This document shows, piece by piece, positions 1-44,644 of a stretch of DNA of 44,644 nt; position 1 is the stretch's first letter; every line of letters begins with the position of its first letter. Below the pieces are notes generated by a model. That model made no database searches. It was not told the DNA's origin and saw only the letters and a program-made list of their open reading frames with translations. Source of the DNA: Microcaldota archaeon (GTDB lineage Archaea > Micrarchaeota > Micrarchaeia > Anstonellales > Anstonellaceae); NCBI GenBank assembly GCA_021814005.1, contig JAKAJC010000008.1, positions 1 to 44,644 of the forward strand, written 5' to 3'. The position numbers and the translations under genes are program-made.

Positions 1-22
1 GCACAATGATTCTTGATGCCAT
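1..22 (-). CDS. Start of a further gene in the pilus operon (partial)
   Basis: An ATG read on the minus strand at 22 opens a frame (M-A-S-R-I-I-V) that runs off the window edge. A purine-rich GAGAGTGAAG lies just upstream and the preceding T2SSF gene stops 15 nt before it. Archaeal type IV pilus operons often have a second platform gene here, so that is the expected product, but seven codons cannot show it. Confidence 0.4.
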
Positions 23-37
23 GTCTTCACTCTCAAT

Positions 38-925
38 CTATTCATACAGCCGCGGCCTGCGCATGAACACGTATCCGATAATCATGCACTGCATCGTCAT
101 TCCGCCCAGCACCAGCATTGTGTATATTTCGGGCGTGACGCCCAGCACGCCGAACACCGAGAAAATGACCAGCACCGTCGTACCCACGGTCGGCAGCACG
201 GCCGCCACCAGAAGGTAGATGAGCACCACGAAGTTCAGCTCGGCATTGTATGCTTTCACCGAGCGCATCTGCGCGTCCACCAAGAGCTTGATGATGCCCT
301 TGAGCGCGTTGGTGAGGTTGGAGCCTGAGCGCATGGCCGTGATGAGCTGCCACACGGTTTTTTTGAGATATTTGCTTTGGCTGCGCAAAGCCATGTTCTC
401 GAGCGCGGCTGAGAGCGGGGTGCCGGAGCGCACCTCGTTCACCGCTTTTTTCATCTCGGCCGACACCTGCCCGTAGTCGCCGTCTGACACGTTGGCCAGC
501 ACCTGAAAAATCGGAATGCCGGAGCTGGTCTGTATCAGCATGTCGCGCGTGGCGAAGAGCAGCCCCCTGTCAATTTTGGCGGCCACCGAATTCGCCAGCA
601 AGCGCGGGTAATACAGGTGCATGACAAAGAAGAGGAGCCAGGTGATGAGCAGCCCGAATAACGGGGCCAGAACCATCAGCGGTCCGCTAACCCCGCGCAC
701 CTTGACCACGACTATTGCAAACAGCAGGCCCATGATGCCCCAGATGATTGCGGAAAGGCAGGAGGCGAACGCATACGTGTCCGGCTCGACGGCTATGCCC
801 GCGTTGGTCAAATCGTAGCGAAGGCCCGGATAAACGCTGCTCAGGCGAGTCGCCATCCCCCGAAAGCGCACCTCCAGCTTCTCGGCAAGTGACATCGGGA
901 CGAGCATCAATCCAATGCGAGCCAT
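38..925 (-). CDS. Type II secretion/type IV pilus platform protein (T2SSF, TadC-like)
   Basis: This 295-residue protein looks like the inner-membrane platform of an archaeal type IV pilus or related secretion system. Hydrophobic segments lie near residues 55-75 and 80-105, with a pair at about 228-285. Between them is the helical T2SSF domain with the usual LLFATRDMLIQTSSGIPIFQ and SGTPLSAALE-type stretches. In this family the protein anchors the assembly ATPase at the membrane. The ATPase gene ends 22 nt upstream, and a GAGGTCC ribosome-binding site supports the ATG at 925. The domain assignment is firm; which appendage is built is not. Confidence 0.88.
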   Translation of the reverse strand: MARIGLMLVPMSLAEKLEVRFRGMATRLSSVYPGLRYDLTNAGIAVEPDTYAFASCLSAIIWGIMGLLFAIVVVKVRGVSGPLMVLAPLFGLLITWLLFFVMHLYYPRLLANSVAAKIDRGLLFATRDMLIQTSSGIPIFQVLANVSDGDYGQVSAEMKKAVNEVRSGTPLSAALENMALRSQSKYLKKTVWQLITAMRSGSNLTNALKGIIKLLVDAQMRSVKAYNAELNFVVLIYLLVAAVLPTVGTTVLVIFSVFGVLGVTPEIYTMLVLGGMTMQCMIIGYVFMRRPRLYE

Positions 926-947
926 AAACTGGACCTCGATTCAATTT

Positions 948-2705
948 TCAGGCTGCCGGAGCCTCCAGGTTCCTGTTAGCGATGTCGAAGACTTCTTCGG
1001 GATTCGAGTAATAGAGCGAGAAAATGTTTCCCACCGAATCTATGTCGGTGATTTTGTTTTTTATCATCCAGCGCAGAATCGTCTGCCGCTTCTTGTTGTC
1101 GTCCATGATTTTCTCCTTTGTCATGCCGGTGTGCAGGTTGAGCTCTTTGTAGAAACGCGCCGGCTCCGAAACTTTCTCCCACGTGTCGGAGCGGGGCCTC
1201 CAGCGGAACACGATGTTCGGCTCGACAACGTTGTCCTCGCTGGCTTCGCTCACCTCGGCAATTTCGAGCGTGCGGCGCAGGTTGCGGCGCCGGTCGCGGA
1301 ACTGCACCACGAGAAGATGCAGCGTGTCAAGCTCGGCGGCCGGCAGCTCGATGGGCGGGTTTGTCATGCGCCTTACCGCCTGCGTGGCGGTATCGGCGTG
1401 GAGCGTGGAATACACCGAGTGGCCGGTGTGCATGGCCTCGAAGGCAACCTCGGCCTCGCGCTGTTTGCGAATTTCTCCCACGAAGATGCGGTCAGGGCGC
1501 ATACGCAAAGACGTGGTGATGCAGTCCAGCATGGTCACCTCGCCCTGCCCTTCAGGATTGGGAAGGCGGGTGAGAAGCGGAATCCAGTTCCACTGGTGTT
1601 TGGGCAATGTCAACTCGCGGGTGTCTTCGATAGTGATGATGCGCTGGTTCGGCGGCACAAATGCGGCCAGAGCGTTGAGGGCGGAAGTTTTTCCCGATGC
1701 CGTGCCTCCCACCACCATCATGTTCAGCTCGTAATGGAACGCCTGCCACAGCATGGCGGCCATTTCAAGATTCATGGTGTGCGCTGGCTCGCCAAGAAGA
1801 TTGATGATGGTCCACGGCACGCGGGCGAAACGGCGAATGGTGATTGTGTTGCCGTGCGAGCTGATGGGCACAAGGGTTGCGCAAACACGGTCGCCCATCT
1901 CGAGGCGCGCGTCCAGAATCGGGGTAAGCGTTGCAATCTGGCGGCCCACCCTTCTTGCAATCTGGCTCGCGTAGTTGAATATGGCGTTCTCGTCGGGCAT
2001 GTAAATGTTTGTCTTGAGCCATCCGAACCTGCGGTGGTAAACTCCAATAGGTGATTTGGCGTTGTTGACCGCAATTTCTTCCAGCCAGTCGTCGCGGTTG
2101 AGCAAATCCAGCTCGCCGAGGCCGAACATGATGTGAAGAAGCAGGCCGGCCAGCATCTCGGTTGTTTCGCTGCCCAATTCGTATCTGGCCAGCGTTTTTC
2201 TTATGGTGTCATGAAACCCTTTCCGGACAGCCATGACGCGCTCAACGTCGGCCACATCAGAGCTCTCGGCGGGCACCGATTTGATGAGCTGCTCTTTTAT
2301 CTGGTCAAGGAAAATGCGGGTGGGCACGCTCAGCTCCACCAGCGAGACATGGTACAGCCGCTCGCGCCCCGAATCGCGGATTTCCACCGTGGCCGGCACG
2401 TCGTCGGCCTTGAAAGTGTAAGTCTCGATAAGGCGCCCCAGCGCCGGTTCCTCGTCGCTCACAGACTTGCGCGGTTCGGACGGCAGCTGGACAAACACAA
2501 CCTGCGGTTTTTCCATCACGTTGAGCGGGTAGTCAATCTGCACCACGCCTGCCTGCTCCATGAGGCCGGCCAGTGTTTCGAGAGCTGTCGGACTCATGCG
2601 CAATTCTCGCGTGAGCTGTTCCAGCCCCCGCCGCTCGGAGCGCACCAACTGCACGAACTGGTCGATTTTTGTCTGCAGCACGAATGGTGCAGGGCTGGGG
2701 AGCAT
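948..2705 (-). CDS. Type II/IV secretion system assembly ATPase (GspE/PilB/TadA family)
   Basis: This 585-residue hexameric ATPase would power pilin polymerisation from the cytoplasmic face of the membrane. The Walker A motif is GGTASGKT (residues 333-340). The Asp box follows as ITIEDTREL, then a Walker B-region VGEIRKQREAEVAFEAMHTGH and a His box STLHADTATQAVRRM, all in family order. The N-terminal 60 residues resemble a winged helix, and the region between that and the ATPase core matches the usual N2 domain. It sits between pilin-like genes and the T2SSF gene, as in archaeal pilus operons. A T-rich stretch at about 2730-2760 separates it from the upstream gene and may hold both a terminator and its promoter. 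Confidence 0.95.
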   Translation of the reverse strand: MLPSPAPFVLQTKIDQFVQLVRSERRGLEQLTRELRMSPTALETLAGLMEQAGVVQIDYPLNVMEKPQVVFVQLPSEPRKSVSDEEPALGRLIETYTFKADDVPATVEIRDSGRERLYHVSLVELSVPTRIFLDQIKEQLIKSVPAESSDVADVERVMAVRKGFHDTIRKTLARYELGSETTEMLAGLLLHIMFGLGELDLLNRDDWLEEIAVNNAKSPIGVYHRRFGWLKTNIYMPDENAIFNYASQIARRVGRQIATLTPILDARLEMGDRVCATLVPISSHGNTITIRRFARVPWTIINLLGEPAHTMNLEMAAMLWQAFHYELNMMVVGGTASGKTSALNALAAFVPPNQRIITIEDTRELTLPKHQWNWIPLLTRLPNPEGQGEVTMLDCITTSLRMRPDRIFVGEIRKQREAEVAFEAMHTGHSVYSTLHADTATQAVRRMTNPPIELPAAELDTLHLLVVQFRDRRRNLRRTLEIAEVSEASEDNVVEPNIVFRWRPRSDTWEKVSEPARFYKELNLHTGMTKEKIMDDNKKRQTILRWMIKNKITDIDSVGNIFSLYYSNPEEVFDIANRNLEAPAA

Positions 2706-2772
2706 TTAAAGCTTATCCCGCCCGCGCAACGGAGATAAAAAATAAACAGAACAAAACAAAATCCGGGTGCCT

Positions 2773-3723
2773 CTATTTTCTCGCCATGACCAGCTGCCCG
2801 CCATAAGTGGCATTGTAATATGTCAGATTCACGCTGATTGGCATGTACATTTTCTCCTCGGCCGCGCCGGAATAGGTTTCCAGAATGCTGGCGTTCCATG
2901 AGCAGCTCACGTTGTTCTTGCCCAGCGCCGGCACATAGGTGGCGTTGTTTTCGCCCCTCACGCGCAGTGCGTCCGGCCCCACCCAGTCGACATGAATGGT
3001 CTGCATCCATCTGCTGGTTCCGTCGTAGTAGCGGGCCGAGAAGCTGCTCGAATTCGCAGTGTCGAACATGGCGTTCGAAACGTGCAGACCGCCGCTGTCG
3101 TAAAAGAAAATGGTGGCGTTGACCGTGGTTCCGTTCGCGCCCAAATCCCCGAACGCGACGCTGGCCGCGCCGCCCGGCCGTCTGCACGTGATATTGACGC
3201 CAATCACCCTCGGGACCGCGGAGCCGACGGGCGCAACGAGCGATGCCTGGTCATAGGCGGCGTTGGAATTGTCGTGCGAATATACCAGGCGTGTCATGCT
3301 GGTTTGCACCAGCTGCCCGCTGGAATTCATGCTGCTGTAATTGTATGTGAGGTTGGCATGCGTGGCGGCGGTCCAGTTGCTTGTCAGCCAGCTTTGCAGT
3401 GGCCCCAAATCCACCATTCCCGAAGCGGCCGCGCTGAGCGGGAAACCCGCGTCGGAAACGTTCAAGCGCACGTGGGTGCTGTTGCGCCACAAAGTCGCGT
3501 TGATGCCCAGGGCCTGCGTGCTCAGCCGGCTCAATTCTTCGAGTCGGCCGGCCAGCACGTCCTCATATGCCGGCGCGTCTATGCTGTTCCGGCGCTTGTC
3601 GGTCTGCTCCACCCAGAACGCCATGAGCGCAAGAAGCACGGCCACAAGAAGGAAAATGGAAAGCGAGTAGACCATCCCTTTTTTCAGGAGAGAGCCAGAC
3701 GTCTTTTTTTCCATGTCCATCAT
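2773..3723 (-). CDS. Membrane-anchored pilus-operon protein, unknown
   Basis: This 316-residue protein has one N-terminal membrane helix (about residues 14-35) after a short basic lead (KKTSGSLLKKGM). A long extracytoplasmic domain follows, rich in Asn, Ser and Thr with many N-x-S/T sequons. That architecture suits a minor pseudopilin or an envelope protein assembled with the pilus, though no class III motif is visible. The ATG at 3723 overlaps the upstream stop as ATGA and has GGGAGGG in front, so translation is probably coupled. The longer frame would add 11 unlikely residues. No family recognised. Confidence 0.7.
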   Translation of the reverse strand: MMDMEKKTSGSLLKKGMVYSLSIFLLVAVLLALMAFWVEQTDKRRNSIDAPAYEDVLAGRLEELSRLSTQALGINATLWRNSTHVRLNVSDAGFPLSAAASGMVDLGPLQSWLTSNWTAATHANLTYNYSSMNSSGQLVQTSMTRLVYSHDNSNAAYDQASLVAPVGSAVPRVIGVNITCRRPGGAASVAFGDLGANGTTVNATIFFYDSGGLHVSNAMFDTANSSSFSARYYDGTSRWMQTIHVDWVGPDALRVRGENNATYVPALGKNNVSCSWNASILETYSGAAEEKMYMPISVNLTYYNATYGGQLVMARK

Positions 3724-4178
3724 CCCTCCCGGGCATAGGTGCGCACCCGCACCCATTCATACGAATAATTGGTGCTGTTGGCGCGCCAGACCTGCGCCAC
3801 CCATGTCTGCGCCCATGCCGTATCTATAGTCTGGTTGCATCCGCTGCGCGTGTAAGACCAGACGGGGGTGCCGTTGCCGGGGTTGACAGAATAGACTTCG
3901 GCCTGCGCGCAGATGGCGGCAGGCAATCCTTCCATGAGCGCACGCGCCGCCGTGTCGTTGGATGCCGCCCATCCGAGCCATGCGCCGTTTTGCGCCCCCG
4001 CGGCAGCCAGGTCATGCGCATACTGGCGCAGGAGCGGCAGATGGGCATCTCCCGACATCGCCGCAAGGCCGGAAGCCATCAGAAGGGCGGTGAAAAGCAG
4101 CAGGGCGGCCAGCAGCGCTTCCACTGACAGAACCACGCCGCGCTTGAGGGGAATTTTCGCTCTGCAAACCAAATCCAT
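3720..4178 (-). CDS. Pseudopilin-like membrane protein, unknown
   Basis: This 152-residue protein has a basic N-terminus (CRAKIPLKRG), one hydrophobic helix (VLSVEALLAALLLFTALLM), and a soluble domain with several tryptophans and N-glycosylation sequons. The glutamate inside the helix (SVEALL) recalls the Glu5 of type IV pilins, so a minor pilin is possible. I chose the ATG at 4178, 5 nt after the previous stop. An overlapping GTG at 4202 would add eight residues. Its end overlaps the next gene by 4 nt. Confidence 0.65.
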   Translation of the reverse strand: MDLVCRAKIPLKRGVVLSVEALLAALLLFTALLMASGLAAMSGDAHLPLLRQYAHDLAAAGAQNGAWLGWAASNDTAARALMEGLPAAICAQAEVYSVNPGNGTPVWSYTRSGCNQTIDTAWAQTWVAQVWRANSTNYSYEWVRVRTYAREG

Positions 4179-4183
4179 CTTTC

Positions 4184-4726
4184 TCACGTCTCGTTCTTCC
4201 ACACGCGCAGGCGCACCAGCACCGTCCGGTTGTCAAGCACCGCCAGGCGCGTGCCTGCCGACACGACGACTGAAGTGGAGTTTGGTGGCGCGCCCATCAC
4301 CGAAATATTGGTGCCGTTCATCTCGCTCACGCGCACGTCCGCGTCGAAATAGCCCAAGCCCATCTTGAGCCGCGTAGCGTTGTAATACGTCGGGCTGTTG
4401 AAATATGCGGCGAGCTGGCCGAGCTTGAAGGAGTCGATGCGCCCTCCTCCCTCGCCGCTTCCCAGGCTCAGCACCGATGCCTGCAGCGGGGTGTATCCGG
4501 CAGCCGCCCAGTTGGACGGATTGCCCTGCGCGTCGATAATGGCCGACAGCCCGCGCTGCATGGCGTCATCTGCCAGTATTCTGGTGTGCCATTCTCCGAG
4601 GCGGTCGGTCTGCCGGTTGTATGCCTCATACGCGATGGCCACAAGCAGGAGAAAGACCGCCATTGATATGATGAGGTCGCTGATGAGAATCTGGCCGCGG
4701 ACAGATGCAACGCAGGTCTTTTCCAT
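4184..4726 (-). CDS. Minor pilin-like protein
   Basis: This 180-residue protein begins with a short lead ending in RGQILISDLIIS and a hydrophobic helix to about residue 35, followed by an extracytoplasmic domain. The Gly-Gln junction before a hydrophobic helix is like the cleavage zone of archaeal class III prepilins, although Asp stands where Glu is normal. The ATG follows the stop of the major pilin gene with no spacing, so the two are probably co-translated. Likely a minor pilin; the exact role is unknown. Confidence 0.65.
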   Translation of the reverse strand: MEKTCVASVRGQILISDLIISMAVFLLLVAIAYEAYNRQTDRLGEWHTRILADDAMQRGLSAIIDAQGNPSNWAAAGYTPLQASVLSLGSGEGGGRIDSFKLGQLAAYFNSPTYYNATRLKMGLGYFDADVRVSEMNGTNISVMGAPPNSTSVVVSAGTRLAVLDNRTVLVRLRVWKNET

Positions 4727-5164
4727 CTACCCAAGCCCCTGGACATACAGTCCGGTGTCGTCGTGCATTATGCGTATTGTCTGGTTCGCGCTCAGGTTGA
4801 TTGGCGTTGTCACATACTCCAAATGCCGCACGAATGCGGCAGTACGGTTGTCCTCGCCCCGCGCGATGATTTCGCTGCCGGAAACAAGCAGCGTCTGCGC
4901 CGGGAAAGTGTAGAGCATGATGGTGACGTTTGTGCCCGGTCCGGCGATGCCCGCCCCGTCGATGGCGCCGGCCAGCTGCTCGGCCGCCCTCTCGCCCTCA
5001 AGCTGCGACTGCATCAAAAGCGTCCGCGCGTTCATGCTGACCGACACTTCATAGATGGCGATAAGGATGACGATAAGGCCTGCGATAGCCACGACATACT
5101 CCATGCTGGACTGGGCCCGGCCAGCTTTGCCCCGCCCCATTTCCTCTCGGCCACTCTTCATCAT
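4727..5164 (-). CDS. Type IV prepilin with class III signal peptide
   Basis: This 145-residue pilin is the first gene of the operon. The lead GRGKAGRAQSSMEYVV contains the archaeal class III consensus Q-x-S-x-E-Y. A prepilin peptidase would cut just before the Gln, leaving a hydrophobic helix (about residues 18-40) that forms the fibre core. The rest is a small Thr/Asn-rich head domain. The start at 5164 (MMKSGREE) is chosen because a TATA-like CTTAAA lies 25 nt upstream, giving a leaderless transcript. The longer frame to 5224 would read through that promoter. Confidence 0.88.
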   Translation of the reverse strand: MMKSGREEMGRGKAGRAQSSMEYVVAIAGLIVILIAIYEVSVSMNARTLLMQSQLEGERAAEQLAGAIDGAGIAGPGTNVTIMLYTFPAQTLLVSGSEIIARGEDNRTAAFVRHLEYVTTPINLSANQTIRIMHDDTGLYVQGLG

Positions 5165-5185
5165 TTCGGCAATAGGCCGGGGTGG

Positions 5186-5191
5186 TTTAAG
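5186..5191 (-). promoter_or_regulatory. TATA-like element of the pilus operon
   Basis: CTTAAA on the minus strand is centred 25 nt before the pilin ATG at 5164, the spacing of a leaderless archaeal promoter. Confidence 0.5.
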
Positions 5192-5271
5192 AGCGCATCG
5201 GCCCCGGAAAAAATCAAAACGCAAATCTTGAGCGCCCGTCTGTCCTTTTCCCCAGCGCCTGCCTAGAAAGT

Positions 5272-5279
5272 CTTATAAA
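5272..5279 (+). promoter_or_regulatory. TATA box of the surface-protein gene
   Basis: CTTATAAA is centred about 25 nt before the ATG at 5300. The upstream in-frame ATG at 5282 lies almost on the TATA box and therefore should not be transcribed. Confidence 0.7.
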
Positions 5280-5299
5280 TCATGCCAAACTACGCCGGT

Positions 5300-8200
5300 A
5301 TGGTGGTATTAGTGTTGTCTTCAATTCCCCGTCCCTTCGTGGGCACCTTAGCTTGCGTTTTTGCGCTCGTTCTCCTCGCTCTGGCCGGCTTGTCCAGCGC
5401 CTATGTCAACCTCAGCACCACGCCAACCAACAACATCACCGGCATGTTCGGTACGAGCGCCGTCTATCTTTCCAACTACCAGAATTCCTATGTCATCATC
5501 CAAATCAACACCACCGCCAGCGAAACCAACGCGAGCAAAAAAATCACCAACGTCACTCTGGTCAATCCATCCGGCTCATTCCTTTGCAATGAAGGGACGT
5601 ATGTCAGTTTTGTCAACACCAGCGCTGTTTCCAACAACTCAGTCATCAGCAACTGGACCGTCAACTGCACGGTCAATGCCACCAACGTTTCGAACGCCCG
5701 CTACCTGCTCAATATCACGGCCTTCAGCGCCAACCAGTCCAATGCGTCCGACGGCGTGGCCAACAACACCAGCCTTATCAACGACCCGACCATTGTCGTC
5801 GACAAAATCGGCCCCAGTTTCGCCGTGGCCGCCTTCTATACTCTTGACAATGCCACCTATCTGGGCGGCAACAGCCAAAACAGCAGCGCGTTCTTCTCAG
5901 TCTACTATGCCAACTCGACAGCCCAAAACAGCATCCTCAATCCGCGCATCAACATCACAGGTCTGAGCATGGGCAGCGGCGCCCCGGTCAACCTCACCAT
6001 CGGTTTCATCAACATGTCCTGCGGTTCGGGCAGCACCGGCAACTATACCTCTAATTCAGTCAATAATGCCTCCTTCTACAACGCCACCTGCAATGTTTCC
6101 GGCCTCATCAGTGCGGCCAACATCACCTATCCCACTCCGTTTACCATCAACATCAGCGTCACCGACAAGGCCGGCAACACCAACTGGACAACCCTCACCG
6201 CCCTTCTGCACAACCTCGGCACGGTGCAGGGTCCGCCGGCAAACGCCACCGGCCCCGGCGGCATTAACATAAGCCAGTGCGTCCGCGAAGGCAATCTTAC
6301 CACCAACATGAGCCGTATCATCAATTTCGGCGCCACCAATTTCGTGATGCAGATGCAAATGAATGGCTCCGTCGGCTGCTCCGCGTTGTTTGGCATGGAC
6401 CAAGCTGCCCCGTGGGGCAACATCTTCCAGACAGCTGGCATGGTCAATTTCACTCAAGTCAATATGAGCACTCAGGAGCAGGCCAACACCGTGATGTCGG
6501 CCATGGGCAATCTGGTGCGGATTGAAATCACTCCGCCGCACTCGTTCAGGCCATCGCGCATTTTCATCAACACCTCCGCCTCGGGCGCCAATGCCATCAA
6601 CACGTCCGCCTATGTGTCGTTCTACTACCTGCCCTTCACCTCGGTGCCCAACATAGCCTATGACGGCGGCGGAAACAACAGCGTTACCGTGAACTCCAGC
6701 ACCGTCTGGTATGACGCCGGCAATTTCACGTCTTTCATGAACCTCACCCTGCTGATCGGCAACTTCTCGGGTTACAACCTCTCCGACGTGACAGCCCCCA
6801 ACTTCACTCTTACCGCACCGGCCTCAACAGTCTACACCACAAACTCAACATGGATCAACCTCACAGTGAACGGCACAGGCTCTGACGTGCAGAACATCTC
6901 GTTCAGTTTCACCAACGTCAGCGGGTCTGCATACGGCTCGCCCTACTACTATGTCATGGCCACGAACGGAACCGTGACTCTCAACTCCTCCAACTGCACC
7001 AACATCTCCAACGGCTACGAAACACTCAGGTGCTACTTCCTCTTCACCGCCCCGGCCACCGGCAACTACACCATGACATACCGCATCTATGACTACGGCA
7101 ACAACACCAACAACAGCACCGTGACCTTCGCCCTCGGCGACGTGGTCCCGCCTGTCGTCACGCTGGTTTCCCCTGCAGACGGCAACATCACAACCTCCCA
7201 ATACATGCCATTCGTCTTCAACATGACCGACACCAACTTCAGCGCCAACTCGAGCTACACAAACAACACCTGCACCCTCTACATCAACGGCACGGCATAC
7301 GGCACCAACGCCACCCTCAACAGCTCAACCGCCGGCACGAACATCACCAACAACGCCTCATTGGCCAACGGAACCTATGTGTGGCTCATCGGCTGCACTG
7401 ACGGGGCCGGCAACTCGGCCAACTCGTCCAGCCGCACCCTTATCGTCGACAACAGCACGGGGCCCACCCTCTCAGTGAGCGTGCCGACCAACGGCAGCTT
7501 CTACAACCGCACCATCAGCTTCACCTACAACGTCACCAGCAGCAGCTTTAGGAACGTCACCATCTCGGCCATCAACTCGACCGGTTCCTATGTGAACAAC
7601 TTCACCAGCACCACTCCAGGTGTGGTGTCCACCACCATGAGTGTTCCGGCCGACGGCATCTACAATTTCAGCGTGACTGCCTTCGACAACCTCTCGCGGA
7701 ACGCCACCGTCAGCCTCTCCAATATCACGGCCGACGCGACCGCCCCGACCATTGCCTTCACCAACCCCAACTCCACGGTCATCTACACTCCGACAAATGC
7801 CACCTACAACAGCTCTGCAGTTTCGCTCAACTTCACGCCCAGCGACACCTATTCGGTCGCCAACTGCAGTTACAAGCTGGACAACAATGCCAGCTGGACC
7901 AGCGCATCCTGCGCCAACAACGTCCTCTCCAATATCAGCCTCATCTCCGCAGTCACCAATGTCACCGGCACTCACACGCTGCAGGTGAGAGTCAACGACA
8001 GCTCCGGCAACACCGCCTACGGGTCCATAATCTTCGTGGTTGACATTGCCACCACTCCAACCAGCGTAGTGGCCGGCGCCGGCAACTACAATATCACAAA
8101 CAACACCACCTGCGTGCTGCTCCCCTCCAGCCTTTCCAACGCAAACCTGAGCGTCAACAGCAGTGTGGCGGGTGATGGCACCGCCGGCATCAACCTTACG

Positions 8201-9142
8201 CAGAACAACGTCAGTTCGACAGCCACCAATGTAACCATCACAATCAGCGGCACGCTGAACGTCACCATCAACACCACTGGCAACGACTATGTGCTCGAAT
8301 TCCGCACCCCCAACACCAACATTACCGGCCCGCTGAGCTGGAGCGGCTCGCTCGAAATGCCGACAGTCAAGGCAGTCACGGTTGTTTCTCCGCCGACGGT
8401 CAGCGGCTACACCACTGCCGTGACTTCGGCCGTTGAAATCGGATTCCTGAGCGCAAGGCTCAACCTCAGCTCTCCGGCCCGCCTGCTCCTCATAGGACAG
8501 GGCACAGCAACGCACGTGGGCTGGTCGCTTAACGGCGGAACGCTGACAGAAATCACCGCCACCTGCACATCGGACGCGGCGGCAGGCCTTGGCTCCAACC
8601 ACGAATGCAAGATTGTGTCAGGCAGCGATTTGGCCGTCTGGACCGACCACTTCACTGTGTTTGCCGCCTACACGCAGACAGCCACCACAACTACAACCGC
8701 CTCGACAAGCTCCACGGGCGGCGGCTCATTCCCGCCCCGCCCAGGCACCACCTGCACGCCGGCATGGACCTGCGGCACCTGGGGCGCCTGCCAGAGCGAC
8801 GGCACGCAGACTCGCGCCTGCACAGACTCGAACTCTTGCGGCTTAACCAGCGGCAAGCCGGCCGAGATGCAGACCTGCGCCTACACCGCGCCAACAACCC
8901 CGCCAACCACTCCACCCACAACTCCGCCCACACCGCCCCCGGCAACTCCGCCCGCAACGCCGCCGGCCGCAAAGCCGTCAGCCCCGACCTTCCAGCTGCC
9001 GGCCGTGTCTTCGGCTGCCGCGCCGCTCAGTGACGGGTTGAGCGCCATCCTTCCCACCATCGCAGTGGCAGGCGTGATTGTGCTGATTGGCGCAGTCGCG
9101 TTCTTCCTGCTCAAGCCCGGCAAGCGCCACAAGGGGCTCTAA
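5300..9142 (+). CDS. Giant cell-surface glycoprotein with Ig-like repeats and TSP1-like domain
   Basis: This 1280-residue protein has an N-terminal signal sequence (VGTLACVFALVLLALAGLSSA). A very long Asn/Ser/Thr-rich ectodomain with dozens of N-x-S/T sequons follows. Repeated Ig-like modules appear, such as PVVTLVSPADGNITTS followed by a GCTDGAGNSANSS-type strand. Near residues 1152-1194 there is a Cys-rich thrombospondin type 1-like segment (TPAWTCGTWGACQSDGTQTR). A Pro/Thr stalk (TTPPTTPPTTPP) and a C-terminal membrane helix with basic tail (about 1250-1280) complete it. This suits a glycosylated S-layer-like or adhesin protein. It is divergent from the pilus operon, so both may be expressed on the same surface. 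Asn codons AAC dominate, giving a low-complexity composition. Confidence 0.85.
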   Translation: MVVLVLSSIPRPFVGTLACVFALVLLALAGLSSAYVNLSTTPTNNITGMFGTSAVYLSNYQNSYVIIQINTTASETNASKKITNVTLVNPSGSFLCNEGTYVSFVNTSAVSNNSVISNWTVNCTVNATNVSNARYLLNITAFSANQSNASDGVANNTSLINDPTIVVDKIGPSFAVAAFYTLDNATYLGGNSQNSSAFFSVYYANSTAQNSILNPRINITGLSMGSGAPVNLTIGFINMSCGSGSTGNYTSNSVNNASFYNATCNVSGLISAANITYPTPFTINISVTDKAGNTNWTTLTALLHNLGTVQGPPANATGPGGINISQCVREGNLTTNMSRIINFGATNFVMQMQMNGSVGCSALFGMDQAAPWGNIFQTAGMVNFTQVNMSTQEQANTVMSAMGNLVRIEITPPHSFRPSRIFINTSASGANAINTSAYVSFYYLPFTSVPNIAYDGGGNNSVTVNSSTVWYDAGNFTSFMNLTLLIGNFSGYNLSDVTAPNFTLTAPASTVYTTNSTWINLTVNGTGSDVQNISFSFTNVSGSAYGSPYYYVMATNGTVTLNSSNCTNISNGYETLRCYFLFTAPATGNYTMTYRIYDYGNNTNNSTVTFALGDVVPPVVTLVSPADGNITTSQYMPFVFNMTDTNFSANSSYTNNTCTLYINGTAYGTNATLNSSTAGTNITNNASLANGTYVWLIGCTDGAGNSANSSSRTLIVDNSTGPTLSVSVPTNGSFYNRTISFTYNVTSSSFRNVTISAINSTGSYVNNFTSTTPGVVSTTMSVPADGIYNFSVTAFDNLSRNATVSLSNITADATAPTIAFTNPNSTVIYTPTNATYNSSAVSLNFTPSDTYSVANCSYKLDNNASWTSASCANNVLSNISLISAVTNVTGTHTLQVRVNDSSGNTAYGSIIFVVDIATTPTSVVAGAGNYNITNNTTCVLLPSSLSNANLSVNSSVAGDGTAGINLTQNNVSSTATNVTITISGTLNVTINTTGNDYVLEFRTPNTNITGPLSWSGSLEMPTVKAVTVVSPPTVSGYTTAVTSAVEIGFLSARLNLSSPARLLLIGQGTATHVGWSLNGGTLTEITATCTSDAAAGLGSNHECKIVSGSDLAVWTDHFTVFAAYTQTATTTTTASTSSTGGGSFPPRPGTTCTPAWTCGTWGACQSDGTQTRACTDSNSCGLTSGKPAEMQTCAYTAPTTPPTTPPTTPPTPPPATPPATPPAAKPSAPTFQLPAVSSAAAPLSDGLSAILPTIAVAGVIVLIGAVAFFLLKPGKRHKGL

Positions 9143-9205
9143 GCAGCAAAAGGGAAGGCGGCACCTTCCCATATCTTTTTATTTTTTAACATTCTATCTA
9201 TTTTC

Positions 9206-9565
9206 ATGACAAACAACAAAGAACTCCTTGCCCGCAGCAGCCACATCGTCTACGACCCCTCCGTCAACTATTCGTCAAGCTCTTCCGCTCTTTCCAACAT
9301 TGCGTGGGGCCGCGTAACCCTCGCATTCGCCGGCGTGCTGGCCGGAACCTGGGTTATTGTCAAAATTTCCAACCTTGTTTTCAACGGCAGAACAAACAGA
9401 GCCGAAAATTCCCGCAGCGCAGACAACCCGATTCAGCAAAAGCAGGAGCAGACATTTTCAGTCAATTCGTCATTTAAGCGCGCAATCCTCGCGCGCCGGG
9501 CTTTGAAAAACCACCCGACCGCCAAAAACATGGATTCGCGCGTTCTTCTCAGGAAGATGTGCTGA
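9206..9565 (+). CDS. Small single-pass membrane protein, unknown
   Basis: This 119-residue protein has a polar Ser-rich N-terminus, one membrane helix (about residues 36-58) and a basic C-terminal tail ending in RRALKNHPTA and RVLLRKM. No signal-cleavage motif is evident. A T-rich TATA-like element (CTTTTTATTTT, about 9175-9185) is 26 nt before the ATG, and it may also serve as terminator for the surface-protein gene. The gene converges on trm5 nine nt away. I do not recognise a family. Confidence 0.6.
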   Translation: MTNNKELLARSSHIVYDPSVNYSSSSSALSNIAWGRVTLAFAGVLAGTWVIVKISNLVFNGRTNRAENSRSADNPIQQKQEQTFSVNSSFKRAILARRALKNHPTAKNMDSRVLLRKMC

Positions 9566-9573
9566 TTTCCAAA

Positions 9574-10644
9574 TCAAGAAGCTGTGCTGACTTCCAAATC
9601 CAGCACCACTTGAACCAGTGTGGGCGAATATGTTTGCATCACGCGCCAAGCCAAAAGTTTGAGCGTTCTGCCCTTTTTCTCGGCGATTTCCTGTGCCTGC
9701 CCGAAAAGGCCTTCCATCGGCCTGTCGGCCGGCCCGAAAGCATACAAATGAATTATCGCTCCGTCTCTGGCGGCGTCAAGCGCGGGCGGCAAAAAGCGCA
9801 GCGCCTCTGTCGGGTGCGGCATGATTATGCGCTCAGCCCACAAATAGAATGAGGGGCGGGCCAGCACAACTGATACGTCTCCCTCCACTGCCTCTATTTT
9901 TTTGCATTTGTTAAGCGCAATGTTTTTGCGCATGAGTTCAACCGCGTCGGGATTCAGCTCAATTGCAATTATTCTGGCGGGTTTTGCCCCCGCCGGCGTG
10001 TTTTTCTCGGCAGCAATTGCATAAGGCCCCACTCCGGCAAAAAGCACGAGCACGTTTTCCCCCTTTTTTATCTGCTTTATGACGCGCATGCGCTCAGCCG
10101 ACATGCGGGGGTTGTAATACGCCCTGTTGAGGTCAACCAAAAACGAGCAGCCATTCTCCCGCGACAGTGTTGCGGTCTTTTTCTCTCCAGCAATGACTTC
10201 CACCGGCCTGATACGATACTGCCCGCCGGTTCCTTCGGTTTTTTTCACAACGGTTTTCACATGCGGATAGAGCCGCATGATTGCCTCGGCGACAAGCGCC
10301 TGTTTCGAGGTCAGCGGCGGGGGCACTTCCAGCATTGCAATATCGCCTATGATGTCAAACGAGGAAAGCAGATGCTCGAGTTCGGCAGGCGAAAGAACCC
10401 CGTCCAGCTCGTCCCGCAAAGATTTGGGCCTTTTTTTTGCCGCTTTGAGGGCTTTTTTCATCACTGCCCCGAATCCGGCTTTTGTTGCCCATGCCTTTGC
10501 GGAAGTGCGAATCGGCAAATAAACAAACGCGCCCTCGTGCCCAACCTCATACTGGCTGCAGAACGCGCCTTTTGCCCGCAGCGCGGTTAGCGCCTTTTGC
10601 GCATCTTTTTTCGCGACTTTAAGGCAAAGCGCCATATCCGCCAT
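9574..10644 (-). CDS. trm5: tRNA (guanine37-N1)-methyltransferase Trm5
   Basis: This 356-residue class I SAM-dependent enzyme methylates G37 next to the anticodon. The N-terminal 60 residues fit the Trm5 D1 domain (MALCLKVAKKDAQKALTAL). The Trm5/Tyw2 signature FLVDLNRAYYNPRMSAER is followed by the SAM site VLVLFAGVGPYAIA. The acidic IAIELNPDAVELM loop comes next, then the IMPHPTEALRFL motif that replaces the NPPY motif of other methyltransferases. It lies just downstream of leuS with 9 nt between them, so a two-gene operon is likely. Of the three overlapping ATGs near 10644-10652 only the one at 10644 is in frame. Confidence 0.9.
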   Translation of the reverse strand: MADMALCLKVAKKDAQKALTALRAKGAFCSQYEVGHEGAFVYLPIRTSAKAWATKAGFGAVMKKALKAAKKRPKSLRDELDGVLSPAELEHLLSSFDIIGDIAMLEVPPPLTSKQALVAEAIMRLYPHVKTVVKKTEGTGGQYRIRPVEVIAGEKKTATLSRENGCSFLVDLNRAYYNPRMSAERMRVIKQIKKGENVLVLFAGVGPYAIAAEKNTPAGAKPARIIAIELNPDAVELMRKNIALNKCKKIEAVEGDVSVVLARPSFYLWAERIIMPHPTEALRFLPPALDAARDGAIIHLYAFGPADRPMEGLFGQAQEIAEKKGRTLKLLAWRVMQTYSPTLVQVVLDLEVSTAS

Positions 10645-10653
10645 CCATCCATC

Positions 10654-13470
10654 TTAGGCAATGATGATGCTGGGCTTTCCCGGCAGGGCTCCCGCCGCCT
10701 TGGCCGCAAGAGGGAGCGGCGCGTTCGCCTCGTCAAGCACAACCACTTGCGCCCCGCCGAATTCTGCCGACAAAAATTCTTTTGCCTCCTCCAGCACCTC
10801 TTTCTCCTCGGCCGCGTCCATCGCCTCTCCGGTGATGGCGCCGATGTTTTTGAGCAGTTTGCCGGCCAGCTGGGCCACGGCCGGCTGGCGGATTGCCAGC
10901 TCATGGTCTTTTTTGGCCTCTTCCATGACGAGCTTGATGTTCTTGTGCTGTGCAACCAGCGCGCGCGCCTTCATTTTCCACGGCGCATGCACGATAAATG
11001 TGACTGAATTCACGCTCTCGCGCTTGAGCAGCTGCATGATGTGCCTCACGTCCTCCATCACGTCCTGCAAATGCTGCTCGCCCATCTCAAGGCGCGAATC
11101 AATCTGCTTTTCGTCGGCAGCGGGGAACGATGAAGAAACTGCGAGCGGGGCAGCTTCCATGTACTCTTTCTTCTTTCCCATTTTTTCCCAGAACTCCTCG
11201 GCAACATGGGGCATGAACGGCGCAACCGCCAGCGTCCAGTATTCGAAAAATTCGCGCAGGTCTAAAGCGGGCGAGCGGCGCGAATACCACTGCAAATCAT
11301 TCACGGTGTCGTAGAGCAGAGCTTTTGCAAGCGGGCGCAGCTGGAATTCCTCATATTGTTTCGCGGCATCGCGCACGCGCGCATGAAGACGGGAATAAAA
11401 CCAGCGCGAAATGCGGGTTCGGCCGCTCGAGCGGCCGGCCGCTTTCTTTTTTCCATCTTCTATGGTTTTTTCGAGGTAATTCTCAAGCAGATTTATGCGG
11501 TTCGCCACTCCCTCCGCCGCCGCCTGATTGAAATCAGAGTCAGCCTCAAGCTCGGCAGACGAAGTCACCACGAACCTTATCACATCTGTGCCGTATTCTG
11601 CTATGGCTTTTCTCAAAGGCAGGATGTTGCCCATGGATTTGGACATTTTCTTGCCCTCCATGGTGACAAATCCGTTTGAAACAGTCTGCCTCGGCCAGTG
11701 CTTTTTGCCGAATATGGCCGTGTGGTTGAACACGAAGAAGGTGAGATGGTTGTGCACCAAATCATGGGCCGAGTGGCGCGAGTCAAGCGGATACCAGTAA
11801 AGGAATTCAGCGCGCGCAGCCTCCCAGTCTGCAGTTGGAGCTGCATTGGCCGTCTTTTTCCCCAAGAAAACAAAATCAAAAAAAGAATCGTCCAGCTTAT
11901 CGGCTCCGATTTTCTTTACAATGTGCGCAATGGTGTAGAATGCCATGTACAGCGTGGAATCCGAGAGGGCCTCAATCATCTGCGTCTCGTCAAACGGGAA
12001 TTTTGTGCCAAGGCCAGACGCGCGGGTGCACGCCTTTTCCTTCAGCCAGCCGATGGTGTATTCATAGTCTCGGCGTAATCCTGCTGGCAATATGCGCATA
12101 TCGGCAAGAGCTTCGCGCGTTTTTTCCTTCCACTTCTCGTCGCCGTAATTGATGAACCACTGGTTTTCGACCTGCTTGACAACGCAAAGAGCGCCGCAGC
12201 GGCAGTGGACCGGCGCGTTGGCCAGAATATGAATCTGAACAGCCTGCTGCGCGCGAACCAAATCCTCTTTTATTTTCTCTTTTGCCGCGATTCCGTTCAT
12301 TCCCGCATATGGCGCGGCCTTCATTTTGCCCTCATGCGCCTCAAGCTTGTACAGCGCTTTGGTGGCTTCCTCAGCCTTTTCGTCATTCTGGTTTTTCACG
12401 CCCATCTTCTGGCAAATCTCACCCGCTGGGCATGCGCCGAAGCCCGGCGTGTCCAGCACCTGAATGGGCGGAATTGAAGCAAGAAGATTGAGGTCTTTTA
12501 GTGCAAGATAGTCAAATGGCGCATGCGCGGGCACCGACATTACCAATCCCGTGCCTGTGCCGGGCTCCACAAATGAGGCCGGCAAGATGGGAATCGCCTT
12601 TTTGGTAAGTGGATGCACTGCCTTAAACGCGAGCAGCTTTTCAGCCGCAACATCCTTGATTTTCTGCAAAGCAAACTGGTGCGAGAGAGAATCAAACGCC
12701 TCCTGCGTTAGATAAAGAGAGCGCGGGCTTGCGCCTTTTGGCTCCATTTTTGCAAGCACATATTTTGCATTCGGATTTACCCACAAATTCGTAACTCCGG
12801 GCAGAGTTTCGGGCCGATAAGTGATGGTGGGAATGAAACCTTCGCCCGCCTCGAACAAAACCGCAGTCACTTCCTCAAGCTCGGGGTCAACATCTCCTTT
12901 GGTGTCATGCCCGCCCACCGGCTGTTTGTCTGACGGGCACCATGGAACCGGATGCGAGCCCTTGGTGATATAGCCTGCATCGTGCAGTTGGCGGAACTGC
13001 CACTGGATAAACTTGTTGAACACGGCGTCAAAAGTGTAGAACTTGCGCCTCCAGTCAATCGAATAGCCCATCTCCAGCATGCCTGCCTCAATTTCAGCCG
13101 AGAAATAGAGCACCAAATCACGGGGGTTGGTGAGTTTCGCTGTCGTGGTGGGTGGAATGCCATAAATCTTGTCAAAAATTTCGAAAAGTTCAGCATCCTT
13201 TGCTTCTATTCTCTTGGCCATGGCCAGAATTGGCGTGCCTGTCACATGAAATGCCATGGGAAAGAGCACATTGTCGCCCTGCATGCGCCGAAATCTTGCG
13301 TAAATGTCGGTTGTGGTGTAGGTTCTCGCATGCCCTATGTGCTGGGGGGAATTCGGATAGGGAAAGGCGGCCGTGAGATAGAATTTGGGCCCTTTTCCAA
13401 TCTTTGGCTCAAAGACATTCTCCTTGTTCCAGCGCGCCTGCCATTTGGCGTGAAGACTATGGAAATCCAT
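10654..13470 (-). CDS. leuS: Leucyl-tRNA synthetase, archaeal type
   Basis: This 938-residue class I aminoacyl-tRNA synthetase charges tRNA-Leu. HIGH is at residues 44-47 (SPQHIGHARTYTTTDIYARF) and KMSKS at 608-612 (EGKKMSKSMGNILPL). Between them is the CP1 editing domain (TYRPETLPGVTNLWVNP; GTGTGLVMSVPAHAPFDYLAL), followed by an anticodon-binding domain. Length and the lack of a bacterial leucine-specific insertion fit the archaeal/eukaryotic type. A TTTAAT element is centred about 26 nt before the ATG, implying a leaderless mRNA. trm5 follows in the same operon, so both genes serve tRNA function. Confidence 0.97.
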   Translation of the reverse strand: MDFHSLHAKWQARWNKENVFEPKIGKGPKFYLTAAFPYPNSPQHIGHARTYTTTDIYARFRRMQGDNVLFPMAFHVTGTPILAMAKRIEAKDAELFEIFDKIYGIPPTTTAKLTNPRDLVLYFSAEIEAGMLEMGYSIDWRRKFYTFDAVFNKFIQWQFRQLHDAGYITKGSHPVPWCPSDKQPVGGHDTKGDVDPELEEVTAVLFEAGEGFIPTITYRPETLPGVTNLWVNPNAKYVLAKMEPKGASPRSLYLTQEAFDSLSHQFALQKIKDVAAEKLLAFKAVHPLTKKAIPILPASFVEPGTGTGLVMSVPAHAPFDYLALKDLNLLASIPPIQVLDTPGFGACPAGEICQKMGVKNQNDEKAEEATKALYKLEAHEGKMKAAPYAGMNGIAAKEKIKEDLVRAQQAVQIHILANAPVHCRCGALCVVKQVENQWFINYGDEKWKEKTREALADMRILPAGLRRDYEYTIGWLKEKACTRASGLGTKFPFDETQMIEALSDSTLYMAFYTIAHIVKKIGADKLDDSFFDFVFLGKKTANAAPTADWEAARAEFLYWYPLDSRHSAHDLVHNHLTFFVFNHTAIFGKKHWPRQTVSNGFVTMEGKKMSKSMGNILPLRKAIAEYGTDVIRFVVTSSAELEADSDFNQAAAEGVANRINLLENYLEKTIEDGKKKAAGRSSGRTRISRWFYSRLHARVRDAAKQYEEFQLRPLAKALLYDTVNDLQWYSRRSPALDLREFFEYWTLAVAPFMPHVAEEFWEKMGKKKEYMEAAPLAVSSSFPAADEKQIDSRLEMGEQHLQDVMEDVRHIMQLLKRESVNSVTFIVHAPWKMKARALVAQHKNIKLVMEEAKKDHELAIRQPAVAQLAGKLLKNIGAITGEAMDAAEEKEVLEEAKEFLSAEFGGAQVVVLDEANAPLPLAAKAAGALPGKPSIIIA

Positions 13471-13491
13471 GCCCAGCTTTGGCAGAATAAG

Positions 13492-13499
13492 ATTAAATC
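13492..13499 (-). promoter_or_regulatory. TATA-like element of leuS
   Basis: GATTTAAT on the minus strand is centred about 26 nt from the leuS ATG at 13470. Confidence 0.5.
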
Positions 13500-13521
13500 A
13501 GTTCGTTCCGGGCCGGCCGGA

Positions 13522-13557
13522 ATCTAAAATAATTAAAAAATAAAAAATAAAGAAAAA
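13522..13557 (-). terminator. T-rich terminator after tfb
   Basis: Immediately after the tfb stop the minus strand reads a long run of T with a few A residues (TTTTTCTTTATTTTTTATTT). Oligo-T tracts terminate archaeal RNA polymerase without a hairpin. Confidence 0.6.
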
Positions 13558-13561
13558 CTGC

Positions 13562-14491
13562 TTACAGAGCCACCTTGAGGCCCAGCTCTTTCTTCAGCTC
13601 TCTGTAGCGGTTGCGAATCGTCACTTCTGTAACGCCCGCAACATCGGCCACCTCTTTCTGGGTGCGCCTCTCGCCGTTCATGGCCGAGGCGATGTACACT
13701 GCCGCGGCAGCGACACCAGTCGGGCCGCGTCCTGAGATGAGGCCCTTGGTGATGGCTTTCTTGAGAAGCTGAATGGCCTTCTCCTGCACCTGTCCCGACA
13801 GCTTGAGCGCAGCCGTGAATTTGGGCACATACTGCGAGGGGTCAGTGAGGGGCACGTCCAAATCAAGCTCGCGGCGCACAAAGCGGTAGGCGCGGCCGAT
13901 TTCTTTCTTCTCAATTCCCGAAACGCGCGAAATCTCGTCGAGCGTGCGGGGAATTCCGTGCAGTCTGCAAGTTGCATAAATGACGGCAGACACGACCGAC
14001 TCAATCAGCCTTCCTCTTATCAATTCGGCCTTGATGCATTTGCGGTAAAGCAGCGCAGCGGATTCACGGAGTGATTCCGGCAAACCCAAATAGGATGCAA
14101 TGCGGTCCAGCTCGGAGAGGGCAATGGCGAGGTTGCGCTCCATTGATGTTGCAATCGAGGCGCGCTTGTGCCATTTGCGCATGCGGTAGAGCTGCGCCTG
14201 TTTTTTCGGCGAAATCTTGGCGCCGCGAATGTCGCGGTTGTACTGGTCGATTTCGGTGACCAGCCCCTTGTTGGGGCGCATGAATTTGATGGGTGCGCCG
14301 CCGCGTGCGCGCTTCTCGCGCTGCTCGGAGTCGAAGGCGCGCCACTCGGGGCGGTGGTCCTCGATGTTTTCGGCAACAATCAGGCCGCAGTTGGTGCACA
14401 CCACCTCGCCTTTCTCATAATCGCGGGTGAGTTTGGCGTTTCCGCACTCCGGGCATTTGTCTATCGGGTTTCGGCTGCTCTTTTCGACCAT
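13562..14491 (-). CDS. tfb: Transcription initiation factor IIB (TFB)
   Basis: This 309-residue general transcription factor bridges TBP-TATA and RNA polymerase. It has the N-terminal zinc ribbon (KCPECGNAKLTRDYEKGEVV, then CTNCG) and the B-finger region (RPEWRAFDSEQREKRARGG). Two cyclin folds follow, each with its own helix-turn-helix region (SAVIYATCRLHGIPRTLDEI; AAAVYIASAMNGERRTQKEV). I chose the ATG at 14491 (MVEKSS), because GAGGT is eight nt before it and only two nt before the earlier ATG at 14497. The strong TATA box lies about 100 nt upstream, so unlike many genes here this mRNA has a leader of roughly 70 nt. Confidence 0.97.
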   Translation of the reverse strand: MVEKSSRNPIDKCPECGNAKLTRDYEKGEVVCTNCGLIVAENIEDHRPEWRAFDSEQREKRARGGAPIKFMRPNKGLVTEIDQYNRDIRGAKISPKKQAQLYRMRKWHKRASIATSMERNLAIALSELDRIASYLGLPESLRESAALLYRKCIKAELIRGRLIESVVSAVIYATCRLHGIPRTLDEISRVSGIEKKEIGRAYRFVRRELDLDVPLTDPSQYVPKFTAALKLSGQVQEKAIQLLKKAITKGLISGRGPTGVAAAAVYIASAMNGERRTQKEVADVAGVTEVTIRNRYRELKKELGLKVAL

Positions 14492-14587
14492 GGGCATCTA
14501 CCTCGATTAACATCCAAGCTAGGGGTCTTTTGGGGCCCTAAGCAGGCAGGTTATTCTTAAAAACGACATAAAGAGTTTGACCTACCT

Positions 14588-14599
14588 TATATATAAACT
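14588..14599 (-). promoter_or_regulatory. Strong TATA box upstream of tfb
   Basis: TTTATATATAAG on the minus strand is the best TATA match in the intergenic region. It predicts transcription starting near 14567 and a leader of about 70 nt. Confidence 0.6.
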
Positions 14600-14734
14600 T
14601 TTCGACCAAGCGCCATCGTCGTAGAATCGTCGAGCGCCTTTTTATTCCGTCGAGGGCAACCTTGAGCCAGCATTTATAAATTCACCGACGTTGGCGGATG
14701 GTGGGCGATGCTGCATGCAAATGGATGAAAATAG

Positions 14735-14914
14735 TGCCATGGGGGAGATTTGAACTCCCGACTTCCAGATTTCTCAAGAAAATGCCGTTGTTCGTCATCA
14801 ATCGCGCGCATAGGCGGGATCTCCGCACTCATAAGCATAATGCCTTTTGCGGGGTTTAATCCGCTCTGGCTCCCTTATGAGTCTGGCACTCTAGCCAAAC
14901 TGAGTTACCATGGC
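14735..14914 (-). tRNA. tRNA-Met (CAT), elongator type, with a 105-nt intron
   Basis: On the minus strand the acceptor GCCATGG (14914-14908) pairs with CCATGGC (14742-14736), with A73 at 14735 and no encoded CCA. The D-stem is ACTC/GAGT, the T-arm is GGGAG-TTCAAAT-CTCCC, and the anticodon stem is CCAGA/TCTGG. The loop CTCATA|A is split by an intron after position 37, and the anticodon CAT is at 14879-14877. The anticodon stem lacks the three G-C pairs of initiator tRNA and the sequence around CTCATAA matches archaeal elongator tRNA-Met. A tRNA-Ile2 with a modified C34 is the less likely alternative. Confidence 0.9.
14771..14875 (-). other. tRNA-Met intron at position 37/38
   Basis: The 105-nt intron sits at the canonical archaeal site. 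Its segment CTTATGAGT (within 14825-14836) is the exact complement of ACTCATAAG, which spans the anticodon loop and the 5' splice junction. The precursor can therefore form the paired helix of a bulge-helix-bulge substrate for the splicing endonuclease. A lone TGATGA (box C-like) is present but no convincing box D. Confidence 0.8.
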
Positions 14915-14950
14915 GATATTCAGTTTTGGTTATTTCATAGACGCGCCAAA

Positions 14951-14960
14951 GCATATAAAA
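14951..14960 (+). promoter_or_regulatory. TATA box of the RNase P RNA gene
   Basis: GCATATAAAA, preceded by a purine-rich BRE-like CCAAA, is centred about 28 nt before the predicted RNA 5' end. Read in the other direction the same AT element is about 41 nt from the tRNA-Met 5' end and could serve it too. Confidence 0.6.
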
Positions 14961-14984
14961 GGCCCTTTTGTCCTAATAATTGAT

Positions 14985-15241
14985 GGAATGGCCGGCGGCC
15001 GCTCACGGGGTCCTCCCGAGGAAGTTCTGCCCACGGCGCAAACGTCAGACAGGCGCTCTGCGCCTGTGAACCGGAACAGAAACGATACCTGTCCGCAACT
15101 CGCTATCAAATGACCTGCAAAGGGGATGGAGGGGCGGCTTGGATGAAACGGCCGGTTCTTATCTGGCAGCCGTGCAAGGCGCGATTCGCGCCGCTCAGTC
15201 GAATGCGGTAGAACCAAAGGCAGACTATGGCCGGCCGTTCC
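14985..15241 (+). ncRNA. rnpB: RNase P RNA (catalytic RNA of tRNA 5' processing)
   Basis: The ends form a 12-bp P1 helix: GGAATGGCCGGC (14985-14996) pairs with GCCGGCCGTTCC (15230-15241), with one G-U. The universal CR-I sequence appears as GAGGAAGTTCTGCCC (15018-15032). CR-V appears as GGCAGACTATGG (15219-15230). They pair as P4, TCTGCC with GGCAGA, next to the expected bulged T and a further G-C and A-T pair. CR-II/III appears as ACAGAAACGATACC (15076-15089). Helices at 15049-15067 and 15178-15192 fit stems of the S and C domains. At about 257 nt it is compact. Apparent reading frames inside it are accidental. A T-rich stretch near 15290-15320 may terminate it. Confidence 0.82.
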
Positions 15242-15489
15242 TCATTATTCTCCCAAGCGAAGCTTTGGCGCTATCGTTGGCCCTGTTACATTTGTTTTTA
15301 TTTTCAATTGTTTACTTCTTCTTCATGCGATGCGGCCCGGCCTCTGATTTGGAATCTCTTCTCCAAGCCAGCAGCCGCTCCCGCCGCTTCTTCTTTTTTG
15401 CCAGCTGATTTTCCGACCCCGCAGCTGGCAAACGACCGGGGCCGCCCAAAAAAAAGCATAACAAAGCAAAAACTTCGAGGTGCAGCTAT

Positions 15490-15951
15490 ATGATTGCTTA
15501 CAAAGAACAAGACAAAAAGAAAATCGGGCAGAACGATTCTGGTGGCGCTCCAAACAATTCTGCCTCCAGCCTGCTCAACAAGATTGCGGCCGGCGCGCTC
15601 AACAAAAGCGCCGAATCCATCTCGCCTTCGCAGGCCGCGCAGACCATCAAAACAGCGCGCGAAAGCCTTGCGGGCGGCAATTTGGAGAAAGCCGCCGCCG
15701 AGCTGAAATTACTGATGGAGGCCTGCCGTTCAAACGGCGCGCAGACCTCTCTGCTTGGCGGGGAGGCCGCGTCAGAATTGCGCCTGCTCCAAAAGGAGGT
15801 GCAGACCGCAATCAAGTCAATCGAAAACTGGCTGTCCTCCCTCTCGCCGCTCGGAGTTGGCGACGACCCGAACTGGCATTTCAACGAGGATGCGCGTCTG
15901 GGCGGCCTGCAGGCCATCAACAATCTGCTGCGCGAGCTGAATCCGGCGTAA
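15490..15951 (+). CDS. Hypothetical helical protein
   Basis: This 153-residue soluble protein has a good ribosome-binding site (GAGGTG, seven nt before the ATG) and codon use like its neighbours. The first 30 residues are polar and Ser/Asn-rich. The rest is predicted helical, with AKAxELKLLMEA-like heptads and a C-terminal LGGLQAINNLLRELNPA. The middle segment with A-x-E-S-L-A-x-G-x-L-E-K-A-A-x-E-L resembles a TPR-like helical hairpin, but I see no full repeat. No family recognised. The 248 nt upstream of it hold only the T-rich region behind the RNase P RNA and an A-rich stretch. Confidence 0.65.
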   Translation: MIAYKEQDKKKIGQNDSGGAPNNSASSLLNKIAAGALNKSAESISPSQAAQTIKTARESLAGGNLEKAAAELKLLMEACRSNGAQTSLLGGEAASELRLLQKEVQTAIKSIENWLSSLSPLGVGDDPNWHFNEDARLGGLQAINNLLRELNPA

Positions 15952-16034
15952 CTTGGGCGGTGCGGTGTATTTTTTTATGCATCATTGCGGCCAGCCCTGT
16001 TACACCGCTTTAAATATCCGCCCGCAGCCATCAT

Positions 16035-16079
16035 CTTGTCCGCCTCCGGCACCAAATCAGCCGGCCAGCGCAGGACAAG
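16035..16079 (+). promoter_or_regulatory. Hairpin in the leader touching the ribosome-binding site
   Basis: CTTGTCC (16035-16041) pairs with GGACAAG (16073-16079) and the inner CCGGC (16046-16050) with GCCGG (16060-16064). A TATA box TTTAAATA (about 16010-16017) would start transcription close to the stem. The 3' arm ends on the first base of the GGAGG ribosome-binding site (16079-16083), so folding could modulate translation of the next frame. Confidence 0.45.
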
Positions 16080-16091
16080 GAGGAGAGTGTT

Positions 16092-16223
16092 ATGACAACA
16101 GGCAGCCGGTCCGCCGTGACCGAAAGTCGAACGCCCCAGTCTGTATCGCAGACGAGCATGCGCGCGACGTCCCTGTTTATTCACCCGCCCTTCTGTCTCA
16201 ATAAATGGAAATGGGCCGAGTAG
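16092..16223 (+). CDS. Small ORF, possible 5' part of a frameshifted HTH gene
   Basis: This 43-codon frame has the best ribosome-binding site nearby (GGAGGAGAG, nine nt upstream). The product is Ser/Thr-rich and ends in NKWKWAE. It resembles nothing I know. From about 16250 coding quality clearly passes to the +1 frame, which encodes a helix-turn-helix. The simplest reading is one gene of about 110 codons broken by a frameshift between roughly 16120 and 16223, real or from a sequence error. A standalone small protein is the alternative. Confidence 0.4.
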   Translation: MTTGSRSAVTESRTPQSVSQTSMRATSLFIHPPFCLNKWKWAE

Positions 16224-16305
16224 CTGGCAGCGACCTTCGGCCCAACGAAACGCGCCAGAGAAACGGGAGGGACGCATCCGCGCCCCCCGCAAAACTCTGG
16301 ATGAA

Positions 16306-16434
16306 ATGACCGAGCAGCAGATATTGCAGGTGTACTGGTCACAGCCCCTCTCGCTGCGCGACATTGCCAAAAATTTCGGCGTGTCGCACATGAGCGTGTG
16401 GCGCCTGGTCAGCACCTCCAGCCGTCCGGTCTGA
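16306..16434 (+). CDS. Helix-turn-helix DNA-binding protein (short or 3' part of a split gene)
   Basis: The 42-residue product contains a clear helix-turn-helix, SLRDIAKNFGVSHMSVWRLV, of the resolvase/homeodomain-like kind. The frame is open back to 16120 without ATG, GTG or TTG, and the residues before the ATG (EKREGRIRAPRKTLDE) look coding. The ATG at 16306 is therefore probably internal. See the small ORF at 16092 for the frameshift reading. A long pyrimidine-rich T tract (16435-16480) follows and probably terminates transcription. Confidence 0.55.
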   Translation: MTEQQILQVYWSQPLSLRDIAKNFGVSHMSVWRLVSTSSRPV

Positions 16435-16527
16435 CTTTTCATTTCTTTTCTTTTTTCATATTCATTTTCCTTTTCATTTTTCGAGCCATCTATATCCCTT
16501 AAAAAGTCCTCCTCCGTAGACGTAAGC

Positions 16528-16701
16528 ATGGCAAACCAAACACAGATTTCCACTCCCCAGTCACAGGCCGGCATATTCGGCGTTTCGGCCGGCACAAACA
16601 TGATGGGCTGGAAGTTCAGCCCCCGCGTTGTCGTGGCCTTCGCCATCCTCGTGGTGCTGGTAATCAAGGTGCTGGACTACGTGGTCTATTCCCGCAAATA
16701 G
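16528..16701 (+). CDS. secG: Preprotein translocase subunit Sec61 beta (SecG-like)
   Basis: This 57-residue tail-anchored protein has the archaeal Sec61 beta layout: a polar N-terminus with SQAGIFGVS, then a lead WKFSPRVVV into a single membrane helix (VVVAFAILVVLVIKVL) near the C-terminus. It would be the small non-essential subunit of the SecYEbeta channel. A TATA-like ATCTATATCC (about 16488) predicts a start 8-10 nt before the ATG. The gene is short, so identity rests on topology and the AGI...SPRVVV pattern. Confidence 0.72.
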   Translation: MANQTQISTPQSQAGIFGVSAGTNMMGWKFSPRVVVAFAILVVLVIKVLDYVVYSRK

Positions 16702-16743
16702 GGCTCACGCTAAACTTTTTTTAAAATAAAAAAATCAGAAGTG

Positions 16744-16962
16744 TTAGAAGCGCACGCTTGAGCCGCTGTTCGACATGTCCCTCAAATGGCCCAGCTTGCC
16801 GGTCTCGGCAATCGAGCTGTTGGAGGCCTCAATCTTCTTCTGATAATCGTCGCCGCACGCCCGGCAGAATGTGTGTGTGAATCCTATGGGGTCCAGCACC
16901 TGCACGCGTTCCTTGTAGCTGTTGATGTCGGTTTTGCATTTCTCGCATTCAAGACTTACCAT
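16744..16962 (-). CDS. Small zinc-ribbon-like protein
   Basis: This 72-residue protein has two CxxC pairs 26 residues apart (LECEKCKTD; TFCRACGDD), which would form a four-cysteine zinc site. The segment between is strand-like and the C-terminal tail is polar. I chose the ATG at 16962 because GGTGAT lies six nt before it. The longer frame to 17085 would read through the terminator hairpin of mscL. Function is unknown. Confidence 0.65.
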   Translation of the reverse strand: MVSLECEKCKTDINSYKERVQVLDPIGFTHTFCRACGDDYQKKIEASNSSIAETGKLGHLRDMSNSGSSVRF

Positions 16963-17015
16963 GCCTATCACCGCCTGTATGTATTGGTCGCCTGTCTGGG
17001 CAAGAACAAGAAAAT

Positions 17016-17054
17016 TAAAAAAGAGAGCGCTGCGGCCCCGAGCAGGGCCGCAGC
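17016..17054 (-). terminator. Hairpin plus T-tract after mscL
   Basis: On the minus strand a perfect 10-bp GC-rich hairpin (GCTGCGGCCC / GGGCCGCAGC, 17029-17054) is followed by CTCTCTTTTTTAATTTT, like a bacterial intrinsic terminator. A second hairpin (TGCCCGC / GCGGGCA, 17067-17084) stands between it and the mscL stop. Confidence 0.6.
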
Positions 17055-17108
17055 GGGAGATGGGCCTGCCCGCTCGGGCGGGCATGCGCGTTTATTTGCG
17101 TTTTTCGC

Positions 17109-17405
17109 CTACTTGGAGTCCTCTTTCGCAATGTATTTCACGAGGAGGAAGACCACCAGGGCCACGATGATAAAGTCAATCAGCGCGCCCGCGAAATCGC
17201 CCACCATGAACCTGACTGGTCCGGCCTGCAATATCGCCGTCCGCCATTCGCCGCCAGGCACAAGCACCGCAATTATGGGCATGATAAGGTCCTGCACAAC
17301 GGCGCTCACAAGCTTTGTCGCGGCAGCGCCGATAATGAATGCAACGGCCAAGCCGATGACTTTGTGCTTGTTCAAAAACGTTACAAATTCATCCAGAAAA
17401 CCCAC
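17109..17405 (-). CDS. mscL: Large-conductance mechanosensitive channel MscL
   Basis: This 98-residue membrane protein opens under membrane tension to release solutes. The N-terminal helix and TM1 (FVTFLNKHKVIGLAVAFIIG, then AAATKLVSAVVQDLIMP) match the MscL signature. TM2 is IDFIIVALVVFLLVKYI, with a short charged C-terminus. A GTG at 17405 with AGAGGTGG in front gives the family's normal length and the V/M-G-F-L-D-E-F start. The longer frame to 17552 overlaps radA and adds an implausible Phe-rich stretch. It lies downstream of radA, possibly with its own promoter. Confidence 0.93.
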   Translation of the reverse strand: MGFLDEFVTFLNKHKVIGLAVAFIIGAAATKLVSAVVQDLIMPIIAVLVPGGEWRTAILQAGPVRFMVGDFAGALIDFIIVALVVFLLVKYIAKEDSK

Positions 17406-17512
17406 ACAACCACCTCTGAATGGTAGAATGGAGGGGTGGAATATAAACCCAAGCAATCGTTTTTGAAAATAAGGAAAAGAAAAATGAAAAAGAGAAAAAT
17501 AAAGAAAAGAAA

Positions 17513-18520
17513 TTAGTCCATCACGCCTTTGGGCGTCACCTTGAAGATGCACTCCCCTTCCGGCATTGACGGCGAGTCAACCAGCCTTGCAATCCTCTTC
17601 TCTTCCTTGCCTTTGCGGAAGTAGAGGCGGTAGGTGGCCGCGTGCGCAAGCACGTGCCCTCCAATCGGCACCGTGGGGTCTCCGAACATGATGTCAGGCC
17701 GGTCCATCACCTGATTTGTGATGTAAATGGCCAAGTTATACTGGTCTGCCAGTCTTTGCAGTGCATGCACGTGCTTGTTCAGCTTCTGCTGCCTCTCGCC
17801 CAATGCCCCGCGGCCAACATAGTCCGAGCGGAAATGGCTCGTCATGGAATCCACCACAATCAGCTTGATTGGGTGCGCGCGAATCATCTCGTCCGCCTTG
17901 TCAATCAAAATCATCTGGTGGTCAGAGTTGATGGCCTTGGCCACATGGATTTGCTTGAGCACTCTGGCCGCATCCATGCCGTTTGCTTCGGCCAGCTGCA
18001 CTATGCGCTCGGGCCTGAAAGTGCTTTCGGTGTCGATAAACAGCACTTCGGAATCAGCGCCAAGACCGCCTTCGTGCGCGGGCTTTTGCACATTGACTGC
18101 CACCTGAAAGCCCACCTGACTCTTGCCTGAGGAGAATTTGCCGTACGCCTCGGTGATGGCCATTGTCTCCACACCGCCGCCAATCAGCGCGTCCAGCTCC
18201 TTGGAGCCTGTGGAAATGCGCGAAACAAGCTTGCGCCTCTCCAAAATAATATCAGCCGTGTCATAGCCCATCTCGAGCGCATCTCTGGCTGCGGAAATGG
18301 TTTTCTTGGCAGTTTCCACCCCAATCTCGGCAATCTCGTCCAATTCATGGGGTGAGGCTGCAGCTATCTTTTCAAAATCAACATAGCCGGCGCGGCGCAG
18401 CTTCTCGGCCGTCACGTCGCCCACTCCCGGCAGGTCCTCGAGCACCTTGGCCTTCTTGGCCGGCTTCTCCGAAGCCTTGTCCACCATTTCCATCACCATT
18501 TCTGCGTCCTTCTTTGCCAT
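17513..18520 (-). CDS. radA: DNA repair and recombination protein RadA
   Basis: This 335-residue archaeal RecA/Rad51 homologue forms filaments on single-stranded DNA for strand exchange. The N-terminal helix-hairpin-helix domain (LEDLPGVGDVTAEKLRRAGY) and linker lead into the ATPase core. Walker A is GKFSSGKS (residues 127-134). Walker B is LIVVDS followed by MTSHFRSDYVGRGALGERQQ, and the C-terminal part contains NQVMDRPDIMFGDPTVPIGG. The usual archaeal Walker A is GEFGSGKT, so Lys and Ser replace Glu and Gly. The start at 18520 (MAKKDAEM) has GGATGGTG upstream. A 98-codon gene precedes it by 29 nt. Confidence 0.97.
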   Translation of the reverse strand: MAKKDAEMVMEMVDKASEKPAKKAKVLEDLPGVGDVTAEKLRRAGYVDFEKIAAASPHELDEIAEIGVETAKKTISAARDALEMGYDTADIILERRKLVSRISTGSKELDALIGGGVETMAITEAYGKFSSGKSQVGFQVAVNVQKPAHEGGLGADSEVLFIDTESTFRPERIVQLAEANGMDAARVLKQIHVAKAINSDHQMILIDKADEMIRAHPIKLIVVDSMTSHFRSDYVGRGALGERQQKLNKHVHALQRLADQYNLAIYITNQVMDRPDIMFGDPTVPIGGHVLAHAATYRLYFRKGKEEKRIARLVDSPSMPEGECIFKVTPKGVMD

Positions 18521-18549
18521 ACAAACACCATCCATCCATATTAGATTAA

Positions 18550-18846
18550 CTACTGCACCAACTTTTGATTGGGAAACACAAGCAATCTCATCTTGCCTAT
18601 TTTGAGTGTGTAAAATTCACGCCCTGTTTTCTGGCTGACATTTTTCCACAGCGCGCCGACATCCCGGAAAACAGTCTTGCTCTCGCGCGTGTCGTATTCG
18701 GGCTGCACCACGCGGAATTCGGGCTGCTTTTTGGGCGCCTCGCCTTCCGCCTCAATTGGCGCATTTTCGGCCATGGGCGCATCATGCGCATTTTCTACGG
18801 GCTCGCTTGCCGGCATCCCCGCACCGCCGGTTTCTTTCTTTTGCAT
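18550..18846 (-). CDS. Conserved-looking small protein upstream of radA
   Basis: This 98-residue protein has an acidic, Ala/Pro/Glu-rich and probably disordered N-terminal half. The compact C-terminal part (DVGALWKNVSQKTGREFYTL, then KIGKMRLLVFPNQ) resembles short single-domain proteins of the DUF736 type. Its position just before radA suggests co-transcription and perhaps a role with DNA, but that is inference from context only. A TTTAAA element near 18909-18914 lies about 65 nt upstream inside a repeated segment. Confidence 0.6.
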   Translation of the reverse strand: MQKKETGGAGMPASEPVENAHDAPMAENAPIEAEGEAPKKQPEFRVVQPEYDTRESKTVFRDVGALWKNVSQKTGREFYTLKIGKMRLLVFPNQKLVQ

Positions 18847-18886
18847 TTTTCCACTTCCGCCAAATTTTTTCGGGAATTTAGCATAT

Positions 18887-18945
18887 GTCGTTGGCGCGAA
18901 GGTCTGCTTTTAAACTAGGGAAGGGGCGGTTTTCCGGTGGGCGCA
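18887..18945. repeat. Imperfect direct repeat, copy 1
   Basis: The first 29 nt (to 18915) match 20041-20069 at 25 positions, and weaker similarity continues to about 18945. The repeat includes GTTGGCGCGAAGG and CTTTTAAAC. Read on the minus strand its core encodes L-R-A-N, as at the end of the Nudix gene, so both copies probably descend from Nudix gene ends. Confidence 0.6.
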
Positions 18946-19008
18946 ATTCGACGGCTCCATATTTTAAGTCCTGCCAACACAAATGTAATCGTAATGAAGT
19001 GATGAAAT

Positions 19009-19902
19009 ATGCAGCCGGTGCCACCAAGTGAAAAGCCGAATAACTCCATAGCCACGGCCACGGGCCAGCCGAAGGCCTCGGCGCCGAACCGAGGCTTGGA
19101 GCTCGTCGTCATAGGCCCTGGCGGGGACGGGACGCTTCCCATGAAGCTGGCCGGCAGGATTGCGGACTCGGACCCGTCCGTGCAACAATTCTTTGCGCGC
19201 GCAGTCTTCATCGATTCGTCTATAGACGCGATAAAACAGCTGCAGTATTCTCTTGGCCGCAATTTCTATTGGGTCACTAAAGAGGAGATGCAGCGTGTCA
19301 GTGGGCTAGGGGCCGTGAAGGAGGTCCGCGCAGATGAAAAACTGCCCCTGCATTACGAACTGGTTTGCGCCGACTTCCCCCGTGACAAAGAATCAAGGCA
19401 GCACATGGGGGATGCCGTTCTCCTCAATTACATGTTGCCTTACCATGGTTATGACAAGTGGGGTGCCATAATCGAGGCTGCATACGAGCAGGTGAATTCG
19501 GGGGGCGTTCTGATACTGCCCTTTCACGAATTGAATTATCACAGGGACATAAGCAGGAGCATAGGGCATTTTCTGAGCTGGATAGGCGGGCGCACACTTG
19601 ATATTGACGCAGCCGCAGATGGCATCATGGCGCTTCCGGGGCTGAAAAACGCGAATTTCAGTTTCCACCTGATAGACGGAGGGGCGTTGTGGCCCACTCG
19701 GCATGCGGCGAAGAGGATAGTGGAGTTTCTTTCTTTGGATATTCCGTCCAATCTCGCCCTGATTAAACAGAATCCTGACAAACTCGGCTCGTTCGTGGAG
19801 GCCCAGCGCGTGGTGCATGAAATTGACGGGAAAAGAACAGTGTTGTACGAACTCTTGGTGGATAACAAGGTTATCGTCGCCCGAAAGCCCCAGAACTATT
19901 AG
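19009..19902 (+). CDS. SAM-dependent methyltransferase-like protein
   Basis: This 297-residue protein looks like a class I methyltransferase. Motif I is LVVIGPGGDG (residues 32-41). An acidic end of strand 2 follows (RAVFIDSSIDAIKQ) and later LVCADFPRDKESRQHMGDAV, which is where substrates are often held. VLLNYMLPYHGYDKWGAIIE and NSGGVLILPFHELNY fit the post-motif strand and helix pattern. The substrate is unknown. A GTGAT site is eight nt before the ATG, and a TATA-like ATATTTTAAG lies near 18958. The gene is enclosed by direct repeats and gene remnants, so it may be a recent arrival. Confidence 0.65.
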   Translation: MQPVPPSEKPNNSIATATGQPKASAPNRGLELVVIGPGGDGTLPMKLAGRIADSDPSVQQFFARAVFIDSSIDAIKQLQYSLGRNFYWVTKEEMQRVSGLGAVKEVRADEKLPLHYELVCADFPRDKESRQHMGDAVLLNYMLPYHGYDKWGAIIEAAYEQVNSGGVLILPFHELNYHRDISRSIGHFLSWIGGRTLDIDAAADGIMALPGLKNANFSFHLIDGGALWPTRHAAKRIVEFLSLDIPSNLALIKQNPDKLGSFVEAQRVVHEIDGKRTVLYELLVDNKVIVARKPQNY

Positions 19903-19983
19903 GCTTTCTTCTACGGCCTGCCGGGCTCGGCGGAGTCACATGGTGTGCGCATCGTCGTGCCGATGAAAATACACTGTGATTAG
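19903..19983 (+). pseudogene. Remnant of a paralogous lipoprotein gene (3' end)
   Basis: Directly behind the methyltransferase stop, the frame F-Y-G-L-P-G...R-I-V-V-P-M-K-I-H-C-D-stop repeats the end of the lipoprotein encoded at 20149-21267 (F-Y-S-F-P-G...Q-I-I-V-P-M-K-I-H-C-D-stop). The last 28 nt are nearly identical. Only about 26 codons remain. Confidence 0.8.
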
Positions 19984-20007
19984 GCGCCAGCCCCGCTGTG
20001 CGCGGGC

Positions 20008-20062
20008 TCACTCGGCCTTGAATTTTCCGCTCACAAGCGCGTGGTTGGCGCGAAGGTTCTCT
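20008..20062 (-). pseudogene. Remnant of a paralogous Nudix gene (3' end)
   Basis: On the minus strand this encodes ENLRANHALVSGKFKAE-stop, against ETFLRANHALVGGKFKAE-stop at the end of the intact Nudix gene at 21719. It converges on the lipoprotein remnant, the same arrangement as the intact pair but without the DUF488 gene between them. Confidence 0.8.
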
Positions 20063-20095
20063 TTTAAACGCCCGAAGGGGGTGCTTTCCGCTCGA
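20041..20095. repeat. Imperfect direct repeat, copy 2
   Basis: Partner of the repeat at 18887-18945. The two copies lie about 1.1 kb apart and enclose the methyltransferase-like gene. This copy overlaps the Nudix remnant and continues toward the lipoprotein promoter. Confidence 0.6.
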
Positions 20096-20118
20096 ATCCG
20101 CCCCCGCAACCAATAACG

Positions 20119-20126
20119 TTAAATTA
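20119..20126 (+). promoter_or_regulatory. TATA-like element of the lipoprotein gene
   Basis: TTAAATTA is centred 26 nt before the ATG at 20149, predicting a leaderless mRNA. Confidence 0.55.
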
Positions 20127-20148
20127 ATCCTGTGAAAAAGCGCTTTCG

Positions 20149-21267
20149 ATGCGCCGTCTCCTCGTTCTCCTGCTTCTCTTCTCGTTTCTGGCAGGCTGCG
20201 CCCAGAACAATCAAGCAAATCCTCAGGCCGGGGGCAATGCCGCGGCCGGGGGCGAAAACGGGGGCAGCGGCGGCGATGTTTTGGCGCCGGAAATCTATTT
20301 CTGGCCACTCGGCACCCTGCCCGATGCAACCATCGGCGTGCCCTACACCTACTCATTCTGCGATCCTGAACCGACAAATGTGAATGATTTGTGCGGCGCC
20401 CTACAAGACAGCACCAGCCCTTCCAACGGCCATTTTCCCTACCATTTCACGCTTGATTCGGGAACCGGATTTCCCCCAATGGGCATCATTCTCAATCCCA
20501 ACGGCCTGATGAGCGGCACTCCAACCACGGCCGGCACGAGCGTTTTCGGCGTGTGCGCAGTTGATTTGGACGGCCTGCAAAAATGCGCCAACATCTCGCT
20601 CACCGTAAAAAAACCAATAGAACTGACGGTTCATATCACCGGCAGCGGCCATGGCCGGGTGATGGTATTGGGCGGGGTGCAGAACGTCACCTGCGACAAG
20701 GACTGCGTTGTGCCGTTTGCAGGCGCCTTTTCTTCGGCCGCCCTGCCGTTTTTGCCTGATGCGGGTTCAGCATTCGGCGGCTGGTCGGGCGAGTGCATCG
20801 GCAACCGCCCCTGCCAGCCAATCATGGACAGCGACAAGGAGGTCACCGCCGAATTCGACAAGTTCGATGTCAAAGTGACTTCAGCAACCTGCACCTATTC
20901 TCCTTCCGGCGGCTATGACTTCAACATCCGCGTGAGCGCCACGGCAAGCGGGCCGAAAGGCAGCTATCTCTCCATGGACATGGCGCATTACAACGGATTT
21001 CTTGACATGGCGGTTGATTGCGGCTCATGGGGCGAACAGGGAAATGGCGCTTATTGCGTAAGCAAGGGGGCTGGCACGACGCAATGGAGCACGAGCTTCA
21101 GGATGGGCAGCCCGCGCGACGACGGCATCATCCATCCGTTCGACTGGAATCCCTCGATGATTCTGACGATTGGTTACGGTTCAGATAACACATTCTACAG
21201 TTTTCCGGGCGTGGAAGACCCGAAAAGCCAGCAAATCATCGTGCCGATGAAAATACACTGTGATTAG
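20149..21267 (+). CDS. Surface lipoprotein with Ig-like and InlB B-repeat-like domains
   Basis: This 372-residue protein has a lipoprotein signal with lipobox LAGC (residues 14-17) and a Gly/Asn/Ala linker. A putative Ig domain of the He_PIG kind follows (ATIGVPYTYSF and NPNGLMSGTPTTAG). Next is a divergent InlB B-repeat (SGHGRVMVLGG and GGWSGECIGNRPC, ending DKEVTAEFDKF). A C-terminal beta-rich domain ends in VPMKIHCD. Paired cysteines probably form disulfides outside the cell. Such proteins usually act as adhesins or envelope components. A remnant of a second copy lies upstream. Confidence 0.75.
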   Translation: MRRLLVLLLLFSFLAGCAQNNQANPQAGGNAAAGGENGGSGGDVLAPEIYFWPLGTLPDATIGVPYTYSFCDPEPTNVNDLCGALQDSTSPSNGHFPYHFTLDSGTGFPPMGIILNPNGLMSGTPTTAGTSVFGVCAVDLDGLQKCANISLTVKKPIELTVHITGSGHGRVMVLGGVQNVTCDKDCVVPFAGAFSSAALPFLPDAGSAFGGWSGECIGNRPCQPIMDSDKEVTAEFDKFDVKVTSATCTYSPSGGYDFNIRVSATASGPKGSYLSMDMAHYNGFLDMAVDCGSWGEQGNGAYCVSKGAGTTQWSTSFRMGSPRDDGIIHPFDWNPSMILTIGYGSDNTFYSFPGVEDPKSQQIIVPMKIHCD

Positions 21268-21310
21268 AAATGACGACTTGCCCCAATCTTTCGGGGGTGA
21301 AGCCGCAAAT

Positions 21311-21320
21311 GTTTTATACC
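21311..21320 (+). promoter_or_regulatory. TATA box of the DUF488 gene
   Basis: GTTTTATACC is centred about 26 nt before the ATG at 21341 and decides that start over the longer frame from 21260. Confidence 0.6.
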
Positions 21321-21340
21321 GCGTCAGCCTTTCTCTCCTC

Positions 21341-21685
21341 ATGCTCAATCTAAAGCGCGCATATAAGCCCGCCTCGCGCGAAGACGGCCGGCGCATACTG
21401 GTCGACCGCCTCTGGCCGCGCGGCATCTCCAAAGACAAGGCGAAACTCGACGGATGGATGAAAGATGTCGCTCCTTCCGACGCATTACGCAAATGGTTTT
21501 CCCACGACCCGGCCAAATGGGGAGAATTCAAGAAAAAATATTTTGCAGAATTGAAAAAGAACGAGACGGCGGTTTCAGCTCTGCGCGCGCAGGTCAAGTC
21601 CGGCGCCACCACTCTTGTTTTCGCGGCCAAGGACGAGGAGCACAACAACGCAGTTGCGCTAAAGGAATTTCTTGAAAAGAAATAG
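21341..21685 (+). CDS. DUF488 family protein (YeaO-like)
   Basis: This 114-residue protein carries the DUF488 signatures near its start (DGRRILVDRLWPRGISKDKA) and in the middle (WMKDVAPSDALRKWFSHDPA). The C-terminal TLVFAAKDEEHNNAVALKEF matches the family's conserved end. The biochemical function is not established; members are often annotated as uncharacterised or stress-linked. It lies between the lipoprotein and the convergent Nudix gene and is absent from the degenerate copy of that pair at 19903-20062. Confidence 0.85.
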   Translation: MLNLKRAYKPASREDGRRILVDRLWPRGISKDKAKLDGWMKDVAPSDALRKWFSHDPAKWGEFKKKYFAELKKNETAVSALRAQVKSGATTLVFAAKDEEHNNAVALKEFLEKK

Positions 21686-21718
21686 TCCGCGCGGTCTGGC
21701 GGGGGTGGCGCACGACTC

Positions 21719-22189
21719 CTACTCAGCCTTGAATTTTCCGCCCACAAGGGCGTGGTTGGCGCGCAAAAACGTTTCTGCCGCCTCCAGCATGTGCCGCGCG
21801 TTCTCAAATGTGACAAGCTTCATGGCGGCGGAATAAGGCACCCAGCGCGCGCCGCGGTGCTCGTGCGATATCCGCACCTCCTGCTCGTCGGTTCGCGCCA
21901 GCATGAATGTGACTCTTTTGGAGCGGGTGGCGCGGCCGTTCTTGCCCCCGAATTCGTAAACATATTCGTATCTGAATCCGGGCAGTATGGACACGCGGCG
22001 GATTGTTGTCTCCTCCTCCAATTCACGGCGCGCGGTCTGTTCTTCGCTCTCGCCCTCCTCGACATGGCCTTTTGCAAAATCCCAATGTCCCGCCTTGTAG
22101 TGCATGAGAAGATAGTAGCGCTTCTCGCCCAGCTGGCGGAAGAGGACAAACCCGCACGAATGCTCCTGCTCGGCCTTGTGTTCGCTCAT
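21719..22189 (-). CDS. Nudix hydrolase, probable diadenosine tetraphosphatase
   Basis: This 156-residue enzyme has a Nudix box GHVEEGESEEQTARRELEEE followed by TTI, close to Gx5Ex7REUxEExGU with Thr in place of the usual Gly. The N-terminal CGFVLFRQLGEKRYYLLMHY and DFAKGHVE fit asymmetric Ap4A hydrolases, which cleave signalling or damage-related dinucleotides. A TATA box lies 26 nt before the ATG at 22189 (MSEHKAEQ), so the ATG at 22204 would be upstream of the transcript. A fragment of a duplicate copy lies at 20008. Confidence 0.85.
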   Translation of the reverse strand: MSEHKAEQEHSCGFVLFRQLGEKRYYLLMHYKAGHWDFAKGHVEEGESEEQTARRELEEETTIRRVSILPGFRYEYVYEFGGKNGRATRSKRVTFMLARTDEQEVRISHEHRGARWVPYSAAMKLVTFENARHMLEAAETFLRANHALVGGKFKAE

Positions 22190-22210
22190 GCTGGAGGGAC
22201 GCATTCGTTC

Positions 22211-22219
22211 TATATAAAT
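22211..22219 (-). promoter_or_regulatory. TATA box of the Nudix gene
   Basis: ATTTATATA on the minus strand is centred 26 nt before the ATG at 22189. Confidence 0.65.
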
Positions 22220-22261
22220 GAGGGCGTCACTGCTCCAAAAAAAGTCCTGCGAGAACGCGCC

Positions 22262-22723
22262 CTAAGGAAATGCACAACTGCCCGAAACCGGTTTTGTGCC
22301 CGTCTGGCTCTGGCCCGGCAGCTCGAACGTGTCGTAATTGAATGTCACATTGTATGAGAATGAGTCATGCAGGCCTCTGGTGCAGTTTGTCAGGCCGCTG
22401 ATGCTCATGTTCTTCTCGCCGCCAGATTTCCAGTTCCAGCCGGCTCCAAGGTTGGCCGTGACAGGGCCGACTTTCACGCTGCGCACAATCAGCTGGTCAG
22501 GCCCCCGGTTCACAACGCTCATATACAGCGTGTCATTGACCTGCACCCACTGCGTTATTCCGAACGGGCGCGTGATAGACCAATAGCTCTTGGCCTCGTT
22601 GTCCATCGCGCTGCTGCCGGTGTTTGTGAAACCGCCGAGCAGCACTATGGCAATCAGGGCTACTATGAGCGCCACTGCAATCAGAATCAGATATTCGCTG
22701 GCGCCCTGTCCCCGCATATTCAT
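22262..22723 (-). CDS. Type IV prepilin with class III signal peptide
   Basis: This 153-residue protein begins with a classic archaeal class III prepilin signal: MRGQGASEYLILIAVALIVA, with cleavage expected before Gln. A hydrophobic core helix runs to about residue 30. The head domain is beta-rich with two cysteines and N-glycosylation sequons (NDT, NCT, NVT). It stands alone, far from the pilus operon at 1-5164, and could be a second pilin or an archaellin-like subunit. A TATA-like element (TTATTAAAATAAG) lies 25 nt before the ATG at 22723. Confidence 0.85.
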   Translation of the reverse strand: MNMRGQGASEYLILIAVALIVALIAIVLLGGFTNTGSSAMDNEAKSYWSITRPFGITQWVQVNDTLYMSVVNRGPDQLIVRSVKVGPVTANLGAGWNWKSGGEKNMSISGLTNCTRGLHDSFSYNVTFNYDTFELPGQSQTGTKPVSGSCAFP

Positions 22724-22740
22724 CTGCCTAACCAGTGCGC

Positions 22741-22753
22741 CTTATTTTAATAA
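22741..22753 (-). promoter_or_regulatory. TATA-like element of the lone prepilin gene
   Basis: TTATTAAAATAAG on the minus strand is centred about 25 nt before the ATG at 22723. Confidence 0.55.
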
Positions 22754-22808
22754 CTTATTGCACCGGCGGAAAAGAGGCGAACCAAACTTCTTTGCGCTCT
22801 TTTGGGGG

Positions 22809-22818
22809 TGGGCTATAA
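22809..22818 (+). promoter_or_regulatory. TATA box of the phosphohexomutase gene
   Basis: GCTATAAATG lies 25-30 nt before the ATG at 22844 and too close to the earlier ATG at 22829, which supports the shorter protein. Confidence 0.6.
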
Positions 22819-22843
22819 ATGACTTGGCTTGCCCAATGAATAC

Positions 22844-24250
22844 ATGGCGCTTTTCGGCACCTCGGGCATCCGCGACCTCTCCCCAGAGAAAGTGAGCCCG
22901 CGCATGGCCCTGGTTTTGGGCGGGCTTTTGGGCGCAGCTTCCAAGCCGTGGCTTCACATAAATCCATCCCAGACAGGCGGGCCCATAGTTGTCGGATTTG
23001 ACGGCCGCCGCTCGGGCTTTTCACTAAAAGCGGCAGTGGCCGCGGGTGCCGCAGCCGCAGGGGCCGAAGTTGACGATTTGGGTTTGTGCTCCACGCCCAC
23101 TCTCGCAGTTCATGCGCGCAAACGCCACGGCTGGGGCGTCATGGTCACGGCTTCTCACAACCCTCCCGAATACAACGGGCTCAAGGTTTTCTGGCGCGGG
23201 CAGGAAACTCCGGCCGATTGGGAAACAAAAATCGAGGAGCAGCTGCTTGATAGAATGTCTGAATCGATTCAGCCGAGCCAGCGCGCCTGGTCATCTTCCG
23301 GCAAAGTCAATTCAGTTGGCGCGCAGGCTGCCTCAACTCATCTTTCGCTTCTTCTCAAATCTGTGGATGCGCGCCTTATCAAGCGCCGCAAGCCGCGCGT
23401 TGTTGTTGACTGCGCCAATGCAGCCGCATGCGCGCTGATGCCACAAGCCCTTCGCGCGGCCGGCTGCTGTGTCGAGGTTATCAACGGCACGCCTGGCGAG
23501 CCATACGGCCGAGTGCTGGAGCCGAAAAAAGAAACATTGCGCCAGCTGAGCCGAACCGTGCGCCGGCTTCATGCAGATTTGGGCATTGCGCATGACGGCG
23601 ATGCCGACCGGGCCATCATATGCGATGAAAAAGGCAATGTAATCGGCCTTGACGAACAGCTTGCCCTTGTGGTAGAGGAAACACTCGAGCATTCCAAAAC
23701 AAAAAAAAGCTCAAAACATTCACCGCTCGTAATTTCCACAGTCGAGTCATCCCTCTCTTTGCGCGAAATGGTTTCATCAAGCGGCGGCCGCCTCTCCATA
23801 ACTCCTGTGGGCAGCCGCCACGTTGCCGCGCACCTTCGGGCCGACGGGGCCGTGTTCGGCGGCGAGCCGTGCGGCGAATATGTGTTTGCAAAAGGGGCGG
23901 GCGTGCCTGACGGGCTTATGGCAGGCCTGTTTTTTGTTGAATTGTTCTGCAGGCATGGCAAACTTTCCAAACAGGCCAAATCAATCGGCACTTATCCGAT
24001 GCACAGGCAGAAAATCCACTGCTCAAACGAGCACAAAACGGCCGCAATGGCGCGCATAGAAAAAGACTGGCCATTTTTCAAGCCCTCGCGCGTGGACGGC
24101 CTTCGCTCCGACATGGAGAACGGATGGGTGCTGGTGCGCCCGTCGGGAACAGAGCCATACATCCGCCTCACGGCCGAGGCGCGCAACAAGGCAGAATTGA
24201 AGCGGCTGGTGGGCGTGGTGGGCAGAATAGTCGAGAGAGCGGTAAAATAA
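22844..24250 (+). CDS. Phosphoglucosamine/phosphomanno-mutase family enzyme
   Basis: This 468-residue alpha-D-phosphohexomutase moves phosphate between C6 and C1 of a sugar phosphate, feeding nucleotide-sugar synthesis for surface glycans. It starts MALFGTSGIRD, as in archaeal GlmM. The phosphoserine loop is TASHNPPEYNG with Ser104. The metal loop is DGDADR, the sugar loop GGEPCGEYVFAKGAG, and the phosphate-binding loop RPSGTEPYIRLTAEA. Choice between glucosamine and mannose substrates cannot be made from these motifs. The heavily glycosylatable surface protein in this window is a plausible end user. Confidence 0.92.
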   Translation: MALFGTSGIRDLSPEKVSPRMALVLGGLLGAASKPWLHINPSQTGGPIVVGFDGRRSGFSLKAAVAAGAAAAGAEVDDLGLCSTPTLAVHARKRHGWGVMVTASHNPPEYNGLKVFWRGQETPADWETKIEEQLLDRMSESIQPSQRAWSSSGKVNSVGAQAASTHLSLLLKSVDARLIKRRKPRVVVDCANAAACALMPQALRAAGCCVEVINGTPGEPYGRVLEPKKETLRQLSRTVRRLHADLGIAHDGDADRAIICDEKGNVIGLDEQLALVVEETLEHSKTKKSSKHSPLVISTVESSLSLREMVSSSGGRLSITPVGSRHVAAHLRADGAVFGGEPCGEYVFAKGAGVPDGLMAGLFFVELFCRHGKLSKQAKSIGTYPMHRQKIHCSNEHKTAAMARIEKDWPFFKPSRVDGLRSDMENGWVLVRPSGTEPYIRLTAEARNKAELKRLVGVVGRIVERAVK

Positions 24251-24468
24251 GAAATCGAAAAAGAAAATATTATTTTTATTTTCAGAACAAGCTTATTCTA
24301 GTCGATATTGTAACGAAGATAGAATCAAACTAAGCTTTACTTTAGATATTTACAATATAGGCTCTAAAAGTGTTACAAAACAAAAAATTAACTAAAGAAA
24401 GTTTAAAAGAAATGCAAAGCAAATATGTGTTAGAAGATATAGGATAATGTTATAACAAAGGTAATCCC
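24251..24468. other. AT-rich spacer at the left edge of the accessory island
   Basis: This 218-nt stretch is markedly AT-rich compared with the GC-rich genes to its left. It holds a T-rich tract that may terminate the mutase gene. A 25-codon GTG frame (24370-24447) encodes a Lys/Glu-rich helical peptide that could be a gene remnant or chance. GTTATAAC near 24450 is a weak promoter candidate for the next gene. Confidence 0.5.
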
Positions 24469-26331
24469 ATGCTCTCAAAGAAAAAATACTCGGAATTGTC
24501 GATATACTCTCCAAAGATCAGCGCGCAGGATTACGCGCACGTCTTCGACCAGCTTATCCGCAAGCACGCCCCTCTCTTCGAATTCCTTGAATTCTCCCGT
24601 CTTTTCTCATTGCGGGGCGTGAGCCTTGTAATCAAGCGCTACAACAACACTGTCAAGATATTCACCGAAGATGCCGGAGGCATATACGCGCAGTCGGCGC
24701 TTCTCTTCCCTTTCAGGCTCAACGAGTCCAAGCAAGTCGAATTTATGCAAAGAAACGGCCCGTCATTCAAGATGAATTTCATATCCTCGAACAAGCTGTT
24801 CAATTTCCTGGTAAAGGAGGATGCGCACGAAATCCACCTGCGCATAGTGAAGTTTTTTGGAGCCTACTACGGATTCGGCACGTTTCTTGACAAGAACGGC
24901 AGGACGGGCCTGCTGATACTCTCGAAACCGAACAAATTCCTTGAAATCGATTTGGAAAACAACCCGCTTTTTTATGTCGAGCTTCTGGACCCGGTGCCAA
25001 AAATGATTTACCTCGACTCCAAGGAGCCCATTTTCAGCAAGGACGGCATAAACGTGGGCGTGGACAATTTCAGCCCTTTCCAGCACAGCCTCATAGTGGG
25101 CACATCCGGAACCGGCAAGAGCAAGCTTTTGGAGATGATGATAAAATCCATAAGCCGGAAATACCCGGACTCAAGAATTGTCGTAGTTGACCCGCATGGC
25201 GAGTTTTCAAAAACATTTCAGGGAGAGAAGGTAATCGACTTCATTGACAATTACGTCGAGCCTTTCGATGTCGGAAAAAGCAAGAGCCCCCTGATTGCGC
25301 AGTTGGTGGCTCAGCTCATCACCTCCACAATAGGGCAGGAGAGCCGGTATGCTGAGCGCGTGGTCTTCTACTCGGTCCATCTGCTCTCCTCGATAGACTC
25401 CCTCACAATGGAAAACATCAACCTGCTTCTCACAGATTCCTCAAAGCGCATGGAATTCACCGCCCAGTGCCAGAATGACGAGGTCAAGCGCTTCTTCGAC
25501 AAGGAGTTTCAGGACATCTACATGCACCACTTCAACGACGCCATCCTGCCGGTGACGAATTTCATAGGCGAATACCTCCTGTACCTGGGCGCCGGCCGCA
25601 AGCGCGAAGAGCTTGCCTCATTAATCTCGAAAAACAGGATAACCGTGATTTCATTCAACCCGCACCACTTCTCGCGCACCATAATCAAGTTCTTTGCAGG
25701 CGCGATAATCAACCAGATGTACATGCTTGCCATCGGTGAGAAACTCGACAAGCGCACCGTTCTCGTGGTGGACGAATTCCCCACCGTCGAATCAAAGGTT
25801 GTCAAGGACATTCTGGCGGAAACGCGCAAGTTCAACCTCTACATGTACGCCTCGGCGCAGTACTTGGGGCAGCTTTCAAAGCCTGTTCTTGACAGCCTGA
25901 TATCCAATGTGCGCAACGTGATATCGTTCAAGGTCACAAAAGAGGATGCGCGCCTGCTTTCCTCGATGATGGAAATCAAAGTCGAGGAATTTTTCAAAAA
26001 GGCGGTCAGCCCCTCCGAGCTTGAGGAATCAAAACGCGAGATGTTTGTCAAATTGCACACTCAGGAATGCATCATCCGCCTCTTTGAGGGGGAAAAATAC
26101 ATCCTGCCGATGAAAATGAAGACTGTGGACGTGGACAACTGGCGCAAGACCTGGGAGCCGACTTCCACCCGCCCGCCCATGAATCTCCCGCCAAAGCCGC
26201 CGTCCGCGCCTCCGCCGGCAAAGCCTCCGTCATCGCAAGCAGGGGGCAAGCCGGCCGGAACAGATGGCGGCGAAGACAAGAGAGCCCAGTATTTCAGCAG
26301 CCGCAAGCCCATGGTGTTCGGTTTAATCTAG
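24469..26331 (+). CDS. VirB4/HerA-like ATPase
   Basis: This 620-residue P-loop ATPase belongs to the FtsK/HerA/VirB4 group. Walker A is GTSGTGKS (211-218) and Walker B VLVVDEFP (Asp435, Glu436). It carries the DUF87-like VVVDPHGEFSK and the sensor-like YMYASAQYLGQLSKPVLDSL followed by ISNVRNVISFKV. Such proteins move DNA or protein, or energise secretion complexes. The N-terminal 200 residues show no family I know. The C-terminus has a proline-rich tail (PPKPPSAPPPAKPPSS) typical of flexible linkers. No membrane segment is visible. It opens the island and may be co-expressed with the radical SAM gene 246 nt on. Confidence 0.85.
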   Translation: MLSKKKYSELSIYSPKISAQDYAHVFDQLIRKHAPLFEFLEFSRLFSLRGVSLVIKRYNNTVKIFTEDAGGIYAQSALLFPFRLNESKQVEFMQRNGPSFKMNFISSNKLFNFLVKEDAHEIHLRIVKFFGAYYGFGTFLDKNGRTGLLILSKPNKFLEIDLENNPLFYVELLDPVPKMIYLDSKEPIFSKDGINVGVDNFSPFQHSLIVGTSGTGKSKLLEMMIKSISRKYPDSRIVVVDPHGEFSKTFQGEKVIDFIDNYVEPFDVGKSKSPLIAQLVAQLITSTIGQESRYAERVVFYSVHLLSSIDSLTMENINLLLTDSSKRMEFTAQCQNDEVKRFFDKEFQDIYMHHFNDAILPVTNFIGEYLLYLGAGRKREELASLISKNRITVISFNPHHFSRTIIKFFAGAIINQMYMLAIGEKLDKRTVLVVDEFPTVESKVVKDILAETRKFNLYMYASAQYLGQLSKPVLDSLISNVRNVISFKVTKEDARLLSSMMEIKVEEFFKKAVSPSELEESKREMFVKLHTQECIIRLFEGEKYILPMKMKTVDVDNWRKTWEPTSTRPPMNLPPKPPSAPPPAKPPSSQAGGKPAGTDGGEDKRAQYFSSRKPMVFGLI

Positions 26332-26405
26332 GCAAGCTGGCATTTTCCCGGGCAAGCCTGCCATTCTCTTTGGCAAACCTGCATTGTTCAGCCAAAGCTG
26401 ACTTT
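26331..26405. repeat. Four imperfect 20-21 bp tandem repeats
   Basis: Units start at 26331, 26351, 26372 and 26391 with a core like GGCAAGCCTGCCATT followed by a pyrimidine run. They begin at the last base of the ATPase stop codon and the last unit ends in ACTTTTTTCTTTT. They may be a termination or protein-binding region. Confidence 0.6.
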
Positions 26406-26519
26406 TTTCTTTTCCGGCCCTTTTTTTGGCACGCATGATTCGCGTTATGCTCACCCAGCCCCAGCCAGACCAGAATTTCTGTTTATAAATGAAAATACGC
26501 GCTTCTGACGTTAGATACA

Positions 26520-26529
26520 TTTATATATA
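26520..26529 (+). promoter_or_regulatory. TATA box of the radical SAM gene
   Basis: TTTATATATA predicts transcription from about 26550 and a short leader before the ATG at 26577. Confidence 0.6.
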
Positions 26530-26576
26530 CTTTTAACCACAATAAATGATATAAGCCAAGGATTCGTTGGGATGCT

Positions 26577-29500
26577 ATGGACACAAAACGGGGGCTAGAC
26601 TACATACACAGCTTTGCGCCAGCCTATCCGCCGGACCAGGTCCACCCCGCGCCGCATATCATCTCCGGCGCATTGAACGACTCGGGCTATTCTTCCGGCA
26701 TCATCTACTCCAACATCGAGGCAATGGATTACCTCATAAAAAAGAACGGCGGATACGAGCTTGTCGCGCGGATGCGCCAGCCTGTGCAAACCGTCTCAGA
26801 TTTCAGGGATTATGTAAAAGCAAAGCGCTCTATTCGGGCAATACTTGAGGCCGAGAGCGCGAAAAACGGCAACGAATATTTCTCCTATGTCCACAACCAG
26901 GTGTATTACAGAAGCAAATACGACACCAAATCAATCGAGGGCCTGGTGCAGGCGGCAAAAGACCCCGAGTCAAGCATTTTCTATGATTATATCCAGGAAA
27001 GCCTGATGCCTCGAATACTTGAGGACAAGCCGCTTCTGATTGGTTCCACGCTCACAAACAGCAAGCAGGCTGCATTTGCAATGGCCCTCGCGGGCATTGT
27101 TAACGCTCAATACAAAAGCGAGCTTCCTGACACCAAATTCGTTGTCGGAGGATTCCTTCCCACGGTCAACAAGGAGAATTTCATCTCATCAGTGCCTCTT
27201 AGCCAAGCATACTTGGATTTCTTCAACCTGATTCCGTATGTAATCCACAACGAGGGAGAGCAGGCAATTGTCGAGCTTATGGAGCACGTGAAAGGCAGGC
27301 GGGGCATCAGCGAAGTATCCCAGCTTATTTATTTGCAAGGAAACCGCGCAGTAGGCACAAGCCTCGATGCGAACGGGCTGATAATCCCAAGCAAAATGGG
27401 TTTTGACCGCCAAAACCGCAAGATAGATTTCCACTATTCCTATCCAAAAGAAATCGCCGACCTTCTCTACCTCCCGCAGGATTCAAAGGAGATAAGCCTG
27501 CTCATCGACCGCGGCTGCCCTTTCAGCTGCAACTGGTGCTCAATCGACAAGGGCTACAACGGCATGGCAATCCATGTGGACAACCTCAAGCGCAAAGCCA
27601 TGGGCCTGAAAGTGGTGGACGACTCGAGGATAATCCGCTTCTGCCGAATAGATGAAGTGGCGCGGGAGGTTGGCAAGATTGCGGCCCAAAACAAGATTGC
27701 GGTCATGAGCCTCTCGGACGAGCGCGCGGATGCGAAGAAGCTGTTGGAGCTCTCAGGCGCTCTCAAGGCCCAAGGGCTCAATCTCGCATCCTCCGCATAT
27801 TCCACAGTGGACATGGAATACCTTGACCCCGCAGTCTGCAAAAAGCTTTCAGAAAACGGCGTGAAATTCCTGCAGTTCGGAGTCGAGACCCTTTCCCGAA
27901 ATTCGCTCAAGGCAAGCAACAAGGGCCAGAACATACCTACCATCGACGCGCAGGGCAAAATATTCTCAAACTTGTTCAAGGCGGGAGTGATGCCCCATAT
28001 TTTCCTAATGATTCGCCTTCCAGCTCAGCGCAATTCCGACCTTCTTGCCTCATTGGCATTCATCGAAAAGAATTCGGAAAACATCCTCACAATCAAGCCC
28101 ACCATTTTCAAGGTGAGCAAAGGCAGCCGGGATTCGGTCTTGCCGGGGGAATCCGGCCTCAAGCTAAAAACCGGAACTTCCGGGGATTTTGGCGCAAACA
28201 TCCAGTACTCCCGCAGCAACGGGCTTATCAGCGGCAACCAGGCAGATGCCTGGAAAAACCTGCTTGACTCCTGGATTTCGCTATACCACATCTACAACCC
28301 AGTCACCCGCGAGCTTGGCCCAACAGAGAGGCTTGCAGCCGGCATGGACAACGTGGTTAAAATCGCCAGGGAATTGAAAAAAGACGGGGATTACGCCTAC
28401 CGCATCCTGGATTCCGCGCATGAGGAGCGCAACGGATACGCCCCAAAAGCCCTTCATGCGAATGCAATCCGCAATCTCAAGCGCGACATGGGCAGGGCGG
28501 TGCATGCCTGCATCGAGGAATTCTCGGACGAGGCATCCACGCCCGAGCTTGGGAAAAAGGGTTCGAAGCAGCGCGCGGAAGCCATCGCCAAGCTTGTGGC
28601 AGCAAGCATTCTCTCCGGCAATTTCGATACAACAAACGCATTGCTTAAGAAAAAATTCCAGAACAATTCCGAGCGCAGCAAGATTGTCAAAATGGCCGAA
28701 GCGCTTGTCCCGGCATCCGCACAATCGCTTACCGAAGAGAAGCGCATAATGCACGCATTCCCGCTTCTGGTGCAGTCCGGCGAATCGTTCCTCACCGAGA
28801 TGCAGAAAGAGCAGCCTGCCAAGAAGGAGAAGGGCCCCCTCCACCTGTTCGAGACTTTGGGCAAATACCGCACCAAGCTTGCAGTCGCAGCCTCATTCAT
28901 CGTCATGTCCACTCTGGGGGTAAACGTCGGGCTCAAGGCAAGGGAGCAGGAAAGGCAGGAAATGGTAAAGTCAATCAGCTCCTACATGGACAAGAATATC
29001 AAGAATGTGATGCCCACAATCGCAATCATGGACTATGTCCGTGGAAAGAACGATGTTGCGCTCAGCGACATGGGCTATGACGAAGTCAAGAAAATCAGCG
29101 AGTTCATCAGCCTTGACACAAACATGGCTTCCTGGGAAGAGAATAGATTCAGGCACGAATATGACCATGGTCCAACAGTCGGATATTGGAATTCAATGCA
29201 AACCTCCGATCTGCTCAAAGACTATGCCCAGATGAAGGAATACCGCTCAGAATTCCTCAAAAATGACAGCCTTGAGCGGATGGACTACGAGCTCAAGAAA
29301 GTCTATGGCGACATGGCAAAGTCTGACCAGTACATCGCCCGTTATGTGCATGCAACCGGGAAAAATCCCAATGAGCTCCCCCCAGAGAAACTGTCATTGG
29401 GCGACCTGTACAGGGTATCCGAAGTTTTCGACATGGACTGCGACAACATCATGCGCCAAGTCAACTACAACAAGCCAGCATTCAAGAATATGATAAATTC

Positions 29501-29804
29501 CACAAATGACTGGATGGTTGCCCACCGCTCCGATTTGGCGCAGCTAAAGGAATTTGTTGTAAAGCAGAACGAGCTGCTTGCCAAAGGGCATATCGTGGCG
29601 CAGCTCAACTCGCAAACTGCAATTTCGCAAAACAGCATCGACTCAAAGCAACTCTCAATTTCGCACAGCGAGGCATCGCTCCAAATCCAGAAATCTGCCC
29701 AAAAAACAAGAAACAAAATCGACTTGGCTGCAAACAACTCAAGCATTGCCTCAAAGCAGGCTCAATCCGGCCGGAATGCAAGAGCAAATATCTCCCGCGT
29801 GTAA
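26577..29804 (+). CDS. Radical SAM protein with membrane segment and C-terminal extension
   Basis: This 1075-residue protein contains the radical SAM cluster motif Cys314-x3-Cys318-x2-Cys321 (DRGCPFSCNWCSIDKGY), which binds a 4Fe-4S cluster and cleaves SAM. Before it, residues about 150-200 (PLLIGSTLTNSKQAAFAMAL and TKFVVGG) look like the Rossmann-type domain of B12-binding radical SAM enzymes, but I see no DxHxxG cobalamin motif. After it, GVKFLQFGVETLSRNSLKAS and MPHIFLMIRLP fit the barrel. From about 600 the protein is helical. A membrane helix lies near 768-788, then about 285 residues of unknown helical domain with a Ser/Gln-rich coiled tail. This extension is not usual for the family. 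The substrate is unknown. Confidence 0.8.
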   Translation: MDTKRGLDYIHSFAPAYPPDQVHPAPHIISGALNDSGYSSGIIYSNIEAMDYLIKKNGGYELVARMRQPVQTVSDFRDYVKAKRSIRAILEAESAKNGNEYFSYVHNQVYYRSKYDTKSIEGLVQAAKDPESSIFYDYIQESLMPRILEDKPLLIGSTLTNSKQAAFAMALAGIVNAQYKSELPDTKFVVGGFLPTVNKENFISSVPLSQAYLDFFNLIPYVIHNEGEQAIVELMEHVKGRRGISEVSQLIYLQGNRAVGTSLDANGLIIPSKMGFDRQNRKIDFHYSYPKEIADLLYLPQDSKEISLLIDRGCPFSCNWCSIDKGYNGMAIHVDNLKRKAMGLKVVDDSRIIRFCRIDEVAREVGKIAAQNKIAVMSLSDERADAKKLLELSGALKAQGLNLASSAYSTVDMEYLDPAVCKKLSENGVKFLQFGVETLSRNSLKASNKGQNIPTIDAQGKIFSNLFKAGVMPHIFLMIRLPAQRNSDLLASLAFIEKNSENILTIKPTIFKVSKGSRDSVLPGESGLKLKTGTSGDFGANIQYSRSNGLISGNQADAWKNLLDSWISLYHIYNPVTRELGPTERLAAGMDNVVKIARELKKDGDYAYRILDSAHEERNGYAPKALHANAIRNLKRDMGRAVHACIEEFSDEASTPELGKKGSKQRAEAIAKLVAASILSGNFDTTNALLKKKFQNNSERSKIVKMAEALVPASAQSLTEEKRIMHAFPLLVQSGESFLTEMQKEQPAKKEKGPLHLFETLGKYRTKLAVAASFIVMSTLGVNVGLKAREQERQEMVKSISSYMDKNIKNVMPTIAIMDYVRGKNDVALSDMGYDEVKKISEFISLDTNMASWEENRFRHEYDHGPTVGYWNSMQTSDLLKDYAQMKEYRSEFLKNDSLERMDYELKKVYGDMAKSDQYIARYVHATGKNPNELPPEKLSLGDLYRVSEVFDMDCDNIMRQVNYNKPAFKNMINSTNDWMVAHRSDLAQLKEFVVKQNELLAKGHIVAQLNSQTAISQNSIDSKQLSISHSEASLQIQKSAQKTRNKIDLAANNSSIASKQAQSGRNARANISRV

Positions 29805-29809
29805 TCCGC

Positions 29810-30793
29810 CTACTTAAATTCCGGCAGCGCTCCGGGGAACAAATCCAGCTTGTACTCCTTAACCTCAAGGCAGTGTTCATGGTTCAAAATGGCGTCCGGG
29901 AATTTCTCGTAAATGCTTGAGATTGCGGCATACATGCTCGCATCCTCCGCAGCGTCAAGGTCTATTTCAAAATCCCATGCGCCCAAAACCTTCTGCGGCC
30001 ACACCACGTTGGGCATTGCCCCGCAGAATTTGATGAATTTCTCCCTCTTCTCGCTGTCCATCGACTTCAAATAAAGAATAAGCTTGTTGAAGCTTCTTCC
30101 AAAAGCCCTCACATTTATGTGCGCCTTGTATGCAAGAATCACTTCGTCATCTTCCAACTGCTTCATCCTGTAAGCAACCTTTCTTGGGGTGGAGCCAATC
30201 GCCTTTGCTATCGTTTTCACAGGCGCGCGGGCATTGTTTGCAATCGCCCTCAAAATCTTCATGTCAAGCTCGTCCGCAGGCCTTGGCTTGTCCGTCAATG
30301 TATGATAAACAATGGATTTCGCCTCGCTCTCCACAACGCTTCCTCTTGGCTGGTGCGCAAGATACAAAGTCTGCGTCACCGCCCTCTCCAAAACAACTTC
30401 CGAGTATTTTTCCATGAATTTTTCAATCTCGTCAGCAAATTCAGACGGCGTGCGGATAAGGAAGGCCGCAATCACGTCCCACCTGCCTGCCGTGTGCGCC
30501 ACCCACTCGGTTTTCTTGTGCTCCTTGAAATAGCTGCAAATCTCGTCCACAAGCGCTGGCTTTGGCGCCTTCAGCCTCATGTAAAGCTTGTATTTGTAAA
30601 ATCCCAGCTTGAAGTAGTTTGTAATCGTATGATACCTGATTATGCATCCCGCCTTCTCAAGCCTTGAAATTCTGTAGCTCACGGCCTCAGGCGACATGTG
30701 CACAGCCTTTGCAATCGCCTTTAGGGGAATTCTTGCATTTTCCTCGAGCTTTCCGAGGATATCAAGGTCTTTTTTGGTTATCTTCTCAGGCAT
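29810..30793 (-). CDS. AsnC/Lrp-family transcriptional regulator with two tandem modules
   Basis: This 327-residue protein carries the Lrp plan twice. Helix-turn-helix 1 (TKKDLDILGKLEENARIPLK, then AIAKAVHMSPEAVSYRISRL) is followed by a RAM-like ligand domain. Near residue 180 a second helix-turn-helix (LDMKILRAIANNARAPVKTI, then AKAIGSTPRKVAYRMKQL) has its own RAM-like domain. Ordinary Lrp proteins are about 150 residues with one of each. It is divergent from the cysteine-rich array and convergent with the radical SAM gene, so it may control one or both. A TATA-like TTTATTAATTT lies 25 nt before the ATG and a palindrome overlaps it, which suggests autoregulation. Confidence 0.88.
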   Translation of the reverse strand: MPEKITKKDLDILGKLEENARIPLKAIAKAVHMSPEAVSYRISRLEKAGCIIRYHTITNYFKLGFYKYKLYMRLKAPKPALVDEICSYFKEHKKTEWVAHTAGRWDVIAAFLIRTPSEFADEIEKFMEKYSEVVLERAVTQTLYLAHQPRGSVVESEAKSIVYHTLTDKPRPADELDMKILRAIANNARAPVKTIAKAIGSTPRKVAYRMKQLEDDEVILAYKAHINVRAFGRSFNKLILYLKSMDSEKREKFIKFCGAMPNVVWPQKVLGAWDFEIDLDAAEDASMYAAISSIYEKFPDAILNHEHCLEVKEYKLDLFPGALPEFK

Positions 30794-30819
30794 AAAATAG
30801 ATAATAATTCAAAATTAAT

Positions 30820-30835
30820 AAAGATTTGTATCTTT
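30820..30835. promoter_or_regulatory. Palindrome, candidate operator of the AsnC-type regulator
   Basis: AAAGAT-TTGT-ATCTTT is a perfect 6-bp inverted repeat with a 4-nt AT-rich centre. It overlaps the upstream edge of the regulator's TATA element and lies about 70 nt before the array's TATA box. Lrp-family sites are short palindromes of this kind. Confidence 0.55.
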
Positions 30836-30900
30836 CCGAAAAAATTTACCTGAAAGTATTTAATAAAATGACTGGGAAACGTTTGTATTGTTTATAGAAG

Positions 30901-30909
30901 TATAAAAAT
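30901..30909 (+). promoter_or_regulatory. TATA box of the cysteine-rich gene array
   Basis: TATAAAAAT is centred 25 nt before the ATG at 30929. A second TTTATAG ten nt earlier and a GGGGAAG in front of the ATG leave room for a short leader instead. Confidence 0.6.
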
Positions 30910-30928
30910 ATGTTTATTGGGGAAGAAA

Positions 30929-32518
30929 ATGAGCGAACCTTATGATTCATTGGACAAGCGCTTTCGTGGCGCCTGCAAAGTGCTCTTTGGCAAGGATGTC
31001 GGGAGCCTCTCAAAGTACGAGCCATGGCTAATCGAGCACATCGAGCCTGTTTTCCACAAAAAATCCGCCCTTTCAGGCAAACCGGTCTCGTTTGCAATCC
31101 GAAACTTCAACCACAACGCGCGTTTCATCTCTTTTGACGAAATAGATTTCAACAAAAAAAATGCCCTTGACACCGAAAAAATCACTGGAATAAGCTCCAT
31201 CCTTTCGCAGATAAACGACCGGCTGTATTACTGCGGCAACATAATCTCGGGCCAGTCCGGGCAGATTGAGAAAAGCTCGAACATAGACTCAAGCTTCTAC
31301 ATGTCCAACTGCTCCCGTTTTTACGAATCAAAATACTGCGCATTTTGCAATTTCGGCGGCGTGGGCTCGGAGGACTGCTTTGGCTGCAACGGGCTTGGGG
31401 ACAGCGCATTATGCATCAAATGCCCTGAGACATACAACTACAAGCGCTGCTTCGAGCTTTGGTGGAGCCAGTCCTGCTCAGACTGCTACTATTCAATCGG
31501 GCTTAACAACTGCTCAGACTGCATGTTCTGCTTTCATCTCAAAAACAAGAGGCATTGCATCGGAAACGTTCAGCTCACCCCTGCCGAATGCAATGAGGCA
31601 AAGAAAAGGCTTCTCTCGCAGATGGCAGCCGAGCTTGAGAAGAACGGCAGGCTTCCGTCCCTCGTGGAGATTTCCAAAAACGCCAAGCTCGACCTTTCAG
31701 GCATCCAGCTTCCCCCAGACGATGCAAACGATGGCGAAAACATGGCGCCAATCCTCGAATCATTTAATCAGGCATCAAAGCTTGTGCTTGGAAAAGAGCT
31801 TTCCGGCGGGCTTTTAGCCTACGAGCAATGGCTGTTGCAAAAAAAGCGCGCAATCGAGAAATTCCCATCAGCATTAAGCAAAAAAACTGTTTACCGCGGC
31901 GATTACTGCAATGCAGCCCTTATGCCAAAGGACAGGCTTGTGAAGGCAAATGAGGCGTTCTTTCTTGCGGACAAGCTCAAGCTTTCGCATGAGGAGGCAG
32001 CAGCATCCAGCTTCGATAGCCTGAAGCATATCTTGGGCAAAATAGCATTCTTTTCCCCAGAATATTACGCAGGCACCCGCTCAAACATCATCCAATGCCC
32101 TCAGGCAATGGACGCATCCAACTGCTACAAGGCAATTGCAACCGTGTTTGCCAAGAACTGCGCAATCGGCATGTGGCCCCGCCATTCAGAGGCACTGTTC
32201 GGCTTTGATGCAGTCAAGAAAAGCTCGTTCTGCATAAACTGCTACGAGTCGGTGAACATCAAGAGATGCTTTGAGTGCGACAGCTGCACAAGCTCGTCCG
32301 ACTGCTATTTCTGCCACAATGCCGAAAACTGCGAGGAGTGCATGTTCTGCTTCAACGCAAAGGGCTTGCGTTATGCAATTGGCAACGTGCAGCTTCCAAA
32401 AGAGGAATACTTGAAAATAAAGAAGCTTGTTCTTGCCGAAATTGTTGCGAAATTAGAGAAAGACAAGAAGCTTGACTTGAGCATCTACAACCTAGGTGCA
32501 GGGCAGGCGGTTGATTAG
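30929..32518 (+). CDS. Cysteine-ladder repeat protein, fused N and C modules (array gene 1)
   Basis: This 529-residue protein consists of two homologous modules. Each begins with a helical head (ACKVLFGKDVGSLSKYEPWL; ASKLVLGKELSGGLLAYEQW). About nine 12-residue repeats follow, then a lysine-rich helical end after IGNVQLPKEEYLKIKKL. In the C module (from about 376) the repeats run FGFDAVKKSSFC, INCYESVNIKRC, FECDSCTSSSDC, YFCHNAENCEEC, with Cys at positions 3 and 12. The N module repeats start near 102, with one 13-residue unit. A Pro/Asp-rich linker joins them. No signal peptide or membrane helix, so cytosolic. Metal binding, a disulfide ladder or scaffold roles are all possible. The next gene starts 1 nt after the stop. 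Confidence 0.8.
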   Translation: MSEPYDSLDKRFRGACKVLFGKDVGSLSKYEPWLIEHIEPVFHKKSALSGKPVSFAIRNFNHNARFISFDEIDFNKKNALDTEKITGISSILSQINDRLYYCGNIISGQSGQIEKSSNIDSSFYMSNCSRFYESKYCAFCNFGGVGSEDCFGCNGLGDSALCIKCPETYNYKRCFELWWSQSCSDCYYSIGLNNCSDCMFCFHLKNKRHCIGNVQLTPAECNEAKKRLLSQMAAELEKNGRLPSLVEISKNAKLDLSGIQLPPDDANDGENMAPILESFNQASKLVLGKELSGGLLAYEQWLLQKKRAIEKFPSALSKKTVYRGDYCNAALMPKDRLVKANEAFFLADKLKLSHEEAAASSFDSLKHILGKIAFFSPEYYAGTRSNIIQCPQAMDASNCYKAIATVFAKNCAIGMWPRHSEALFGFDAVKKSSFCINCYESVNIKRCFECDSCTSSSDCYFCHNAENCEECMFCFNAKGLRYAIGNVQLPKEEYLKIKKLVLAEIVAKLEKDKKLDLSIYNLGAGQAVD

Positions 32519-32519
32519 G

Positions 32520-33269
32520 ATGGACATCAACGATGCATGGAAGGAGACCTGCAAGGTATTGCTGGGCGGAGAAATAGGCGATATGGCTCAGTATGAAAAA
32601 TATCTCTCAAGCCAGGTTGAGCCGATTTATCTGAAAAAATCAATCCTGTCCCAAGCCAATGTCGCGGTCTCAAACCCAAATTTCTGCAAAGGGGCAAGAT
32701 TCATGTCAAACAATGAGCAGGGGGAATACGCCAAGCGGGCAAGCAAGGCAAAACTCTCGATAAACGATGTAAAAGACATCGATTCCATCATTTCCGCAGT
32801 TTCTGAAAATTTCATCTATTCCGGAAACCACATCATCGGAAACAGCAGGGAAGTAAAAAACTCTGATTTGTGCGAAAGCTCATCCTATGTGCTCAATTCC
32901 TCAGAAGTGTATGAAAGCAAATACATTGCCTATTGCAACCTTAGCCGCAATGACGAATACATGTTCGGCTCAAATTTCTTAGGTGAGTCAAAATACTGCA
33001 TAAAATCGCATTACACCCACAAGCTTGTGCGAAGCATGGAAACGCTTAGGTGCTTTCTCTCAAGCGACTGCTATTATAGCGCAAACCTGGAGGGGTGCGC
33101 CAACTGCCTCTTCTCCTTCAACCAGCGAAACCGCAGCAACCTGATTGGAAATGCCCAGTTTTCGCAAGAAGAATACAACAAGCTCAAGGGAAACCTTGTC
33201 GCCCAGCTCAAGGACGAGCTGCAATCAAAGAAATCTTTGCCGATGATAATCGACATTTTGAGTGGTTAG
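32520..33269 (+). CDS. Cysteine-ladder repeat protein, N module alone (array gene 2)
   Basis: This 249-residue protein matches only the N module of array gene 1: head AWKETCKVLLGGEIGDMAQY, then 12-residue repeats from about residue 101 to 208 (LNSSEVYESKYI, AYCNLSRNDEYM, FGSNFLGESKYC, IKSHYTHKLVRS), then IGNAQFSQEEY. It has fewer cysteines than the fused N modules, with Ser, Leu or Met at many ladder positions. It ends SLPMIIDILSG. It is closer to array gene 5 than to its neighbours. Spacing of 1 nt on both sides indicates one transcript and coupled translation. Probably partners with the C-only protein encoded next. Confidence 0.8.
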   Translation: MDINDAWKETCKVLLGGEIGDMAQYEKYLSSQVEPIYLKKSILSQANVAVSNPNFCKGARFMSNNEQGEYAKRASKAKLSINDVKDIDSIISAVSENFIYSGNHIIGNSREVKNSDLCESSSYVLNSSEVYESKYIAYCNLSRNDEYMFGSNFLGESKYCIKSHYTHKLVRSMETLRCFLSSDCYYSANLEGCANCLFSFNQRNRSNLIGNAQFSQEEYNKLKGNLVAQLKDELQSKKSLPMIIDILSG

Positions 33270-33270
33270 C

Positions 33271-34032
33271 ATGGGAATTGAGATTGAAGATGCATTCAAA
33301 TCGACTTCCAAAATCATTTTCGGCAAAGAGCTTGCCGGAATCCAAAACTATGAAGCTTGGCTATTGGAGAATGTCAGGAAGAACTTTTCCCAAGAATCCG
33401 CATTGAGCGGCAAGACCATAATAGCCGCCAATGTGGTTGTGTTCGCAAACACCAAAAAAAGGATGGTTACTCTAACTGAGGCGCTTGAGGCTGGAAAAAA
33501 ACAATTGCCTCTTGCTGATGCCAAAAAGCTTGATGCCCACAACGCCTCCAAGCTTCTTGAGCCTATCAAATACTACGGCCCTGACGCGATAGTCGGGGAC
33601 AACATTGGGATGGAGGAATGTGCCCAATACGGCTATTCTCGTTATTGCTATCGCAGCTCCACAATTGCTTATGGAAAATATTGCGGCTATTGCTTCTGGC
33701 CAAGGGAAGCGGACCATACATTCGGCTGCGACACCGCAATCGCCTCGAAATTCTCAATGAAATGCTACAACTCAATCAACCTTTCCCGCTGCTTTGAGGT
33801 GAGCCATTCCACCGATTGCTCTGACTGCTACTTCTGCCACAACGTCGAAAATTGCCAGGAGTGCATGTTCTGCTTTAATGTGAAGGCAAAGAGATATGCC
33901 ATCGGAAACGTAGAATATCCGAAAGAGGAATATCTTCGCATCAAGAAGCTTGTTCTTGCGGAGATTGCGGCAAAGCTTGAGAAAAACAAGAAGCTTGAAT
34001 TAAGCATTTTCAACTTAGGGTGCAAAATATGA
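33271..34032 (+). CDS. Cysteine-ladder repeat protein, C module alone (array gene 3)
   Basis: This 253-residue protein is a single C module. The head is EDAFKSTSKIIFGKELAGIQ. Eight exact 12-residue repeats occupy residues 115-210: EECAQYGYSRYC, YRSSTIAYGKYC, GYCFWPREADHT, FGCDTAIASKFS, MKCYNSINLSRC, FEVSHSTDCSDC, YFCHNVENCQEC, MFCFNVKAKRYA. The conserved cap IGNVEYPKEEYLRIKKL and a charged helix follow. One further repeat-like segment precedes residue 115. The stop overlaps the next start as ATGA. Most similar to array gene 6, including the FEVSHS segment. Confidence 0.8.
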   Translation: MGIEIEDAFKSTSKIIFGKELAGIQNYEAWLLENVRKNFSQESALSGKTIIAANVVVFANTKKRMVTLTEALEAGKKQLPLADAKKLDAHNASKLLEPIKYYGPDAIVGDNIGMEECAQYGYSRYCYRSSTIAYGKYCGYCFWPREADHTFGCDTAIASKFSMKCYNSINLSRCFEVSHSTDCSDCYFCHNVENCQECMFCFNVKAKRYAIGNVEYPKEEYLRIKKLVLAEIAAKLEKNKKLELSIFNLGCKI

Positions 34033-35609
34033 GCGAGCCTGAGCAAACCCTTGAATCAAGATGGAAAAGCACGTGCAAGACCGTGCTTGGCGAGGAAATC
34101 GGCAGCTTAAGGCAGCATCTTGGCTCAATTTCATTGCACACAAACCCAATCATAATGAAGAAATCCTCAATCTCAGGCAAGCCTGTTTCCTATCTTCTGG
34201 ATTTCTATGCAAAAGACTCAAAATGGATTTCTCTTGATGAGATAAATTACGATTCACGTCCTGAAAAAATAGACCTAAGTGGAGCAAAAAGCCTGGAGTC
34301 CATTGCAAAGCTCACAAATGGCGTTGCCTACTATTGCGGTAATGTTGTAATCGGAAATTCAGGCAATGTTGCCGGAAGCTCCAACATAATGGATTGCCAC
34401 TATCTTCTCAACTGCACCCAAATAGGCAACTCAAAATACCTTGTGCATTGCACACTGGGCAGGGAATGCGAGGACTGCTTTGGCGGCAATGCGGTTGCCG
34501 AGAGCCGCTCATGCATCCGCTGCCACGAGACCACGCGCGATTCGCGCTCGTTCGAGCTTTGGATGAGCCAGTCCTGCTCTGACTGCTATTATTCATTTGG
34601 CCTGAGGAACTGCCAGGACTGCATCTTCTGCTTTAATCTTCGCAACAAGCGCTATTGCGTGGGAAACGTGCAGGTAAGCAAGGGCGAATACGAGACAATC
34701 AAGAAGAAAGTGATTAGCCAGGCAGTAAAGCAATTGAAGGAAAGCGGCAGCGCCCCATCCATGTTCGACCTGATTTCGAGGAGCTCAATGCAAAAGGAGG
34801 CTTTGCCGCAGATGCCGGCTGCGCCTGAGGAGAAAACCGACAAATCAGTTGTTGAGGAAGCGTTCAAGTCAACCTCAAAGATTTTGTTTGGTTTTCAATT
34901 GAGCGGCGGATTGGATACCTATTCATCATGGCTTGGGGCTTATATCCACCCGACCGAATTCCTAAACTCATGCCTCAGCGGCAGGCGCATCGCCCTTACC
35001 CATTACAGCAATTACAATATCCTTCCCCATGAGCGCATGGTGAGCCTTGAGGAGGCATATTTTTTGGGCGAGCGGCTCTCGTTGAGCAAAGAGGATGCTC
35101 TCTCACTTGATTTGAACAATGCGCACAAGAAAATCGGAAAGCTCGTGTATATTGCATCTGAATGGAGTGAAGGCAGCAAGTCCAATCTCACGGACTGCAA
35201 CATATACATAGACGCAGTGGACTGCTATCGCGTGGCGGGGGCAATCTACTCGAAAAAATGCGGCTATTGCTTCTGGCCAAAGTCATCAGAGAGCTGCTTT
35301 GGCTCAGACACTCTGTTCAGCTCGAGCTCCTGCATTCGGTGCTATTACTCCACAAAGCTTAGCAGATGCTTTGAGCTTGATTCCTGCAGCAACTGCTCAG
35401 ACTGCTATTTCTCGCACAACATAGAGAATTGCGCAGAATGCATGTTTTGCTTCAATGTGAAAGCCCTCAAATACGCGATTGGCAATGTGCAATATCCCAA
35501 GGAGGAGTATTTGCGGCTCAAGAAACTCATGCTTGGCGATATTTTCCAGAGGCTTGAGAAAGACAAGAAGCTTGATGTCAATATCTTCAATCTAGGGTGC
35601 AAGAAATGA
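34029..35609 (+). CDS. Cysteine-ladder repeat protein, fused N and C modules (array gene 4)
   Basis: This 526-residue protein repeats the layout of array gene 1 and opens the second three-gene unit. N module repeats from about residue 103 include VHCTLGRECEDC, FGGNAVAESRSC, IRCHETTRDSRS, FELWMSQSCSDC, YYSFGLRNCQDC and IFCFNLRNKRYC, capped by VGNVQVSKGEY. C module repeats include TDCNIYIDAVDC, GYCFWPKSSESC, FGSDTLFSSSSC, IRCYYSTKLSRC and FELDSCSNCSDC, capped by IGNVQYPKEEYLRLKKL. The Pro/Ala/Glu linker (PQMPAAPEEKTD) differs from that of gene 1. ATGA overlaps at both ends. Confidence 0.8.
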   Translation: MSEPEQTLESRWKSTCKTVLGEEIGSLRQHLGSISLHTNPIIMKKSSISGKPVSYLLDFYAKDSKWISLDEINYDSRPEKIDLSGAKSLESIAKLTNGVAYYCGNVVIGNSGNVAGSSNIMDCHYLLNCTQIGNSKYLVHCTLGRECEDCFGGNAVAESRSCIRCHETTRDSRSFELWMSQSCSDCYYSFGLRNCQDCIFCFNLRNKRYCVGNVQVSKGEYETIKKKVISQAVKQLKESGSAPSMFDLISRSSMQKEALPQMPAAPEEKTDKSVVEEAFKSTSKILFGFQLSGGLDTYSSWLGAYIHPTEFLNSCLSGRRIALTHYSNYNILPHERMVSLEEAYFLGERLSLSKEDALSLDLNNAHKKIGKLVYIASEWSEGSKSNLTDCNIYIDAVDCYRVAGAIYSKKCGYCFWPKSSESCFGSDTLFSSSSCIRCYYSTKLSRCFELDSCSNCSDCYFSHNIENCAECMFCFNVKALKYAIGNVQYPKEEYLRLKKLMLGDIFQRLEKDKKLDVNIFNLGCKK

Positions 35610-36355
35610 ACATCAACGAAGCATGGAAATCCACCTGCAGCATTCTGCTTGGCGGCGAGGTTGGCGAGCTCGAGGACTATGAGAAATACCTCACAAACTA
35701 TGTTGAGCCAATCTATGAGCGAAAGTCATTGCTTTCAGGAAAGAAAGTGACCGTGTCTTTGCCCTCATTCTCAAAATCAGCCAAATTCATTTCCAACGAG
35801 GAGCTTGAGGCATATAACAAGAAAATCTCCTCGTTCAAGCTTGATTTGAATCAAGTGAAAGATATTGACTCCATCCTTGATTCAATTTCCGAGCATTTCT
35901 GCTATTCCGGGAACCAGATAACCGGCAACAGCCAGGAGATTTTCGACTCAGACAATGTGATAGACTCCCAAGTGGTGTTCAAATCCTCTCAAATCTGGGG
36001 CGCGAAATTCATGGCATACTGCTCCATGTGCCGCTCATCCGAATTCATGTTCGGGGTGAATTGGGCAAGCACCTCGAAATACCTAATCAACTGCTATGAA
36101 ACCTATCAGGAGACGCGCTGCATGGAAACACTCAACGTCTGGTCTTCTTCAGACATCTATTACAGCGTAGGCATGGAAGGCTGCTCAGACTGCATCTTTT
36201 CTTTCAACCGCAAGAATTCAACACGTCTTATCGGCAATGCGCAATTCAGCAAGGAGAAATACTCTGATTACAAGGGCAGGCTCCTCTCGCAGATACGAGA
36301 CGAATTGAAGTCCAAGAAAAGCCTTCCATCAATAATCGACATTTTGGGTGCCTGA
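35606..36355 (+). CDS. Cysteine-ladder repeat protein, N module alone (array gene 5)
   Basis: This 249-residue single N module has the same length as array gene 2. The head is AWKSTCSILLGGEVGELEDY. Repeats read FKSSQIWGAKFM, AYCSMCRSSEFM, FGVNWASTSKYL, INCYETYQETRC, METLNVWSSSDI, YYSVGMEGCSDC and IFSFNRKNSTRL, with cap IGNAQFSKEKY and tail SLPSIIDILGA. Many ladder cysteines are replaced by Met, Leu or Ile, as in gene 2. The start overlaps the stop of gene 4 as ATGA. Confidence 0.8.
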   Translation: MNINEAWKSTCSILLGGEVGELEDYEKYLTNYVEPIYERKSLLSGKKVTVSLPSFSKSAKFISNEELEAYNKKISSFKLDLNQVKDIDSILDSISEHFCYSGNQITGNSQEIFDSDNVIDSQVVFKSSQIWGAKFMAYCSMCRSSEFMFGVNWASTSKYLINCYETYQETRCMETLNVWSSSDIYYSVGMEGCSDCIFSFNRKNSTRLIGNAQFSKEKYSDYKGRLLSQIRDELKSKKSLPSIIDILGA

Positions 36356-36356
36356 T

Positions 36357-37115
36357 ATGGGGAAAGCGATTGAGCAAGCATTTGAAGCCGCCACAAAGGT
36401 GGTATTGGGCAAAACCCTCTCTGGCTTGGAAAACTACGAGGATTGGCTGCAAACCAACCTGCGCCCAGCCAAAAAACACAAATCGGCGGTAAGCAGCCAG
36501 ATGGTTTACGACCCGCCACTCTCATTCTATGCCCCTGCAAGCAAAAGGGCTGTTAAACAATCTGAGGCGCTTGAGCTTGGCAAGCATTCACTGAGCGAAT
36601 CTGATGCTCTCAGCCTCAATCTTTCCAATGCAGCAAAGCTGCTTGAGCCATTGCGCCACCATACCTCGGATGCAATCACTGGGCAGAATGTCGAGGTTGA
36701 GGAATGCAGCCTTTACATCAACTCAAGCTACTGCTATCGGGCATGCTCATTTGTGAATTGCAAATTTTGCGCCTACTCATTCTGGCCACGTGATTCAGAA
36801 TACATGTTTGGCGTGGACACAGTGTTTTCCTCCAAATTCTGCATCAAATGCTATAATTCAGTAAACCTGACCCGCTGCGTTGAAGTGTCCCATTCCTCCA
36901 ACTGCTCTGACTCCTATTTCTGCCACAACTGCGATGCTTGCTCAGAGTGCATGTTTTGCACCAATGCAAAGGCATTGCGCTATGCGATATTCAACCATCA
37001 ATATCCAAAGGAGGAGTATCTCCGCATAAAGAAGCTTGTGCTTGAGGAAATCGCGCAGAAATTGGAGAAAAACAAGAAGCTGGAATTAAGCATTTTCAAC
37101 CTCTGCGGCAAATAA
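36357..37115 (+). CDS. Cysteine-ladder repeat protein, C module alone (array gene 6)
   Basis: This 252-residue single C module ends the array. Exact 12-residue repeats span residues 115-210, the same coordinates as in array gene 3: EECSLYINSSYC, YRACSFVNCKFC, AYSFWPRDSEYM, FGVDTVFSSKFC, IKCYNSVNLTRC, VEVSHSSNCSDS, YFCHNCDACSEC, MFCTNAKALRYA. The cap IFNHQYPKEEYLRIKKL is slightly divergent. The gene starts 1 nt after the stop of gene 5 and converges on the threonine dehydrogenase gene 59 nt away. Confidence 0.8.
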   Translation: MGKAIEQAFEAATKVVLGKTLSGLENYEDWLQTNLRPAKKHKSAVSSQMVYDPPLSFYAPASKRAVKQSEALELGKHSLSESDALSLNLSNAAKLLEPLRHHTSDAITGQNVEVEECSLYINSSYCYRACSFVNCKFCAYSFWPRDSEYMFGVDTVFSSKFCIKCYNSVNLTRCVEVSHSSNCSDSYFCHNCDACSECMFCTNAKALRYAIFNHQYPKEEYLRIKKLVLEEIAQKLEKNKKLELSIFNLCGK

Positions 37116-37174
37116 GCCAAAAGAACGACTCCGGTGTTCAAGCGCTGCCGCTACGGCGGAAATGGCCGGGCTCT

Positions 37175-38122
37175 TTATTTTCCGAACTTGTTTCTCAAGT
37201 TCAGCAGCATGTCATCCGCCATCTTCTCAAGCCCGTATTCGTGCTTCCAGCTCCAGTCTTTGCGCGCGACGGAATCGTCGATTGACTGGGGCCACGAATC
37301 GGCAATCTTCTGCCTCTGGTCGGGCTTATACGTGCACGAAAACCCTTTCACCTTTTTTGCCACAACAGCAGCGAGCTCTTTGGCCGAGAATGAAATGGCG
37401 GCCAAGTTGTAGGCGGTGCGCACCTTGATTTTCTCTGCCGGCGCCTCCATCAGTTCAATGGTGCCGCGGATTGCGTCGGGCATATACATCATGGGCAGTA
37501 CGGTGTCTGGGCCCACAAAGCATTCGTAAGAGCCCTTCTGCAGCGCGTCGTAGAATATGGCAACAGCATAATCTGTCGTGCCGCCGCCGGGCGGGGTTTT
37601 CCACGAAATCAGGCCCGGATAGCGCACAGAGCGAACGTCAACATTCCAGCGGTGATGGTAATACTGGCACAAAAGCTCGCCGGCAACCTTGGTCACGCCA
37701 TACATCGTGGTCGGCTCCAATGTCGTATACTGCGGAGTCTTCACGCGCGGAGTGGTGGGCCCAAAAGCGGCAATAGATGAGGGCCAGAAGACAGACAATT
37801 TGTGCTCTTTGGCCAGTTCAAGCACATGGCGCAAAGAATCCATGTTAAGCCGCCAGCACAAATCTGGGTCTTTCTCGCCGGTGGCCGAAAGAAGGGCGGC
37901 CAGATGAAACACGGTGTCGATTTGGTGCTTTTTGACAATGCCCTCAATCGACTCGCGCTTGGTGGCGTCACCCAATTCCCACGGGCCCGCCTTTTTCTGC
38001 TCTTCCGCCGGCTCGCGCAAATCCATGCCAACAACATTTTGCTGGCCGTATTTGATGCGCAGCGCTGCGATAAGCTCGGAGCCGATTTGCCCGTTTGCGC
38101 CGATGATAAGGATTTTTTTCAT
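37175..38122 (-). CDS. tdh: L-threonine 3-dehydrogenase, SDR type
   Basis: This 315-residue extended short-chain dehydrogenase should oxidise L-threonine to 2-amino-3-ketobutyrate with NAD. The NAD site is ILIIGANGQIGSELI. The SDR catalytic motif is MYGVTKVAGEL (Tyr and Lys four apart). Segments FWPSSIAAFGPTTPR, RYPGLISWKTPPGGGTTDYA and LPMMYMPDAIRGTIELM are characteristic of the SDR-type threonine dehydrogenases rather than sugar epimerases. The start at 38122 has GGAGG eight nt upstream. A 2-amino-3-ketobutyrate CoA-ligase gene, the usual partner, is not in the window. Confidence 0.85.
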   Translation of the reverse strand: MKKILIIGANGQIGSELIAALRIKYGQQNVVGMDLREPAEEQKKAGPWELGDATKRESIEGIVKKHQIDTVFHLAALLSATGEKDPDLCWRLNMDSLRHVLELAKEHKLSVFWPSSIAAFGPTTPRVKTPQYTTLEPTTMYGVTKVAGELLCQYYHHRWNVDVRSVRYPGLISWKTPPGGGTTDYAVAIFYDALQKGSYECFVGPDTVLPMMYMPDAIRGTIELMEAPAEKIKVRTAYNLAAISFSAKELAAVVAKKVKGFSCTYKPDQRQKIADSWPQSIDDSVARKDWSWKHEYGLEKMADDMLLNLRNKFGK

Positions 38123-38252
38123 GCAATGCCTCCGTCTGGTGTAATAGATAATGCGTTGCAGGGCCGATATTTTAATGCCATTCCTTCGCCAATCGACGGA
38201 AAAGAAAATCAGCCGCCGGAAAAGAAATCTGCTCGGCTCCGTGCAGCTCAAT

Positions 38253-38957
38253 TCAAATTCTGGCCGCCTCGGCCATGAAGTCAAGAAGAAGCTCCTCGAA
38301 AATCGGGCATGTGCCTGCGCAGTCCTGCAGCCGCGACCAGCGCGCCGAAAGCGAAGAGTTGCCATATGCTTTTACAAGGCGGTCGATTTTTGCCACCGCT
38401 GTTGCGGCCGACGTGTCATCTCCGGCCTCGAGCGCAGAATACCAGTATGACGCCTCAATCGATATCGCATTGCCGGCGAGGCGCGGCTGGCGCGCCGCCA
38501 GCAGCCCGGCAGTCTGTATATAGATGCGGTTGTCGCAGCCTGATGTGGCGCAGGAAAGCACCGGCGTCCATGTCATTCGATAAGCCTCGTTGTCGCTTGT
38601 CTGCAGGCTTGTGCGCACTGCATTTATGCGCGTTGCCGTGTCGGCAATGGTGCCGTTTTTGGCGCTCTGGCGCAGGCCGAAGAGCTGTGTCAATGCATTG
38701 TCTGCCGCCCCAGCTGAGGTGGTGGATAACATTCCCAAGCCCATGTCTTTTGCTTCGGAGAAGTCCATGCGCATATGCCCTCCGGGGCCCGCTCCGGCCG
38801 CTTCGCCGATAAGGCCGATGCTTTCAAAATAATAAGCCAAAAGCCACAATGTAAGCAGAGCCCACAGCATGAGCACGATTACGAGGCCCAGGCGCGACCA
38901 GTTGAATTTGAGCGGCTCGGACTTTCCCCAACTCGGAGTCTCCTTGTAGGGACGCAT
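38253..38957 (-). CDS. Single-pass membrane protein, unknown
   Basis: This 234-residue protein has a cytoplasmic N-terminus of about 22 residues, one membrane helix (LGLVIVLMLWALLTLWLLAY) and an extracytoplasmic, mainly helical domain. That domain carries two cysteine pairs (SCATSGC; DCAGTC) that may form disulfides. No family recognised. A TATA-like CTTTTAAACC lies 26 nt before the ATG, so the mRNA is probably leaderless. The 130 nt between this gene and tdh hold no further gene that I can see. Confidence 0.65.
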   Translation of the reverse strand: MRPYKETPSWGKSEPLKFNWSRLGLVIVLMLWALLTLWLLAYYFESIGLIGEAAGAGPGGHMRMDFSEAKDMGLGMLSTTSAGAADNALTQLFGLRQSAKNGTIADTATRINAVRTSLQTSDNEAYRMTWTPVLSCATSGCDNRIYIQTAGLLAARQPRLAGNAISIEASYWYSALEAGDDTSAATAVAKIDRLVKAYGNSSLSARWSRLQDCAGTCPIFEELLLDFMAEAARI

Positions 38958-38978
38958 AGCCGATACGACGGACTAACG

Positions 38979-38988
38979 GTTTAAAAGT
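38979..38988 (-). promoter_or_regulatory. TATA box of the 234-residue membrane-protein gene
   Basis: CTTTTAAACC on the minus strand is centred 26 nt before the ATG at 38957. Confidence 0.6.
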
Positions 38989-39023
38989 GTTGGTGGCGCA
39001 TTTGAATTAAGCAAATCCTTATT

Positions 39024-39095
39024 GCCCCTGTAGCTCAGCGGTAGAGCGCGTGCATGGTAAGCACGAGGTCACGAGTTCAATCCTCGTCGGGGGCT
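39024..39095 (+). tRNA. tRNA-Thr (GGT)
   Basis: The acceptor GCCCCTG pairs with CGGGGGC and the discriminator is T73, as usual for archaeal tRNA-Thr. The D-stem is GCTC/GAGC. The anticodon stem CGTGC/GCACG encloses ATGGTAA, giving anticodon GGT. The T-arm is ACGAG-TTCAATC-CTCGT. No intron and no encoded CCA. A T-rich tract follows at 39096-39109. Confidence 0.96.
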
Positions 39096-39111
39096 TGTCT
39101 TTTCTTTTAGC

Positions 39112-40113
39112 CTATTCGTCCTGCTCGCGCCGATCGATTATGTCGTCGGCGTCGGGCCCTGTGCCAATCAGCCCAACTTTCACTCCGACCTCATTTTCGA
39201 TTTGCTTCACAAAATTCTTGGCCTCAAGCGGCAGCTCGTCATATTCCTTTTTCTTGGCGCACGCGGGGAATTTCACGTCCAGTTTTGTAAGCGCGATAAA
39301 GCTTGCTGAATTGACCTGCGCGGAAAAGCGCAGCTCGTCCCAAATCAGGTCTGGATTTGTGCGCCGGGGCCGCCCGGTTACTGTTCCGTATTCCTGCATG
39401 CCCCTCTTCTCGGCGTCTGCAACGCTTAATTCTCCCGGCATGGGGCCAGAACCCACGCGGGTGGTGTATGCCTTGATTACCATAATCACGTCTTTCACCG
39501 AGCGCGGGCCAAGGCCCACTTCGGCGCAAATGGTGGACGCGCTCACATCTTTGCTTGTCACAAACGGATAAGTGCCGTACAGATTGGAGAGCATGAATCC
39601 CTGACTGCCCTCGACAAGAACGTTTTTGGCCGAATTCACAAGGGCCGGAACATCTCCGAGATATTTTTTGAGGCGGGGTTCGGATTCTACTGTTGGCGCA
39701 GTGCGCGAGGCGCGTGCCGCCTGTGCCGGGCCCATGCCCGTCTTGGTTGTGCCGATTTTCTTGGCTGTTTCAGAAGCTGCGTCGGCATCTTTCATTTCCT
39801 GCGTAATGAGCGTGGCGCGCCTGTCAATTATGCAGCGCGAGCCGAGGCCGAAAGTTTCCACTTCGCGCAAAAACACTCCCGCGTCCACCAACACTCCGGC
39901 GCCGATGGCGAGTTTTGACTGCTGATTCACAAAACCTGAAGGAACTAAACGAATGGAATATTTCTTGCTCCCGTGCTCCACGCTGTGCCCGGCGTTCGGT
40001 CCGCCGCCGCCGCGCGCGATGACATCGGGCTTGTCATGAAGGGCGAGATAGGAAATAATCTTGCCCTTGCCCTCGTCGCCATACTGGCCTCCTACAACTA
40101 CAGTGACGCTCAT
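39112..40113 (-). CDS. purA: Adenylosuccinate synthetase, short archaeal type
   Basis: This 333-residue GTP-dependent enzyme joins IMP and aspartate in AMP synthesis. The P-loop is GGQYGDEGKGK near the N-terminus, followed by ARGGGGPNAGHSV. Later motifs include VEGSQGFMLSNLYGTYPFVT and the GTP-recognition LTKLDV. It is about 100 residues shorter than the bacterial and eukaryotic enzymes, which is typical of archaeal ones. I chose the ATG at 40113 (MSVTVVVGG). A TATA-like AAGTATAATAGG near 40155 predicts a leader of about 18 nt. Confidence 0.95.
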   Translation of the reverse strand: MSVTVVVGGQYGDEGKGKIISYLALHDKPDVIARGGGGPNAGHSVEHGSKKYSIRLVPSGFVNQQSKLAIGAGVLVDAGVFLREVETFGLGSRCIIDRRATLITQEMKDADAASETAKKIGTTKTGMGPAQAARASRTAPTVESEPRLKKYLGDVPALVNSAKNVLVEGSQGFMLSNLYGTYPFVTSKDVSASTICAEVGLGPRSVKDVIMVIKAYTTRVGSGPMPGELSVADAEKRGMQEYGTVTGRPRRTNPDLIWDELRFSAQVNSASFIALTKLDVKFPACAKKKEYDELPLEAKNFVKQIENEVGVKVGLIGTGPDADDIIDRREQDE

Positions 40114-40201
40114 ACAATCACAACCCGAAACCAAATTGAGGGGCAGAGCCTATTATACTTTTGCAAAGGCGCTCTTTAGCGCAAATGCGCTTTTTGGCCG
40201 T

Positions 40202-41212
40202 CTAGCGCCTTAGATTTTCTGACGCAAGGCGCAGAGCCAGAGAAATTGCCTCGTCAAGTTTTGCGCCGTCGGGCCCGCTCGCTCCCGCGGCGGCCGGATG
40301 CCCGCCGCCCATTCCGCCGAGTCTGCGTCCCACATTTTCCATAATTGCCGGCAGGTCCACTTTGTCAGCCAAGCTTGGGCGGATGCGTGCCGAGATGCGG
40401 GTTCCTTTTTTGTCTGCAGTGCCCGCAAACGCAACGTCGGCGCCCGCGCTGATTAATGCGTCTGCAACATGGGATTCATGCGAAGATACGGCTGCGGAGG
40501 CAAGAAGCCATTCGCCGTCAAGTTTCCACACTGCCTGCCTCAGGCCCTCCAGCACCGCTGCGCGGCTCTGTGCATTCTGCGGCTGGCTCAGGCTGTTTAC
40601 CAACTGCTCATAATCAGAATCCGCGCGCTCAAGCAAACCGGCAAGCGTTCCGAATGTGCGCGCATCGGCGCGCAGCAGGCGGGCCGAATCTGAAAGAATT
40701 CCAAGCGCCAGCCAGCCTGCCGCCTGCGGCGAGGGGCTGGGAATAAGGGCGGCAATCAGCTCGCACGCGGATGCTGCCTGGGGTTCCACCCACTCAATTT
40801 TGGCGCGAATGGAATTTGACGAGAGCGCGTGGTGGTCTATGAGCATGAAAACTTTTTCTCTTTTTTCAAACTGCGGCAAGATTGAGCGGTCGTTTGCGTC
40901 AAGAAGCACGATTGGGGCGTCGGGCCATTTCTGCCGCGCAGCCTCGAAAGACATGAACTTTTCCGGCCGCTCAATTTCATCTCTAAACAGCCTTCTGCTC
41001 TCAGAATTAGTGCGGTCTGGCCATGCGACAATTGCGCGCGGCCCCAAATGCTCGGCCAGCGCAAATGCGCCGGCAACCGCGTCGGTGTCGCCCAGCGAGT
41101 GAAACGTGATGATAATCGGCCCCTTCAGCGATTTCATTGCGCTCACAAGCTGGCGGGGCGGCTGATAAACCAAGGACTGGCTCCTCTTTTTCGGCCTTTT
41201 TTGCGCTCGCAT
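40202..41212 (-). CDS. DHH-family phosphoesterase (RecJ/NrnA-like)
   Basis: This 336-residue protein has the DHH motifs: HSLGDTDAVAGAFAL (motif I), LLDAND (II), LIDHHA (III) and LGILSDSARLL (IV). The C-terminal DHHA1 domain has GGMGGGHPAAAGA, which binds substrate phosphate. Such enzymes use two metal ions to degrade short oligonucleotides or single-stranded DNA. No OB-fold or other extension points to a specific role. The ATG at 41212 is 27 nt from a TTTAAA element shared with the divergent gene; an internal ATG at 41137 is less likely. Confidence 0.85.
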   Translation of the reverse strand: MRAQKRPKKRSQSLVYQPPRQLVSAMKSLKGPIIITFHSLGDTDAVAGAFALAEHLGPRAIVAWPDRTNSESRRLFRDEIERPEKFMSFEAARQKWPDAPIVLLDANDRSILPQFEKREKVFMLIDHHALSSNSIRAKIEWVEPQAASACELIAALIPSPSPQAAGWLALGILSDSARLLRADARTFGTLAGLLERADSDYEQLVNSLSQPQNAQSRAAVLEGLRQAVWKLDGEWLLASAAVSSHESHVADALISAGADVAFAGTADKKGTRISARIRPSLADKVDLPAIMENVGRRLGGMGGGHPAAAGASGPDGAKLDEAISLALRLASENLRR

Positions 41213-41234
41213 GCCACTGCCTTGTTCGCCATGC

Positions 41235-41242
41235 TTTAAATT
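41235..41242. promoter_or_regulatory. Shared bidirectional TATA element
   Basis: The palindromic CTTTAAAT is centred 27 nt from both the minus-strand ATG at 41212 and the plus-strand ATG at 41266, so a single TATA could drive two divergent leaderless genes. Confidence 0.6.
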
Positions 41243-41265
41243 CTTCGGTTCCCCAACCTATCTCG

Positions 41266-42738
41266 ATGGCGCCCGTCAACAAACCCCCCGTCAAGAACGC
41301 CAATCAGTCATTTGACATCCACTTTTCATACCAGATTGCGGGCGACATGCTCAACTTCATTCCGACGCCAGAGGAGCAAATCAACCGCCTTGGCGCCATG
41401 GGCACCCAGTATCTTCATCAAAAACGCCCCGATCTGGCCATTCCGTTTTTCGAGGCGCAGGCCGGCGTGCGCATAAAGCAAATCATCGACAAGCCTGTGC
41501 ACGTATGGGAAAAGGTTGAGGAGCTTTCCAAATGGGTAATCTATTTCCAGAGCCAGAAAATCGAGGGAGTTGCCCAGCTCTACCGCGACGCCGAGACAGG
41601 CCAGCGCGTCTACGGCATCATCCACACTCCCGGCTCGCTGTCAATGGACAAGCACGTGAGCGAGCTTGCCGCCGCCATCAACGGCTCGTTCTCACACCGG
41701 CTGTCCGAGCGCGCCGCCATACTCTATTCGGCTGACCCGCAGGTGGTTGTCAACACAATCGTGGGCGACGGCACTCTTTCAATAAAACAAAAAGTCGAGC
41801 TGCTGGGCGCTCTTGAGAAAAAAACAAAATCCAAGATTTATGGCCACGCAAGAGCCGAGCAGTCACAGCTCTCGAAGCACGCAAGCCAGCAGAAATCAGC
41901 TTCCAAAAAAACAAAACAAAAAAACCAAACTGCGAACACCGAAGTTTCATCTTCAAAAGCAAACAAGAGCGGCCCGTCGGTTTCACTCGAAAAGCTCGGC
42001 TTTACGCCGTTCTTGCTCGCTACCCATTCCGGAGTGAGCTATTATGCAAAACACACGCTCAAGATGTCTCCGGAGCAGGTTCTTTCCATCTTGCGGGAGC
42101 ATTGGAACGATATCTGCAAGGATTTTGCCAAAATCGAGTCAGACCGCAACGGCAACTGGGGCCCGAACAAGGCCGTGCCGCCGAATTATGTGGCCGCCCT
42201 GCTGGCCCGCTTCTATCTCAACGCCGAGGCGCGCCGCATTTCTCCAAACATGATGGAAGTCATAGTCAGCAAGGAGAGCAACTGGAAAAAGGATTTGATA
42301 AGCAATCAGGACATGGGCCTTTTCCAGATAAACAAGAGTTCAATCGACGACATGTGCCAAATCGATGTCAACACCCACAGGCAGATTCGCATGAACGAGG
42401 TCAACGCACAAATGAAGAAGTGGGGGCTGAAACCCTTTGACATTCACTTGGGCCAGTATTACGAAACCAACCGCAAAAAAGGGCGCGGATGGAAAAAACT
42501 CGAATTCGACACAAATCCCAAAAGCCGCTATTACCAGACTCTTTGCAGCCCTGACGCGGTCGAGATGGCCTCGTGGGTGCTTGTGCGCAAAATGCTGGAC
42601 AACCACATAACCTGCCCGCCCGACAAGATGAGCGAGTCGCAGATACAACTGGTGTTCGGAGACTACAACTCTTCGAAATCTGCCGGCGTCTATTCAACAG
42701 ACGCGATGAAGCGCTTGAACTGGGTAAGGTCACCCTGA
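41266..42738 (+). CDS. Protein with C-terminal lysozyme/transglycosylase-like domain
   Basis: This 490-residue protein has an N-terminal helical region and a Lys/Ser/Gln-rich linker (about 205-245). The C-terminal domain looks like soluble lytic transglycosylase: SKESNW with Glu337 as candidate catalytic acid, then DMGLFQINKSSIDD (Gly351 to Ile355), the usual E-S...G-x-x-Q pattern. No signal peptide is evident. Archaea lack murein, so a target is not obvious. The domain could act on a neighbour's wall, on another polymer, or have lost activity. The fold assignment rests on a short motif pair. Confidence 0.6.
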   Translation: MAPVNKPPVKNANQSFDIHFSYQIAGDMLNFIPTPEEQINRLGAMGTQYLHQKRPDLAIPFFEAQAGVRIKQIIDKPVHVWEKVEELSKWVIYFQSQKIEGVAQLYRDAETGQRVYGIIHTPGSLSMDKHVSELAAAINGSFSHRLSERAAILYSADPQVVVNTIVGDGTLSIKQKVELLGALEKKTKSKIYGHARAEQSQLSKHASQQKSASKKTKQKNQTANTEVSSSKANKSGPSVSLEKLGFTPFLLATHSGVSYYAKHTLKMSPEQVLSILREHWNDICKDFAKIESDRNGNWGPNKAVPPNYVAALLARFYLNAEARRISPNMMEVIVSKESNWKKDLISNQDMGLFQINKSSIDDMCQIDVNTHRQIRMNEVNAQMKKWGLKPFDIHLGQYYETNRKKGRGWKKLEFDTNPKSRYYQTLCSPDAVEMASWVLVRKMLDNHITCPPDKMSESQIQLVFGDYNSSKSAGVYSTDAMKRLNWVRSP

Positions 42739-42779
42739 ATTGGCGAACTGGCCGAAAGATGCATGCTTTTGTTTTAGCC

Positions 42780-43154
42780 CTAGCCCGAAGCTTCTGCCGC
42801 GCCGCGCTGTGATGTCGCCAGCGCCTTTTCGAGCATGGAGCGCAGCTCCTCGGATTTGGCCCGCAGCTTGTCCTCCTGCTTGCCCAGAGAGCCGGCCCTC
42901 ACTTCAAAAGTCTCGATTTTCTCGCTCAAATCCTTTTTAGCCGCGGCCGCGCTTGTCTCGATAAGAAGGTTGCCGACCGCCTTGTAGATTTTTCCCGAGG
43001 CGTTCTTGAGCTCCTCGTTGGCCATCTTCATTTCCTCGACCTGCATGGACACCTGCTGGCGCTGCATGCTGACCATCTGCAGCTGGCGCTGCAAATTCTG
43101 GAATTCGTCCACCTGGGACTGGAGCTTTTGGGGGTCGCGTATTGGTTCAGCCAT
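42780..43154 (-). CDS. pfdB: Prefoldin subunit beta
   Basis: This 124-residue cochaperone subunit has two long coiled-coil arms (DPQKLQSQVDEFQNLQRQLQ; KIETFEVRAGSLGKQEDKLR) joined by the beta hairpin region KIYKAVGNLLIETSAAAA. It assembles with prefoldin alpha into a hexamer that holds unfolded proteins. AAGGTG stands seven nt before the ATG. Brix and Pcc1-like genes upstream reproduce a known archaeal cluster, which supports all three calls. Confidence 0.92.
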   Translation of the reverse strand: MAEPIRDPQKLQSQVDEFQNLQRQLQMVSMQRQQVSMQVEEMKMANEELKNASGKIYKAVGNLLIETSAAAAKKDLSEKIETFEVRAGSLGKQEDKLRAKSEELRSMLEKALATSQRGAAEASG

Positions 43155-43238
43155 GAAAATACACCTTCGTTTTATGTGATGATTATATTCGACGGGATGC
43201 TTTCCGCAAAGAAGGTTATAAACCCTGCAGACCTCGCA

Positions 43239-43457
43239 TCAGGCCCGCTCCAGACTGCGCATCAGTTCAGCCAGCCTTTTGGCCGTGTAAACCGCAACCT
43301 TCTTTTTCTGCGCCGAAAGAGGCGGCAATGAGAGCAGAACGCGCGAGCCATCGGCCTTTGCGCCCACTTTGCTGCCGGCAATCTGTTCCAGCTGGGTTTG
43401 CAGCACCGGCGCGGCCGAGAGGGCCGCCTCATGAGTGCCAAATTCGAATTCCATCAT
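43239..43457 (-). CDS. Probable KEOPS subunit Pcc1-like
   Basis: This 72-residue protein has the size and beta-alpha-beta-beta-alpha pattern of Pcc1 (MEFEFGTHEAALSAAPVL; SRVLLSLPPLSAQ; KRLAELMRSLE). Pcc1 helps the KEOPS complex make the t6A modification of tRNA. Sequence evidence alone is weak. The stronger support is position between an Imp4-like gene and prefoldin beta, where archaea often keep pcc1. The start overlaps the stop of the previous gene as ATGA. Confidence 0.6.
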   Translation of the reverse strand: MMEFEFGTHEAALSAAPVLQTQLEQIAGSKVGAKADGSRVLLSLPPLSAQKKKVAVYTAKRLAELMRSLERA

Positions 43458-43984
43458 TTCACCCAGCAATATTCGAGAGAAAGCAGCAGCTGTTTTGCGG
43501 CCGAAAGCTTCAGCGCATTTTCATTTTTCTTTTTTGTTTTTTTGGCCTCGACTTCCACTTCTATAGGCTCGTCAGAAAATTCGGCAAGCGGATGGTTTTC
43601 AAGGCCAAGAAATGCGAGAATGGCGGCCTCTTCGTCATTCTTTTTTGCTGCCACGAACACGTAGGCATCTTCTCCCAAAACATCAGCCGCTCTCGCGCCG
43701 GATTTGATGCCGCGCACTTCGAACATGCGCGAATCCCACATCCAAATTTCCTTTCCGTTTTCTTCAACCGCGAGATGGCGGGAGCGAAGTGAGAAAAGTG
43801 ACGGAGCGTCAGCCACCATCACCACGAGCAATGTTTTCTCACCGGCTCTTTTCGCCCTCTCATCAAGCCGCTCAAGCCTTGTCTCGCCGCGGGGCATGAA
43901 TGTCGCGTCCGGCAGCGCGTCCGCAAGGGCGAGAGCAGCTTTTTTCACTTCTTTCGGCGCGTTTTTGGAGGTGGTGAGCCACAT
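43454..43984 (-). CDS. Brix domain protein, Imp4-like
   Basis: This 176-residue protein fits archaeal single-domain Brix proteins, which bind rRNA during ribosome assembly. The start MWLTTSKNAPKEVKKAALAL, then PDATFMPRGETRLERL and TLLVVMVADAPSLFSLR, follow the family's opening. A Lys/Glu-rich segment (VEVEAKKTKKKNE) precedes the C-terminal helix. CTTTTTATCC is centred 27 nt before the ATG at 43984, so the longer frame to 44107 is rejected. First gene of the Brix-Pcc1-prefoldin operon. Confidence 0.8.
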   Translation of the reverse strand: MWLTTSKNAPKEVKKAALALADALPDATFMPRGETRLERLDERAKRAGEKTLLVVMVADAPSLFSLRSRHLAVEENGKEIWMWDSRMFEVRGIKSGARAADVLGEDAYVFVAAKKNDEEAAILAFLGLENHPLAEFSDEPIEVEVEAKKTKKKNENALKLSAAKQLLLSLEYCWVK

Positions 43985-44006
43985 GGCGGCTATTTCGCGG
44001 CGGAAG

Positions 44007-44017
44007 GATAAAAAGGC
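44007..44017. promoter_or_regulatory. TATA element between the Brix operon and the divergent gene
   Basis: CCTTTTTATCC on the minus strand is 27 nt from the Brix ATG. Read on the plus strand as GGATAAAAAGG it is about 37 nt before the ATG at 44049, so it could serve both. Confidence 0.5.
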
Positions 44018-44048
44018 TGGGCCGCCAGCATTTTTGCTGGATGAGAAA

Positions 44049-44644
44049 ATGGCTTTTTTGAAATCTTTTGTAGCGCCTGGTGCCAAAAAAGTTCTGCTTC
44101 CCGCCATTTTCGTTTCAGCATTCTTCTATTACGGCTGCGGGCGGGGCGGGCAAGAGATTAATAAACACGCGCCGGAAAATAGTTCCATGTCGCTTCAAAC
44201 TCCGGTGCCAAAGAAAGACAGCATAAAAAACACTCTTTCAGCAACCATCGCGGCCGATACCCCTTCTCTCAAGCAGAAAGTCATTGTAGCTTATTCAGGC
44301 GGCAAGGGCATCAAGCCCACGAAGATTACCCAGGCGGACAAGGAAAACAAACTTTCCACGGCAAACGCGCTGACCTATGAAAAGCGCGTGCAGATGGACA
44401 AGAACATGTGGAATTCCTGGTACAACTCCTCGAATCTGTCAAAGTTCGAAAGCCTCATGTTCCATGACATTGACAAGAAGACTGACGCCCTTCTCACAAA
44501 GTATTCCGTCCGGGCGGGCGCGCGCGCCTTCGCACTGCTTTTCAAAGACCTGTTTTTCGAAGCATTCGAGTCCGACATACAGGATATCGGCTCATCGCCA
44601 AAACTCTTGGCCAAACTCAACGCGCTCTTCAATTCCTCGCCGGC
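44049..44644 (+). CDS. Unknown, probably membrane-tethered protein (3' end outside the window)
   Basis: The frame opens at ATG 44049 and stays open to the edge (198 codons). The N-terminus has a basic lead and a hydrophobic stretch (KKVLLPAIFVSAFFYYG) followed by Cys, then a polar, helical region with aromatic-rich parts (NMWNSWYNSSNLSKFESLMF). An in-frame ATG at 44187 has a TATA-like AGATTAATAAAC about 26 nt upstream and would give a soluble protein instead. I recognise no family. Codon use is like that of the core genes. Confidence 0.6.
   Translation, partial: MAFLKSFVAPGAKKVLLPAIFVSAFFYYGCGRGGQEINKHAPENSSMSLQTPVPKKDSIKNTLSATIAADTPSLKQKVIVAYSGGKGIKPTKITQADKENKLSTANALTYEKRVQMDKNMWNSWYNSSNLSKFESLMFHDIDKKTDALLTKYSVRAGARAFALLFKDLFFEAFESDIQDIGSSPKLLAKLNALFNSSP

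What the first reader, a model, noticed from the sequence alone, without database searches (positions are those of the whole stretch)
30929..37115. Six-gene array of cysteine-ladder proteins with an exact 12-residue repeat
All eight modules of this array can be written as consecutive 12-residue units with almost no insertions (one 13-residue unit in the first N module). Cys is at positions 3 and 12, so CxxC pairs recur every 12 residues (for example INCYESVNIKRC, FECDSCTSSSDC, YFCHNAENCEEC). Where Cys is lost, Ser, Leu, Met or Ala takes its place. Position 1 is Tyr, Phe, Ile or Met. This regularity implies a beta-solenoid with stacked cysteine columns. There is no signal peptide, so the cysteines sit in the cytosol, where a ladder could hold metals or iron-sulfur clusters, act in redox, or form a scaffold. 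From memory only, the end motif (RNKRYCIGNVQxxKEEY) recalls cysteine-rich proteins of unknown function in candidate-phyla bacteria. I know of no described system of this form.
Basis: partly seen in the sequence, partly recalled or inferred. Interest (0 to 1): 0.93.

Follow-up and report, generated by a model that had tools for sequence, protein, structure and literature searches.

The report
Paired cysteine-solenoid proteins with motor ATPase
A little-known group of tiny archaea carries arrays of paired, cysteine-rich spiral-shaped proteins that almost always travel with a single DNA- or protein-pumping type of motor gene; what the pair-and-motor system does is unknown and it has no described counterpart.

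Summary
The array is real: six ORFs (30929-37115) encode eight related modules arranged NC-N-C-NC-N-C. The 12-residue period is confirmed, but the basic unit is three residues. In 113 two-module relatives, 2069 of 2179 solenoid cysteines fall in one mod-3 register, mixed with Ser/Val/Leu/Ala/Ile/Thr. AlphaFold2 gives a confident structure (pLDDT 87.7, pTM 0.89) with no PDB match and no Pfam/NCBIfam family. Cysteine number varies widely (3-18 per N module), shows no even/odd bias and only weak pair correlation, so a metal or disulfide ladder is unlikely; they look like packing residues. An exposed His/Asn/Glu/Lys patch in the C module is invariant.

New findings: N always precedes C, fused (104) or split (38), apart from contig ends and one short fragment. 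The family occurs in 53 of 301 Micrarchaeota genomes, with up to 19 pairs confirmed in one. It co-occurs with a usually single-copy TrwB/HerA-like ATPase (window 24469-26331): 49 shared genomes, Fisher p about 1e-48. Local regulators are enriched upstream. A bacterial-contig protein is homologous. Leading mechanism: a motor acting on folded heterodimers; inferred, not shown.

The parts
24469..26331 (+). TrwB/VirD4- and HerA-like motor ATPase, co-occurring partner of the module family (usually single copy)
   Evidence: Pfam TrwB_AAD_bind 3.6e-12, DUF87 2.9e-11; Foldseek TrwB 3e-12, HerA 5e-12; co-occurrence with modules in 49 genomes
29810..30793 (-). Double Lrp/AsnC-type regulator, head-to-head with the array
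   Evidence: Pfam HTH_AsnC 8e-25, two copies; same neighbour in 20 loci; upstream-regulator enrichment OR 8.6
30929..32518 (+). Gene 1: fused N-C pair (modules 1N, 1C)
32520..33269 (+). Gene 2: N module alone (2N)
33271..34032 (+). Gene 3: C module alone (3C), partner of gene 2
34029..35609 (+). Gene 4: fused N-C pair (4N, 4C); structure predicted; best conserved between species (76% in L007, dN/dS about 0.08)
35606..36355 (+). Gene 5: N module alone (5N)
36357..37115 (+). Gene 6: C module alone (6C), partner of gene 5
35364..35462 (+). Invariant exposed patch of the C module in gene 4 (R446, E449, D451, H463, N464, E466, N476, K478 of the model; last coils before the GN motif)
   Evidence: conservation over 113 proteins: H463, N476, K478 113/113; E466 112/113

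Best explanation
SHOWN: a multigene family of two-module proteins. Each module is a helical cap plus a 12-residue-per-coil solenoid (four inward residues, one every third) ending in a conserved GN cap and helix. One N and one C module form a fixed pair, fused or encoded back to back. The family is patchy within Micrarchaeota and is gained or lost with one TrwB/HerA-type motor gene, usually adjacent to a main array; further pairs lie elsewhere, some with their own regulator. INFERRED: N and C fold as an obligate heterodimer; Cys are core-packing residues; the conserved patch on the C module is the docking or active site. The motor takes the folded heterodimers as interchangeable substrates or adaptors, most likely to move them (or cargo bound to them) across the single membrane, in the way type VII secretion uses one FtsK/VirD4-family ATPase for many paired, strictly ordered WXG100 or PE-PPE substrates. 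Different pairs are expressed under different local regulators.
For: N-then-C order in 104 fused and 38 split pairs; the exceptions are contig ends and one 91-aa fragment. N and C identities correlate, r 0.61, Mantel 0/500. Confident two-module model, pTM 0.89. ATPase found in 51 of 296 genomes, single in nearly all (split or fragmented hits in a few); 49 of these carry modules, against 53 of 301 genomes overall; Fisher 1e-48, and 2e-7 inside four mixed genera. ATPase within 150 bp of a module gene in most loci where both are seen. Minimal form in G104 and G108: ATPase directly followed by one module. 38 modules, 19 pairs, in one 1.3-Mb genome. ATPase nearest to TrwB and HerA by fold. Upstream regulators 20 of 84 clusters versus 27 of 772 other genes. 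ESX substrates are secreted as folded dimers and EccC is evolutionarily related to VirD4 (PMC6986878).
Against: No membrane channel, pilin or VirB-like gene recurs beside the ATPase; the ATPase shows no obvious transmembrane helix by eye. Nothing shows export. Two near-complete genomes have the ATPase without modules (G014, G064) and four have modules without the ATPase. Genomes are related, so the Fisher value overstates the evidence. The type VII parallel is one of gene logic only.
Confidence: 0.33

Rival explanations
1. HerA-type defence or DNA-processing complex: the motor is a hexameric DNA translocase, and the solenoid heterodimers are its effector or DNA-mimic adaptor, as NurA or SIR2 are for HerA.
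For: Best PADLOC hit mad8 1.3e-17 and several HerA models; HerA, SIR2-HerA and HerA-NurA among the fold matches; patchy, jointly gained or lost distribution.
Against: One motor with up to 19 diversified paralogous pairs and separate regulators is unlike known HerA defence units; no nuclease or NADase domain found; modules have no PADLOC hit.
Confidence: 0.25
2. Cytosolic recognition or scaffold proteins: pairs bind different ligands through the variable solenoid surface and act with the local Lrp, HTH_10 or TrmB regulator and the motor in sensing or sorting, without export.
For: Regulators of three families enriched upstream; no visible signal peptide; paralogues fall in old groups shared between species.
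Against: Does not explain the near-strict link to a translocase-type motor; regulators are next to only about a quarter of clusters.
Confidence: 0.25
3. Cysteine ladder that holds metal ions or Fe-S clusters or works in redox.
For: CxxC recurs every 12 residues; a few Cys are highly conserved (model 474: 97%, 195: 91%, 456: 89%).
Against: Most Cys columns are freely Ser/Val/Leu/Ala; 3 to 19 Cys per module; no parity bias; weak pair correlation.
Confidence: 0.06
4. Ice-binding or other surface-stacking solenoid like beetle antifreeze protein.
For: Same 12-residue coil with four inward residues spaced by three; beetle consensus TCTxSxNCxxAx (PMC8038014).
Against: No repeated TxT ladder, no visible signal peptide, module families with conserved non-repetitive patch and a motor partner.
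Confidence: 0.02

Closest known systems
Undescribed cysteine-solenoid proteins of candidate-phyla bacteria (in memory often mislabelled CaiB/BaiF; example L141:559-2226)
   Same: Two Cys-rich solenoids in tandem, each ending in an N/K-x-Y-x-I/L-x-N cap; an SGK segment before the solenoid; hhalign 97.6%, E 5e-12, score twice the best Cys-fixed shuffle
   Different: The bacterial protein adds zinc-ribbon-like CxxC segments at both ends and is not seen beside the ATPase; the Micrarchaeota modules have helical caps, an N:C split, and arrays
TrwB/VirD4 coupling proteins, HerA translocases, CedD (partner ATPase only)
   Same: P-loop motor fold and TrwB_AAD_bind/DUF87 domains
   Different: Far below every NCBIfam cut-off; distinct N-terminal beta-rich domain; no obvious membrane helix; found with solenoid arrays instead of a T4SS or NurA
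Type VII secretion substrate families (EsxA/EsxB, PE/PPE) with EccC
   Same: Paired genes in fixed order, many paralogous pairs, one VirD4-related ATPase
   Different: No sequence or fold relation of the substrates (WXG100 are helical hairpins); no EccB/D homologue searched for or found nearby
Tenebrio/Dorcus antifreeze protein solenoid
   Same: 12-residue coil with four inward positions three residues apart, Cys and Ser inside
   Different: Disulfide-bonded, short, secreted, Thr ladder; here no TxT face, Cys exchangeable

Membership tests
Candidate-phyla Cys-solenoid family (L141 type) | Cys-rich solenoid ending in (N/K)KxYxI/LxNxxxxK(E/D)E(Y/F), usually twice per protein | tested here: met
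   hhalign A2 versus L141 aligns both modules and both caps; shuffle controls
Candidate-phyla Cys-solenoid family (L141 type) | N-terminal zinc-ribbon CxxC pairs | tested here: not met
   absent from all six window proteins; only the following SGK segment aligns
Any Pfam or NCBIfam family | Score above curated cut-off | tested here: not met
   No hit above cut-off for six proteins; only zf-CXXC 18.6 bits, cut-off 26.5
Known beta-solenoid fold in PDB | Significant Foldseek match | tested here: not met
   Best E 0.87, TM normalised by query at most about 0.12
T4SS coupling proteins / HerA (ATPase) | P-loop motor fold with TrwB/DUF87 domain | tested here: met
T4SS coupling proteins / HerA (ATPase) | N-terminal membrane helices and co-encoded VirB/relaxase (T4CP) or NurA (HerA) | tested here: not met
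   No membrane helix seen by eye; no such gene recurs in ATPase neighbourhoods. A VirB4-like gene exists elsewhere in the genome
Type VII secretion | WXG100-type helical-hairpin substrates and EccB/C/D core | tested here: not met
   Substrate-like proteins are solenoids; no EccD-like neighbour recurs. Only the gene logic is alike
Metal or Fe-S cluster protein | Invariant ligand set | tested here: not met
   Cys columns variable, few above 85%
Metal or Fe-S cluster protein | Bound metal | not testable with these tools
   needs purified protein
Beetle-type antifreeze solenoid | TxT ladder on one face | tested here: not met
   No Thr column among coil positions

The most novel reading that the evidence does not exclude
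A previously undescribed secretion or delivery system of Micrarchaeota in which one TrwB/HerA-related motor handles many interchangeable folded heterodimers of Cys-packed solenoids, each under its own regulator, with distant relatives in candidate-phyla bacteria.
Probability: 0.3. Interest if true: 0.88.

Novelty: categorically new. Interest (0 to 1): 0.7.

Why it matters
In these roughly 1-Mb genomes up to 38 module copies (19 pairs) are spent on one protein family that none of the searched family libraries knows. A strict pairing rule and a linked motor turn a list of hypothetical proteins into a testable system. If the motor moves the pairs, it would be a new way for small archaea to act on their surroundings or hosts, and the bacterial relatives would extend the question to candidate-phyla bacteria.

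Tried and rejected
Metal or Fe-S ladder: rejected on Cys variability, parity and weak pair correlation. Match to known families or folds: none. Viral, phage or plasmid origin: no related sequence in viral contigs, phages or plasmids. Recent horizontal island by base composition: the array is lower in GC (0.45-0.49), but GC3 is only mildly lower (0.55-0.63 against about 0.63-0.79 for other genes), so amino-acid make-up explains most of it. Hypervariable recent paralogues: rejected, the tree shows old groups shared across species. Recurrent membrane partner next to the ATPase: none. Papers: no description of the family found.

Full report
What is in the window. The genome is a 1.2-Mb Micrarchaeota genome. 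A genome of the same family, G003, has a 920,852-base contig, the same length as CABMCJ010000004.1 of LFW-35, named 'Ca. Anstonella stagnisolia' in PMC8561730. So the window most likely belongs to the Anstonellales (inference). Six frames at 30929-37115 form one operon with 1-bp gaps or 4-bp overlaps. They hold eight modules in two paralogous types, order NC-N-C-NC-N-C. These eight are the only copies found in this genome.

Is the repeat real? Yes. In each module the last 107 residues up to the GN motif can be cut into 12-residue units; the first N module has one extra residue. Cys fall in one mod-3 register: 0 of 5000 shuffles reach it for modules 1C, 3C, 4N, 4C and 6C, and 7 to 20 of 5000 for 1N, 2N and 5N. 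Over 113 N-C proteins 863 of 920 N-solenoid Cys and 1206 of 1259 C-solenoid Cys share that register; the same positions otherwise carry Ser, Val, Leu, Ala, Ile and Thr. So a coil is 4 x 3 residues, the geometry known from beetle antifreeze protein, TCTxSxNCxxAx (PMC8038014). AlphaFold2 with 113 sequences gives pLDDT 87.7 and pTM 0.89, with short strands throughout the solenoids and helices at both ends of each module; confidence dips to 66-76 over the first coils of each solenoid. No coordinates were available to me, so handedness and the exact N:C contact were not checked. Foldseek finds nothing significant in PDB or the viral library.

What the cysteines do. N modules hold 3-18 Cys, C modules 6-19; almost every Cys column is also Ser, Ala, Val or Leu in relatives. 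Even and odd counts are equal (55/58 and 56/57), and co-occurrence of Cys pairs at lags 3 to 12 is weak on average, phi -0.13 to 0.15, although single pairs reach about 0.5. This fits small packing residues in the core better than disulfides, metal sites or clusters. Conserved exceptions are few (model positions 195, 456, 474). The highest conservation lies outside the core, in the last coils of the C module: H463, N476 and K478 invariant, E466 112 of 113, with R446, E449, D451 and N464. The N module lacks the equivalent His. A binding or active site there is an inference.

Pairing. In 73 loci from the genome collection there are 104 fused N-C genes and 38 split pairs, always N first; the only exceptions are at contig ends and one 91-residue fragment (one split pair, L043, was missed by the distance cut-off of the script and counted by eye). 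N and C divergence correlate (r 0.61). The simplest reading is an obligate heterodimer.

Distribution and the motor. The family is in 53 of 301 genomes of the phylum, with 38 modules in G003. Clustering of neighbours gave four recurrent partners: a motor ATPase (29 loci), a double Lrp/AsnC protein (20 loci), an HTH_10 protein (9) and a TrmB protein (7). A profile of the ATPase finds 51 of 296 genomes, usually one hit each (several hits in a handful of genomes, mostly pieces of a split gene); 49 of them have modules. Inside four genera with mixed presence the two agree in 34 of 37 genomes. Shared ancestry inflates the formal p value, but the within-genus agreement is hard to get by chance. In G104 and G108 the ATPase is followed directly by a single module, which may be the simplest form. 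By sequence and fold the ATPase is nearest TrwB/VirD4 and HerA, far below any curated NCBIfam cut-off. The window ATPase lies 4.6 kb upstream of the array, with a radical SAM gene and the Lrp gene between.

Regulators. 20 of 84 module clusters have one of the three regulator types directly upstream, against 27 of 772 other genes in the same loci (odds ratio 8.6, p 9e-10). In the window the Lrp gene is head-to-head with gene 1.

Relatives. A consensus of a candidate-phyla family recalled from memory hit a real 556-aa protein in G062 (54% identity). Its contig carries bacterial-looking genes, so it is probably a stray bacterial contig in an archaeal bin; its taxon was not established. hhalign of the N-C profile against this protein aligns both solenoids and both end caps (97.6%, score 95.5). 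The best of 60 shuffles that kept every Cys in place scored 43.7, and the reversed sequence 23.8.

Evolution. The C-module tree has many supported groups that mix species, so paralogues are old. Gene 4 and the ATPase are the best conserved between the window and L007 (76% and 75%; dN/dS roughly 0.08 and 0.12 with near-saturated dS), other modules 40-51%.

Mechanism. Shown: family, register, pairing, motor link, regulators. Inferred: heterodimer, packing role of Cys, docking patch, and transport or handling of the pairs by the motor. The closest logic is type VII secretion, where folded dimers are handled by EccC, a relative of VirD4 (PMC6986878). No membrane part is known here, so soluble HerA-like DNA processing or defence, or cytosolic recognition, remain strong rivals.

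Novelty. No family library, structure library or paper searched describes the modules or the pair-plus-motor arrangement. I mark it categorically new at the level of the gene system; the motor belongs to a known superfamily, the coil geometry is known from an unrelated insect protein, and the mechanism could still turn out to be a variant of a known translocation or defence scheme.

Verdict.

Noticed in passing
window 26577-29804: 1075-aa radical SAM protein with weak B12-binding match between the ATPase and the array; best NCBIfam hits are RiPP and phosphinate methyltransferases far below cut-off. Not recurrent in other loci.
   Followed up: partly
G000:C2:140018-141568 (L161): VirB4-like ATPase preceded by a PrgI/VirB3-like membrane protein elsewhere in the genome, perhaps an integrated conjugative element.
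   Followed up: partly
L173 (G062:C14:1-12000): Bacterial-looking contig in a Micrarchaeota bin (SLH-like repeats, pseudouridine synthase), probably a binning error; carries the L141 Cys-solenoid protein.
   Followed up: partly
L114, L115, L118: Divergent single-module proteins directly downstream of or overlapping the ATPase gene; arrays of six to nine in G182/G183.
   Followed up: partly
L172:1681-3438 (G227): A VirB4/TraC-like ATPase different from the window type lies near a lone module in a genome without the linked ATPase.
   Followed up: no
L170, L171 (G014, G064): The linked ATPase in an intact frame in genomes with no detectable modules, so it may have a role without them or be a remnant.
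   Followed up: partly
L071:8738-9010; G001:C6:77101-77847: Fragmented or stop-interrupted module copies, showing gene decay.
   Followed up: no
window 5282-9142: 1286-aa Thr/Asn-rich protein with an N-terminal hydrophobic segment and a C-terminal membrane helix, probably a surface protein, next to small proteins with pilin-like N termini.
   Followed up: no
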